From Verrucomicrobia subdivision 6 bacterium (lineage in GTDB: Bacteria > Verrucomicrobiota > Verrucomicrobiia > Methylacidiphilales > Verrucolacustridaceae), in assembly GCA_947441075.1 (NCBI GenBank), contig CANESK010000004.1:1-48946 (forward strand): a stretch of DNA of 48,946 nt. The letters run 5' to 3'. Below the pieces are notes generated by a model. That model ran no database searches. It had not been told where the DNA came from and saw only the letters and a program-made list of their open reading frames with translations. Positions 1-48,946 of this stretch are shown piece by piece (position 1 is the stretch's first letter; every line of letters starts with the position of its first letter). A program made the position numbers and the translations under genes.

Positions 1-250
1 CTGCTGCATTGGCTTTGGTGATCATATCCCTGCTCACCTCGTGCTTGCCCAAATTGTAGGTGTAGGCCACCGAGCCCGCAGGATTAGGACTCCCCGTTGT
101 ATCCGCCGCGTTACCAGGATTGCCGATCGTTACAAATTCCATCGTGAACGCATTGGCCCCACTGCCAAAAGTTTCTAGTAAAGATGTTGCCGAGGCGGTC
201 TGGTAGCCCAGAGCTAGTACAATAAATAATAATTTTAAATTTTTATTCAT
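1..250 (-). CDS. Secreted SUMF1/formylglycine-generating-enzyme-like protein, 3' truncated by window edge
   Basis: Reading leftward from an ATG at 250 gives 83 codons with no stop before the window edge, so only the N-terminus is present. The first ~22 residues (MNKNLKLLFIVLALGYQTAS) form a signal peptide. Then comes MEFVTIGNPGNAADTTG followed by VAYTYNLGKHEVSRDM. This pairing of an [FV]VTIG-NAAD-TG stretch with a Y-x-[LM]-GK-x-EV stretch is typical of the start of SUMF1 domains in secreted, often PEP-CTERM-anchored, proteins of Verrucomicrobiota and Planctomycetota. Those proteins share the fold of formylglycine-generating enzyme, but most are not shown to mature sulfatases. The catalytic cysteines would lie in the missing part, so activity cannot be judged. 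The upstream region is AT-rich compared with the rest of the window. Confidence 0.7.
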   Translation of the reverse strand, partial: MNKNLKLLFIVLALGYQTASATSLLETFGSGANAFTMEFVTIGNPGNAADTTGSPNPAGSVAYTYNLGKHEVSRDMITKANAA

Positions 251-402
251 ATGGCAATAAAGCACTAATTCTAATAATAGCAAGTTATTGTGCATTATGT
301 ATTTATTAAATACCTTGGAAGGTGTTGCTGGGTAGTCACTCGCCTTCTATTTGCCGCCGACCCACTTAACCACTTCCTCACGCCAAGTCCACGCGTAAGC
401 GT

Positions 403-420
403 GTCCCGCGAACGCGGGGC
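403..420. repeat. Small palindrome, REP-like copy 1
   Basis: GTCCCGC (403-409), loop GAAC, GCGGGGC (414-420): a 7-bp stem with one G-T wobble. It has almost the same stem and loop as the palindrome at 606-623, which suggests a dispersed intergenic element rather than a gene-specific terminator. No T tract follows on either strand. Confidence 0.5.
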
Positions 421-439
421 GCATCGCCACGTTTACTCC

Positions 440-496
440 AAAACCACACTCGCCCCTTCCCACATTCTCACTCTCCCAAATTTTGCGTCCTTTGCG
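440..496. repeat. Dispersed intergenic repeat, copy A
   Basis: It shares AAAACCACA (440-448), the 15-mer TTCCCACATTCTCAC (457-471) and CCTTTGCG (489-496) with 44075-44152, in the same order and orientation but with different spacing. Both copies are intergenic. The CCTTTGCG block resembles degenerate TTTGCG-rich intergenic sequence seen in many environmental bacterial genomes; this comparison is from memory. Confidence 0.5.
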
Positions 497-605
497 ACTC
501 TACATCATACGCTTTTCGGGGCTTGCTTGAGCAATCTCTTCCCCAATCCGCGCGTCAGCGCAACGTAGTAGGGTTCGCGCCATTTGCGTGCCTATGCGCG
601 TCTGC

Positions 606-623
606 GTCCCGCGAATGCGGGAC
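606..623. repeat. Small palindrome, REP-like copy 2
   Basis: A perfect 7-bp inverted repeat, GTCCCGC (606-612), loop GAAT, GCGGGAC (617-623), followed by GTGAGTA. It is about 100 bases before the MORN gene. Its likeness to 403-420 and, more loosely, to 36026-36043 supports one small palindromic family. Confidence 0.55.
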
Positions 624-719
624 GTGAGTAATCCTCATCCCGTAATCGTGGCGTTCTCGCCGCCTACCCTGTACTCAAACACCCTCCCTTTTCTAATTTT
701 TCTGGCCTAAACTAACTGT

Positions 720-2258
720 ATGCGTCGTCGGCTACCCCTGCTTGCTCTCCTCCTCACCACCTCCCTCATCCACGCCCAATCGGAAGTCGGCCTTATCATC
801 AATGCCCTCCTTCAAGGTCTTCAAGCCGCCGACGCCATCCGCCAATCGGTTGATCGTGCCAACCAGTTCCCCACTCCGCCCAATCAACCCCTTGGCGATC
901 CCATCTGGAATTACGACGAGGCCTCTCTCGTCCCCTCCCACGTCCTGCGCGACGGACCCTACCGCAATCTCCAAGGCGAAATGGTCCTCAGCGCCCGTCA
1001 GTCGAAACCCCATACCATTGAACTTCTTTTCTATCGATCCAACGGCTCTCTCTCCCGTCGGGAGTTTTGCCAGTCCGATCGCCGCGACGGTCACCGCGTC
1101 GACCTCGACGACAAAGGTCACAAAACCTCCGAAGGCCCCATCCGCTCAGGCTTACCCGAAGGCGACTGGCAGTTCTACTCCACCGATGGATCTCTCCAGG
1201 CTGAAACCCGTATGACCGCAGGCCAAATGACAGGCCCCCAAACTCTCTTCGGTGGCGACGGAAAAACCCGCGCCTCCAACACTCTCCTCAAGGGCAAACG
1301 CGAGGGGCCCTCCACTCTTTTCCACCCCGATGGCTCCGTTTCCGATAATCTTTTCTACTCCGCCGATAAACTCAACGGCCCCGCCACTGGCTGGTGGTCC
1401 TCTGGTCAACCGCGCTACTCCGCCACCTGGAAAAATGGTCAACTCGATGGACCCAGCTTAGAAAACTTCCCCTCGGGCCAAAAGAAATCAGAAACTCTCT
1501 ATGTTCTCGGAAAAAAGGAGGGCCCTTCCCGCGAATGGAATAACCAAGAATCTCTTCTTATCGAGGAAAACTATCAAAACAATCTCCGCCAAGGCCCCTC
1601 CTTCACCTACTCCCCTTCTGGGGTCAAACTCTCCGAAACCCTTTACCATAAAGGTAAGAAAAACGGCTGGGCCGGTATCTGGTCACCCCAAGGAAACAAA
1701 ATTTCCGAAGGAGATTGGCGCAACGATCAACTCGAGGGACCCCTCCGCGAATACTACTCGGACGGAAAACTTCGCGCCTCCGCCACCTATCTCCACGGCA
1801 AAAAAGAGGGCCCCTATCAAACCTTCGCCCCCAATGGAACTCTGACCACCTCCGCCGAATTCAAAGCCGACATACTCATCGGTCCCATCACTCTCTACTA
1901 CCCCCAAGGCCAGCCCTTTGCCGAATGTCTCTACGACGGGGATCGCCTCTCAGGGGGAAAACTTCTCTACCCCGACGGCAAACCCCTCGGCCAGTTCGGC
2001 CCCGTTCTTCCACCCGCTACCAATAAAATCAGCTCTCTCCTCCTCCAGTATCCCGATGGCCGCCCTCTCAGCTCCGCTCAGTACGATCCCCGCTTAGGCA
2101 AAACTACCTGGCAAGGCTGGCACCCCGACGGATCCCCAATCGGTAATTTCGATAGCCTCACTCACAAAGACTCCAAGCTATGGCTCGAACAACAGTCCTC
2201 CCTCGAACAGCAGATCGGCCTCTCCTTCCCTTCCGAATTTAATCTTCTCCCACGCTGA
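720..2258 (+). CDS. Secreted MORN-repeat (YwqK-type) protein
   Basis: 512 residues. An N-terminal signal peptide (MRRRLPLLALLLTTSLIHAQ) indicates export. From about residue 100 to 470 the chain is a run of roughly 23-residue repeats of the form [DE]GP-x3-[FY]-x-[ST]-G-x-L-x3-[TS]-x-Y-x2-G-x-[KL], for example EGPSREW, NGWAGIWSPQG, EGPLREYYSDGKL and EGPYQTFAPNG. This is the MORN_2 pattern found in proteins often labelled YwqK-family antitoxin; that label is by homology and does not imply a toxin here. MORN arrays form beta-hairpin ribbons that usually act as interaction or lipid-contacting surfaces. No catalytic domain is visible. The ATG has no clear Shine-Dalgarno, as for most plus-strand genes here. 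It is convergent with the LptF/G gene, 118 bases away. The array is confident; the function is unknown. Confidence 0.8.
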   Translation: MRRRLPLLALLLTTSLIHAQSEVGLIINALLQGLQAADAIRQSVDRANQFPTPPNQPLGDPIWNYDEASLVPSHVLRDGPYRNLQGEMVLSARQSKPHTIELLFYRSNGSLSRREFCQSDRRDGHRVDLDDKGHKTSEGPIRSGLPEGDWQFYSTDGSLQAETRMTAGQMTGPQTLFGGDGKTRASNTLLKGKREGPSTLFHPDGSVSDNLFYSADKLNGPATGWWSSGQPRYSATWKNGQLDGPSLENFPSGQKKSETLYVLGKKEGPSREWNNQESLLIEENYQNNLRQGPSFTYSPSGVKLSETLYHKGKKNGWAGIWSPQGNKISEGDWRNDQLEGPLREYYSDGKLRASATYLHGKKEGPYQTFAPNGTLTTSAEFKADILIGPITLYYPQGQPFAECLYDGDRLSGGKLLYPDGKPLGQFGPVLPPATNKISSLLLQYPDGRPLSSAQYDPRLGKTTWQGWHPDGSPIGNFDSLTHKDSKLWLEQQSSLEQQIGLSFPSEFNLLPR

Positions 2259-2376
2259 CTATCTCAAAATTCGTGCATGGGAATCCCAGACATCCCTAAT
2301 TCTCGAGCCTCTTCTTCTATTTCTGTTTCGCCATCCACCAAGGCGGGTAAGCAGCCTCATGAAAACGTTGGGTTAC

Positions 2377-3498
2377 TCAGCTTTGCTGAAAATTCGCCCG
2401 CCAAAGAAGAAAGAAGCCGTACCCCTGCAAAATCAAATTCGGCATCCAAACAATCAACTCAGGATACGCCCCACCCCGATTCTTCAATCCCTCCGCCAGT
2501 AAAATCAGGGCGTAGTAGGCCATGACCAAAAAGAAACTGATCACCACCCCCACCGAGGTCTCCTTTCGCTGCACTCGAATTCCCAGCGGAATCCCCACCA
2601 ACAAAAGCGTAAACGGAGCCAAGGCAAAACTAATCCGCTTCTGCATCTCGGTTAACATCGGATAAATCTGCTTCGGATCAACAAACCCCTCCACCGGACT
2701 CAAAATCCTCTTGGCTAAATCCCCCATGGCCGCAATCCGAATATCTTTCATATCATCTGGGTTCAGGAAACTTCGTAAGGAGATTTTTAAAGGCAACTGG
2801 TCCGCACTCAACCCCGCCCGAATCCCGTTTAAATCAGCCGGATTCTCCCCTCGCTCCTCCTGACGCGCTTTCTGCAAGGTGATCGTCAAACTCAAGTCAT
2901 CCAAATCGGCCGAAAGACTGCCCTTCTCCGCCCGAATATTTCGGCGCGGGATACCCGCAGGATCCAACTCCCAGATATTAATATCAGTCAGATCGGTTCC
3001 ATTTTTCTTTCCAATGTAAATCCGGTACCCAGGGAATCGGTCCATCGCCTCCCCCGCTCGAATCAGAAAAGCAGGATTGTCGCGGCCAATATCCAAGAGA
3101 ACTGACTTAAATTTCTGCAGGGTCAGCGGAACCAAAACCGCATTGTTATAAAAACAGATTCCCGAGATAAAGAGCCCAAAGAGAATCACTGGTGCCACCA
3201 ACGGAATCAGCCCAATCCCTGCCGCCCGAATCGCCTGCAACTCCAGATCCTGCGACATCCGGCCGAAGACAATCAAGGCCGCCACCAAAATCCCCCACGG
3301 CATCGTAAAGGTCAACGCCTGCGGGATTAGCAGCCCCACCATTTTAAAGATTAGGCTGATCGGCAGCTCATCGTTCACCAGCAGCTCGAAGATCTGCTTA
3401 AAAGCATTTCCCAAAACAATGATCGCTGAAAGCACCGCCACCGCCCCAGCAGTCGCGGCCATCATCTGCCCAGTAAGGTAACGATAAAGAATACTCAA
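2377..3498 (-). CDS. LptF/LptG-family permease (YjgP/YjgQ)
   Basis: Inner-membrane subunit of the LptBFG transporter, which extracts lipopolysaccharide from the inner membrane. The chain has the family layout: N-terminal ILYRYLTGQ motif, transmembrane helices near both ends, and a periplasmic beta-jellyroll between them (RAGEAMDRFPGYRIYIGKK and following). I place the start at the TTG at 3498. It overlaps the TGA of the upstream glycosyltransferase as TTGA and puts the conserved L-x-R-Y-L motif at the N-terminus (373 aa). The ATG at 3612 would add 38 residues encoded inside the upstream gene with no family resemblance. LptF and LptG cannot be told apart here. No partner permease, lptB or lptA is in the window. 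Confidence 0.85.
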   Translation of the reverse strand: MSILYRYLTGQMMAATAGAVAVLSAIIVLGNAFKQIFELLVNDELPISLIFKMVGLLIPQALTFTMPWGILVAALIVFGRMSQDLELQAIRAAGIGLIPLVAPVILFGLFISGICFYNNAVLVPLTLQKFKSVLLDIGRDNPAFLIRAGEAMDRFPGYRIYIGKKNGTDLTDINIWELDPAGIPRRNIRAEKGSLSADLDDLSLTITLQKARQEERGENPADLNGIRAGLSADQLPLKISLRSFLNPDDMKDIRIAAMGDLAKRILSPVEGFVDPKQIYPMLTEMQKRISFALAPFTLLLVGIPLGIRVQRKETSVGVVISFFLVMAYYALILLAEGLKNRGGAYPELIVWMPNLILQGYGFFLLWRANFQQS

Positions 3499-5012
3499 GG
3501 GGTTCTTGGCTTTCGGCTGAAAGCCAGCCTGTCCTGCCAGGTGGTAGGTTGTCCACTCTTCAGACCACGACACTCGTAGAAATGAAAGGTCGGGCCCGTC
3601 GGCTTTCCCCATGTTGAGCGCCGATAAGTCTTCACCACCTTGACTGATTCAAAATCCCTTGCGATCGGCGGTAACGGATTAGGCTGCTCCGCTACGTAAA
3701 GCCCCGTGCTGCCCGAGGGAAAGGTCTCCCGATAGCTGGGCCAAATGGAATACTGAGTCATGATCTGAGGCCAATCAGGAGTAAAGGCTCGCGGCCGATC
3801 GGGCAAATAGAACGAAAGTAAACTGGCCGTTTGATACTCATCCGCTACGACGAAATCGGCACCAATCTCTTGGCGAACTTTTTCCGCCTCCACCGCCAAG
3901 TCATTCCACCCCTTCGCCCGATCAAGCGGATTATTCTTAAAATGAAGCGGGAGGAAATCGTGGAGTAACGCTGTTTCCACAAATCCCATCAACAATCCAG
4001 CGACCATCACGCCGCGCCAGACACTCTTTCCCTCGCTCCACTTTTGCACCGCCCAACCCGCCCCCAAGACTAATCCCGCCAACAAAGCTGGCGCCGTCCA
4101 ATTCCCGTTGGCGGTTTTATTTAAACTGATCCAGCCATACACCACAAAGAGTGGCCAAAAAAGGGTCAGCAGATATTTCTCTCCCTCTCCCGCCTGTCGA
4201 CTGGTTGCAGGACGAAAGGCGCCCATCAACATCAGGAAAAAGAGAATCGGAGAAACCACGATTGCCTGCAAAAGCCAGAAACCAGCAAACTTTCCCCAGT
4301 TCACCTGGAAGCCCCGGTCTAAGTCCCCACCCTCAAATAAGTGCATCGCCGTAATCCAGCCATAAAACGCATTCCAGAAAACAATCGGCAGAGCCAGAAG
4401 CACGAAGGTCCCCAACAAAAGCAGCATTCTGCCTGAGAAAAGAAGTTTTCGCCTCCCGGGCACCAGCAGAAGAAAGAGGGCAAAGGAGATTAACTCCGCT
4501 GCATTGGTGTATTTCGCCTGAAAGCCGAACCCAATCCACAATCCGGTCAGGATCCAATAACGCTTCTTCCCGCCCTGCACCGCTTCCCAAAACGAGAGAG
4601 CCGCCGCCGCCCAGAAAAACACACTTAACGGGTCGATCGTCATTAAAATACTGCCTATCGCAAAAAGTGGCATAACCGAAGCGGCCACCACTGCCACCAA
4701 CCCCACCCGCTCACTGTAGAACGCTCGCCCAAGAAGAAAGATCAACCAGCCAGTGCCCGCCGAAAGTAACACTGCGGGCAGACGCACCGCCCAGACATGA
4801 TCCCCCAGAAGAAGGGTGAAAACCCGAATAACAAAAGCCGCCCCAGGCCCCTTTCCATAGTGATTCCAATCCAACGACCGCCCGCACTCCCAGTAGTGCG
4901 CCTCGTCTCCCACCAGATCAAGATGCGGAACAAACCAAAGCCGAAAGAGAGTCACCAACCCAATCCACCCCAGAGCCCAACGGGCTTCTCTGCTTTTCAG
5001 AATCGATCCCAT
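3495..5012 (-). CDS. GT39-family (PMT/ArnT-like) membrane glycosyltransferase
   Basis: 505 residues with about ten or more hydrophobic helices. The first periplasmic loop carries LVGDEAHYWE (Asp36, Glu37), the acidic motif of GT39/GT83 enzymes, followed by HYGKGPGAAFVIR, which matches the family's H-x-x-K-P-P-x region. Such enzymes move a sugar from a polyprenyl phosphate to lipid A, protein or another acceptor on the outer face of the inner membrane. It overlaps the LptF/G permease by four bases (TTGA), so the two are probably co-translated, which favours a lipopolysaccharide-related acceptor. That link is inferred from context only. ATG start at 5012, divergent from yqeY. Confidence 0.8.
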   Translation of the reverse strand: MGSILKSREARWALGWIGLVTLFRLWFVPHLDLVGDEAHYWECGRSLDWNHYGKGPGAAFVIRVFTLLLGDHVWAVRLPAVLLSAGTGWLIFLLGRAFYSERVGLVAVVAASVMPLFAIGSILMTIDPLSVFFWAAAALSFWEAVQGGKKRYWILTGLWIGFGFQAKYTNAAELISFALFLLLVPGRRKLLFSGRMLLLLGTFVLLALPIVFWNAFYGWITAMHLFEGGDLDRGFQVNWGKFAGFWLLQAIVVSPILFFLMLMGAFRPATSRQAGEGEKYLLTLFWPLFVVYGWISLNKTANGNWTAPALLAGLVLGAGWAVQKWSEGKSVWRGVMVAGLLMGFVETALLHDFLPLHFKNNPLDRAKGWNDLAVEAEKVRQEIGADFVVADEYQTASLLSFYLPDRPRAFTPDWPQIMTQYSIWPSYRETFPSGSTGLYVAEQPNPLPPIARDFESVKVVKTYRRSTWGKPTGPTFHFYECRGLKSGQPTTWQDRLAFSRKPRTP

Positions 5013-5100
5013 AGACCGATTCTAGCCGAGTTTCCCCCTCCATCGCAAAGCCTGCGTGCTTACCATTTGACCCCCGCCTGTTCGCTGGTTGAGTAAGCAT

Positions 5101-5553
5101 ATGTCATTAGCCATTAAAATCGACGACCAGATCAAAGAAGCCATGAAAGCCAAGGACGCGGACAGGCTCAGCGTTCTCCGCATGCTGAAGTCCGCCATGA
5201 AATATGCGGTCATCGAAAAGTACGGGGCCGAGGGGGTGGCCAAAGATGAGGATGTCTTGGCCAGCGTTCGTAAAGAAATCAAGAAACGGCAGGACTCCAT
5301 TGAGGCTTTCGAAAAAGGGGGCAGGCCCGAACAAGCCGCCAAAGAAAAAGCCGAAATGAAGATCCTCGAATCCTACCTTCCTGCCGCGATGCCCGAAGCC
5401 GAGCTGGAATCACTCGTCAAAGCAGTCATCGCCGAACTCGGCGCCACCGATAAAAAAGCCATGGGTGCCGTCATGAAAGCCTGCCAGACAAAAGCCGCTG
5501 GTCGTGCCGATAACCGTGCCCTCAGCGCCCTTGTGGGCAAACTCCTGCCCTAA
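5101..5553 (+). CDS. yqeY: GatB/YqeY domain protein
   Basis: 150 residues matching the stand-alone YqeY family along its length: MSLAIKIDDQIKEAMKAKD at the start, RLSVLRMLKSAMK, then the EKGGRPEQAAKEKAEMKIL stretch and the C-terminal DKKAMGAVMKA helix. The family resembles the tail domain of the GatB subunit of Glu-tRNA(Gln) amidotransferase and is thought to bind tRNA; its role is not firmly known. I chose the ATG at 5101 because family members begin at this point; a TTG at 5089 would add four residues. The stop overlaps the stop of the convergent sulfatase gene by four bases (CTAA). Confidence 0.9.
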   Translation: MSLAIKIDDQIKEAMKAKDADRLSVLRMLKSAMKYAVIEKYGAEGVAKDEDVLASVRKEIKKRQDSIEAFEKGGRPEQAAKEKAEMKILESYLPAAMPEAELESLVKAVIAELGATDKKAMGAVMKACQTKAAGRADNRALSALVGKLLP

Positions 5554-6872
5554 TTCTGCTGGCTGGGCGGTCGCTTTTTCCCACCGCCCCCAGGACCCCG
5601 TCGGTCTTTCTGGGGAATATCTTTTAGATACTCTTGGAAAGACTGCGTAAGTTCTTCAACGATCTCCGGATGCTGGCTTGAAAGATCCTTCTTCTCCGAT
5701 GGATCAGACACCACATCAAACAACATCGGCGTTACCCCTTGGCCCTGCCGGGAGGTGATTAATTTCCAAGGTGGCCGAAAAACCGCTACCTCTTTGTTTC
5801 CCATGAAAAAGATCGGACGCTCCGTGGCTTGCCCTCCATGCAAAGAAGGCCAGACGTCCTTTCCATCAAATTTCGGCACGGAGGCCATCTTCACCCCCGT
5901 GAGATCCAGAATCGTCGGAAAAAGATCCGCGACACACATGAACTGCTCGCTCTTTTGTCCAGTCGGCAGAACACTTGGCCAGTTCATCGCCGCCGGCACA
6001 TGAATTCCCCCCTCGAAGACCGTTCCCTTTCCCTCCCTCAAAGTCAGGTTGGTCGAGCCCTTGGTTACGTCCCCGCCATTGTCGGAAAAGAAAATGATCA
6101 GGGTATTTTTTCGTACCCCCTGCTCCTCCAACTCCGCCACCACTCGCCCGACCGCCGCATCCAATCCTGTCATCGCCGCCAAAAGAACAGGACGGCCGCG
6201 CATTCTCCCGTCACCCGCTTCCGCAGGAGGAGCCGCGATTGGGCCGTGAATCGCATTGAAGGCCAGATACAAAAGAAAGGGTCTGCTCTTGTCCCGCTTT
6301 TGCATCAACTTGATCGCCTCATCCGCTAAAAGATCGGTTGAATACCCCACCTCCTCAACAGGTTGGCCGTTCCGCCACCAGTCCAACTCTTGGGTTTTTG
6401 GCTTCATGTGGGTGTTATAATCTACCGCCCCACCCAACAGGCCGTAGTGATGATCGAATCCGCGATTCGTTGGCAGATACTCAGGCCCTGATAAACGATT
6501 CTCCTTCGCCCCGCCCAAGTGCCACTTTCCACACATCCAAGTTTGATACCCTGCATCATGCAGGGCCTGCGGAAGCGTCTGGTACTTTAAATCCAACCCT
6601 GAAAAGTTTTCCACCCCCGTCCTCAAGGTGTGCATCCCTGTCATCAACGCCGCCCGAGTGACACTACAAATCGGGTTTACATAAAAATGTTCTAACCGCA
6701 CCCCCTCCCCTGCCAATCGATCTAGGTTCGGCGTCTTCACCTCAGGATTATTCCAACCGATATCTCCCCAACCCTCGTCGTCCGCCACAAGAATCACTAC
6801 GTTCGGTTTTTCCGTTGCTCCCGAAACCCACCCCGCCGAAAGCATGACTGCGAGAAACGTAATTCTGATCAC
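5550..6872 (-). CDS. Secreted arylsulfatase-type sulfatase
   Basis: Alkaline-phosphatase-superfamily sulfatase, probably cutting sulfate esters from polysaccharide or glycoconjugates outside the cytoplasm. From a GTG at 6872 it has 440 residues and begins with a signal peptide (VIRITFLAVMLSAGWVSGA). The metal-binding start PNVVILVADDEGWGDIGW is clear. The modification motif is CSVTRAALMTG (Cys69), where Cys would become formylglycine; the usual Pro/Ala at +2 is Val. MCGKWHLGG and FFSDNGGD are further family motifs. The GTG overlaps the TGA of the upstream YHYH gene as GTGA, so I prefer it to the ATG at 6935, which lies inside that gene. The C-terminus (RRGPGGGGKKRPPSQQN) is Gly/Pro/basic, like the tails of its neighbours. 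Substrate unknown. Confidence 0.9.
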   Translation of the reverse strand: MIRITFLAVMLSAGWVSGATEKPNVVILVADDEGWGDIGWNNPEVKTPNLDRLAGEGVRLEHFYVNPICSVTRAALMTGMHTLRTGVENFSGLDLKYQTLPQALHDAGYQTWMCGKWHLGGAKENRLSGPEYLPTNRGFDHHYGLLGGAVDYNTHMKPKTQELDWWRNGQPVEEVGYSTDLLADEAIKLMQKRDKSRPFLLYLAFNAIHGPIAAPPAEAGDGRMRGRPVLLAAMTGLDAAVGRVVAELEEQGVRKNTLIIFFSDNGGDVTKGSTNLTLREGKGTVFEGGIHVPAAMNWPSVLPTGQKSEQFMCVADLFPTILDLTGVKMASVPKFDGKDVWPSLHGGQATERPIFFMGNKEVAVFRPPWKLITSRQGQGVTPMLFDVVSDPSEKKDLSSQHPEIVEELTQSFQEYLKDIPQKDRRGPGGGGKKRPPSQQN

Positions 6873-8248
6873 GGTTTCTCTAAAGTTGGAGAACGCGGAA
6901 ATGAAAACCCCTCTCCTCGAGAATACTTCTCCCACATCTTCATCGCGAGCGCCTTCAACTCCTCCAATGAAATCGATCCACTCCCGTCCGCATCCACCTC
7001 AGTAAAGTGCTGTTTCACAAAACCAGCCATCGAAGACCGCACCCCCGGTCCATTCGCCTCCTTCGAACTAATCTTCCCATCTCGATCCGCGTCGTAGCCG
7101 CTGAAAGTCTTGTTCACCTCCGTCATCATCTCCTCCTGACTAAGCTTGCCGTCCTGATCCCCATCCATTTCCGTTAGATGATTTTCAATCCACGGCTTCC
7201 GGGGTTGCCCATTTCCCTCTTTTTGTGACGGACCTCCCCTCTGCCTTTCATCTGGCGGAGGAGGCGGACGATCCCCGCCCTTCCTCTGTTTTCCTTTCTC
7301 ACTTGTTGATTCAGAAATCTTCCCTTCTGGACTCTTGAACGTGAAATGTACGTTTCCGTTAGAAAGTATCTCATAGTTCACCGAGCCAGTCTTGCCTACC
7401 TGCTTGTACTCCAACTGATACTTTTTCTTATCGGCCGAGATGGTAAACCCCGTAATCTTCGCTCCGGGCAAAGGCTCACCTGCCTGTCGCACAGGATTAG
7501 CACTGGGTTGCGGCTCCACTTGCCCACCACCAATCGATACCTCACCGTGAAACCCGCCGTTGATGTAGGGGTAACTTTTGCTCGCGTGGTAGTGATACTC
7601 CCCTGCCACGCTCGTGTGACCGTGAAAGGAATCAAGTCCGTTCACCGTACTGCCATCTGGTTCCGCCAACCCATAAATCGGATACCCATCCAAGGCATAC
7701 CCCAACGGCAAGCTCGGACCCAACCGCTCCGCCAAATACCAAGGAGCCACATGGTAATGGTAATCGTCCGCCCTCCCACAGTGCCCCCCATACTCATCCA
7801 ACTCCCCCGCCAGAAAAGTGTCCGTCCGCCCATCATTCTTAATCGGATTGAAAATCGGAATTCCATTCGCCGCCACCGCGATCGCCCCACGGAAAAAATT
7901 CGTCTTGGCCGACATTCCATTCGCCGCTGGCACAGGATGCAGTGGAATCGACCAAGCATTCCTCAAGTAGTAAGCCTGAGGAAGCGGCACCTGCTGTTGC
8001 CACGCCGTAATTCCCACCATCATCGGATGGTCAGGCAAACCGTCCGACCCCACATAGAGATACTTCTCATCCCAATCCAAAAGAACCGCTTCTGGAAATT
8101 TTTGAAAGGGTTCTGCCGTTTTGGGAGCGGGGCCAGCTTGCTCTGCCGACTTCTTTTTCATCGCCTGATAATCCGCATCCTCAATCATGTGGGCCGACGC
8201 GAATCCCACACCGACAAGCCACAAAAGGAAAACCAGTCGGTGCTTCAC
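6869..8248 (-). CDS. Secreted YHYH-domain protein with C-terminal EF hands
   Basis: 459 residues from a GTG at 8248. The signal peptide is MKHRLVFLLWLVGVGFASA. The core is a YHYH domain with two YHYH tetrads, at about 163-166 (GRADDYHYHVAPW) and 218-221 (AGEYHYHASKSYPY), and the ALDGYPIYG motif between them. A Pro/Gly-rich linker (DRPPPPPDERQRGGPSQKEG) leads to three EF-hand loops: DGDQDGKLSQEE, DADRDGKISSKE and DADGSGSISLEE. YHYH domains have no settled function; clustered His and Tyr suggest metal binding, which is inference. The EF hands should bind calcium outside the cell. Both ends overlap neighbours by GTGA (8245-8248 and 6869-6872), so it sits inside a tightly coupled operon between a second YHYH protein and a sulfatase. 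Confidence 0.88.
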   Translation of the reverse strand: MKHRLVFLLWLVGVGFASAHMIEDADYQAMKKKSAEQAGPAPKTAEPFQKFPEAVLLDWDEKYLYVGSDGLPDHPMMVGITAWQQQVPLPQAYYLRNAWSIPLHPVPAANGMSAKTNFFRGAIAVAANGIPIFNPIKNDGRTDTFLAGELDEYGGHCGRADDYHYHVAPWYLAERLGPSLPLGYALDGYPIYGLAEPDGSTVNGLDSFHGHTSVAGEYHYHASKSYPYINGGFHGEVSIGGGQVEPQPSANPVRQAGEPLPGAKITGFTISADKKKYQLEYKQVGKTGSVNYEILSNGNVHFTFKSPEGKISESTSEKGKQRKGGDRPPPPPDERQRGGPSQKEGNGQPRKPWIENHLTEMDGDQDGKLSQEEMMTEVNKTFSGYDADRDGKISSKEANGPGVRSSMAGFVKQHFTEVDADGSGSISLEELKALAMKMWEKYSRGEGFSFPRSPTLEKP

Positions 8249-9372
8249 TGCGGTGGCGGAGCTCCGCCACCTGGACCACCCTGATTTCTCGGTGAGGGTA
8301 AAAGTTTCGCTTCATCCGCATCGATAAACCCATCTCCGTTGGTGTCATGCTTGGCAAAGTTCGTCTTCATCGGTCCGGGAGCCTCCTCCATCGATATTTT
8401 CCCGTCCCCATCCTTGTCGAACTTCTTTATCGGATCGCCACCCTGCTTACCCACCCCGCCTTGCCCCCCTGCGCCCGCTGTCTTTCCTCCCCCTCCAGGC
8501 CCACCCCCAGGCGGCCCCCGCCGAAAACTCGCATCGGGAGTTCCTTTCAACATCCGCGGATAAAAAGGGAACTCCGCCGTGGCCACGTAAAAGTAAGTTC
8601 CTTGAGGATATTCAGAGGTCATGCCCGTTTTCCCATTCGCCTCATCCAGATCCCCTGATCCCTGCACAAATTCATAATCCGCAGTGTAGGTGCCATCATA
8701 CTTTCCACCCGGACCCGCCGTCCCACTGGGACGAGTTCCCCCTTTCAGCTGATAGCTAGATCGGTCGCCCGAATTCTGAAGATAAATAGGAAAGCCGTCC
8801 GCCGCATAGCCTAACAAACTCGACTTTCCACCCAACACCGAAACCAGCCCCGTCGGTATCCCGTGGTAATGGTAGGCCCCGTTCGGCTGTACGTGCGCAT
8901 GATTCTGATCCAGCCCCAGACTCTTACCTCCCCCGATCGCCTCAATATGCCAAATCGAGCTGTGATCGTTTTTCCAATACTCCGCCGTCCCAGGATCGAA
9001 AGGGACCCCGTTCACCGCCACCCCAATCGACTGCTGCTTCAACTGCGTAAAAGTGGCATTAGTTTTAGGATGGAGTGGCATCCTTAAACTATAACTCTGC
9101 GCCGAAGCCGCATTCGGACACCCAGGCCCTGGGAATTGCCCTATTTCGTGGTTCGGCACCCCGTTCGCCTTGATCACTCGATATCCCCCCTCCTCCGTTA
9201 TCGATACCTGCGGGGTAGGCAAACCCGCGGAACTACCCGCGGCAGTTTCCGTATCTCCCTCATGCCCAGGGTGGGCTCGCCCCTCCGAACTCACCGCAAA
9301 AATCAATCCCCCACAAAGCAACAGAACTAGATCCAACTTCTTTAGCAAAAGAATACGCACCTCTTTGTTCAC
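8245..9372 (-). CDS. Secreted YHYH-domain protein with EF hands and Gly/Pro-rich tail
   Basis: 375 residues from a GTG at 9372 with a good GAGGAAGA Shine-Dalgarno. A hydrophobic N-terminal segment (LDLVLLLCGGLIFAVSS) acts as signal peptide. The YHYH domain carries GLDQNHAHVQPNGAYHYHG (tetrad at 167-170) and LLGYAADGFPIY. After a Gly-rich stretch (PPGGGPGGGGKTAGAGGQGG) come two EF hands, DKDGDGKISMEE and DTNGDGFIDADE, and a GGPGGGAPPPQ tail. It is a distant paralogue of the next gene, with one YHYH tetrad rather than two and two EF hands rather than three. It begins 13 bases after the stop of the PEP-CTERM protease gene and ends in a GTGA overlap. Function unknown; extracellular calcium or metal binding is the plausible role. 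Confidence 0.87.
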   Translation of the reverse strand: MNKEVRILLLKKLDLVLLLCGGLIFAVSSEGRAHPGHEGDTETAAGSSAGLPTPQVSITEEGGYRVIKANGVPNHEIGQFPGPGCPNAASAQSYSLRMPLHPKTNATFTQLKQQSIGVAVNGVPFDPGTAEYWKNDHSSIWHIEAIGGGKSLGLDQNHAHVQPNGAYHYHGIPTGLVSVLGGKSSLLGYAADGFPIYLQNSGDRSSYQLKGGTRPSGTAGPGGKYDGTYTADYEFVQGSGDLDEANGKTGMTSEYPQGTYFYVATAEFPFYPRMLKGTPDASFRRGPPGGGPGGGGKTAGAGGQGGVGKQGGDPIKKFDKDGDGKISMEEAPGPMKTNFAKHDTNGDGFIDADEAKLLPSPRNQGGPGGGAPPPQ

Positions 9373-9385
9373 TCTTCCTCGAATC

Positions 9386-10363
9386 CTACTTCCTTCGCCG
9401 AACGATGGCCAACCCAGAAAGCCCTAGCAACAAAAGCGAAAGTCCGGAAGGCTCTGGCACTCCCGTCACCTCATAAATCCAGTTTCCAAAACTTTGTACC
9501 GATACCACCCCAGCCAAATCCCCGTAATCCCCATTCGGCCCCGTTGTGTCCAGGGGATCAGGCAACGAGGCCAAAAACGAGTGCACTCCCACTAATTTGG
9601 TCACTCCCCCTACATCAATAAAAAGCCCACCTCCGCTATCCCCACTGCCAATCAAATACTCCAAGGCCACTGGCACGGTCAAGCCCATGGAACTCAAAAC
9701 CGATTCCGCGGGCTTATCAAAATCGTAAAAGAGCACCGTGGGAGAAATTCCATCCAGATCGAGCAAGCTACCATCCCCCATCCTCGTCGACATTCCCCCT
9801 TGGGCATCAATCAAATTTTGCCCTGCTCGCTTCGTCCCAGGATTAGTGTTCATCCCCGTCAAACCTGTTCCGCTCCTCCCATACCCCACACTCGTTCCCA
9901 GTTGTTCTAGCAGCGAAGTGCTAAAATCCATCTGCGCAGGCGTCACATTCGTAATCGGCTGACTCAAATGCACCAGCCCCAAATCCACCCCCGACCACAA
10001 ATCCCCCCCACTACTACTCCAACCTCCATACGGAATCCACTCCGTCGCAGAAATTCCAATCCCACTGTACGTCGGTCCCATCCCAAAGATCATCCCGCTC
10101 ACCCCCGCCCCGTAATCATCAGTCCCCCCCACCACATGACCCGCCGTCAGCACCCAATCAGGCGCAATCAAAGTCCCCGAAGCGATGTACCCACTCGAGC
10201 CAATACTCCAGGTCAGAAAACCCACGCTGTCGTAGACACTTTGCTGGGCCAGCGAAGTGTAAAAAGAATCCGCCACATCATTCCGGATCGTCCCCGCCTG
10301 GCTCACCTGCAGAGTGCCACTCAAAAAACAAACCACCCCTGTGTAAATAAGATGAATCCTCAC
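9386..10363 (-). CDS. Secreted trypsin-like serine protease with PEP-CTERM anchor
   Basis: 325 residues from a GTG at 10363, with AGG five bases upstream. A signal peptide (IYTGVVCFLSGTLQVSQAG) precedes a chymotrypsin-fold domain whose catalytic triad is visible: His76 in LTAGHVV, Asp127 in GVDLGLVHL, Ser243 in GSGDSGGGLF. The C-terminus is a textbook PEP-CTERM signal: VPEP, a hydrophobic helix, then RRRK. Such proteins are cut and transferred by an exosortase to the cell surface or matrix; no exosortase is in this window. A strong promoter lies just upstream (10372-10400), and the YHYH gene follows after 13 bases, so this is probably the first gene of a four-gene operon. Target proteins are unknown. 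Confidence 0.92.
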   Translation of the reverse strand: MRIHLIYTGVVCFLSGTLQVSQAGTIRNDVADSFYTSLAQQSVYDSVGFLTWSIGSSGYIASGTLIAPDWVLTAGHVVGGTDDYGAGVSGMIFGMGPTYSGIGISATEWIPYGGWSSSGGDLWSGVDLGLVHLSQPITNVTPAQMDFSTSLLEQLGTSVGYGRSGTGLTGMNTNPGTKRAGQNLIDAQGGMSTRMGDGSLLDLDGISPTVLFYDFDKPAESVLSSMGLTVPVALEYLIGSGDSGGGLFIDVGGVTKLVGVHSFLASLPDPLDTTGPNGDYGDLAGVVSVQSFGNWIYEVTGVPEPSGLSLLLLGLSGLAIVRRRK

Positions 10364-10371
10364 TAATACCT

Positions 10372-10400
10372 ATTCTAGTCGCCCCTCTTTCATTTATCAA
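10372..10400 (-). promoter_or_regulatory. Sigma-70-like promoter of the protease/YHYH/sulfatase operon
   Basis: Read on the minus strand: TTGATA (10400-10395), a 17-base spacer, TAGAAT (10377-10372). Both boxes match consensus at five of six positions and spacing is optimal. Only eight bases (AGGTATTA) separate the -10 box from the GTG start at 10363, so the transcript would be leaderless or nearly so. It is the best promoter match I see in the window. Confidence 0.6.
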
Positions 10401-10404
10401 CAGC

Positions 10405-10464
10405 CCCACCCAGGTGGGAAAAATCCACCTAATCGCCTTCACCTCCGCCCTCATGCTGATTAGG
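10405..10464 (+). promoter_or_regulatory. Candidate switching leader of tyrS
   Basis: Four short segments can pair in exclusive ways: 1 = CCCACC (10405-10410), 2 = AGGTGGG (10412-10418), 3 = CCACCTAATC (10425-10434), 4 = GATTAGG (10458-10464). 1 pairs with 2, 2 pairs with the first part of 3, and the last seven bases of 3 pair perfectly with 4. Segment 4 contains the AGG that lies eight bases before the tyrS ATG and is its only Shine-Dalgarno candidate. Pairing 3:4 would hide it and pairing 2:3 would free it. No known aminoacyl-tRNA synthetase leader (T-box specifier or T-box sequence) is recognisable. The call rests on base pairing alone, and the stems are short. Confidence 0.35.
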
Positions 10465-10472
10465 CTCACCCC

Positions 10473-11630
10473 ATGTCCGCAGATACCCTTCTCTCTGGCC
10501 TCACCCACGTCCACACCCGGGAAGAGTTCGCCAAAAAACTCGCCACCGGCCGCCCCCTCCGCGTCAAACTCGGCTTCGATCCCTCCGCCCCCGACCTCCA
10601 CCTCGGCCACGCTCTCGTCCTCGCCAAAGTCCGCCAATTCCAAGACGCTGGCCATCTCGCCGTCATCATCATCGGAGATTATACCGCCCGCGTCGGCGAT
10701 CCCACCGGACGCTCCAAAACCCGCCCAGCCCTCGATCCCGAAACCATCGAGCAAAACGCCAAAACCTACACCGACCAAGTCTTTAAAATCCTCGATCCCA
10801 AGAAAACCGAAGTCCGCCGCAATGGCGAATGGCTCGCCAAACTCACCTGCCTCGATCTCCTTCGCCTCAACGGCCAAGTCAATGTCGCCCGCATGCTCGA
10901 ACGCGACGATTTCTCCAAACGCCACAAAGAAGGCATCCCCATCAGCCTCGCCGAATTTCAGTATCCCGTTCTTCAAGGCTACGACTCCGTCGCCGTCCAC
11001 TCCGATGTGGAGCTCGGCGGAAACGATCAACTCTTCAACAACCTTGTCGGACGCGATTTTCAACGCCAAGCAGGCCAAGAACCCCAAGTCGTTCTTGTAA
11101 CCCCCTTGCTCACCGGCACCGACGGAAAACAGAAAATGAGCAAATCCCTCGGCAACCACATCGGCATTACCGAACCCGCCCAAGAGATTTTTGGTAAAAT
11201 CATGTCTATCCCCGACGAAACATGTGTCGCTTGGCGCGACCTCCTTGGTCCCTTCCTCGGATTACCCAAGGAATCTCCCGCCCACCCGATGGAGTCAAAA
11301 AAGGAGCTCGCCGCCGCTTCCGTCCGCCGCTTCCACGGAGAAGCCGCTGCCACCTCCGCTCGAACCGATTTCGAAGCCAAGTTCTCCAAAAAAGATCTAT
11401 CCTCAGCTGAAATGGAATCCTTCCGCCCCTCCGCCCCTACCCTCTCCGTCGCCAAACTCGTCCAGGAAACAAAAGTCATCGCCAGCAATTCCGAAGCCCG
11501 CCGACTCATCACCCAAGGGGGCGTCAAACTCGATGGCACCAAGCTGGCTGATCCCCAATCCGAAATCTCCCTCACCTCAGGCCAAGTCCTCCAAGTCGGC
11601 AAAAAAACCTTCTTCCGCATCCTCCTCTAA
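10473..11630 (+). CDS. tyrS: Tyrosyl-tRNA synthetase
   Basis: 385 residues, full length for bacterial TyrRS. It charges tRNA(Tyr) with tyrosine in the cytoplasm. The class I signatures are visible: HLGH at 43-46 (HIGH motif), GDYTARVGDPTGRS, the substrate-binding QYPVLQGYDS and GGNDQLFN stretches, and KMSKS at 221-225. The C-terminal ~65 residues form an S4-like RNA-binding domain (ASNSEARRLITQGGVKLDG). The overall form with a KMSKS loop near residue 220 suits the TyrZ-type subgroup. ATG start at 10473 with a weak AGG eight bases upstream that can be held in a hairpin. It is divergent from the secreted-protease operon and is followed 199 bases later by an ABC-F gene. Confidence 0.95.
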   Translation: MSADTLLSGLTHVHTREEFAKKLATGRPLRVKLGFDPSAPDLHLGHALVLAKVRQFQDAGHLAVIIIGDYTARVGDPTGRSKTRPALDPETIEQNAKTYTDQVFKILDPKKTEVRRNGEWLAKLTCLDLLRLNGQVNVARMLERDDFSKRHKEGIPISLAEFQYPVLQGYDSVAVHSDVELGGNDQLFNNLVGRDFQRQAGQEPQVVLVTPLLTGTDGKQKMSKSLGNHIGITEPAQEIFGKIMSIPDETCVAWRDLLGPFLGLPKESPAHPMESKKELAAASVRRFHGEAAATSARTDFEAKFSKKDLSSAEMESFRPSAPTLSVAKLVQETKVIASNSEARRLITQGGVKLDGTKLADPQSEISLTSGQVLQVGKKTFFRILL

Positions 11631-11703
11631 ACTCGTCCACCAAGCACTCCCGCCGCCTGCCCCTCAACTGGACTTTTCCAAAGTTTTCCGCTACGGTTTT
11701 CCG

Positions 11704-11781
11704 ATGCAATTCGTGCACGCAGATCAAAAAATCGGGCTCTTGCTCGCCATCGCCGCCACGCGGTTTCCTCTGCTCAGATAA
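11704..11781 (+). CDS. Possible 25-codon upstream ORF before the ABC-F gene
   Basis: ATG at 11704 to TAA at 11779-11781, giving MQFVHADQKIGLLLAIAATR plus five residues. There is no Shine-Dalgarno and no recognised family. It is listed because it sits directly before a hairpin with a T-rich tail (11790-11818) and the ABC-F start. Short leader ORFs followed by an attenuator are a known way of controlling antibiotic-responsive ABC-F genes. It may equally be chance. Confidence 0.2.
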   Translation: MQFVHADQKIGLLLAIAATRFPLLR

Positions 11782-11789
11782 GTTCCTCC

Positions 11790-11818
11790 GCACGGGCGCC
11801 CGCCCCCCGTGCTCTTTT
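11790..11818 (+). terminator. Rho-independent terminator or attenuator between tyrS and the ABC-F gene
   Basis: GCACGGG (11790-11796), nine-base loop CGCCCGCCC, CCCGTGC (11806-11812): a perfect 7-bp stem followed by TCTTTT. It lies 160 bases past the tyrS stop and ends 12 bases before the ABC-F ATG. It may end the tyrS transcript or act as an attenuator for ABC-F. The short T tract makes its strength uncertain. Confidence 0.5.
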
Positions 11819-11829
11819 CCCCTCTATCC

Positions 11830-13809
11830 ATGCTCACTCTTTCCAAACTCAGCAAAGCCTTCGGGGGTCGCACTCTTTTTAGCGATGTCTCCCTTCAGAT
11901 CAATCGGGAGGACCGCCTCGGCTTGGTCGGTCCCAACGGCGCAGGAAAATCTACTCTCTTTTCCCTTATCCTTGGCGAGGCCACCCCCGATGAAGGTCGC
12001 GTCACTATTGAAAAAAATATTACCCTCGGCTTTCTTCCTCAAGAATCTGCCCCCGCGGGAGAAGAAACCATCCTCGAACTGGCCTGCGCCACCTCACCCG
12101 AAATGTCCCGCGTCCAACAGGCCATCAAACGCCACGAACTCGCTGGTACCCTAGAGGATCCGGAATACCACGAAGCCATCGATACCTTCACCGAACTCGG
12201 GGGTTGGCAGCTCGAACCCCGCGCCAAACAGATTCTCAGCGGCCTCGCTTTTCGCGACGCCGATTTCGATCGCAAAGCCCGCACCCTCAGCGGGGGCTGG
12301 ATTATGCGCGCCCATCTCGCTCGCCTCCTCGTCCAAGAACCCGATCTTCTCCTCCTCGACGAACCCACCAACCATCTCGACCTCGAATCCCTCGTCTGGT
12401 TTCAGGAGTACCTAAGAAATTATCCAGGGGCGATTCTCATGATCTCCCACGACCGCGAATTTCTCAATCAGCTGGTCAGTTCCATCATTGAAATCTCCCA
12501 AGCCAAACTCCACCGCTACCGAGGCAACTACGACAAGTACGTTATCGAAAAGGCTGCCCGCGAAGAGCAACATCTTGCCGCCTACAAAAATCAACGAAAA
12601 GAAATCGCCTCCCTCCAGCAATTTGCCGACCGCTTCCGCGCCAAGGCCAGCAAAGCCTCCCAAGCCCAAAGCAAACTCAAGCAAATCGATCGCATGGAAA
12701 AAATCGAAGCTCCCGTTTCCGCCGCTCGTTCGATCAAGTTCTCCTTCCCTCAACCCCTTCGCAGTGGGCTCCGCGCCATTACCCTGAAAAATGTCGATCA
12801 CGCCTATCGTAATGTCGAAGGCCAAGGTGATCTCGTTGTCTACCGAGGCCTCAACTTTGAAGCCGAACGCGGGCAACGCACCGTTCTCGTCGGTCCCAAC
12901 GGTGCAGGAAAATCCACCCTCCTAAAACTCCTCGGCGGGGCCATTCCCATTCAAAGTGGAGAACGAGCCACCGGACATAACGTACGCGTTGGCTACTTTT
13001 CCCAGCACCGCGGCGACACTCTCAATATGGAACACGAAGTACTCGAATCCGTCCTCGATTCCCCCAATCCCGTCAGCGAACAAACCGCCCGAACTGTTCT
13101 CGGGTCTTTTCTTTTCCGTGGTGACGATGTCTTTAAAACCGTCGGCATCCTGAGCGGTGGTGAAAAATCTCGCCTCGCCTTGGTCAAAATCCTCCTCGAT
13201 CCACCTAATCTCCTTTTGATGGACGAGCCCACCACCCATTTAGATATTGGCTCGATCGATGCCCTCATCGGAGCCCTCCGCCAGTACGAAGGCACCCTCA
13301 TCTTTATTAGCCACGACGTCCATTTTATTCGCGCCATGGCCACGACCGTTCTCCACATCAGTGCAGGCCATCTCACCCCCTACTCAGGCGATTATCAGTA
13401 CTACCTCGATAAATCATGTGCCACCTCCGAACGCGCCGCCCTCACCGCAGGCGAGCAACTCAGCAACGCCCAACCTGTTGCCGCCGAGAAAGTCAAAAAC
13501 TCCGAGTCTCCCGAACGCGCTCCTACCCCGCGAAAAACCAAAGAACAGAAGCGGGCCGAAGCCGAGGAGAGAAAAGCCCAAAGCCAGGCCAAAAAGACGA
13601 ATGAAACCAAGGCCGCCGACCTCGAGCGACGCGTCCTCCACTTGCAGACTCGCCTCGCTGAAATCACCACTGAACTAGAAAAGCCGGAAACCTATCAAGC
13701 GAATGGTGCCGCCATGAATCTCAGTCGGGAATCAGCCGATGTCAGCGCATCCCTCGATCAGTGCATTGCCGAAGGCCTTCTTCTCGCCTCCCAAGACACC
13801 AATAGTTAA
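11830..13809 (+). CDS. ABC-F family ATPase (Uup/EttA-like)
   Basis: 659 residues from the ATG at 11830; a GTG at 11809 would add seven residues that overlap the hairpin. Two ABC domains and no membrane domain define the ABC-F class, soluble ATPases that act at the ribosomal E site to relieve stalled or drug-bound ribosomes. Walker A GPNGAGKST occurs at 34-42 and again in the second half. The signatures are LSGGW and LSGGEKSR; the Walker B runs are LLLLDEPTNHLD and LLLMDEPTTHLD. The inter-domain linker is the charged helical P-site tether (RKEIASLQQFADRFRAKASK). The last ~110 residues (KTKEQKRAEAEERKAQSQAK and onward) form a coiled-coil tail as in Uup and related proteins. Subfamily is not settled; resistance is possible but not shown. 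Confidence 0.92.
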   Translation: MLTLSKLSKAFGGRTLFSDVSLQINREDRLGLVGPNGAGKSTLFSLILGEATPDEGRVTIEKNITLGFLPQESAPAGEETILELACATSPEMSRVQQAIKRHELAGTLEDPEYHEAIDTFTELGGWQLEPRAKQILSGLAFRDADFDRKARTLSGGWIMRAHLARLLVQEPDLLLLDEPTNHLDLESLVWFQEYLRNYPGAILMISHDREFLNQLVSSIIEISQAKLHRYRGNYDKYVIEKAAREEQHLAAYKNQRKEIASLQQFADRFRAKASKASQAQSKLKQIDRMEKIEAPVSAARSIKFSFPQPLRSGLRAITLKNVDHAYRNVEGQGDLVVYRGLNFEAERGQRTVLVGPNGAGKSTLLKLLGGAIPIQSGERATGHNVRVGYFSQHRGDTLNMEHEVLESVLDSPNPVSEQTARTVLGSFLFRGDDVFKTVGILSGGEKSRLALVKILLDPPNLLLMDEPTTHLDIGSIDALIGALRQYEGTLIFISHDVHFIRAMATTVLHISAGHLTPYSGDYQYYLDKSCATSERAALTAGEQLSNAQPVAAEKVKNSESPERAPTPRKTKEQKRAEAEERKAQSQAKKTNETKAADLERRVLHLQTRLAEITTELEKPETYQANGAAMNLSRESADVSASLDQCIAEGLLLASQDTNS

Positions 13810-13867
13810 TCGAGCCACCCGATCGCAAGCGGATCGGTCCTTGGAAAGAATCACCCACTCCCCTCCC

Positions 13868-14959
13868 TTACGGACCATTCCCTCGGTTACTATTCTTGGT
13901 CATTTTCGTTAAAACCGCCGTTTGTACCGTCGCGGAAAGAGAAGAGTTTTTCAGAATCTGCTGGGCCGCCACCGGGTCACTTCGTGCGGTTCGCCAAAGC
14001 ACCCCCATAGCCGTTCGCTCCTGCAGCGCAGGGTCACTCAACGTGGCAGCCCACTTCAACCCTGCCGAGGGATCCTGCTTGGCCACCTCCCTCGCTAAGG
14101 TAGTCACCATCGCGTCCTTGTTCGCCCCCGCCGCTTGCCGACTCACAAAATCAGCCGCCGCCTGCAAATTTAAATCCGACCAATTTTGCACCAACTCATC
14201 CAAAGCCCTCAGCTGCTCTTTTCCCGCGGGCAAACTCATCGCCCAGTTCGCCGCCGACTGCGGATCCTGCTTCGACCACCGATCCGCAAGCAAGGAAGTC
14301 ACTCCCCCTCGACCCACATCCATCGAATTGCTCGCCGCATACGCCGCCGCCCCTTGAGGATTCCGATCCGCCCAATCCCGAAAAAGATCTCTCGCTATGT
14401 CCCGACGAATTCCATCCCCCACCTCCATCGCTTGGGTGTAGGCAATCGAAGCCTGCGGATCAGTCTGCCCCCATCCCCGCATGGCATCTTTCAAAAGATC
14501 AGGATTTCCGCTCTCCGCAAAAAGTTTTTCTGCATAGGCCACCGCCTTCGGCCCCTCCAATTGCCCCCACCTTTCCATCACCTTCGCCATCGCCGCCCTT
14601 TTGGCCGCGCCTTCGGGTAGGCCCAAGGCCATGTCCAACGCCTTCTTCACTTCAGCCAAAGATGCTTGGCTCAAGCTATTCTCTAACTCCCGATCCCTTG
14701 TCTTGGGATCGCCCATTACCAACGCCCGAGCAAAACGCTCTTCCACGGAAGCCGACGCTTGCCCCTCCCTCCCCAAATAAATTATCTCCTTGTCCCCAGA
14801 TTCTTTTTCGCCCTGCCCTATCTGCCGAGCAGAACCCCTCCCCTTCGTCTCCCCTCCCAAGGGAGCTCCCGGCGCTGTCACCCGCCCCAATCCAAACCCC
14901 AGCGCCACCGCTACTCCAGCTGTCGCCAACCACACCGACTCCTTTGTCATTCCCACCAT
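13868..14959 (-). CDS. Membrane-anchored or exported protein of 32-residue helical repeats
   Basis: 363 residues. An N-terminal hydrophobic segment (SVWLATAGVAVALGFGLG) anchors or exports the chain, and a low-complexity linker runs to about residue 65. From residue 131 to the end there are near-exact 32-residue repeats beginning W-x3-[DN]-P-Q-x2-A-x2-[YWF]: starts at about 131 (WGQLEGPKAVAYAEK), 163 (WGQTDPQASIAYTQ), 196 (WADRNPQGAAAYAA), 228 (WSKQDPQSAANWAM), 260 (WSDLNLQAAADFVS), 292 (VAKQDPSAGLKWAA) and 324 (TARSDPVAAQQILK). The pattern predicts a TPR/HEAT-like helical-hairpin solenoid used for protein contact. I recall similar repeats as common in Verrucomicrobiota but have no function for them. 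It is convergent with the ABC-F gene (58-base gap). A second ATG at 14950 is an alternative start. Confidence 0.75.
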   Translation of the reverse strand: MVGMTKESVWLATAGVAVALGFGLGRVTAPGAPLGGETKGRGSARQIGQGEKESGDKEIIYLGREGQASASVEERFARALVMGDPKTRDRELENSLSQASLAEVKKALDMALGLPEGAAKRAAMAKVMERWGQLEGPKAVAYAEKLFAESGNPDLLKDAMRGWGQTDPQASIAYTQAMEVGDGIRRDIARDLFRDWADRNPQGAAAYAASNSMDVGRGGVTSLLADRWSKQDPQSAANWAMSLPAGKEQLRALDELVQNWSDLNLQAAADFVSRQAAGANKDAMVTTLAREVAKQDPSAGLKWAATLSDPALQERTAMGVLWRTARSDPVAAQQILKNSSLSATVQTAVLTKMTKNSNRGNGP

Positions 14960-15050
14960 ACCCTATATTCTCCCCAACACAGGCCAAGTCAAAGGCCATA
15001 CCACGTCCCTCTTTGCCTATCCTTTTTGATTCCTCCTTTTCCCTTCTCAA

Positions 15051-15659
15051 CTAACTCATCGCCATCACCGCATAGTGCCTTCCCGTTTTGCCTTTTTCCG
15101 ACCGATAAGAATAAAATCTTTCAAGATCATCCGCCGTGCAAATTTTTGTATCCACAATCTCCCCCACTCCTTCCCTTGCCAACTGCCGCAAAATCTCACC
15201 CGCAAAATCTACCTCATAGTGCGGAGGCCGAATACAAGGCCCCAGAAGTGCCACCATATCCCTCGCCTCCGCCCCAAATTCAACCTTCATTTTGCGAACC
15301 GCAACCTCCACTACTCCCATCTCCGTCCCTTTCCTCCCGCTATGCACCAAACCTACCGCACCCGTCTTCCCGCACCGAATCCATACTGGCCCGCAATCCG
15401 CCACTCGAATCACCAGCGATACATTTTTCTCTATGGTCACCAACCCATCCACCTCTGGGATCACTCTCCCACCTCCCCCCAACCCTACCACCGCCACCCC
15501 CGCTCCATGGATCTGCTCCCCCATCACATAGTTCTGAGGCAGTCCCGCCTCTTTTAAAATTTGAGGAATATCTGCCGTCCCCAGCGCTGGATCCGACCGA
15601 AGAGTAAATCCGTGCAGGCACCCCTGCCCCTCCAACTCCGAGAAGCGTAAAAAATTCAC
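15051..15659 (-). CDS. pgeF: PgeF/YfiH-family laccase-domain protein
   Basis: 202 residues from a GTG at 15659, somewhat shorter than the usual ~240. The family was first called polyphenol oxidase; the E. coli member removes wrongly incorporated L-Ser from peptidoglycan precursors, and others act on purine nucleosides. Conserved features are present: EQIHG (His51), EVDGLVT, IRVADCGPV (Cys89), LVHSGRKG (His106), LGPCIRPPHYEV and the C-terminal FYSYRSEKGKTGRHYAVMA. His51, Cys89 and His106 are the metal-binding triad. Its GTG overlaps the TGA of the TolC-like gene (GTGA), so it is the last gene of a MarR-TolC-PgeF operon, an unusual place for a cell-wall housekeeping enzyme. Confidence 0.88.
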   Translation of the reverse strand: MNFLRFSELEGQGCLHGFTLRSDPALGTADIPQILKEAGLPQNYVMGEQIHGAGVAVVGLGGGGRVIPEVDGLVTIEKNVSLVIRVADCGPVWIRCGKTGAVGLVHSGRKGTEMGVVEVAVRKMKVEFGAEARDMVALLGPCIRPPHYEVDFAGEILRQLAREGVGEIVDTKICTADDLERFYSYRSEKGKTGRHYAVMAMS

Positions 15660-17146
15660 TGCCCAGGCTGAAGGCCAACACGAGAAGATGCCTGCATATT
15701 CAATTTTGTTTTAGGTGAATGCCCTGCCTCGTTGGATGGAGGAGGAGGGTTCTTCGGTCCAAACGGGCTTGCCGTTGCTCTTTCTAAGGATGCTACCGCC
15801 ACATTATAATCAAATCTGCCCTGCAGCTCATTGAACTGCGCCTGCGTGAGATTTGATTGTGCGTTGATAATATCGAGCTGTATTCCTGCACCCACATTGA
15901 ACCGTGCCTCAGCCAAGCGCAGGCTTTCACGCGACTGCTCCACATTTCGCTGCTGCGATGTCACCAGCTGTTGCGCCTCTTCCATCCTGACGAATGCATC
16001 CCGCACATCACTCTCCACCAATCTTCGCTTTTCCTCATACGCCACCTCCGCTTTGCGGATCTGTGCTTTCAGCTGCGTGAATCGACCCGAGCTCAACATC
16101 CCATCAAACAGCGTCCATGTCCCATTGATCGATGCCGCAGGCCCATTAAAACTATCCGTGAAAGTGGAGCTTCCAGGATTCTGAATGACATCATATCCAC
16201 CCGAACCCACGATTTTTGGAATAAATGCCTCTTTTTTCGCCGCCTCAAACAATTTGCCCTGAATTTCGATCTCTTTTTTCACCGCTCGCAAATCATTTCG
16301 GTTCCGCACCGCATTTTGCAGCGAAGCTGTTAAATCGACCTTCACCGGTTGATAAGGCAGGTCTCCTTCCACATAGACGGGTGGAGTCCAGTCCTCTGCC
16401 GCCTCAATCGGGTAATCCAACGCCATGACTTTTGCCAACTGCACTTCTGCGATTCTCTTGTTGTTTCGCGCCCGAATCAATTGCGGCATGTTGTTGGCCA
16501 ACTCCACGTCCGCCCTCAACACGTTAAATTTGGTCACCGTTCCCGCCTTAAATCGTTTCTGCTGCGAAGTCAGCTGAGCTTTCTTTAAATCCACCGCCTC
16601 CGTCTGGACGTCAATCAGGGATCGGTTTAGCAGGACAGCATAAACATTTTTGCGAACCTCCAAAATCACCCGATCAATCGTATCTCGAAGAATCAACATG
16701 GATTGGGTCTCCGACATTCGCGCCGCCCGGGTTCGAGACAAAGCCGCTCCGCCGTCAAACAAAAGCTGGCTCACTCGTATGCCCGCATTCCAGTTCATCT
16801 CATCCGCCGAAACAAATCCCGCGTTGACCAATAAGCCATTGAGCTCTTTGGCTTGGTAATCAAAGTTTCCCGTGGCTGTGACTTTCGGCAGGAGCGCGCT
16901 TCTCACCTCCACCGCGACTCCCTCCTTTCTCTGGACCTCCTCTTTCGCTTGGCGGATCTCCGTGTTTTGCTCCAAGGCCAAAGCCACGCACTGCGCTAAA
17001 TTCAAGCTCTTGCTTGAAATTTCTGGAATGTCCGAACGACTCGCCAAAGGCAAAGTGACCTCCACCTTCTCTTTTTTCTCCTCGGCTCGCACCCCAAAGA
17101 CTCCTAGGGCCAGTAAAATAAAAATCTTAATTGCGCGGGAGTTCAT
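15656..17146 (-). CDS. TolC-family outer-membrane efflux/secretion channel
   Basis: 496 residues with a signal peptide (AIKIFILLALGVFGVRA). Two outer-membrane efflux protein repeats follow. The first starts at LNLAQCVALALEQNTEIRQA. The second contains LRLAEARFNVGAGIQLDIINAQSNLTQAQ, the typical R-x3-G-x-[IG]-x3-[DV]-[VI]-x2-[AQ] helix. Long helical stretches match the periplasmic coiled-coil barrel. It lacks the C-terminus of E. coli TolC and ends in a Pro-rich tail. ATG at 17146 has GGAG ten bases upstream; a GTG one codon earlier is better spaced. The start lies 20 bases inside the end of the MarR gene. No inner-membrane pump or membrane-fusion protein is encoded nearby. Confidence 0.88.
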   Translation of the reverse strand: MNSRAIKIFILLALGVFGVRAEEKKEKVEVTLPLASRSDIPEISSKSLNLAQCVALALEQNTEIRQAKEEVQRKEGVAVEVRSALLPKVTATGNFDYQAKELNGLLVNAGFVSADEMNWNAGIRVSQLLFDGGAALSRTRAARMSETQSMLILRDTIDRVILEVRKNVYAVLLNRSLIDVQTEAVDLKKAQLTSQQKRFKAGTVTKFNVLRADVELANNMPQLIRARNNKRIAEVQLAKVMALDYPIEAAEDWTPPVYVEGDLPYQPVKVDLTASLQNAVRNRNDLRAVKKEIEIQGKLFEAAKKEAFIPKIVGSGGYDVIQNPGSSTFTDSFNGPAASINGTWTLFDGMLSSGRFTQLKAQIRKAEVAYEEKRRLVESDVRDAFVRMEEAQQLVTSQQRNVEQSRESLRLAEARFNVGAGIQLDIINAQSNLTQAQFNELQGRFDYNVAVASLERATASPFGPKNPPPPSNEAGHSPKTKLNMQASSRVGLQPGQ

Positions 17147-17600
17147 CACAGTATTTCTCCATTACCCGATAAATCCTTACCCAAGCGTCCTGATCCCTCT
17201 CTTCGACCTGCCCAAGAATTTCATTCAAATGATGCCGTAACTCCCCTTGCAATCGATCCATCAACTCTTTCCCTTTTGCAGTGATCCCCACCAACTTTTG
17301 CCTCCGATCTCCAACCACCGCGTGCCGCTTAACCAATCCCACCGCCTCCAACCGATCCACTAACCCCGTCGTCGCCGAAGTAGCATGACTCATTCGTTTG
17401 GCCAATACCCCCATCGCCACCCCCGATGTCCCCGCGAGAAAACCCAAAAGCGTAAACTGCGGCACCGAAAGCCGCTTGGCCGATGTTTGCCTAAATAAAT
17501 CCAAAAGAAACCGCCGCTGCAATAGGGTGGCAATCCTCTCTAATTCAGGAACCCGAGCGTCCAGCCCACTCGTGAAACCGTTTTTTAGATACTTCGTCAT
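17127..17600 (-). CDS. MarR-family transcriptional regulator
   Basis: 157 residues. The winged-helix core is clear: LSVPQFTLLGFLAG, then GVLAKRMSHATSATTGLVDRLEAVGLVKRH (helix-turn-helix) and the wing VVGDRRQKLVGITAKGKEL with the hallmark D-R-R. MarR proteins bind palindromes as dimers and usually let go when a small aromatic or oxidising ligand binds. It is first in an operon with the TolC-like channel and PgeF and very likely represses them and itself. The AT-rich tract just upstream (17603-17628) is the natural operator site. The gene is divergent from hppA. Confidence 0.9.
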   Translation of the reverse strand: MTKYLKNGFTSGLDARVPELERIATLLQRRFLLDLFRQTSAKRLSVPQFTLLGFLAGTSGVAMGVLAKRMSHATSATTGLVDRLEAVGLVKRHAVVGDRRQKLVGITAKGKELMDRLQGELRHHLNEILGQVEERDQDAWVRIYRVMEKYCDELPRN

Positions 17601-17602
17601 GT

Positions 17603-17628
17603 GAAATATACAATATATGGAATATCCA
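17603..17628. promoter_or_regulatory. AT-rich intergenic tract, possible MarR operator/promoter
   Basis: Directly upstream of the MarR ATG (17600) lies an AT-rich run that stands out in this C-rich window. It contains ATATACAATATAT and GGAATATCC, both partly self-complementary. MarR-type regulators commonly bind such AT-rich near-palindromes that overlap their own promoter. No clean -35/-10 pair is evident, so this is a positional inference. Confidence 0.3.
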
Positions 17629-17714
17629 ACTCATACAAGTACTGAAAACATCATAAAATCGATCCGAAAAACGTTGCTTGCCTCATCGCACACCCTACTT
17701 TCTGGCAATATCCA

Positions 17715-19799
17715 ATGAGTAATTTTCTCTTAAATAATGCAGTCCTTTTTAGCTTAATTTCCGCTGCCGTCGGTCTGGCTGCTGCCGTCGCACTCATCTT
17801 CTGGATTAAACGTCAACCCGAAGGCAACGAACGTATGCGCGAAGTCGCCGCCGCCATTCAAGAAGGAGCTGCCGCCTACCTCCACCGCCAACTTCAAGCC
17901 GTCACCATCATTGCCCTAGTCCTTCTTGCCGCCATCTGTTACCTAAAGAATATTCCTACCGGCATCGGCTTCGTCGTCGGTGCTGCCTGTAGCCTCGTTG
18001 CCGGATTCGCAGGTATGCGGATCGCCGTCATGGCCAACGTTCGCACCGCCCAAGCCGCCACCATTAGCCGGATCGCCGCCTTGCGTAATGCCTTCAACGG
18101 TGGTGCCGTCACCGGCCTACTCGTCGTCGCCCTCGCCCTCCTCTCCATCGGCACTTTCTATCTCGTCGCCTCCCGCTGGCTCGGCCTCCGTGCCGCCATC
18201 GATAGCTTGACCGGCCTCGCTCTCGGAGCCTCTCTCGTCAGCGTCTTCGCTCGTTTGGGCGGAGGTATCTACACCAAAGCCGCCGATGTCGGCGCAGACC
18301 TCGTTGGCAAACTCGAATCCCAACTCGAAGAAGATGACCCTCGCAACCCCGCCACCATTGCCGACAACGTCGGCGATAACGTCGGCGATTGCGCTGGGAT
18401 GGCCGCCGATGTCTTTGAAACCTACGCCGTCAGCCTCATCGGCTGTATTCTCGTGGCCTACCTCACCGTCTTCGGGGGCGATGGCCAACCCGATCCCGCT
18501 GCCCTCGCCTACCCCTTCGTTGTCGGCGGCGTCTCCATCCTCTCCGCGATTCTCGGGATTCTCACTGTCAACTTCGGCAAAGGGAACCCCACCCGTCTTC
18601 TCAGCCTCGGCGTTCTCGTTAGTGCCCTCGCCTCCGCCGCAGTTCTCTGGCCTCTCACTCATGTCTTTTTTCCAGAAGGGCTTCGTCACGACGGCCAAAT
18701 AGCCTCCACCAACGGCATTTACTTCGCTTCCCTCGTCGGCCTTCTCATGACCTTCGTCGTTCTCCTCATCACCAACTACTACACCTCCACCCACTGCGCC
18801 CCCGTCCGCCATATCGCCAAAGCCTCCGAAACCGGCCACGCCACCAATATCATCGCTGGCCTTGCCATCGGTTCCCACGCCACCGCCCTCCCCGTTGGCT
18901 TTATCGGCATCGCCATCTTCCTCAGCTACCACTTCGCAGGACTCTACGGCATCGCCATCGCCGTCATGGCCATGCTCTCCATGGCAGGCATCATCATATC
19001 CCTCGACGCCTTCGGCCCCATCACCGACAACGCGGGCGGGATCGCAGTCATGTCCAGCATGCCTAAATCTGTTCGCGAACGTACCGACGAGCTCGACGCC
19101 GTCGGCAATACCATGAAAGCCGTTACCAAAGGTTATGCCATCGCCTCCGCCGGTCTCGCCTCTCTCGTTCTCTTTGGTTCCTACGTTCAAGAACTCAAAG
19201 TCCACTTCCTTGCCCTAGGCTCTGCCATGCCCAGCCTCGAGTTCTCCCTCACTGAACCCAAAGTCATCATCGGCCTCTTCATCGGTGGCCTCCTCCCCTT
19301 CGTCTTTACCGCCCGCTCCATGGACGCCGTCGGCATCGCTGCGGGAGCTGTTGTCCGCGAAGTCCGGCGCCAACTCGCCGCCAAACCCGGCATTCTCAAA
19401 GGCACCGAGAAACCGGACTACGGAACCTGCGTCGATATCGTTACCAAAGCCGCCCTCCGCCAAATGGTCGTTCCCGCCCTCCTCCCCATCATCTTCGTTG
19501 TTGTCGTCGCCGCCACCCCAGGCCTCGGGCCCGTCGTCCTCGGTGGAGTCCTTGTCGGCACCATCGTCACTGGCCTCTTTGTCGCTATCGCCATGACCTC
19601 ATCCGGCGGAGCCTGGGACAACGCTAAGAAATATATCGAAGAAGGGAATCATGGAGGCAAAGGATCCCTCGCCCATGCCGCCGCCGTCACTGGTGATACC
19701 GTCGGCGATCCCTACAAAGACACCGCCGGCCCCGCGATTAATCCCATGATCAAAGTCGTCAACATCGTCGCCATCCTCATCATTCCCATCTTTTTTTAG
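17715..19799 (+). CDS. hppA: Membrane-bound proton-translocating pyrophosphatase, K+-independent type
   Basis: 694 residues, about 16 membrane helices. It couples hydrolysis of pyrophosphate to proton pumping across the inner membrane. Signatures: [10 protein letters not shown] near the N-terminus, the loop [18 protein letters not shown], and the substrate/Mg2+ site at about 217-240 ([19 protein letters not shown]). The residue that separates K+-dependent (Ala) from K+-independent (Lys) enzymes is Lys468 in GNTMKA, so this is predicted to be K+-independent and hence a proton rather than sodium pump. A second acidic cluster, [19 protein letters not shown], closes the active site near the C-terminus. 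The start lacks a Shine-Dalgarno. Its TAG stop shares four bases (TTAG) with the stop of the convergent cstA gene. Confidence 0.95.
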
Positions 19800-21796
19800 G
19801 CCACCCTCTCCTCCGTCACAGGCGGAATACTTAGTCCCCGCCACCTCCGCCAAGCAATCCTCCCGCACGCTCCTAAGACCAACACCACTAGCACTAGAAA
19901 AAATCCCGTAATCACTGCATTCGTAGCTTGCGCCATCGCCAATTTCCCATGGCCCGCCGCCAAAGCTTGATCGTAGCCCGCTAGAAATCCCAAGCGCGGA
20001 TCAGGACTGAATATCTTCATCCACCCCGCCGAGAACGTCACCACCACCAACCAGCCCAACGGAGCTAAAGTTACCCAAACCAACTTCCCCTTCCCCATCT
20101 TCAACAACACCGTCGTCGCTAAACTCAGCGCCATCACCGCCAAAAGCTGATTCGCTACCCCAAAAATAGGCCAAAGACTATTAATTCCTCCCTGCGGATC
20201 AATTACCCCCTGATAAAGAAACCAACCCCACCCTCCCACAAAAAGCAAACTCCCCAGCCCACTTCCCACCCACGAGTTCACTTGTCCCAGCGGCTTCCAA
20301 AGCCAACCCAGCACCTCCTGTACCAGAAATCTTCCAATCCGCGTCCCCGCATCAATCGTCGTCAAAATAAAAAGAGCCTCAAACATAATCGCAAAGTGAT
20401 ACCAAAACGCCATCGCCCCACCCCCCACTATCCCCAGCGATTTCGCAAAGATCTGCGCCATGCCCACCGCAAAAGTCGGCGCCCCGCCCGTCCTCCCAAT
20501 TAAGGTGCTCTCCCCCACTGACCTCGCCAAGTCCGCCATCTGCTTCTCACTTACGGGAAAGCCCAACGCCGTGATCTGCTGTACCACCGCCGCCGGCTCC
20601 CCCCTCAGGTTAATCGCGAAATACTCTCCCGGCGGCATGGCACACGCCGCTACTAAAGCCAGCACCCCCACGCACATCTCCGTAATCATCGCTCCATAAC
20701 CAACCACCCGGATGTCCCCCTCACTCGCCAATAATTTGGGCGTCGTCCCCGACGCCACCAAGCAATGGAAACCACTCACCGCGCTACAAGCAATCGTAAT
20801 AAAACAAAACGGGAAAACCGGCCCAGCGAAAACCGGCCCACTCCCATCTATAAATTGGGTCAATGCAGGCATCTGCAACTGCGGCGCTAAAATCGCCACC
20901 ACCACGGCCAAGGCGGCCACCGTTCCAATCTTTAAAAATGAACTCAGATAATCTCTCGGAGCCAGCAGAAGCCAGATCGGAAGAATGCTCGCCATCAGTC
21001 CATACCCCATGATCGACCAGGCCAAGGTCGGCCCATCCCAAGTAAACATTCTCGCGAGGGTCGGAACGTCCGACACCCACTTTCCTGCCCAAACACACCC
21101 CACCAGTGCCAACACCCCCAACCCCGTCACCCATCCCGTCCTCACTCCACCCGCACCCCGCAACCCCAGCCCCATGACCAAGGCCAAAGGCATCGTCAAA
21201 ACAATCGTCGATAATCCCCACGGACTTTCCGCTAACGCCCGCACTACCACCAAGGCCAGTACCGCCATCAACATCGTCAAAATTCCTAGGAGCCCGATTA
21301 CCGCAATCGTCCCCGCCGTCGGTCCTACCTCATCTCGCAACATCTGCCCAACCGACTTCCCCCCACGCCGAACGCTCAACCACAGAATAATACTGTCGTG
21401 CACCGCCCCCCCCAATACCGCACCGATCAGAATCCAAAGCAGGCCCGGTAAATAGCCAAACTGCGCCGCTAACACCGGCCCCACCAAAGGCCCTGGACCC
21501 GCAATCGCCGCAAAATGGTGTCCAAAGACCACCCACCGATTCGTCTTAACAAAATCTCGCCCGTCCGCATGCCGTATCGCTGGAGTCTCTCGACTCTCAT
21601 CAATCATCAGTACCGTGGCCATCAGCCAAGCACTATGGAAACGATACCCGATCGCATAGACAAAACCCGTCGCCACAACCAACCAAAGCGCATTCACTGG
21701 TTCCCCACGCTGCAACCCCACCACTCCCAGCGCCACCGCCCCCCCCAGCGCTACCCCCAGCCATCCCACCCGCGCAACCCCACTTAGTTTTCTCAT
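19796..21796 (-). CDS. cstA: CstA-family carbon-starvation/pyruvate transporter
   Basis: 666 residues, very hydrophobic. Family landmarks include [80 protein letters not shown] and the [15 protein letters not shown] region in the C-terminal half. CstA and BtsT/YjiY members import pyruvate or peptides under nutrient limitation, so this is most likely a secondary transporter in the inner membrane; the substrate is inferred. ATG at 21796. It is convergent with hppA with overlapping stops. The next upstream minus gene, mqnC, is 107 bases away, so cstA probably has its own promoter. Confidence 0.92.
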
Positions 21797-21903
21797 CGTA
21801 TTTTTTTAGCCAACAGGTGGCTCTTGACCAGTTCTCATCTCTATCGCTCTTTTTTTCCCAACCGCTCCGAGTAAATCAATCCGCCAACTGACCAACCAGC
21901 TCC

Positions 21904-23007
21904 TTACGCCATCAGGGTTGGACTCTCCCCCGCCCCGCCCAAGAGCTCGTACTCGTTGTTTCTCTGCCACGGCTCGTACCCCGCTTCACGAATCAATCTC
22001 CGCATCTCATCCAAACTGAGCCGAAAGCTCGTCCCCGCACTCGAAACCACGTTCTCCTCCATCATCAAGCTCCCGAAATCGTTCGCCCCAAACTTTAAAG
22101 CCACCTGACCCATCGCAGGACCCTGTGTCACCCAGCTCGACTGCACATTCGGAATATTATCCAGAAAAATTCTCGAAAGGGCCTGCATCCGCAAATACTC
22201 GTGCGACCCCATCTTCGCCACCTTCAATACCGTGTTCTCAGGCTGAAAGGTCCAGCAAATGAAGGCAGTAAATCCCCCCGTCCGATCCTGCAAATCTCGT
22301 AGTCGTCCAAGATGCTCGATCCGCTCCGCCGGAGTTTCCACGTGCCCAAACATCATCGTCGCGCTCGAACGCATCCCCATACCATGGGCAATCTCCATCA
22401 CCTTCAACCAACCCTCCGTGTCGCATTTCCGCGGGGCAATCTTCTGCCTGACCCGATCCACCAATATTTCTGCACCCCCCCCTGGAATACTTCCCAATCC
22501 CGCCTCCCGGAATAACCCAACCACTTCCTTTAAGGTCAGGCCAAAAACCTCCGCAAAATGATTAAATTCTGGCGGAGAAAATCCGTGAATGTTCACTTGG
22601 GGATACTTCGCCCGCAAATGCCGCAACAGATTTAAATACCACTCCAGATTCAACTTTGGATGGTGTCCTCCCTGCAACAGAATCTGATTCCCTCCCACCG
22701 CCAGCAACTCATCAATCTTCCCGTCGATCTGCTCCTGCGAGAGAACATAGTGATCCGCATCCTTCTCCGTTCGATAAAAGGCGCAAAACTTGCAGTAGAC
22801 ATCACAAACGTTCGTGTAGTTGATATTTCGATCAACCATATAGGTCACCACCTCCTTGCCCCGTCCGCCATAGTCCGCCCCCTTCGCTTGGTTCCTCCGT
22901 TCATCCGCTAATTTTCCCAACCGCGCCAAGGGCCAATCGTAAATCTCCAAAGCCTCCTCAGTCGTTACTCTTTTCCCCTCTCGAATCGTAGCTTCCAACC
23001 GACTCAT
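21904..23007 (-). CDS. mqnC: Cyclic dehypoxanthinyl futalosine synthase (radical SAM)
   Basis: 367 residues. MqnC cyclises dehypoxanthine futalosine in the futalosine route to menaquinone. The radical-SAM cluster motif is CDVYCKFC (Cys68, Cys72, Cys75) preceded by VDRNINYTNV; LLQGGHHPKLNLEWY, HGFSPPEFNHF and GSIPGGGAEILVDRVR are MqnC-type motifs, the last separating it from MqnE. I chose the ATG at 23007 because family proteins begin at this point (MSRLEATIREGKRV); a TTG at 23025 would overlap the stop of the ACT-domain gene as TTGA. No mqnA, B, D or E is in the window, so the pathway genes are scattered. Confidence 0.92.
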   Translation of the reverse strand: MSRLEATIREGKRVTTEEALEIYDWPLARLGKLADERRNQAKGADYGGRGKEVVTYMVDRNINYTNVCDVYCKFCAFYRTEKDADHYVLSQEQIDGKIDELLAVGGNQILLQGGHHPKLNLEWYLNLLRHLRAKYPQVNIHGFSPPEFNHFAEVFGLTLKEVVGLFREAGLGSIPGGGAEILVDRVRQKIAPRKCDTEGWLKVMEIAHGMGMRSSATMMFGHVETPAERIEHLGRLRDLQDRTGGFTAFICWTFQPENTVLKVAKMGSHEYLRMQALSRIFLDNIPNVQSSWVTQGPAMGQVALKFGANDFGSLMMEENVVSSAGTSFRLSLDEMRRLIREAGYEPWQRNNEYELLGGAGESPTLMA

Positions 23008-23021
23008 CCCTAACTTCTGCC

Positions 23022-23483
23022 TCAACGGGAAATGTCGCCCTGCCCCAAGAGTTTAAAGCCACCCCGACTCAACACCTGTCCCCCCAACTCATTGTCATCT
23101 AAATTCAGACAAAGGGCGGGCTTCGCCTCGGGTCTCACCAAAAATGCGTAGGTTGTCAGAATATTAATCTCCGCTTCCAACAGCGAAGAAAATACCTTCG
23201 GCAGTTCCGTCGCCGCCCCCAACTCGACCGCCACTACGGTAGACTCAGTATGCGCCACCGCTTGCTCATGAAAAATCGCCCGCGCCTGATCCGGATCATC
23301 CACCACCATTCGCACAATCGAACTGTCCGTTGTGTCCAAAATCGTCAACGCCACCACGTGCACCTGCCGACTATGCAGAATCCGAATCAACTCCAGCAAC
23401 CGACCTGCTTTATTCGCTAGAAAAATCGAGAACTGGCGAACCGGATCCACATGTTTCCTTTTTGTAGAGATCGCTGTGGCCAT
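23022..23483 (-). CDS. Tandem ACT-domain protein
   Basis: 153 residues forming two ACT domains. The first starts at VRQFSIFLANKAGRLLELIR, the classic beta-strand plus N-[KR]-x-G-x-L ligand loop. The second begins near TVVAVELGAATELPKVFSSLLEAEINI. ACT pairs bind amino acids as small-molecule sensors. Such stand-alone proteins are often labelled acetolactate-synthase small-subunit-like, but there is no ilvB partner here. It sits immediately before mqnC and 22 bases after the FAD-dependent oxidoreductase gene, in one direction with both. Function unassigned. Confidence 0.8.
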   Translation of the reverse strand: MATAISTKRKHVDPVRQFSIFLANKAGRLLELIRILHSRQVHVVALTILDTTDSSIVRMVVDDPDQARAIFHEQAVAHTESTVVAVELGAATELPKVFSSLLEAEINILTTYAFLVRPEAKPALCLNLDDNELGGQVLSRGGFKLLGQGDISR

Positions 23484-23505
23484 AGCTAAACCCTACTCCC
23501 TTCCC

Positions 23506-25071
23506 CTATCCCCGCCAACCCAGGATCACTTTGGCTGTGTTCCTTCCACTTGCCCCAAACACCCCGCCCCCAGGGTGGGTACTCGCCCCTGTTAAATACA
23601 AACCCTTCATCGGCGCCCGATAACAGGAGATTTCCGGCAAAGGCCGAAACATAAACATCTGATCAAGACTCATCTCGAAATGCATGACGTTTCCTCGCAA
23701 CAGCCCCAGGTCTCTTTCGATATCCAGAGGAGTCTGGATATATCGTCCAATCATCTTCCCTTTCATGTTCGGTGCATATTCGCAAACCAGATCATATAAC
23801 TTATCCGCCTCCCTCTCGCGGATCCCATCCCAGCTCTCCCCGTTCCGCAGTTCGTAGCTATGGTACTGGGCCCAGGTAAAAAGCGTATGCTTCCCCTCAG
23901 GAGCCAAGGTCGGGTCAATCGCCGAAAAAGTCATCGCTATCACACTCGGCTTCGCGGGCGGCTGAAAAGCCAGATAGTCCCGATAACTACTCTCCAACAT
24001 ATCCTGATTCCGACACAGTAGCTGCATCGCCGAATGGTACTCCCTCGGCTTACTCCCATTTTCATTCTCCCGTCCATAAACCGGCAACTCCTCCACCGCA
24101 TGCCGCACCACCATCCCAAAACCATTTCCAATTCGCGCTTTTCCCATCCGCTCCGTCAAATCTTTCGGACCCTCCTTCAGTAAGTCACAAAAGAATGTTT
24201 TTAAATGGCACGCCGCCACTACTTTACCCGCCGTAAAAACCCTCTCGCCCGCTTCCACCTCCCACCCCTTCCCCGCCTTCCTCACCTCCTTCACCGCCTG
24301 CCCCAAAACAACCTCTCCCCCATGCCTCTGCAGACACTTGACCAAAGCCGTCGCCAAAGCTCCACTGCCACCCTTCGCTCGTTTCGCCCCACACTGGTGA
24401 ATCATCGCATTCCAACCAAACATATCCCCGGTGGCCACCTCCGCCGGCGCCGGTCCACTTTGCGCTGAGAGCCAAAGCATCGCCGTTCGCAAATGCTCAT
24501 TTTCAAAAGTCTCCTGAATCACTGACCCATAAGGCGCCATCAACTGCCTCGCCGTATCCAAACTCGACCAAAGCTTCCGCGACTTCGGTCGAAAAAGATT
24601 CCGCTTCAAAATCGTCCCAAAAAGCCTCCCTGGAGAAGGCGGTGCCAAGAAAGTTTCAAATACCCCTTCATTCAGCTCCGTCCACCGCTCCACATACCGT
24701 CGATAGGCCTCCGCATCCCGCAAACTAAATTGGGCAATACTTTCACAAGTCTTCTCCACGGAGCGATGAAAGGAAATCCCCCGCCCCGTTCCCTCCACTG
24801 GATAGTACGCCCACGGATCCATCTCAATGTACTCCAACCCTTCCCTCGCCAGATTTAACTCCGCCAAGATCGGCGTTAGATGAATCATAATGTGCACCGA
24901 GGAACCCACATCCATCCGAAAGCCCGCAATCAAATCCTCCCGTGTGCAGACTGCCCCTCCAGGAAGATCCCTTTTCTCGACCACCACCACCTTCAGTCCG
25001 GCTTTGGCTAAATAACAGGCACAAATTAACCCATTGTGCCCAGCTCCCACTACCACTACATCCGCTTGCAA
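23506..25071 (-). CDS. FAD-dependent oxidoreductase of the phytoene-desaturase/PYROXD2 type
   Basis: 521 residues. The N-terminus is a Rossmann FAD site, VVVVGAGHNGLICACYLAKAG then VVVVEKRDLPGG, and the C-terminus is the matching GLYLTGASTHPGGGVFGASG loop. This pairing defines the CrtI-like amine-oxidase superfamily; the GASTHPGGGV form is typical of the PYROXD2-like branch. No other carotenoid gene is near, so a desaturase role should not be assumed. It lies eight bases downstream of the aminotransferase gene and 22 bases upstream of the ACT gene, so it is probably co-transcribed with them. Substrate unknown. Confidence 0.85.
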   Translation of the reverse strand: MQADVVVVGAGHNGLICACYLAKAGLKVVVVEKRDLPGGAVCTREDLIAGFRMDVGSSVHIMIHLTPILAELNLAREGLEYIEMDPWAYYPVEGTGRGISFHRSVEKTCESIAQFSLRDAEAYRRYVERWTELNEGVFETFLAPPSPGRLFGTILKRNLFRPKSRKLWSSLDTARQLMAPYGSVIQETFENEHLRTAMLWLSAQSGPAPAEVATGDMFGWNAMIHQCGAKRAKGGSGALATALVKCLQRHGGEVVLGQAVKEVRKAGKGWEVEAGERVFTAGKVVAACHLKTFFCDLLKEGPKDLTERMGKARIGNGFGMVVRHAVEELPVYGRENENGSKPREYHSAMQLLCRNQDMLESSYRDYLAFQPPAKPSVIAMTFSAIDPTLAPEGKHTLFTWAQYHSYELRNGESWDGIREREADKLYDLVCEYAPNMKGKMIGRYIQTPLDIERDLGLLRGNVMHFEMSLDQMFMFRPLPEISCYRAPMKGLYLTGASTHPGGGVFGASGRNTAKVILGWRG

Positions 25072-25078
25072 AGCGATC

Positions 25079-26284
25079 CTACCTCGTCCCTACCAAAGCG
25101 GGGGCTCCATGACCGCCTTTTATTTTTTTAACAAAACGCACAATCCTCTCCGCCGCCACCTCAATCCGATCCAGGCCTGTCGCATAACTGCAGCGTACGA
25201 ATCCTTCCCCTCCAGGACCAAAAGCTTCACCTGGCACCACCGCCACCTTCTCCTCGTCAAGCAAGCGCAAGGCAAACTCCCTCGAAGACAGCCCCGTACT
25301 CCGTACATCCACAAAAAGATAAAAAGCTCCCGCAGGATTCGTCGGCCTCAACCCCGCCTCCTCAAGCTTATTTCGCAAATAATCTCGGCGGATCTGGTAC
25401 TTCGCCCGAGCTTCGCTCGTCGTCGCCTCAGCCCCGCGCAACGCCTCCACCGCCGCCTCCTGGCTCGGAGTCGCCGCACAAAGAATCGCATACTGATGAA
25501 TCTTCATCATCGCTTCGATCAACGGGGCCGGCGCACAGGCGTAGCCGATACGAAATCCCGTCATGGCAAACGCTTTACTCAAACCATGCAAGAGGATCGT
25601 CCGCTCTCTCATCCCCGGTCGGGTGACGATCGATTCGTGCGCCCCCTCGTAACTCAGCTCTGCGTAAATCTCATCACTAATCACCAGCAGGTTTTTTTCG
25701 AGACAAACTTTTGCCAGCGCATCCAAATCTTTACCCCTCATCACCGCACCCGTCGGATTAGTCGGAAAGTTGAGCAAGAGGACCTTCGCCCCCGCTGTCG
25801 CCGCCTTTGCCACCGCCGCAGGCTCCAACCGGAAGCCGTCCTCCGCTCGAGTGGGAATCCCTCGGCCCTTGCCATGCGCCAAACTAATCGAGGGCGCGTA
25901 GGAAACATAGCAAGGCTCATGATACAACACCGTCTCCCCTGGATTAATCACCGCCCGCAACGCTAGATCAATCGCCTCACTCACCCCCACCGTTACCAGT
26001 ATTTCAGATTCAGGGTCGTAACTCGGTCCGCAGATTTTCTCGATGTACTTAGAAACTTCTCCACGCAACTTCAGGCTCCCCAGATTCGAGGTATATCCTG
26101 TCCGCCCATTTTCTAAGGCGAAAATCGCCGCCTCCCGCACCGCCCAAGGAGCCGAAATATCGGGCTCCCCAATTCCTAAGGAAATCACATCTCCACGTTT
26201 TTGTACCAATTCAAAAAAATCACGAATTCCCGACCTCGGAATCGCTTGGACGTGCGTTGCCAGAAACTCACTCGTCTTTTTCAC
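25079..26284 (-). CDS. PLP-dependent class I/II aminotransferase (AspC/AatA-like)
   Basis: 401 residues from a GTG at 26284 that overlaps the TGA of the Lrp/AsnC gene (GTGA). Fold-type I features: ISLGIGEPD, LNFPTNPTGAV (172-182), ISDEIYAEL and the PLP lysine Lys237 in GLSKAFAMTGFRIGYA. The C-terminal FVRCSYATGLDRIEVA carries the Arg that binds the alpha-carboxylate. The form matches the I-gamma aspartate/aromatic aminotransferase group, and which amino acid it uses cannot be told. Pairing with an Lrp/AsnC regulator suggests control by an amino acid. This aminotransferase plus Lrp pairing is, from memory, widespread. Confidence 0.9.
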   Translation of the reverse strand: MKKTSEFLATHVQAIPRSGIRDFFELVQKRGDVISLGIGEPDISAPWAVREAAIFALENGRTGYTSNLGSLKLRGEVSKYIEKICGPSYDPESEILVTVGVSEAIDLALRAVINPGETVLYHEPCYVSYAPSISLAHGKGRGIPTRAEDGFRLEPAAVAKAATAGAKVLLLNFPTNPTGAVMRGKDLDALAKVCLEKNLLVISDEIYAELSYEGAHESIVTRPGMRERTILLHGLSKAFAMTGFRIGYACAPAPLIEAMMKIHQYAILCAATPSQEAAVEALRGAEATTSEARAKYQIRRDYLRNKLEEAGLRPTNPAGAFYLFVDVRSTGLSSREFALRLLDEEKVAVVPGEAFGPGGEGFVRCSYATGLDRIEVAAERIVRFVKKIKGGHGAPALVGTR

Positions 26285-26760
26285 GGCGAAACCGCCAATC
26301 TTTCGATCTTCTCATCCTCCAAAAAAAGAACCCCCGCCTCCTTGTAGGTCTTCAACTGAAAATGGGTCGCAGTGGAAATCACCCCTTGCAAGGTGGAAAG
26401 TTTCTCCGAAACAAAACTAGCTACCTGCCGTAAATCGGATCCCTCCACCACAATCAAAAGATCATACCCACCACTCATCAACTGGCAGGAGACCACCTCG
26501 GGATACCGCGCCACCCTCGCCGCAATCCGATCAAAGCCACCCTCCCTCTCAGGGGTAATCTTTACCTCAATTACCGCGCGAACTCCCCCATGCCCAGTTT
26601 TGTCCGAATCCAAAATCGCCTGATAGCCAAGAATCACCCGCTCCTTCTCGTATTTTTGTAGGGCCGCCGCAACTTCCTTTTCCGTCTTCCCGGTTAATTG
26701 CGCCAACTCCCCCAACGAGCATCGCCCACGCTCTTTCAAAACCTGTAAAAGGGGGTCCAT
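26281..26760 (-). CDS. Lrp/AsnC-family regulator
   Basis: 159 residues. An N-terminal helix-turn-helix (CSLGELAQLTGKTEKEVAAALQKYEKERVILGY) is followed by a RAM/AsnC ligand-binding domain (VRAVIEVKITPEREGG, EVVSCQLMSGGYDLLIVVEG). Lrp-type proteins form octamers that sense amino acids. The HTH is shorter and less canonical than in Lrp itself, as in many archaeal-like members. It overlaps the aminotransferase gene by four bases, so the sensor and its likely target enzyme are translationally linked. The upstream 29-base gap to the lipoprotein gene suggests one long transcript. Confidence 0.88.
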   Translation of the reverse strand: MDPLLQVLKERGRCSLGELAQLTGKTEKEVAAALQKYEKERVILGYQAILDSDKTGHGGVRAVIEVKITPEREGGFDRIAARVARYPEVVSCQLMSGGYDLLIVVEGSDLRQVASFVSEKLSTLQGVISTATHFQLKTYKEAGVLFLEDEKIERLAVSP

Positions 26761-26789
26761 AAATGGACAGGCCGTAGAAAAACCTAGAC

Positions 26790-27182
26790 CTACGGAACCA
26801 AGAATATTTTAGCCGTGTAAGGGCACTTCACTTCTGTTCCAGGATCAAAACCTTTCACGTCCACGAACCCCGCATAGGGTGCATAAGGACTTCGCACCAT
26901 TCCCGCTTTGCCCGAAACTTTTATTCCCTTGGGGTAACTTGCTTTCCCTGGGGCACTCTTTTCCGTCCCCTGCGGAGGGGTCCACGGCTTTTTCTCATCC
27001 GCCGCCGCCGTCGGTGAAGTCTTCGCATCTGCTTCTGCCCCAGGCTTCGCTTCAGTCGAGGCTGGTGTCGTCGTATCCCCGTAAGTCGTTGTCACATTCT
27101 CTGCGTCACCAGGAATTGTACAACCCGCCAGAAAAGCCCCCCCAATCAAAGCAAGATAAGCAAAACCAGAAGAGATTTTCAT
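26790..27182 (-). CDS. Conserved lipoprotein with [13 protein letters not shown]-terminal motif
   Basis: 130 residues. A lipobox LAGC places the modified cysteine at 21. The middle, about residues 28-80, is a disordered Thr/Ala/Pro/Lys linker. The folded part is the last ~45 residues: [37 protein letters not shown] (shown here by its segments [15 protein letters not shown] and [14 protein letters not shown]). I recall this RSPY-x-VDV-G-PGT-V-CPYT-F-VP ending as a recurrent small lipoprotein of Verrucomicrobiota; no function is known to me. The single Cys in CPYT could bind metal or a partner. It is probably the first gene of the run toward mqnC, 20 bases after the GH57 gene. Confidence 0.7.
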
Positions 27183-27202
27183 AGAACAAGATACTATCAG
27201 AT

Positions 27203-29218
27203 TTAGGCAGGTTCGGCAATCTTGCGAAAGGTCACCTTCAAACGAGCTTCCGCCTTTTCCCCTGGCTTTAAATCAATATGCTGCCCAAAGAGGATACAGT
27301 TTCCTTGGCGAATTGGCCCATCTGGACCTTTTTCCACATCAAGCAAAGGGTAACACCAAACGGACGGCAGATTCTCTGAAGCCATGCGAACTTCCAACCC
27401 ATCCACTGAGCGAGCCGAAACCAAAGACACCCCCTCTTTTTGCCAGCTCTCCCGATCACTCTTTTTCTGCTCCCCACACTTCCATAATCCACGACCCGAC
27501 TGATCAGGCCCTAAATTTAAGTTCAGCTCGACCGCAAACATCGTCTCCAACGGCAAAGTTCCCGTGTTCGTTATTTGATAAGCAACTTCAATCAACCCGC
27601 TGGAGGCATCAATGGCGAAGGTCTTTTCGAGTAAACAGGGTTGGCGCGTTCCCATTCGATACAAACCCCCATCCCGCTGCATTCCTAAGGTTACTCGACT
27701 CCCCGTCTGCCTCATCTGGCTAATCGCAAAAGGCTGCAGAATAAAATCGCCCAACTCAGGATAGGTGTTCGTAGTGAGTTGCCCCACGGTTGTTCCTCGT
27801 GCAAAGAAATGCTCCTGAAAAATTCGCCGCTCATACCAGTCCGTAAGGGTCGCCTCGGCCCCATTGACCCCTTCATCTCTCCGTGTCAGCACATCCGCCA
27901 GATTTCTGCCAAACTCAGGTAAGCCCACTTCCAAACAGGCTCCGCCCAAATGAGGCGCGAAAAGCAGGCTCAACTGGGGATGACTCGCCAGCACTTCCAC
28001 CTCCCCGTCCGCATTGACGTCTTCCCGCGTCAATTCCGTCTCCCCTTGACCAGAACGCAACTCCGCCTCCGCCGCCAGCAGCTCACGCCAAATCGCCGCC
28101 CGCAAATGGGGCGAATGCAATCCACCCCGTGTCCCGTGCCACAAAGCCGTCGAGCACTGCGCCCGCCACAATCTCTCCACGACCGCACGCCCAGCCCCAG
28201 ACTTTATTTTTGCCTTCACTTTGCGACCCAAAAACAAATTCTTCCGATACATCAAATTTAACTCTTCGTAACGCACTCGAAACGAGGCCCATGACCCACC
28301 CCGAAAGAAAGGCAGCCACTTTTTCGCGTCGTAGCGTTGCGCCAGTTGACCCCGCTCTTTAAAAAACTCTTTTCGAGCCACCCCAGGTAAAGACCATCCT
28401 CCTAATTCCGCAGGCGTTCCCGGTGGCAGAGAGACCCTCCCTCGTGGAGCTTGCCGCTTTAACTGAGCTTGCCCCGTTAAGGTATTCACCCAATTCGAGG
28501 ACTCCTCTAATTTACAACAGAGCTGCTCCAAGTAACCCATTGCCCCCGCAGGAAGTTTGGGCCATGTCTCCAGATTCGCCGCCAAGGTCAACGTGATGTC
28601 CTCAGAACGGTTGGCGATCCGCCGCAAGTGAGCAAATAACTCATCCAAGGGTGCGTGCGGGATCAAGCGCGTTAAATCTGGGCACGTCGGCAATACGAAA
28701 AGTATCTGCCCTGCTTGATCCGTCACATAGTGACCGTTGAGCTTCGCCGGAATCACCCCCGCCTGCAGAAAGAAAGATCCCTGCACTGGCGCATACTGCA
28801 ACCCCGCCCTCCCCAGTACGCCACACAGCGAAGGACCCCACACCCCCTCCGCCAGCCAAGCCCCCGCCAGCTGCGCGCCCAATCGCTCCTTCAGCCACCC
28901 GCCCATCTTACTCACTTGCCCATCTCGATCCTCCTCAGGCCAGTCGACCAGCACCGGCTCATAAAACCCACCCGACAACATCTCCACTCGCCCCGTCGCC
29001 ACCAAACCCTTCAGCTTCTGAATCAACTCAGGATCTCTCTCCGCCAACACTTCCAACAACGACCCACTGCAGTGCAAATTCACCGCCACCCCTGGATGCT
29101 TTTCTAAAACCTCAATCATCGGCCGATAAACCTCGGCCGTAATCTGATCGACCACCTCAGGCAAATTGCCCACCGGCTGGTGCATATGCAGACAAAGTAC
29201 TAGGTTAACGTTTTTCAT
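27203..29218 (-). CDS. GH57 4-alpha-glucanotransferase-like protein, catalytic Asp apparently missing
   Basis: 671 residues, the length of the Thermococcus 4-alpha-glucanotransferase/DUF1925-DUF1926 group. Motif 1 is LHMHQPVGN, motif 2 [12 protein letters not shown] followed by [10 protein letters not shown], and motif 3 [12 protein letters not shown], whose Glu124 lines up with the nucleophile. Where the family has a D-D-G-E-K-F-G stretch with the acid/base Asp at about 214, this protein reads [13 protein letters not shown] (residues 210-222), with Ala/Asn at that point and a shortened loop. The C-terminal beta-sandwich domains are intact ([20 protein letters not shown]). It follows an intact GH57 gene by nine bases. 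It may be an inactive regulatory or binding partner, or use an altered mechanism. Family call sure; activity doubtful. Confidence 0.85.
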
Positions 29219-29227
29219 AATCGCGTT

Positions 29228-31369
29228 TCAGATATACCAGTTTTTGAGGTCGGTGGCACGCACGGGTCCAGTAAATTCTATCAGCCCCCGATCCGGATAA
29301 CGCTCCGCCTCCACTCCTCCCCGCATCACCCGCACCAGAAAACTAATCTCCTTACCGTCATCGTCCCAGCCGAACACCCCCAACGGCACTTTAAGCTGTA
29401 GGCCCTGACCATTCACCGATTCACTCTGACACTGCACCGGGACATAGACCACACCGTCCTCCGCCCGCTCCACCGTTGTCTGCCAACCCATCTCCCCAGC
29501 CTTAGCTCGCACCCGAATCGCCACCGGCTGATTGAAATCAACTACCACCTCGTCCCCAGGACTTCCTTTTGCATCCAGCCTGAAAAAAAAGTCATCACGA
29601 CCTACCCCATACTGAATCGTCCTCACTCGCCGATCCCCCTGCGCCATCGCCCCCGCATCCCGCCAGGCCTCATACCGCCCCGCCCCGACCCAGTCCAAAA
29701 AACTCGGCGTCGCACTCAATCTGGGCTCAATCACCCCCAGCGGCGGCACCCCCAAATGCAAGTCCGCTGCACAGATAGGCAGACTCAGCGCTGGCGGAGG
29801 GGTCGATCCACACCTTCGATATACGCTTTGCAATCGTCCTCGAAAAAGCGCGTCAAAAATCAGGTCGCTATCCGTCTGAAAATCAGGCCCGTACCACCAA
29901 AACCAATCACTCCCCTCCGCCACATAAATATCCTCCCACGCCGCCGCTTTAACTTCTGGCGTCAATTTCCCTTTCGCCTCCGCCTGCTTTAAGAATTCAC
30001 GGGTTCGCTTGATCCAACTCCAACCCAGGTTTTCCTCAGGATCCCCAATCCAAATATCAAAATTTGCACTGATCCACGATCCCGAGTGCAAACGCCCTGT
30101 GGGCTTTCCTTCTTTACCATCTAGGTAGTCCCCCAACCTCTGGGTTCGCAATCCAACCGCCTTCTCCAGTCCGCCATAAAAAGCATCCAAAAACGCCTCC
30201 CCACTATCAGGAAAAGATTCCCACGCGTTCTCTCCGTCCAAGGCCAGCAAGACAATCCCATCCTTCGCCATCACCTGAGTAATATGCTCAAGATGAACTT
30301 TTAAATAGTCCGCCGCAACCTTGGGATCCGTCCGCGAAGCCGTAAATCCAATATAATCAGACAAGGGCCTCTCTCGAAAAAGCGCCTTCATCGTCACACC
30401 GCCCTCCTCCACTCGCCACGCTTGAAAAAGCTCCACGTGATCCACCTTTTTTCCTTGGGCCTCAAGACCTCGGAAAAGAATCAGCTCGTCCGTGCAAAAA
30501 TACTCAAAGCCTGCCTGCACCATCAAAGGAACCACCTCAGGACTTACCGACCCCTCAGACGGCCACAAACCCCGCGCCTTCCGCCCGAAAACCCGCGTGT
30601 GCAACACCTGCGCTTTTTGCAACTGAGCCAAGGCATCCTCCGGCGCCTCCATCCGACTTGGCAATCTCGCTCCTGGCATCGCCCTCTTCGCACTATCCGT
30701 ATCCACCAGCAAAGGAAGAATCGGATGATAAAATGGCGTCGTGGTTAGCTCCACCTGCCCCGACTCCGCCAAACCTCGGTACTCTTGCAAAATTCCTTGG
30801 AGCATCTCCTGATGAATCTGCAAAACCCGCAACTTGTCTTCCTCCGTGAAATCCCTGTCTTTGACAATCAAAGCCTCCAACTCGGGATATTTCTTTCGTA
30901 CCGCAAAACCACACCAGCCCAGATTAAACCAAACCTGCAAATCACGCAGATCTCCTTCCTTAAAGCGTTTCGCGTTCTGTGGGGACTGGGCCGCCCCCGC
31001 CCGCCTACCCCGCAAGTCGAGCAACTGCCGATACCTCGGAAAAGGATCTACGCTCGTAACCCAGTTCACTTTGAAAAAGTTTTCCAACAACTCCTGCCGA
31101 TCCGCTTCGGTCAACTTGTTCGCTGGCTTCTTCGCCAACTCTCCCCACCTATCCCGCACCTTCCCCTCCGCCAACTGTTCGATCTGCTGCACCAAGACTG
31201 GGGTTAAATTAAAGTTTAGCTTCACCTGCGGATGCCGTCGCGCCATCTCTGCCATATCCGCATACCCACGCACGGTGTGGAGCCGCACCCACGACATCAG
31301 CACCTCCCCAGTCGCCGCGTCCACGTAAGAAGGTTGGTGCAAATGCCAAAGTAGCGCCACGTCACCCAT
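29228..31369 (-). CDS. GH57 alpha-amylase/amylopullulanase-type glycoside hydrolase
   Basis: 713 residues, no signal peptide, so cytoplasmic. It has the GH57 motif HLHQPSYVD, the nucleophile Glu272 in GLWPSEGSVS, and the acid/base Asp378 in LLALDGENAWE. The C-terminal third (from about residue 550) is a beta-rich domain. Enzymes of this type cut alpha-1,4 and sometimes alpha-1,6 links in glycogen or maltodextrin. The ATG lies inside the last eight bases of galT (ATGGGTGA), so translation is coupled. With GlgA, GalT and the second GH57 protein it forms a glycogen block. Confidence 0.9.
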   Translation of the reverse strand: MGDVALLWHLHQPSYVDAATGEVLMSWVRLHTVRGYADMAEMARRHPQVKLNFNLTPVLVQQIEQLAEGKVRDRWGELAKKPANKLTEADRQELLENFFKVNWVTSVDPFPRYRQLLDLRGRRAGAAQSPQNAKRFKEGDLRDLQVWFNLGWCGFAVRKKYPELEALIVKDRDFTEEDKLRVLQIHQEMLQGILQEYRGLAESGQVELTTTPFYHPILPLLVDTDSAKRAMPGARLPSRMEAPEDALAQLQKAQVLHTRVFGRKARGLWPSEGSVSPEVVPLMVQAGFEYFCTDELILFRGLEAQGKKVDHVELFQAWRVEEGGVTMKALFRERPLSDYIGFTASRTDPKVAADYLKVHLEHITQVMAKDGIVLLALDGENAWESFPDSGEAFLDAFYGGLEKAVGLRTQRLGDYLDGKEGKPTGRLHSGSWISANFDIWIGDPEENLGWSWIKRTREFLKQAEAKGKLTPEVKAAAWEDIYVAEGSDWFWWYGPDFQTDSDLIFDALFRGRLQSVYRRCGSTPPPALSLPICAADLHLGVPPLGVIEPRLSATPSFLDWVGAGRYEAWRDAGAMAQGDRRVRTIQYGVGRDDFFFRLDAKGSPGDEVVVDFNQPVAIRVRAKAGEMGWQTTVERAEDGVVYVPVQCQSESVNGQGLQLKVPLGVFGWDDDGKEISFLVRVMRGGVEAERYPDRGLIEFTGPVRATDLKNWYI

Positions 31370-32393
31370 GCGTCATTCCCTCTCGTAAAATATTGGCCGC
31401 ATCCTCGGGCAACGTGGGATTAATGTAGACCCCCGTGCCGAATTCAAAGCCCGCCACCCCTGTCAACCTCGGCAGAATCTCGATGTGCCATCGGTAATCC
31501 GAGTCGATCGTCGACCATGCGTCGGGATGTCGACTTCGACGAAAAGGAGCCGTCTGGAGAATTAAATTGTAGCTAGGCTGATCCAAGACACTCGCATAGG
31601 TCGACAAAACACGCTGGATCCCCTCAGCCAAAAGGAGCAACTCTCCGTCGCTCGCCGTCTGAAAATCAGGCGACTGCCTCCGTGGCATCAAACATGTTTC
31701 AAAAGGAAAGCGACTGGCAAAGGGACAGAACGCCGTGAACCCATCATTCTCAAAGACCACCCGCTCTCCAGATGTTCGCTCCGACTTAAGAATGTCCTCG
31801 AAAAGATTTCGATCTTTCTCAATAAAGTAGGCTCGCGCCGCCGCTAACTTCTCCTTCACCACAATCGGGGTCACGGGCATAGCAATCAGCTGAGAGTGCG
31901 GATGAGGCATCGTTGCCCCCGCTCGCGCCCCGTGATTTTTAAAAACTAGCGCGTAGTGCAACCGAATATCCCGCGAAAGGTCGATCATCCGCGCCCGCCA
32001 CGCCTGCAGAACTCGCACCACCCCAGGAAGCGTTTGTTGCTCCAAAACTAACTGGGGATGCGGAGTCTCCACAATCACCTCATGCGCCCCCACTCCGTTC
32101 ATTCGGTCATAAAAACCGACCGCCTCTTTATCCAGATTCCCCTCGACCCGCAGCGCTGGATACCGATTCGGGATCACCCGCAACTGCCAACCCGGCCCGT
32201 TCGGCGCCGAGCCGTTCGGCCGAATCGCGTAAATCTCAGGCGGCGTATACGCCTCATGCCCCTCCAAAAATGGGTTGTCCTCAGGTTTTGTCGGCGGCAG
32301 CTCTTCACAGACATATCGCTCTGGTCGAATCTGTCGCTCTGGACTGAAGACCACCCAACGTCCCACTACCGGATCTTTTCTTAATTCAGGCAT
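31362..32393 (-). CDS. galT: Galactose-1-phosphate uridylyltransferase family protein
   Basis: 343 residues. HIT-superfamily nucleotidyltransferase with the active-site motif MPHPHSQL; His166 is the nucleophile that carries UMP or another nucleotide. LRVIPNRYPAL and the second-half YRWHIEILPR are GalT landmarks. An AAGGAAAAG Shine-Dalgarno precedes the ATG. No galK, galE or galM is near; instead it lies between glycogen synthase and GH57 enzymes. Relatives in such settings may act on glucose-1-phosphate (for example making or breaking a sugar nucleotide for glycogen) rather than galactose. That substrate shift is inference. Confidence 0.88.
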   Translation of the reverse strand: MPELRKDPVVGRWVVFSPERQIRPERYVCEELPPTKPEDNPFLEGHEAYTPPEIYAIRPNGSAPNGPGWQLRVIPNRYPALRVEGNLDKEAVGFYDRMNGVGAHEVIVETPHPQLVLEQQTLPGVVRVLQAWRARMIDLSRDIRLHYALVFKNHGARAGATMPHPHSQLIAMPVTPIVVKEKLAAARAYFIEKDRNLFEDILKSERTSGERVVFENDGFTAFCPFASRFPFETCLMPRRQSPDFQTASDGELLLLAEGIQRVLSTYASVLDQPSYNLILQTAPFRRSRHPDAWSTIDSDYRWHIEILPRLTGVAGFEFGTGVYINPTLPEDAANILREGMTHG

Positions 32394-32416
32394 ACTCTTT
32401 TCCTTTTTCTTCTCGG

Positions 32417-33838
32417 TTAGGCTAGCACGGAACGGTACACCTTTTCATAGGCAGGCACGGACGCGCCCCAACCCCAATCTCGGCTCATCCCGTTTCGACG
32501 AACCACACTCATCATCGCTGGCTCATTCCATAGCGCCAAGCCTCGATCTATCGCCTCCAACAAGCCCAGCTCCGAAGAAGCCTTTCCACGAAATCCTGTC
32601 CCAGTTTTTTTCACCGAGTCCCACTCCTCCACCGTGTCCCGCAACCCCCCCGTGTCCGACACCACCGGAATAGCCCCATAACGCATCGCATACATCTGCG
32701 TCAGCCCACACGGCTCACTCCGCGATGGCATCAGGAAAAAATCGGATCCCGCAAAGATCCTCCGGGCCAAACCCTCGTTATGCTCCAATCTCACCGCCAC
32801 CTGCTTGGGATATTTACCCGCAATCCTCTGCGCCTCTTTTTCTAAACCCGCTTCCCCTGTTCCCAATATCACCAACCTCCCCCCCTTCTCCACGATCTTC
32901 CCCGCAACTGCCAGAGCCAGATCCACCCCTTTCTCATAGGCCAACCGCGTCACCATTCCAAAAATAGGTCGCCCATTCGCCGACTCCAATCCCATCTCCT
33001 GCTCCAACGCCAAACGACACCCCTCCCGCCCCTTCATCGAGCCCACTTTAAAGTTCGCCTTTAATTCCGTATCCGTCGCCGGATTCCACCCCTCCTCATC
33101 AATCCCATTGAGAATCCCCGTGAGATTTTCCGCACGCGACCGCAACACCTCGTGCAACCCCGCGCCCTGCGCCTCATCCTGAATCTCCTCGGCATAAGTC
33201 GGGCTGACCGTCGTCACCGCATCCGCCATCTTTACCGCCCCCTTCATTAAATTTAACTTTCCATAAAACTCCAACGCCTCCATTCGGAACATTCCTGGAG
33301 GCAACCCAAGTCCCCCAAATTCTTCCGCCCCAAACTCCCCCTGATACCGCAAGTTGTGAATTGTGAAAACAGTTCGAATCGGTAGTCCCATTGCCAAAAC
33401 ATGCGCCGGAACCAAAGCCGCATGCCAGTCATTCGCTTGAATCACATCGGGAACCGGTTCGATATAACGCGCTAACTCCACCGAAGCCCGCGCCAGAAAA
33501 TTAAAGCGGGCTAAACTATCAGGGTAATCCGCTCCACCCTCCCCATAAGGATGGGCTCGGTCGAAATACTCGTCCCGTTCGATGCCAAACAACGAAACCC
33601 CACCGCGGTTGCCCTCCCAGATTCGCGTCCCCCACAAACGACCCGCCGAAGGTACGTTCAACTCCCGCTTTGTCCGCCGAAACTCCCCCGAAAGTCTCAA
33701 CCCACGATGCAGTGGCACCACCAAACTCACCCCGTGCCCCGCCCTCGCCAATGCCATGGGTAATGCCGCCATCACATCCGCCAAACCCCCCACTTTGGCG
33801 TGAGGCGCGAGTTCAGTTGCCACGAATAGGATGTTCAT
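32417..33838 (-). CDS. glgA: Glycogen synthase (GT5)
   Basis: 473 residues. It builds alpha-1,4-glucan from ADP-glucose (or UDP-glucose). The ADP-glucose loop KVGGLADV begins at Lys15; QANDWHAALVPAHV, FTIHNLRYQGEF and the C-terminal EPCGLTQMYAMRYGAIPVV with retaining GT-B glutamate are all present. Start is the ATG at 33838 and the length is normal for GlgA. It is divergent from rnr with only 31 bases between the start codons, so the two promoters must overlap the opposite gene. glgA, galT and the two GH57 genes run in one direction with gaps of 23 bases, an overlap and nine bases, consistent with one operon. Confidence 0.93.
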   Translation of the reverse strand: MNILFVATELAPHAKVGGLADVMAALPMALARAGHGVSLVVPLHRGLRLSGEFRRTKRELNVPSAGRLWGTRIWEGNRGGVSLFGIERDEYFDRAHPYGEGGADYPDSLARFNFLARASVELARYIEPVPDVIQANDWHAALVPAHVLAMGLPIRTVFTIHNLRYQGEFGAEEFGGLGLPPGMFRMEALEFYGKLNLMKGAVKMADAVTTVSPTYAEEIQDEAQGAGLHEVLRSRAENLTGILNGIDEEGWNPATDTELKANFKVGSMKGREGCRLALEQEMGLESANGRPIFGMVTRLAYEKGVDLALAVAGKIVEKGGRLVILGTGEAGLEKEAQRIAGKYPKQVAVRLEHNEGLARRIFAGSDFFLMPSRSEPCGLTQMYAMRYGAIPVVSDTGGLRDTVEEWDSVKKTGTGFRGKASSELGLLEAIDRGLALWNEPAMMSVVRRNGMSRDWGWGASVPAYEKVYRSVLA

Positions 33839-33869
33839 TGCTCGAGCCTTACACTATGCCCTAAGACCC

Positions 33870-35993
33870 ATGTCTACTGCCAGCCAGTTACCTGACCGCG
33901 TTCTTTCCCTTCTCCAAGGCAAAAAAGCTACCCCCCTCAACGCGGCTACCCTCAGCCGCCGCCTCCGCGTCCCCCTCCGCACCCTCTCCCTCACCCTTGA
34001 ACAACTAGAAAAAACCAACCGAATTTCTCGAGTCCGCGGGGATCAATGGATTGCCTCCAACTCCGCTGATCTCGTCACCGGCACCATCCAATTTCACGCC
34101 AAAGGCTTCGCCTTCGTCATCCCCCCCGACGGCTCGCCCGATCTCCATATTCCTTCCGAAGAAACCGGCACCGCCCTTCACGGTGATCTGGTCGTCGCCC
34201 GCATCGACCGTCGCGCAAAATCCGCCCCCGCCCGCGGCCGCCGCCCCGCCGCCCCCGATCGCCTCCGCGGCACCGTCGTCCGCATCCTCGAACGCAAGAC
34301 CTCCCAAGTCGTCGGTACTCTTCAAAAAACCGCCCGCTTCTTTATCGTCATCCCCGACGACCCTCGCTTCCTCCATAATCTCTACGTTCCCGCCCCAGGC
34401 ACCGCCGGTGCCCCCGCCGCCGAACCCGGCGATAAAGTCGTCGCTAAACTTATCGAATGGAAAGACCGCCATACCAACCCCGAGGGAGTCATCCTCGAAC
34501 GCCTCGGCCGAGCCACCGACCCCGGCATCGACATTCTCTCCATTATCCGAAAATTCGATCTCCCCTCCAATTTTCCGCCCGATGCCCTTTCCGAATCCGC
34601 TTCCTTCCCACCCGTCGAACTCCCCGACCACCCCGTCGGCCGCGAAGATCTCCGCTCCGAACTTGTCATCACCATCGATCCCGATACCGCCCGCGATTTC
34701 GACGACGCCATCTCCCTTCGCGAACTTCCCGGAGGTCACGTCGAGCTCGGTGTTCATATCGCCGATGTTTCCCACTACGTCCTCCCCGGCTCCGCCCTCG
34801 ATCAAGAAGCCCGCAAACGAGCCAACAGCGTCTACCTGGTCAACGGCGTCATTCCTATGCTTCCACCACGCCTTTCCGACGGACTCTGCTCCCTGCGCCC
34901 CAACGAACAGCGCCTTACCTGCTCCGCTTTCATTCACCTAGGCCCCGATGGCAAACCCGGCGCTACTCGCTTCGCCCGCTCCGTCATTCTTTCCCGCCAC
35001 CGCCTGACCTACGCCGAAGCCCTCACCCGCCTCCGCCGCCCCGCCCAAGACGATCTCGATCGGTTTCTCCAACGCACTTGGCACTTCGCCTCCGCCCTCC
35101 GTCGGCGCCGCTTCGAGGCCGGCGCCCTCGACCTCGATTTTCCTGAACTGCGCATCCTTCTCGATGCCCAAGGCCGACCCAACCGTATCGAGAAAGAGTC
35201 CACCGACGAATCCCACCAGCTCATCGAAGAGTTCATGCTTCTCGCCAACGAATCAGTCGCCCGTTACCTCAACCAAGAAAACCGTCCCGCCGTCTACCGT
35301 GTCCATGAAACTCCCGAGGAATCTCGCCTCCAAGAATATCGAGAGCTCCTCATCGCCCACGGCGTCAAAGCAGGCGATCTCACCCAGCGCGGCGAAATTC
35401 AAAAGATTCTCAAAATTCTCCCCAGCCGGCCCGACGGCCACGCCCTCAAGATCGGCCTTCTCCGCTCTCTCAAACGCGCCGTCTACTCCCCAAAAAGCCT
35501 TGGCCACTTCGGCTTGGCCAAATCTCACTACACCCACTTCACTTCCCCGATTCGCCGCTACGCCGATCTTCTCGTCCACCGCGCCCTCTTCCCCACCAAA
35601 GGTTCGCCCAAAGTCGATTCCTCGGGACTGGAAGCTCTCGCCCAGCACCTCTCTCGCACCGAACGCACCGCCGCCGAAGCCGAGCAGGAATCTAAAAAAT
35701 TAAAACTCCTCGAATACCTCGAAATGCAGACTGGCCCCAATCCATCCCAAACCTTCCCCGCCATGGTCACTGAAGTAACCAACTTCGGTATGTTTGTTGA
35801 ACTGCCCGACTTTCTTCTCTCAGGCCTCATCCACGTCTCCGCTCTCACCGGTGATTTTTTCTCCTTCGACCCCGCCCGTCGATCCCTCCTCGGCCGTCGC
35901 ACCGGCAAGATCTACCGAGCCGGTGTCCAACTCCAAGTCGCCGTCCTAAAAATCGACCTCCCAAAACGCCAAGTCGATTTTCGTCCAGCTTAA
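33870..35993 (+). CDS. rnr: Ribonuclease R (RNB-family 3'-5' exoribonuclease)
   Basis: 707 residues from the ATG at 33870. An N-terminal winged-helix region (PLNAATLSRRLRVPLRTL) is followed by cold-shock domains (GTIQFHAKGFAFVIPPDG), the RNB catalytic domain (TIDPDTARDFDDAISL, with the metal-binding aspartates, and HIADVSHYVLPGSALDQEA) and a C-terminal S1 domain (AMVTEVTNFGMFVELPDFL). It degrades structured RNA from the 3' end and helps in RNA quality control. An ATG at 33831 would add 13 residues but overlaps the glgA start and does not match the family. The last codons (QVDFRPA, stop) are duplicated downstream at 36053-36075 next to a small palindrome. Confidence 0.93.
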   Translation: MSTASQLPDRVLSLLQGKKATPLNAATLSRRLRVPLRTLSLTLEQLEKTNRISRVRGDQWIASNSADLVTGTIQFHAKGFAFVIPPDGSPDLHIPSEETGTALHGDLVVARIDRRAKSAPARGRRPAAPDRLRGTVVRILERKTSQVVGTLQKTARFFIVIPDDPRFLHNLYVPAPGTAGAPAAEPGDKVVAKLIEWKDRHTNPEGVILERLGRATDPGIDILSIIRKFDLPSNFPPDALSESASFPPVELPDHPVGREDLRSELVITIDPDTARDFDDAISLRELPGGHVELGVHIADVSHYVLPGSALDQEARKRANSVYLVNGVIPMLPPRLSDGLCSLRPNEQRLTCSAFIHLGPDGKPGATRFARSVILSRHRLTYAEALTRLRRPAQDDLDRFLQRTWHFASALRRRRFEAGALDLDFPELRILLDAQGRPNRIEKESTDESHQLIEEFMLLANESVARYLNQENRPAVYRVHETPEESRLQEYRELLIAHGVKAGDLTQRGEIQKILKILPSRPDGHALKIGLLRSLKRAVYSPKSLGHFGLAKSHYTHFTSPIRRYADLLVHRALFPTKGSPKVDSSGLEALAQHLSRTERTAAEAEQESKKLKLLEYLEMQTGPNPSQTFPAMVTEVTNFGMFVELPDFLLSGLIHVSALTGDFFSFDPARRSLLGRRTGKIYRAGVQLQVAVLKIDLPKRQVDFRPA

Positions 35994-36089
35994 AATAGTT
36001 CAACTCTTTCTTCCAGCCCTTCGAAGTTCCGTATTTGCGGAACGTAGTGGGGCAAGTCGATTTTCGTCCCGCTTAAATATTTTCAATTC
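35970..36089. repeat. Direct repeat of the rnr 3' end flanking a palindrome
   Basis: The 37 bases from 35970 (CAAGTCGATTTTCGTCC, then the stop region) recur from 36053 with six mismatches. Both copies read Q-V-D-F-R-P-A-stop in frame. Between them lies GTTCCG (36026-36031), six-base loop, CGGAAC (36038-36043), then GTAGTGGGG. This looks like a local duplication or insertion after the gene end, with the two copies since diverging. Confidence 0.65.
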
Positions 36090-36201
36090 GTAGCAGTCGC
36101 ACTTCGTAATTCAGCCAGACTATCGTTGCTTAGCGAGGCAGGGTCTCACCTCTCCCTAATCCAACATCCAAAATCGCCGCCCTACTTCTTCTCTTATTTT
36201 T

Positions 36202-37122
36202 ATGGTCAGCCTCTTCCTTCCCCTGCGAAAGTATTCACCGATCGTGCTCCAAATTATCAATCTCTCTTGCTACCGCTTTACCCCCCTCGATCACCTCGAG
36301 GACTGGAAAGCCACACTGAAGAGCCGCTGTCTTGAGCTCGGAATCAAAGGCCTTATCTTGCTCGCCACCGAAGGTATTAATTTTTCTATCTCGGGAACTC
36401 GGCCCCAACTCGATTCTCTTCTCCAACTGATTCGCTCGATCCCAGGCCTAACCGAAATCAGCCCTAAAGAAAGCCCAGGCTCTACCCAACCCTTCCAAAG
36501 GTTGCTCGTAAAAATTAAAAAAGAAATCGTCAGATTCGGTGTCTCAGGGGTCGATCCCGCTCTCCATCCCGCCCCTAAAATCTCCCCAACCCAACTCAAA
36601 CAGTGGCTTGATGACAAGCACCCCATCACTCTTCTCGATGTCCGTAACCAGTACGAAATTCGCATGGGCACCTTCCAAGGCGCCATCGATCCAAATATCT
36701 CTAATTTCCGCGACTTTCCGCAAGCCGTTCACAAACTAGACCCCTCGCTGAAAACCCAACCTCTTGTCATGTTCTGCACAGGCGGTATCCGCTGCGAAAA
36801 GGCTGGCGCCTTCATGGAAATGCAGGGTTTCAAAAACATCTTCCAACTCGATGGTGGAATTTTAAAATACTTTGAGGAAGCCGGTGGCGCCCACTACCAA
36901 GGCGAATGTTTTGTCTTCGATGAACGCGTCGGCGTCGACACCAAGCTTCAAGAAACCGACTCCGTCCTTTGCTACAACTGCGAAATGCCCCTGCTCGCCT
37001 CCGACATCGCCCATCCCCACTACACCTACGAGAAATCCTGCCACCACTGCTTCCACGGGAAACCCCAAGGTCGTGGCAACACCAAGGCGACCTGCCCTCC
37101 TACGCCCCCTTCCTTGACGTGA
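36202..37122 (+). CDS. trhO: Rhodanese-domain tRNA uridine-34 hydroxylase (TrhO/YceA)
   Basis: 306 residues. TrhO oxygenates U34 of some tRNAs to 5-hydroxyuridine. The N-terminal acylphosphatase-like region (LGIKGLILLATEGINFSISG) is followed by the rhodanese domain (ITLLDVRNQYEIRMGTFQGA) with the active Cys in MFCTGGIRCEKAGAFM. The C-terminal part has paired cysteines, CYNC and CHHC, spaced as a zinc-type knuckle. The first ~14 residues from the ATG at 36202 do not resemble the family; a GTG at 36244 (VLQIINLSCYRF) may be the true start. It lies about 200 bases after rnr. Confidence 0.9.
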   Translation: MVSLFLPLRKYSPIVLQIINLSCYRFTPLDHLEDWKATLKSRCLELGIKGLILLATEGINFSISGTRPQLDSLLQLIRSIPGLTEISPKESPGSTQPFQRLLVKIKKEIVRFGVSGVDPALHPAPKISPTQLKQWLDDKHPITLLDVRNQYEIRMGTFQGAIDPNISNFRDFPQAVHKLDPSLKTQPLVMFCTGGIRCEKAGAFMEMQGFKNIFQLDGGILKYFEEAGGAHYQGECFVFDERVGVDTKLQETDSVLCYNCEMPLLASDIAHPHYTYEKSCHHCFHGKPQGRGNTKATCPPTPPSLT

Positions 37123-37148
37123 CTAACTAGGCTGTCTAAGTTAGTCTA

Positions 37149-37457
37149 ATGAACGTAAAAACTGGCGAGCTGAAGGCCAAGCTCAGCGCCTACCTTCACC
37201 GCGTCCGCGAGGAGGGTGCAACCTATGTCGTTTGTGATCGAAACCGCCCTATCGCCCTTCTCACCCCGCTCGATCAGGTTCCTGATAATAACTGGTCCAG
37301 GCAGCGCCTCGCCCTTCTTGCCCAAGCTCGTGCCGCGGGAATCCAACTCACCATCCCCACTCGCTCGCCTGTTCGCCCTAAGCTAGATCCCCAAATCTCC
37401 TCCCGTTCCAAGCCAACACCCTCGGTGGAAGCGATGCGCCACGGGCGGAACTGGTGA
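37149..37457 (+). CDS. Phd/YefM-type antitoxin
   Basis: 102 residues. MNVKTGELKAKLSAYLHRV is the classic Phd/YefM N-terminus, a dimer that binds DNA, followed by YVVCDRNRPIALLTPLD. The C-terminal ~50 residues are Pro/Ser/Arg-rich and would be disordered until they wrap the toxin. It ends in a GTGA overlap with the PIN-domain gene and so forms a type II toxin-antitoxin pair. Autoregulation through the Phd domain is expected from the family. The pair sits 26 bases after trhO. Confidence 0.85.
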   Translation: MNVKTGELKAKLSAYLHRVREEGATYVVCDRNRPIALLTPLDQVPDNNWSRQRLALLAQARAAGIQLTIPTRSPVRPKLDPQISSRSKPTPSVEAMRHGRNW

Positions 37458-37861
37458 CTCTTCTCCAGGGATTCTGGGACACCAGCGCCGTCGTCCCGCT
37501 TATCTTTCGGGAAATCCATACCCCCCGAGCTCAAGCAACCTACGATCAGGCTGAATCTTTTTTCGCTTGGGATTGGCTACAGGTGGAAGTCGAGGCCGCT
37601 CTCGCCCGCAGGCAGGCGCAGACCAAGAACTGGCAGACGTGGGAGCAGATTCGCCCTCTTTTTCAGTGGATCCATATTCCCAGCCCAGAGTGGGCGGAAA
37701 TCCGAAAACAGAACCGCAGCTGGCACCTCCGTGCCGCCGATGCTGCCCACCTCTACGCCTTCACCCGCCTAGCATCCATTCGCCCATCTCTCCAACTCGT
37801 GACCTTCGACCAAGAGCAACTCGCCCTCGCTCGGCGGAAACATTGGACGTTAGCTTCCTAG
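37454..37861 (+). CDS. PIN-domain toxin (VapC-like)
   Basis: 135 residues from a GTG at 37454. The PIN-fold acidic residues are all visible: Asp9 in FWDTSAVV, Glu45/Glu47 in LQVEVEAAL, Asp96 in LRAADAAHLYA and Asp119 in VTFDQEQ. PIN toxins cut tRNA or rRNA with Mg2+ and stop growth when freed from their antitoxin. The complete acidic set suggests it is active. Overlap with the antitoxin gene (GTGA) keeps the antitoxin made first. It is convergent with manA, 22 bases away. Confidence 0.88.
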   Translation: MTLLQGFWDTSAVVPLIFREIHTPRAQATYDQAESFFAWDWLQVEVEAALARRQAQTKNWQTWEQIRPLFQWIHIPSPEWAEIRKQNRSWHLRAADAAHLYAFTRLASIRPSLQLVTFDQEQLALARRKHWTLAS

Positions 37862-37883
37862 TTACCAAGCAAGGCCCGACTCC

Positions 37884-38822
37884 TCAGGGAAACTCAACCT
37901 GTACCACCGTACTCTCTTCCACCCCCTGCAAAATAACCGCCTCATGATCCGCCGTGACAAAGCGCGCCGCCCCTTTGCTCCACTCCTCCCCACTCTCCTC
38001 CTCCTTCACTCGTCCATCCGCCACAAATAAATACCGAAAGGTTTTTCCATCGGAAATGATCTCCCGAATCTCTCCCGGCGCGACCCACCAACGCTTCACC
38101 TTAAAAAAATCACAAACCAACAGCCTCTCCCCCGTCGGTTGAACCATCGCCGGCTCGTGATCCGCCCACTGGATCGAATCTAAAGCCTCCTGCACATGCA
38201 ATTCCCGCGATTTTCCCCGCTCATCCTTTCGACCCCAATCATCCACCCGATAGGTCGTGTCCGAGTTCTGCTGAATTTCTAAAATCACGTTCCCCGCCCC
38301 AATGGCGTGCACCCGTCCCGAAGGCAAAAACATTGCTTGCCCCGCCTCCGTCCTCAAACGGTGAAAACATTCCGACACTTTCCCCGCGCTCAAGGCTTTC
38401 TCAAACTCCACTTTGCCAACTCCGTTTTTTAAACCCGCGAATATTTCCGCTCCCGGTTTAGTTTCTAAAAAAAACCACATCTCTGTCTTCGGCTCCCCAC
38501 CCAACTCCTTCGCCTTCCCAGCAGGGGGGTGGACCTGCAAAGAAAGTTTGTCCTGCGCATCCAGCAACTTAATTAAAATAGGAAAGCGCAACCCGTCGGG
38601 CGCCCGGCTCCCAAATATCTTTTTTCGATCCGTCCCCGACCAAAAAGAACCCAGCGTCTGCCCCGTGCCCTCGACCACCGACTGCGCCTCAGGCCGATCG
38701 ACCAACTCCCACGTCTCCCCAATCTTTTTCCCCTCAGGCAAGATCCGCCCAAACCTCTCCTCCAGATTTCTCCCTCCCCAAATCCTCTCTTGCGCCAACG
38801 GCTCGAATTTCCAGATTGCCAT
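37884..38822 (-). CDS. manA: Class I mannose-6-phosphate isomerase
   Basis: 312 residues, cupin fold, the short bacterial form. It interconverts mannose-6-phosphate and fructose-6-phosphate. Zinc ligands are visible in SLQVHPPAGKA (Gln, His), PKTEMWFFL (Glu) and LPSGRVHAIGAGN (His). The N-terminal ERIWGGRNLEERFG and IGETWELVDRPEAQS stretches are typical. It supplies mannose precursors for surface glycans or lets the cell use mannose. It is alone in orientation between the toxin gene (convergent) and a lipoprotein gene 40 bases upstream. Confidence 0.9.
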   Translation of the reverse strand: MAIWKFEPLAQERIWGGRNLEERFGRILPEGKKIGETWELVDRPEAQSVVEGTGQTLGSFWSGTDRKKIFGSRAPDGLRFPILIKLLDAQDKLSLQVHPPAGKAKELGGEPKTEMWFFLETKPGAEIFAGLKNGVGKVEFEKALSAGKVSECFHRLRTEAGQAMFLPSGRVHAIGAGNVILEIQQNSDTTYRVDDWGRKDERGKSRELHVQEALDSIQWADHEPAMVQPTGERLLVCDFFKVKRWWVAPGEIREIISDGKTFRYLFVADGRVKEEESGEEWSKGAARFVTADHEAVILQGVEESTVVQVEFP

Positions 38823-38862
38823 ACACCACGCTAAGCCAGAACCAGCCTTTCATCAGCCAAAA

Positions 38863-39294
38863 TTAAAAATCCTCTCCATCCCAATTCCGACCATCCCGAT
38901 ACGCCGCCCCCACTTTCCACCTCCCCTCCTCCCACACAAAAGGAATCACCCCCCTCTTTTCCCGCTCCCCCACCATCCTCCCAATCTCCGCCTCCGCATA
39001 CTTCCCCTCAAACTTCGGCACATCCCTCAAGCAGTACTCCGCCCTCTCCTCCCGATCCCGTCTCGCCACCACCCCCAGCAACGCCTTCGGTTCCCACCCC
39101 TCCGCCCGAATCCTCCCCTTCAACCCCTCCGACATCACCCCCTCTAACTCGCCATACCTTCCCGCCTTGACCTCCTCAATCATCCCCCGCACCTCACCCT
39201 CAAACCTCCCCTTGGGATCCGCCCCACACCCCACCCCAGTAAAAATCCACACCCCTACCCACAAAATCTTTAAACTTACCTTGAGAACGCCCAT
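38863..39294 (-). CDS. Small predicted lipoprotein of unknown function
   Basis: 143 residues from the ATG at 39294; a TTG at 39306 would add four. The N-terminus is hydrophobic and ends at a plausible lipobox (TGVGC), so the mature protein would be membrane-tethered. The rest reads like a small alpha+beta domain: an amphipathic helix (RFEGEVRGMIEEVKAGRYGE), then strands ending in VIPFVWEEGRWKVGAAY, which resembles the end of NTF2/SnoaL-like domains. I do not recognise a family. It is strongly Gly/Val/Glu/Arg-rich, as expected for a gene on the G-rich strand. It is divergent from ftsK with only 32 bases between starts. Confidence 0.6.
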   Translation of the reverse strand: MGVLKVSLKILWVGVWIFTGVGCGADPKGRFEGEVRGMIEEVKAGRYGELEGVMSEGLKGRIRAEGWEPKALLGVVARRDREERAEYCLRDVPKFEGKYAEAEIGRMVGEREKRGVIPFVWEEGRWKVGAAYRDGRNWDGEDF

Positions 39295-39326
39295 GCTTAC
39301 GCTCAATTAGACCTTCCACCTCTTCT

Positions 39327-41768
39327 ATGGCCAAACCTAAACCTAACCGTCCCGGACCCACTCTTGGCCAAGAGGTCATCGCCCTCGCCATTCTCGGCAC
39401 AGGTATTCTTCTCCTTCTCGCTCTCTTCTCCTTCGATCCCCGCGATCTATCCTTCTACTCGCAACCCCCGCAAAATCCCAAAGCCAACCTCGTCGGCCCC
39501 GCCGGCGCTTACCTCGGCGGAATCCTCTTCCTCCTCTTTGGCCTCGGCTCCTATCTTTTCCCCGTCGTCTTCATCGCAGGCGGTCTCCTCCTCTTCTTTG
39601 CCAAAGAAGTTCGCTACTCGCAAAAATTTATCTTTCTCGGAATCCTTCTCGTCACTGGCGCTTGCCTCCTCCAACTCGCCGCCCCCGTCTTCGGACCCTC
39701 CCTCGCCAACCCCCTCTGCTCAGGTGGCCAAGGCCTCGATGGAGCACCCTCCGCCGCAGGTAAAATGCCAGGCGGCTACATCGGATACTTCCTCAATGAT
39801 AAATTTCTCGCCCCCATCCTCGGCCAAGTCGGCGCCGTCCTCGTCTTCGGACTCTCCTACCTAGTTGTCCTCGTCCTTCTCTTCGAATTCCGCCCCGCCG
39901 AACTCGCCCGCGCCTTTGGCGAAGCAGGTCGAGCCCTCGTCGATCAGTATCTCGACTACAAAATCCGCCAAGCCCAACCCACCGAGCGCCTCCACCTCGA
40001 ACAGAAAAAAATAGAAATCGCCCAAAAACGCCTCCGCCGCGCCATCGCCAAAGAAAACCCCCCCACCCGCCCCGCCCCAAAAATCGTCGATACCACCCTC
40101 ACCCCCTACCCCTCCACCCCCACAAAATCCGCTCCCTCCAAAACAGAAAAACCATCCCCCACTCCCACCCCCGAAAAATCCCCCACCCCTACCCCTTCCA
40201 AACCCAAATCCACCCCCAAACCCACTCCCGCTCCCGCCTCCACTCGCCCTACCTACGACTCCTATAAACTCCCCTCCGTCGAGCTGCTGCAAAAACCCGA
40301 ACGCGATATCCGCCCCACCTACACCGAAGACGAACTCAAAGCCAACCAGCTCCGCATCATCGAAACCCTCTCCCACTTCGATATCGAGGTTAGCCCAGGC
40401 GACATCACCCGCGGCTCCACCATCACCCGCTACGAACTCTATCCCGCTCCAGGCATCCGCGTGGAACGTATCTGCAATCTTGAACGCGATCTCGCTCGTA
40501 CCATGAAAGCCGAACGCATCAACATTCTCGCTCCCGTCCCAGGTCGCGATACCGTCGCCATCGAGGTCGCCAACGCCTCCAAAATCAAAGTCCTCCTCCG
40601 CGACCTCATCGAATCTCCCGAATGGACCAGCTCAACCTGCCACCTCCCCATCTCCCTCGGCAAAGATGTCTACGGCGCTACCCTCGTCGACGATCTCGCC
40701 GATCTTCCTCACCTCCTCATCGCCGGCACCACCGGCTCAGGAAAATCAGTTTGCATCAATACCCTCCTTCTCAGCCTCCTCTACCGCTTCAGCCCCGACG
40801 ACCTCCGCCTCATTCTCATCGACCCCAAAGTCGTCGAACTCCAAGTCTATAACCGACTCCCCCACCTCGTCGTCCCCGTTGTCACCGAACCCAAAAAAGT
40901 CCTCCTCGCCCTCCGCTGGGTCATCAACGAAATGGAAAAACGCTACCGCTACATGGCCAAAGCTACCGTCCGCAATATCGTCAGCTTCAACACTCGCACC
41001 CTTGTTCCCAAACGAATCGAAGCCCTCGACCTCGCCCCGCGCCTCGAAAATGGCGATGAACCCGAAACCGCTTCCTCCCTTCCCTCCAACGAGGAAGTCC
41101 TTCCCGATCGACTTCCCTACATCGTCGTCATCATCGACGAGCTTGCCAACCTCATGCAGGTCGCCCCGGCCGAAGTCGAAAACGCCATCGCCCTCCTTTC
41201 CGCCAAAGCCCGCGCCGCCGGTATCCACCTCGTCATCGCCACCCAAACCCCACGGGCCGCCGTCATTACCGGCGTCATCAAAACCAATGTCCCCGCCCGC
41301 ATCGCCTTCCAAGTCCCCTCTGGCGTCGATTCCCGCGTCATCCTCGACGAGTCCGGTGCCGAAAATCTCCTCGGCAAAGGCGACCTCCTCTACCTCCGCC
41401 CAGGCGCCAGCAAATTAATCCGCGCCCAAGGGGCCTTCGTCACCGAAGAGGAAGTCTCCCGCGTCATCGACTTCATCGCCGAACAGTCCAAACCCTTCTA
41501 TGAACAGGAAATCCACGCCAAATTAACCAAACCCAGCGGGGGCGACTCTGATCTGTCCGAAAAAGATGAAGACCTCCTCTCCCGCTCCCTTGAGGTCGTT
41601 AAACTCGAGAAAAAAGCGTCTACCTCGTTGCTCCAAAGGAGGTTAGGAGTGGGGTATGGACGCGCTGCATGGGTGATTGATCAATTCGAAGCTCGCGGTA
41701 TGATTGGTCCAAAGGATGGCGCGAAAGATCGCGAGATCCTTGTCGACCTCGATACCGTCCAACTATGA
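39327..41768 (+). CDS. ftsK: FtsK/SpoIIIE DNA translocase
   Basis: 813 residues. Four or five N-terminal membrane helices (about 15-195) anchor it at the septum. A Pro/Thr/Ser/Lys linker (about 245-315) follows. The motor domain has Walker A GTTGSGKS (467-474) and Walker B IVVIIDELANLM. The C-terminal winged-helix gamma domain (LLQRRLGVGYGRAAWVIDQFEARGMIGP split as LLQRRLGVGYGRA and AAWVIDQFEARGMIG) reads KOPS sequences. It pumps chromosome dimers and terminus DNA through the closing septum and activates XerCD. The linker is short compared with E. coli FtsK. It overlaps the next gene by ATGA. Confidence 0.95.
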   Translation: MAKPKPNRPGPTLGQEVIALAILGTGILLLLALFSFDPRDLSFYSQPPQNPKANLVGPAGAYLGGILFLLFGLGSYLFPVVFIAGGLLLFFAKEVRYSQKFIFLGILLVTGACLLQLAAPVFGPSLANPLCSGGQGLDGAPSAAGKMPGGYIGYFLNDKFLAPILGQVGAVLVFGLSYLVVLVLLFEFRPAELARAFGEAGRALVDQYLDYKIRQAQPTERLHLEQKKIEIAQKRLRRAIAKENPPTRPAPKIVDTTLTPYPSTPTKSAPSKTEKPSPTPTPEKSPTPTPSKPKSTPKPTPAPASTRPTYDSYKLPSVELLQKPERDIRPTYTEDELKANQLRIIETLSHFDIEVSPGDITRGSTITRYELYPAPGIRVERICNLERDLARTMKAERINILAPVPGRDTVAIEVANASKIKVLLRDLIESPEWTSSTCHLPISLGKDVYGATLVDDLADLPHLLIAGTTGSGKSVCINTLLLSLLYRFSPDDLRLILIDPKVVELQVYNRLPHLVVPVVTEPKKVLLALRWVINEMEKRYRYMAKATVRNIVSFNTRTLVPKRIEALDLAPRLENGDEPETASSLPSNEEVLPDRLPYIVVIIDELANLMQVAPAEVENAIALLSAKARAAGIHLVIATQTPRAAVITGVIKTNVPARIAFQVPSGVDSRVILDESGAENLLGKGDLLYLRPGASKLIRAQGAFVTEEEVSRVIDFIAEQSKPFYEQEIHAKLTKPSGGDSDLSEKDEDLLSRSLEVVKLEKKASTSLLQRRLGVGYGRAAWVIDQFEARGMIGPKDGAKDREILVDLDTVQL

Positions 41769-42652
41769 AAACAAAGAATGCTCCAGCCACCGAATCCGGC
41801 GACCCCGTGGGCTCCCAGCTCAGTGTCGCACGCCTTCGCCTAGGTTGGACCCTCGAGGAAGCTTCCGCCCGCACCCGCCTCCACCACAATATCCTCCGCC
41901 AACTCGAAGCAGGCCAGTTCGATAAACTCCCCAGCCTCGCCTACACCCGCGGTTTCCTCCGCATCTATTCCCGCGAACTTGGCCTCGATCCCAAAACCCT
42001 TCTTCGTGAATTTCAACCCTCGGCAGAAAGAGAAGACTCCATCCTCGATCTCCGCCCAGAAATGCTCGAAGCCCTTCCTACCCGTGCCTCTGAACCCATC
42101 TTTACCTCCCGCGGTCTTGGCCTTGGCGTCCTTTCCATCGCTGGCCTCTTCATTCTCGCCGTAGCCACCATCCAAATCTACCGCGTCTGGCCCGTCAAAT
42201 CCTCCAAAGATCCCTCCACCCTCGCCCCGATCGGTGCCAACGAAAAAAATAACTCCACTCCTTCCCCCACCCCATCAACCACACCCGACGGCCCCGTCAA
42301 ATCCGCTCTCCCCGCCACCTCCACCCAGCCCTCACCCTCCTCCCTACCCTCTGTCCAAGCCTCCGCCACCCCCACACCCAAACCCGCCACCCCCCAACTC
42401 CTCCGTATCCGCGCTAAAAAAGATACCTGGGTCCGTGTCGTCGCTATTCGCGATGGCCAAGAAATTCAACTTTTTGAAGATACCATCGACGAAGACGATA
42501 CCCTGCCCGACAAGGACGACCCTGCTTGGAGCGGAGACTCCTTTGTTGTCACGACCCGCGAAGCCGCCGATGCCGAAATCATTTTCAACGAATCGAACTT
42601 CGGCGCCTACGAAAAATCAGGCCCCCAGACCTTCTCCCTCCCCGCCCGCTGA
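41765..42652 (+). CDS. RodZ-like HTH membrane protein (DUF4115)
   Basis: 295 residues. A Cro/C1-type helix-turn-helix (LSVARLRLGWTLEEASARTR, then RQLEAGQFDKLPSLAYTRGF) is followed by one membrane helix at about 119-140 (GVLSIAGLFILAVATIQIY), a Ser/Thr/Pro periplasmic linker and a C-terminal DUF4115 domain (LLRIRAKKDTWVRVVAI). This is the RodZ layout: a cytoplasmic HTH that binds MreB and a periplasmic part that helps the elongasome. It starts inside the ftsK stop (ATGA), so division and shape genes are coupled. No mreB is in the window. Confidence 0.88.
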   Translation: MKTKNAPATESGDPVGSQLSVARLRLGWTLEEASARTRLHHNILRQLEAGQFDKLPSLAYTRGFLRIYSRELGLDPKTLLREFQPSAEREDSILDLRPEMLEALPTRASEPIFTSRGLGLGVLSIAGLFILAVATIQIYRVWPVKSSKDPSTLAPIGANEKNNSTPSPTPSTTPDGPVKSALPATSTQPSPSSLPSVQASATPTPKPATPQLLRIRAKKDTWVRVVAIRDGQEIQLFEDTIDEDDTLPDKDDPAWSGDSFVVTTREAADAEIIFNESNFGAYEKSGPQTFSLPAR

Positions 42653-42679
42653 TCCGTCACCCACGTCGACCTCCCCCCC

Positions 42680-44041
42680 GTGACCACTAAAGTCGGTCTG
42701 ATCTCCCTCGGTTGCGCAAAAAATCTCGTCGATTCCGAAATTATGCTCGGCCACCTTCGCTCCGCTGGCATGGAACTCACCGCCGACTCCGCCGAAGCCG
42801 ACGTCCTTATCGTCAACACCTGCGCCTTCATTGACTCTGCTAAAACCGAGAGCATCACCGCTGTTCTCGAAGCCCACCGCGATCGTGGCCTCCATCGCCG
42901 CCGCCCCGATCAACGCCTCATCGTCGCAGGCTGCATGTCCCAACGCTTCTCCACCGAACTCACCGGCGAACTAAGCGAAGTCGATGCCTTCATCGGCCTC
43001 GACCAACTTGAAGAAGTCGCCCCCATCGTCCGCCGTGTCCTCGCTCGCACACCGGGAACTCCCCCAGAAGACCTCGTGCCCGACCACCTGCCCGTCTACA
43101 TCCCCGACTTCGATACCCCCCGCTGGCGCCTCACCCCCAAGCACTTCGCCTACGTCAAAATCGCCGAAGGCTGTAACCACCCCTGCTCCTTCTGCGTCAT
43201 CCCGCAAATGCGCGGTAAACATCGTAGCCGCACCATCGAATCCATCCGACGTGAAGCAGAACAACTCGTCTCCGAAGGGGTCAAGGAACTCCTCCTCATT
43301 TCTCAGGACACCACCTACTTCGGCATGGATCGTTGGACCGAAGGACGTGGACCACGCGCCCAAGTCACCTCTGCCCGAGGAGAAAATCTAATCGATCTCC
43401 TCGAAGCCCTCTCCTCCGTAAAGGGGGATTTCTGGATCCGCCTCCTCTACACCCATCCTGCCCACTGGTCCGATGAACTCATCACCGCCATCGCTCGCCT
43501 TCCCAAAGTCGCCCGTTATGTCGATATGCCCCTGCAACACATCGAGGAGGGGATGCTCAAAGATATGCGACGCGAAACTTCCGAAGCCCATATTCGAGGC
43601 CTCGTTACCCGTCTGCGCGCAGGCATCCCCAATCTCGCTATTCGCACCACCTTCATCGTCGGCTTCCCTGGCGAGACCGATGCCCAGTTCGATACCCTCC
43701 TCGGCTTCATCCAAGACGCCAAGTTCGATCGGATGGGCATCTTTACCTACTCCCAAGAATCGGGAAGCCGCGCCGCCAAAATGCCCAACCAGGTTTCTCC
43801 TGCCATCAAAAAATCCCGCTACCGCAAAGCTATGGCCACCCAACAAAAAGTTGCCACCCAACGCGCCGCCGCCCTCGTCGGCCAAAAGCTTCGTGTTTTA
43901 GTCGATACCCCTACCTCCGCCCGCACCGAAGCCGATGCCCCCGATGTCGACGGCAAAGTCATCCTCACCTCTCCCCTCACCCCAAACGAATTTGCTGAAG
44001 TCACCATCACCGGCCACAAAATTTACGACCTCATCGCCTAA
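42680..44041 (+). CDS. rimO: Ribosomal protein S12 methylthiotransferase RimO
   Basis: 453 residues from a GTG at 42680. MiaB/RimO-type radical SAM enzyme. The N-terminal UPF0004 domain supplies Cys12 (SLGCAKNLVDSE), Cys48 (NTCAF) and Cys85 (AGCMSQRF) for one cluster; CNHPCSFC (Cys165, Cys169, Cys172) holds the radical-SAM cluster. The LGCAKNLVDSE start and IPQMRGKHRSR are RimO rather than MiaB forms. A C-terminal TRAM-like domain follows. It adds a methylthio group to Asp of ribosomal protein S12. The ftsK-rodZ-rimO order is like the arrangement near spoIIIE/ymfM/rimO-pgsA in Firmicutes, from memory. Confidence 0.92.
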   Translation: MTTKVGLISLGCAKNLVDSEIMLGHLRSAGMELTADSAEADVLIVNTCAFIDSAKTESITAVLEAHRDRGLHRRRPDQRLIVAGCMSQRFSTELTGELSEVDAFIGLDQLEEVAPIVRRVLARTPGTPPEDLVPDHLPVYIPDFDTPRWRLTPKHFAYVKIAEGCNHPCSFCVIPQMRGKHRSRTIESIRREAEQLVSEGVKELLLISQDTTYFGMDRWTEGRGPRAQVTSARGENLIDLLEALSSVKGDFWIRLLYTHPAHWSDELITAIARLPKVARYVDMPLQHIEEGMLKDMRRETSEAHIRGLVTRLRAGIPNLAIRTTFIVGFPGETDAQFDTLLGFIQDAKFDRMGIFTYSQESGSRAAKMPNQVSPAIKKSRYRKAMATQQKVATQRAAALVGQKLRVLVDTPTSARTEADAPDVDGKVILTSPLTPNEFAEVTITGHKIYDLIA

Positions 44042-44043
44042 CC

Positions 44044-44063
44044 CCACCACCCCTCACTGGTGG
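44044..44063 (+). terminator. Possible weak terminator after rimO
   Basis: CCACCA (44044-44049), eight-base loop, TGGTGG (44058-44063), starting three bases after the rimO stop. The stem is perfect but there is no T tract, so intrinsic termination would be weak; it may instead protect the 3' end. Confidence 0.3.
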
Positions 44064-44074
44064 CTTGGAACTCT

Positions 44075-44152
44075 AAAACCACATTCCCACATTCTCACCT
44101 TCACACTTTTGAACTTCCCCAATCTCCCTTTCCGACCTTAGCGGCCTTTGCG
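44075..44152. repeat. Dispersed intergenic repeat, copy B
   Basis: Second copy of the sequence at 440-496: AAAACCACA (44075-44083), TTCCCACATTCTCAC (44084-44098) and CCTTTGCG (44145-44152), the last within CTTAGCGGCCTTTGCGTGAGA. It lies in the 205-base gap between rimO and folE2. Confidence 0.5.
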
Positions 44153-44171
44153 TGAGATTCTTCGTATCCTC

Positions 44172-44238
44172 GGGGTAAAATCGCGGCGTCTTCGCCCCCT
44201 CCCCCCCCTTTCCCTACACCCGAAATTGGGGTAAAATC
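44172..44238 (+). promoter_or_regulatory. Repeated GGGGTAAAATC before folE2
   Basis: The 11-mer GGGGTAAAATC occurs at 44172-44182 and again at 44228-44238, nine bases before the TTG start of folE2. TAAAAT in the second copy would suit a -10 box, although no -35 box is visible 17 bases upstream. It may be an operator pair or chance. Confidence 0.25.
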
Positions 44239-44246
44239 AACTTCCT

Positions 44247-45044
44247 TTGAAATCTACCCCTTCCCATCCCGATTCCCTACCAGACACCCAAGCCTCTCCC
44301 GATTCCCGCAACCTCAGGATCGATAAGGTCGGCGTCAAAGGACTCCGCTACCCCATCGTCGTCCGCGACCGAGCTCACGCCACCCAAAATACCGTCGCCA
44401 CCGTCACTCTTGCTGTCGACCTTCCCCACCAGTTCAAAGGCACTCACATGAGCCGCTTTATCGAAGTCCTGCAGGAACACGGCGGCCTCATCCACGTCGA
44501 AAGTATCCCCGCCATCCTCCGTGCCTTACAGGAACGCCTCCAAGCCGATTCCGCCCACCTCGAACTCGATTTTCCCTACTTCATCGAAAAAAAGGCGCCC
44601 ATCACTGCCGCCAGCGGCCTGGTCGACTATCAAACCCACTTCGATGCCACGCTCCACGGCAAGGAGCTCCGATTCAAAGTCGCCGTCACCGTTCCCGTCA
44701 CCACCCTCTGCCCTTGCAGCAAGGCCATCAGTGAACGAGGCGCCCACAACCAACGCGGTCAAGTCCGCCTCGAAGTTACCTTCGGCCAAACCGTCTGGAT
44801 CGAAGACCTTGTCACTCTCGTGGAATCTTGCGCCAGCTCAGAAATCTACTCCCTGCTCAAAAGGCCTGACGAAAAACATGTCACCGAACGAGCCTACGAT
44901 AATCCCGTCTTTGTCGAGGACCTCGTTCGCGCCGTGTCCGTAAAATGCGATGCCCACCCCGATATCCAGTGGTACCGGGTCGAAGCCGAAAACTTCGAAA
45001 GCATCCATAACCACAGCGCCTACGCCATGATCGAGCGCGGTTAA
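44247..45044 (+). CDS. folE2: GTP cyclohydrolase I type IB (FolE2)
   Basis: 265 residues from a TTG at 44247; no ATG or GTG is available before the conserved region. FolE2 turns GTP into dihydroneopterin triphosphate for folate or queuosine, using a metal-independent or Mn/Fe-tolerant site. Family motifs: KGLRYPIVVRDR, FKGTHMSRFIEVL, the catalytic Cys in TTLCPCSKAISERGAHNQRG, and NHSAYAMIE at the end. In many bacteria folE2 is expressed when zinc is low, through Zur; I see no clear Zur box here. No folate or queuosine neighbour is in the window. Confidence 0.93.
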   Translation: MKSTPSHPDSLPDTQASPDSRNLRIDKVGVKGLRYPIVVRDRAHATQNTVATVTLAVDLPHQFKGTHMSRFIEVLQEHGGLIHVESIPAILRALQERLQADSAHLELDFPYFIEKKAPITAASGLVDYQTHFDATLHGKELRFKVAVTVPVTTLCPCSKAISERGAHNQRGQVRLEVTFGQTVWIEDLVTLVESCASSEIYSLLKRPDEKHVTERAYDNPVFVEDLVRAVSVKCDAHPDIQWYRVEAENFESIHNHSAYAMIERG

Positions 45045-45108
45045 TCCTCCCGCGTCATAGTCCTTTTTTCCGTTCGGCAGAATCCCGCTTTCCACTACTC
45101 TTTCCGCC

Positions 45109-45858
45109 ATGCCCCCAGTCCTCCTCATCGCCATCTTTGTTGGGCTCATCGGCCAAATCGTCGATGGCACCCTCGGCATGGCCTACGGAGTCACCTGCTC
45201 CTCATTCCTCCTCGCCCTCGGCACCGCCCCCGCCATGGTCAGCTACTCGGTCAAAGTCTCCGAAATTTTTACCACTGGGGTCAGCGGCATTAGCCATCTC
45301 TTCCATCAAAACGTCGATAAAACCCTCTTTCTGGAACTCTGCGTTCCTGGCGTCATCGGTGGCGTCACTGGCGCCTACCTTCTCTCCAACTTTCCTGGCG
45401 AAAAGTTTAAACCTTGGATCAGCGCCTATCTCATCCTCATGGGTGCCTATATCCTCTACCGCTCCAACCACAAACCGATCTCCATCTCCCCCGAACCCGC
45501 CAAAGCCATTCCCCTCGCTCTCACGGGAGGATTCCTCGATGCCGTCGGTGGAGGCGGTTGGGGACCCGTCGTCGCCTCCACTCTCCTCGCAAAGGGCCAC
45601 CAACCCCGGATGGTCATCGGCTCCGTCAACATGGCGGAGTTTTTTGTCACCCTCAGCCAAGCCCTCACCTTCTTCTTTTTCCTAAAACTAGAAAACTTAC
45701 CCCTCATCGCAGGCCTCATTCTCGGTGGAGTCATCGCCGCTCCCTTTGCCGCAAAACTTTGCAAAATCCTCCCTGCGAAAACTATGATGCGTCTCGTCGG
45801 CGCTCTCCTCATCCTCGTTAGCGCTCGTACCCTCTTCCTCGCCTTGCGCGGAAGCTAA
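45109..45858 (+). CDS. TauE/SafE (TSUP) family permease
   Basis: 249 residues, seven or eight membrane helices. TSUP repeats are visible: IFVGLIGQIVDGTLGMAYGVT and, in the second half, LTGGFLDAVGGGGWGPVVAS. They are related to each other, as expected for this inverted-repeat fold. The family moves sulfite, sulfoacetate or other sulfur or organic anions; direction and substrate are not predictable. ATG at 45109. The stop overlaps that of the convergent DUF202 gene by four bases (CTAA). Confidence 0.88.
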   Translation: MPPVLLIAIFVGLIGQIVDGTLGMAYGVTCSSFLLALGTAPAMVSYSVKVSEIFTTGVSGISHLFHQNVDKTLFLELCVPGVIGGVTGAYLLSNFPGEKFKPWISAYLILMGAYILYRSNHKPISISPEPAKAIPLALTGGFLDAVGGGGWGPVVASTLLAKGHQPRMVIGSVNMAEFFVTLSQALTFFFFLKLENLPLIAGLILGGVIAAPFAAKLCKILPAKTMMRLVGALLILVSARTLFLALRGS

Positions 45859-46160
45859 CCACCCGTGCGTTTAGATCCGGTCCCCTTCTTCCTCACCACT
45901 CCAATTTCCGCCTCCATTTTCCAGTACCTCCGCCAACCCAAGATTCCTACGACCAAACCAGTCGGTACGCACAACACCCCAATCGACCGAAACCACTCTT
46001 CCATCGCGAAGTGAATAATCGAAACTCCCGCAATCGTCAGGGAAATCGATAACTGCATAAAAGAAAGCAAAGTGCTCTTATTCGCCAGAAGAGTTCGGTC
46101 GATCGCTAACTCATCACGCAGAATTAACTCCCTCTTTTTAAATCGATCGTAAGTCTTCAT
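45855..46160 (-). CDS. DUF202 small membrane protein
   Basis: 101 residues from the ATG at 46160, which has AAAGG seven bases upstream and gives the normal family N-terminus (an ATG at 46196 would add 12). ILRDELAIDRTLLANKSTLLSFMQ is the DUF202/YidH signature, followed by two or three membrane helices (LSISLTIAGVSIIHFAM, IGVLCVPTGLVVGILGW). Function is unknown; relatives occur next to SPX or VTC phosphate proteins. The basic tail (RRYWKMEAEIGVVRKKGTG) is probably cytoplasmic. Stops overlap with the TSUP gene. Confidence 0.82.
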   Translation of the reverse strand: MKTYDRFKKRELILRDELAIDRTLLANKSTLLSFMQLSISLTIAGVSIIHFAMEEWFRSIGVLCVPTGLVVGILGWRRYWKMEAEIGVVRKKGTGSKRTGG

Positions 46161-46256
46161 CCTGCCTTTGTGTCTCCCCCCATCCTCAAAGTCCATCCCT
46201 AGATTTATAACACCGAAACTGCAAAATCATCGGGAGCGCACCAGCCCTGCGACATG

Positions 46257-46312
46257 TCCTCCGAAGCCTTGGCGAAGGAGGAAGCTCCTTCTGAGTCGGC
46301 GAAGTTAGGAGC
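46257..46312. repeat. Two adjacent inverted repeats near tRNA-Pro
   Basis: First: TCCTCC (46257-46262), GAA, GCC, TT, GGC, GAA, GGAGGA (46277-46282), a palindrome with symmetric GAA/GAA internal loops. Second: GCTCCT (46284-46289) with AGGAGC (46307-46312). A CTCCGAAGC..GGCGAAGGAG sequence like the first is, from memory, common beside tRNA genes in many environmental genomes. Confidence 0.45.
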
Positions 46313-46320
46313 GTAGAAGG

Positions 46321-46416
46321 GCCGGGATTGCGGCCATCACACTCACAAAACCGCCGGGATTGGCCCCCTCCGACCTTCCCCTGCCTATCCTTATTACCCG
46401 CTCCGCGGGGATTGGC
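46321..46416. repeat. Degenerate copies of the tRNA-Pro 3' end
   Basis: GCCGGGATT recurs at 46321-46329, within CCGCCGGGATT at 46351-46361, and as CCGCGGGGATT at 46403-46413. The true tRNA 3' half contains CCGCCGGGATT at 46454-46464. So three partial copies lie just past the tRNA, in the same orientation. Confidence 0.45.
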
Positions 46417-46448
46417 TTTGCGGCCCTCCCTTTTCCTTCGGAAAATTA

Positions 46449-46522
46449 TCGGGCCGCCGGGATTCGAACCCGGGACCTCTTCCACCCCAAGGAAGCGCGC
46501 TACCAGACTGCGCTACGGCCCG
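46449..46522 (-). tRNA. tRNA-Pro(GGG)
   Basis: Read on the minus strand the 74 bases fold as a complete tRNA: acceptor CGGGCCG/CGGCCCG, D arm GCGC-AGTCTGGTA-GCGC, anticodon arm CTTCC-TTGGGGT-GGAAG, T arm CCGGG-TTCGAAT-CCCGG and discriminator A. The anticodon loop places GGG at 34-36, reading CCC/CCU. CCA is not encoded. The CGGG acceptor start and the TA-GCGCAG D arm resemble other bacterial tRNA-Pro genes. Confidence 0.95.
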
Positions 46523-46578
46523 CATGAGCAGGAAATAGTAAGCCAAAAACGCGCCACCCTAAAGACAAAAGCAGGGGT

Positions 46579-46650
46579 CAGGTGCAAGGTGGGAGGTGGA
46601 AAGAAGAGCCTCGGGCTCGCACCTTTACGCTAAGTTCCACCTTTCACCTG
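46579..46650. repeat. Long imperfect inverted repeat
   Basis: CAGGTG (46579-46584) pairs with CACCTG (46645-46650); AGGTGGAA (46594-46601) with TTCCACCT (46635-46642); an inner GAGCC-TCG-GGCTC (46606-46618) caps it. It lies in the gap between the tRNA and the DUF2959 gene. It may be an RNA hairpin, a mobile palindrome remnant or a tRNA-cluster terminator; no T tract follows. Confidence 0.45.
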
Positions 46651-46753
46651 TTCCTTGCCCCCTTTCATTACACCCCTAATCCCTTCATCCCTTAACCCCT
46701 CCCTCATGAAAAATCCCTTCCCCTTCTTCCTCCAGCCCATATAGTTATTCCCC

Positions 46754-47386
46754 ATGAAATTGACCCCCCTCCTCTGCCTGATTCCCCTCCTCTCTCTCCC
46801 TCTCCACGCCCAGGAGACAGCCGAAAAAGCCCGCGAAATGACGACGAATCTGGAAAAAATCGAAGCTTTGATCGATAAAACGGTGAAGGAACTCAAGGAA
46901 GCGGTCGATCAGCTCAACCGTATCGCCACCGAATCAGACAAACCCCGTGATGCCTTCGAGGACTTCACCGACCAACTCAAGGACTACAAAGATGTCCAAG
47001 CCACCTTGGCGGATCGAATCGATCACTTCCGCTCCGTCGCCGACACCCGCTTTGCCGACTGGGAAAAAGATTTGGTCAAAATGCAGGGCGACCTCAAGAG
47101 CATCAGCCAAACCCGGATGGATAAAGCTAAAAAAGAGTACACCGATATGGACAAAAAAGTTCGTACGATTGGCGCCAAGCTCACCAAAGCCGTCGACAAA
47201 CTCCAGGAGGTCCAGACCTACTTCACCACTGAGCTTAACGCCGCGTCGATTCAAGCCGCCAGCAAGGTGACCGATACCGCCAAGAAATCAGCCGATGAAG
47301 TCATCCAAGCCCTTCAAGACATGAAGGCGGATTACAAACAGCTCAGGAACGACACCTCAGAAAATACTTCCAAGTCGAAAGAGTAA
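46754..47386 (+). CDS. Exported DUF2959-like coiled-coil protein
   Basis: 210 residues with a signal peptide (MKLTPLLCLIPLLSLPLHAQ). The rest is almost all charged helix: IEALIDKTVKELKEAVDQLN, then LADRIDHFRSVADTRFADWEKDL, which matches the DUF2959 core (D-R-I-x3-x-S-V-A-x-x-x-F-x2-W-E), then long heptads. Members are periplasmic or outer-surface coiled coils of unknown function. The gene stands alone: tRNA upstream, convergent RCC1-type gene downstream. There is no Shine-Dalgarno before the ATG. Confidence 0.75.
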   Translation: MKLTPLLCLIPLLSLPLHAQETAEKAREMTTNLEKIEALIDKTVKELKEAVDQLNRIATESDKPRDAFEDFTDQLKDYKDVQATLADRIDHFRSVADTRFADWEKDLVKMQGDLKSISQTRMDKAKKEYTDMDKKVRTIGAKLTKAVDKLQEVQTYFTTELNAASIQAASKVTDTAKKSADEVIQALQDMKADYKQLRNDTSENTSKSKE

Positions 47387-47433
47387 TTTGTCTCGGGATA
47401 TTCGGTTTGGCCGTCTCGAACCTAACCCGCCCG

Positions 47434-48946
47434 TCAATACGTCACTGCGTTCCCCATACCCGCATTGATCCCCGTGGCTTGAGGGCTCTCCACCTGTAAC
47501 CGTAAGAACCCAGTCATTCCCGAGGAGTTGATCCGCAGAGTGACTCTCTCTCTTCCATTCCCCAGCGGGGTCACCGTTGTCCCTGAGACCGAAGCATCCC
47601 CCCATGCATTAGTGACGGACGAAACCTGTTCCACCCGATAGGTGAACCCCTCGACGAAATATTGCGCTCCGCTATTCACCCCACCCGTCGGGCGTTCATA
47701 GCTGTAAATCATCTCCACTCCCGTAGACACAGAGAGGGCTTGGATTCCGGTGCTTGCGCTGTAACTGACGCTTTCGACCCCGTCCAAACTCGGATTTGCC
47801 AAATTGACCGCCTTGGCCAAATCCGCCGCTGTCACCACAGCCCGAACGGTCGCCTGAAGAACCTGCCCCCCTCCAACTTTGTCCACAATCTCGCTTTCGA
47901 CCAAATAACCCGACTGATTGAAAACCAACTGGTATCCCGTCTCCAACACGATCCCGCTTTTTGCCCAGATCAAGTCAAACGTCTGCGTGCTGCCGTACAC
48001 CGGACCCGTATAGGTGCCCACGAACATCAGGTTCACAATTCCATTTAGGGTTGCCGCTCCATTCCCGACAAAGATCTGGTCGTATAGAGTCTCTGTTGTT
48101 CCGGCCAAGTCCATCGTCAGATTGTCCAGCGTCAGATTCTGTCCTTCGTAAAAATAATCACCCACCACCTGTTCAGGATCCGGACCGTTCCCCGATTGCC
48201 CCATATCGTTTCTCCCGCCAAACACCACTCCCTGCGCTCCCACCGCCAAACTGCTGTACCCACCTGCCGATACATTCGAAACATTTTTGCAAATCGGCGA
48301 TGGCGTCGGGCCGTAGACCGCAGGGGAACTGATGGGGCTGGCGTATCCAAGGAGCAGTTCCCCGTACGAATTATACCCCCAGCTGTAAAGTTGTCCCGAT
48401 TCGGTGATGGCAAACGAGCTGTCCGTTCCTGCGGAAATCGACCGGATTCGGCTCAATCCAGAGATCGGTGTCGGCACCTTGGCATACATCGTGCCTGAGA
48501 TCTGACCGGCCTGCCCGTAATCATTGCTTCCAAATCCAAGTACGGATCCATCGGTCTTTAGAATCAGCGAATGATTAAAACCGGCCGCTACAGCCTTCGC
48601 CATTACACCTCCAAGTTTTGAAGGAGTCCTCTCGGATGCCGGCCGGGTGCCTTTCCCAAGCTGGCCGTAATAATTCCTCCCCCACACCCACACTCCGCCA
48701 TTTTCATCCAGAGCCAGATTGTGATCTGCCCCCGCAGCCACGGAAACAATTCGGTTGGTCAGACCTTGGAAATGGACTTTCAACCATATTGCCGAGTTAA
48801 CCGGCGAATTGGATTGCCCCAGCTGACCATACGTATTGTCCCCACAGGCATAAACTTCGCCTAACTCCGTGATGACCAGGCTGTGATTCCCTCCTGCCGA
48901 AACGGCAACTACAGGGTTGGAAGGGGATCCAAACACATTCGTGAAA
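47434..48946 (-). CDS. RCC1-repeat surface protein, 5' truncated by window edge
   Basis: 504 codons are visible with no start before the window edge; a GTG at 48936 is internal. At least five RCC1 blades occur in the visible N-terminal half: VSAGGNHSLVITELGEVYACG, VAAGADHNLALDENGGVWVWG, VAAGFNHSLILKTDGSVLGFG, ISAGTDSSFAITESGQLYSWG and VSAGGYSSLAVG (each given to its first residues). Each has the A-G-x-x-H-[SN] and W-G/GxN-x-YGQLG pattern. The C-terminal ~260 residues are Ser/Thr/Val/Gly-rich beta structure with no recognised domain and no PEP-CTERM or LPXTG end. Such long RCC1 proteins in Verrucomicrobiota are usually secreted, by analogy; the signal peptide is out of view. Confidence 0.8.
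   Translation of the reverse strand, partial: FTNVFGSPSNPVVAVSAGGNHSLVITELGEVYACGDNTYGQLGQSNSPVNSAIWLKVHFQGLTNRIVSVAAGADHNLALDENGGVWVWGRNYYGQLGKGTRPASERTPSKLGGVMAKAVAAGFNHSLILKTDGSVLGFGSNDYGQAGQISGTMYAKVPTPISGLSRIRSISAGTDSSFAITESGQLYSWGYNSYGELLLGYASPISSPAVYGPTPSPICKNVSNVSAGGYSSLAVGAQGVVFGGRNDMGQSGNGPDPEQVVGDYFYEGQNLTLDNLTMDLAGTTETLYDQIFVGNGAATLNGIVNLMFVGTYTGPVYGSTQTFDLIWAKSGIVLETGYQLVFNQSGYLVESEIVDKVGGGQVLQATVRAVVTAADLAKAVNLANPSLDGVESVSYSASTGIQALSVSTGVEMIYSYERPTGGVNSGAQYFVEGFTYRVEQVSSVTNAWGDASVSGTTVTPLGNGRERVTLRINSSGMTGFLRLQVESPQATGINAGMGNAVTY

Follow-up and report, generated by a model that had tools for sequence, protein, structure and literature searches.

Organization of the Locus

The window, by which we mean the whole 48,946-nucleotide stretch of DNA analysed here, belongs to a 1.7 Mb assembly of a Verrucomicrobia subdivision 6 bacterium, and congeneric genomes go by names such as "Verrucomicrobia subdivision 6 bacterium BACL9." The LD19 freshwater 16S rRNA is found in BACL9 (PMC4699468), and the host is a lake and brackish-water bacterium of the LD19/BACL9 genus of Verrucomicrobia. 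Four genes on the minus strand, all verified in the window, follow one another in the order protease, YHYH1, YHYH2 and sulfatase. The features of the locus are as follows:

10372..10400, minus strand: TTGATA-17-TAGAAT, a promoter-like site preceding the protease gene, not better than shuffles
9386..10363, minus strand: PEP-CTERM trypsin-like protease (PF00089, E=2.1e-9; PEP-CTERM, E=3.3e-5), a neighbour through rearrangement, outside the core
9373..9385, no strand: 13-base junction of protease and YHYH1, with a rearrangement breakpoint at or near it
8245..9372, minus strand: YHYH1, secreted YHYH protein of 375 aa with two EF hands (PF14240, E=1.3e-59)
8542..9087, minus strand: PF14240 core of YHYH1
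6869..8248, minus strand: YHYH2, secreted YHYH protein of 459 aa with C-terminal EF hands (PF14240, E=2.2e-15; EF-hand, E=2.4e-13)
7475..8113, minus strand: core domain of YHYH2 (residues 46-258), with two YHYH motifs
6935..7183, minus strand: EF-hand tail of YHYH2 (residues ~356-438)
5550..6872, minus strand: S1-type sulfatase of 440 aa with a signal peptide and a Gly/Pro/Lys tail (PF00884, E=1.1e-56)
6654..6668, minus strand: sulfatase catalytic motif C-S-V-T-R (residues 69-73), Val replacing the consensus Pro

The genes are separated by 13 bases, then joined by a GTGA overlap and by a further GTGA overlap, and N-terminal signal peptides were recognized by eye in all four proteins. The sulfatase starts at the GTG at 6872, overlapping YHYH2; the start in the list of open reading frames (6935) falls within YHYH2. 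An earlier reading of these letters alone (the sequence-only reading) had described four co-directional secreted genes with these spacings, and the coordinates, Pfam matches and signal peptides bear it out. It had also set them behind a "single good promoter." The site is indeed present at 10400-10372, but shuffled sequence contains sites this good at least as often (2 observed against 2.9 expected), and it argues only weakly for a promoter. Every gene compared is under purifying selection (dN/dS 0.04-0.20). Gene calls throughout are mechanical, and many loci reach contig ends.

A Rearrangement Brought the Protease to the Locus

The sequence-only reading had cast the protease as a member of the cassette and a possible maturase, a role that synteny across the genus led us to reject. 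Among the 21 genus genomes compared (the window genome being G000), the protease adjoins YHYH1 in only the five that make up one subclade (G000, G054, G056, G058, and G061), and its place beside the YHYH genes is not kept outside them. Its orthologue in G042 and G043 (72-74% identity) is divergent from TyrRS on a contig separate from the YHYH genes, and in the window the protease is likewise divergent from TyrRS. The upstream neighbour of YHYH1 in all other genus genomes with a readable upstream side is a SOUL heme-binding gene, which in most cases follows an HD-domain gene. In the window genome this SOUL gene lies on contig C5, where it keeps its old upstream neighbours in their old order and YHYH1 is missing from its downstream side. 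The ancestral order in the genus was SOUL-YHYH1-YHYH2-sulfatase-yqeY, and the old neighbour of the protease was TyrRS. Given the TyrRS neighbour, the ancestral SOUL-YHYH1 pair and the SOUL gene stranded on C5, we conclude that a TyrRS-protease block was joined to YHYH1 by rearrangement. The protease-YHYH link is thus the product of a rearrangement in the window's subclade that can be traced at both ends. Any joint transcription of protease and YHYH1 is recent; in function the protease does not belong to the cassette, and a shared transcript is all that it may now have in common with it. Outside the genus, no protease was found next to YHYH2 in the far loci. The protease does carry a C-terminal PEP-CTERM motif, and the genome an exosortase, as in the known PEP-CTERM/exosortase system, but this likeness concerns the protease alone, which lies outside the core.

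Conservation of the Core Within the Genus

The remaining genes have a different history. YHYH1, YHYH2, the sulfatase, yqeY, GT39 and lptG are retained together at a single chromosomal place in the genus, where YHYH2 and the sulfatase conserve both their common direction and their 4-base overlap. The sequence-only reading had allowed that the cassette would be a local accident if the YHYH genes persisted in relatives with neither sulfatase nor protease and in no fixed order; this describes the protease, whereas the sulfatase has stayed. Losses from the core are nested: G042 lacks the sulfatase, while G044 and G049 lack both the sulfatase and the YHYH2 core, the EF-hand tail of YHYH2 being fused in frame to YHYH1. 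In G057, YHYH1 is broken. No sulfatase orthologue was seen in the genus where YHYH2 is visibly absent, with G060 and G046 cut by contig ends. That G042 retains YHYH1 and YHYH2 without the sulfatase counts against a YHYH2-sulfatase module. The proposal that YHYH1 and YHYH2 belong together is true inside this genus and fails outside it; YHYH1 is a genus-specific companion.

The YHYH Domains

YHYH proteins, a family that has received little study, are known from bacteria, diatoms and the tails of phages; to our knowledge no activity has been assigned to them and no structure solved. The two proteins of the window score 201.8 and 57.6 bits against PF14240, well above the curated cut-off of 25, and share with that family the core D-x4-H...H-x-H and a downstream D, which are common to YHYH1 and YHYH2. 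They are distant paralogues, as the sequence-only reading had supposed: BLASTP aligns them at 32% over 151 aa (E=6e-10), and profile-profile comparison gives a probability of 99.7%. The YHYH2 type differs from the PF14240 profile in aligning only to about position 110, and linkage to sulfatases is a property of this type. Both proteins had been read as calcium-binding EF-hand proteins; the EF loops are there (two in YHYH1, about three EF-type in YHYH2) and would bind calcium. Lanmodulin-like lanthanide binding was considered and rejected, the NCBIfam model NF053806 scoring 20.0 and 32.7 bits against 135, and only EF hands being recognized.

An alignment of 71 YHYH2 domains averages 73% identity per column, and 47 of its columns are invariant, among them H29, E104, D106, H111, D116, D117, H119, H121, D142, and D161. 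A His triad with an Asp is invariant in both types (H111/H119/H121 with D142 in the 71 YHYH2 domains, H116/H124/H126 with D148 in 27 YHYH1 domains), and a second YHYH motif (H166, H174, H176) is present in YHYH2 and missing from YHYH1. Such extreme conservation fits an enzyme, but would also fit a structural metal site. Many mature YHYH proteins of both types start with a His-rich AH[PED]GH-type motif; it is not universal, and we keep the idea of a histidine brace built on the N-terminal His as a lead only.

AlphaFold folds both proteins with confidence, at a pLDDT of 92.6 (YHYH2) and 90.7 (YHYH1). Foldseek found no match for either in the PDB at E<=0.001, and its significant matches among viral models (BFVD), with E down to 1.1e-8, are exclusively YHYH or unnamed proteins. 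The YHYH domain has been treated in at least three papers (PMC7824862, PMC11992049, PMC7029224). That of phage tail proteins is predicted to be a Zn-dependent hydrolase, with a conserved His triad and Asp as the predicted Zn site (PMC7824862), and lies beside lectin domains (PMC7824862, PMC7029224). The tail proteins of jumbo phages and cyanophages share the fold of ours, by Foldseek, and the conserved His and Asp residues; they differ in being fused to tail or lectin domains, with a proposed action on peptidoglycan (PMC7824862), whereas the YHYH proteins of the window are secreted by the cell and tied to a sulfatase.

Linkage of YHYH2 to Sulfatases Outside the Genus

To follow the pairing further, we scored 89 distinct YHYH2 loci of Planctomycetota, Verrucomicrobiota and Acidobacteriota, near-copies removed. 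Scanning GTDB genomes with an alignment of YHYH2 supplied the best 80 of 510 relatives, ranked by similarity to the genus, and a PF14240 search supplied 22 further Verrucomicrobiota loci unselected by similarity to the window. A sulfatase is the adjacent gene on the same strand in 30/89 loci and is fused to YHYH2 in 5/89, fractions that are not population estimates since the 80 far loci were picked by their likeness to the genus. The fusions (L086, L087, L088, L107, and L141) were counted with a profile built from the sulfatase region only; in three of them, L086, L087, and L141, the YHYH domain comes first, followed by the EF hands and then the sulfatase. A metallophosphoesterase adjoins YHYH2 in 11/89 loci and is fused to it in 3/89 (L083, L108, and L143); the place of the ester hydrolase beside YHYH2 can be filled by a metallophosphoesterase instead. 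Taken together, an adjacent or fused sulfatase or metallophosphoesterase accompanies 44/89 YHYH2 loci, as against 1/16 YHYH1-type loci (p=9e-4).

Sulfatases occupy 34/172 positions at one gene from YHYH2, but only 14/444 at a distance of four to seven genes (odds ratio 7.6, p=1.3e-10), and 16/34 of the sulfatase-YHYH2 junctions are 4-base overlaps. In the sample restricted to Verrucomicrobiota and not chosen by similarity to the window, linkage within two genes holds for 15/22 loci, compared with 2/16. The YHYH2-sulfatase link, which the sequence-only reading had put forward from the single locus, is real and wide: conserved in the genus, it is met again in several bacterial phyla, both between neighbouring genes and within fused ones. 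Neither a sulfatase nor a phosphoesterase is linked to YHYH2 in about half of its loci, which counts against the module, and elsewhere YHYH2 is fused to PEBP, to Lcl_C/Ig and to a 240-aa domain without a name, which may point to a wider role. Also recurrent in YHYH2 loci are a protein of ~244 aa without a Pfam match (fused in L078), an ECF sigma factor and a partner of ~340 aa.

The Sulfatase

The sulfatase of the window (P0004) is an S1 sulfatase by its PF00884 score (192.8 bits against a cut-off of 25) and aligns over its full length to carrageenan sulfatases, the closest solved structures (E=7e-63). Like the carrageenan and GalNAc-4-sulfatase groups of S1 enzymes (PDB 6bia, 6prm, 1fsu), it has the catalytic Cys and Arg and the DD and DNGG metal-site motifs; unlike them, it reads CSVTR rather than CxPxR, Val standing for Pro, is ~35-40% identical and has YHYH2 as a partner. 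CSVTR is conserved in the lineage. It is present in the genus and in two further sulfatases, the planctomycete L087 (55% identity) and L166 (41%), each beside YHYH2, with that of L166 fused to a metallophosphoesterase domain. In a quick tree, these and the genus enzymes form one supported lineage. None of the 15 closest Verrucomicrobiota homologues of the window enzyme outside the genus (L190-L204) has YHYH2 nearby, and their readable motifs are CSPTR, CTPTR or CNPSR. Two further supported sulfatase lineages are YHYH2-linked, one of them containing the fused sulfatase domains (14/15 rows linked), and linkage to YHYH2 requires 17 changes on the tree compared with 32.8 in shuffles. With at least three YHYH2-linked lineages, sulfatases have been recruited more than once. 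Formylglycine maturation may be provided from elsewhere in the genome, where an FGE (PF03781, 247 bits, G000:C72) with a C-x4-C copper motif lies outside the locus and looks like an exported lipoprotein. The cassette resembles polysaccharide utilisation loci in placing a secreted sulfatase within a co-directional gene set, but has no glycoside hydrolase or lyase of known family.

Proposed Function and Alternative Explanations

It is very probable that YHYH2 and the sulfatase act in one module. Most likely, YHYH2 would be a secreted metal-dependent enzyme or binder that joins the sulfatase in acting on a single sulfated polymer. The invariant Asp and His residues would form its metal site, the EF hands would bind calcium, and YHYH2 would cut or bind a sulfated (or phosphorylated) polymer, from which the sulfatase (or phosphoesterase), the former matured to formylglycine by the exported FGE, would strip the acidic group. 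For this combined picture of one extracellular module, in which YHYH2 cuts or binds the polymer, we see even chances, and that YHYH2 is itself an enzyme we rate somewhat below that. More tentatively still, YHYH2 could be a new-fold metal-dependent extracellular enzyme attacking sulfated or phosphorylated polymer. Its dedicated sulfatases, the metallophosphoesterases and a jelly-roll-like helper would then make up with it a polymer-processing system not yet described from Planctomycetota, Verrucomicrobiota and Acidobacteriota, with the CSVTR sulfatases as a specialised branch.

Several other explanations must be weighed against this. YHYH2 might be a non-catalytic, Ca- or Zn-dependent binding or anchoring module that docks the sulfatase or phosphoesterase onto glycans or the cell surface, much like a carbohydrate-binding module. 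Its fusion to several different catalytic domains, with partners exchanged, its EF hands and the lectin domains beside phage-tail YHYH (PMC7824862, PMC7029224) would all suit such a role; however, the identity and the number of invariant columns across phyla exceed what is usual for binding modules, and the invariant D/H/E cluster likewise speaks against it, leaving this reading rather unlikely. We give still less weight to a metal-handling partner, one that supplies or guards metal for secreted hydrolases (calcium for sulfatases, calcium and iron for PhoD-like phosphoesterases) or aids copper-dependent FGE maturation outside the cell. Sulfatases and metallophosphoesterases both need divalent metals, the FGE here looks exported and many mature YHYH N-termini bear the His-rich motif, all of which lend it some appeal, yet that motif is missing from many planctomycete YHYH2 proteins, the FGE lies outside the locus and no chaperone-like fold was matched.

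Two further explanations are very improbable. The view first suggested, in which all four genes form a single functional cassette and the protease serves as maturase, draws on their common direction and tight spacing, the protease position kept in five genomes and the exosortase, and is largely refuted as an ancestral unit by the TyrRS-linked protease far from YHYH in G042 and G043, the SOUL gene as ancestral neighbour of YHYH1, the rearrangement traced at both ends and the far loci, where no protease adjoins YHYH2. Sulfatases are numerous in Planctomycetota and Verrucomicrobiota, and adjacency to YHYH2 could in principle be a by-product of this abundance. The 7.6-fold enrichment at one gene's distance within the same neighbourhoods and the YHYH1 control loci, which stay at background, led us to reject such chance adjacency; the shared strand, 4-base overlaps and true fusions point the same way, as does a window genome with only 5 sulfatase matches.

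Significance

In the literature searched, which leaves out most subscription journals, we found no report connecting YHYH with sulfatases, in keeping with the sequence-only reading, to which no such link was known, nor any experimental work on a YHYH protein. Planctomycetota and Verrucomicrobiota are rich in sulfatases, though the partners that set their targets are often unknown. The pairing with YHYH2, natural fusions included, indicates where the function of YHYH should be sought, and the fused proteins, the divergent catalytic motif and the planctomycete operons provide a ready test set for it.

Variation of the cassette within the genus

The ancestral gene upstream of YHYH1 in the genus is a SOUL heme-binding gene (L031:6834-7379, in the same locus as the YHYH2 gene of the relative G042, and its equivalents). 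In two loci, YHYH1 carries YHYH2's EF-hand tail as an in-frame fusion (L041:7803-9335; L043:2556-4025), with neither the YHYH2 core nor the sulfatase present. In several relatives, a PIN-domain gene has been inserted between yqeY and the sulfatase, or the sulfatase's former place (L034:11805-12245; L044:8071-8511); the window has no PIN-domain gene at its sulfatase-yqeY junction. Compared with their window counterparts, G042 YHYH2 (L031:8561-9943) is the closer (88%, dS 0.92) and G042 YHYH1 the more distant (78%, dS 1.8), a disparity that may point to intra-genus recombination affecting YHYH2.

Elsewhere in the window, its end (47434-48936) encodes a 500-aa RCC1-repeat protein.

Fusions and recurring partners outside the genus

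Fusion of YHYH2 to a phosphatidylethanolamine-binding (PEBP/YbhB) domain (L103:9623-11395, L123:9761-11512, L159:4843-7287) is common in planctomycetes. A secreted protein of approximately 244 aa adjoins YHYH2 in 21 loci (e.g., L106:1951-2682, L148:4964-5707) and is fused with it in L078:5500-7518; it has no Pfam match and, judged by eye, looks like a jelly-roll sugar-binding domain. Lcl_C and Ig-like domains are joined to YHYH2 in L165:5042-8698 and L166:7154-10807, and the neighboring gene in L166 is itself a sulfatase-Ig-metallophosphoesterase fusion.

Putative metal sites and sulfatase maturation

In many YHYH1 and YHYH2 proteins, including those of many far loci, a His-rich AH[PED]GH or AH motif directly behind the signal peptide forms the mature N-terminus, which suggests an extra metal site. 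The relevant features are:

9290-9260, minus strand, His-rich mature N-terminus of YHYH1
8195-8180, minus strand, His-rich mature N-terminus of YHYH2
G000:C72:258-1220 (L173), formylglycine-generating enzyme of the window's genome

This enzyme carries an N-terminal signal peptide with a lipobox (VSGVGCQ) and retains the C-x4-C copper pair, and on these sequence features sulfatases may be matured outside the cytoplasm in this organism.
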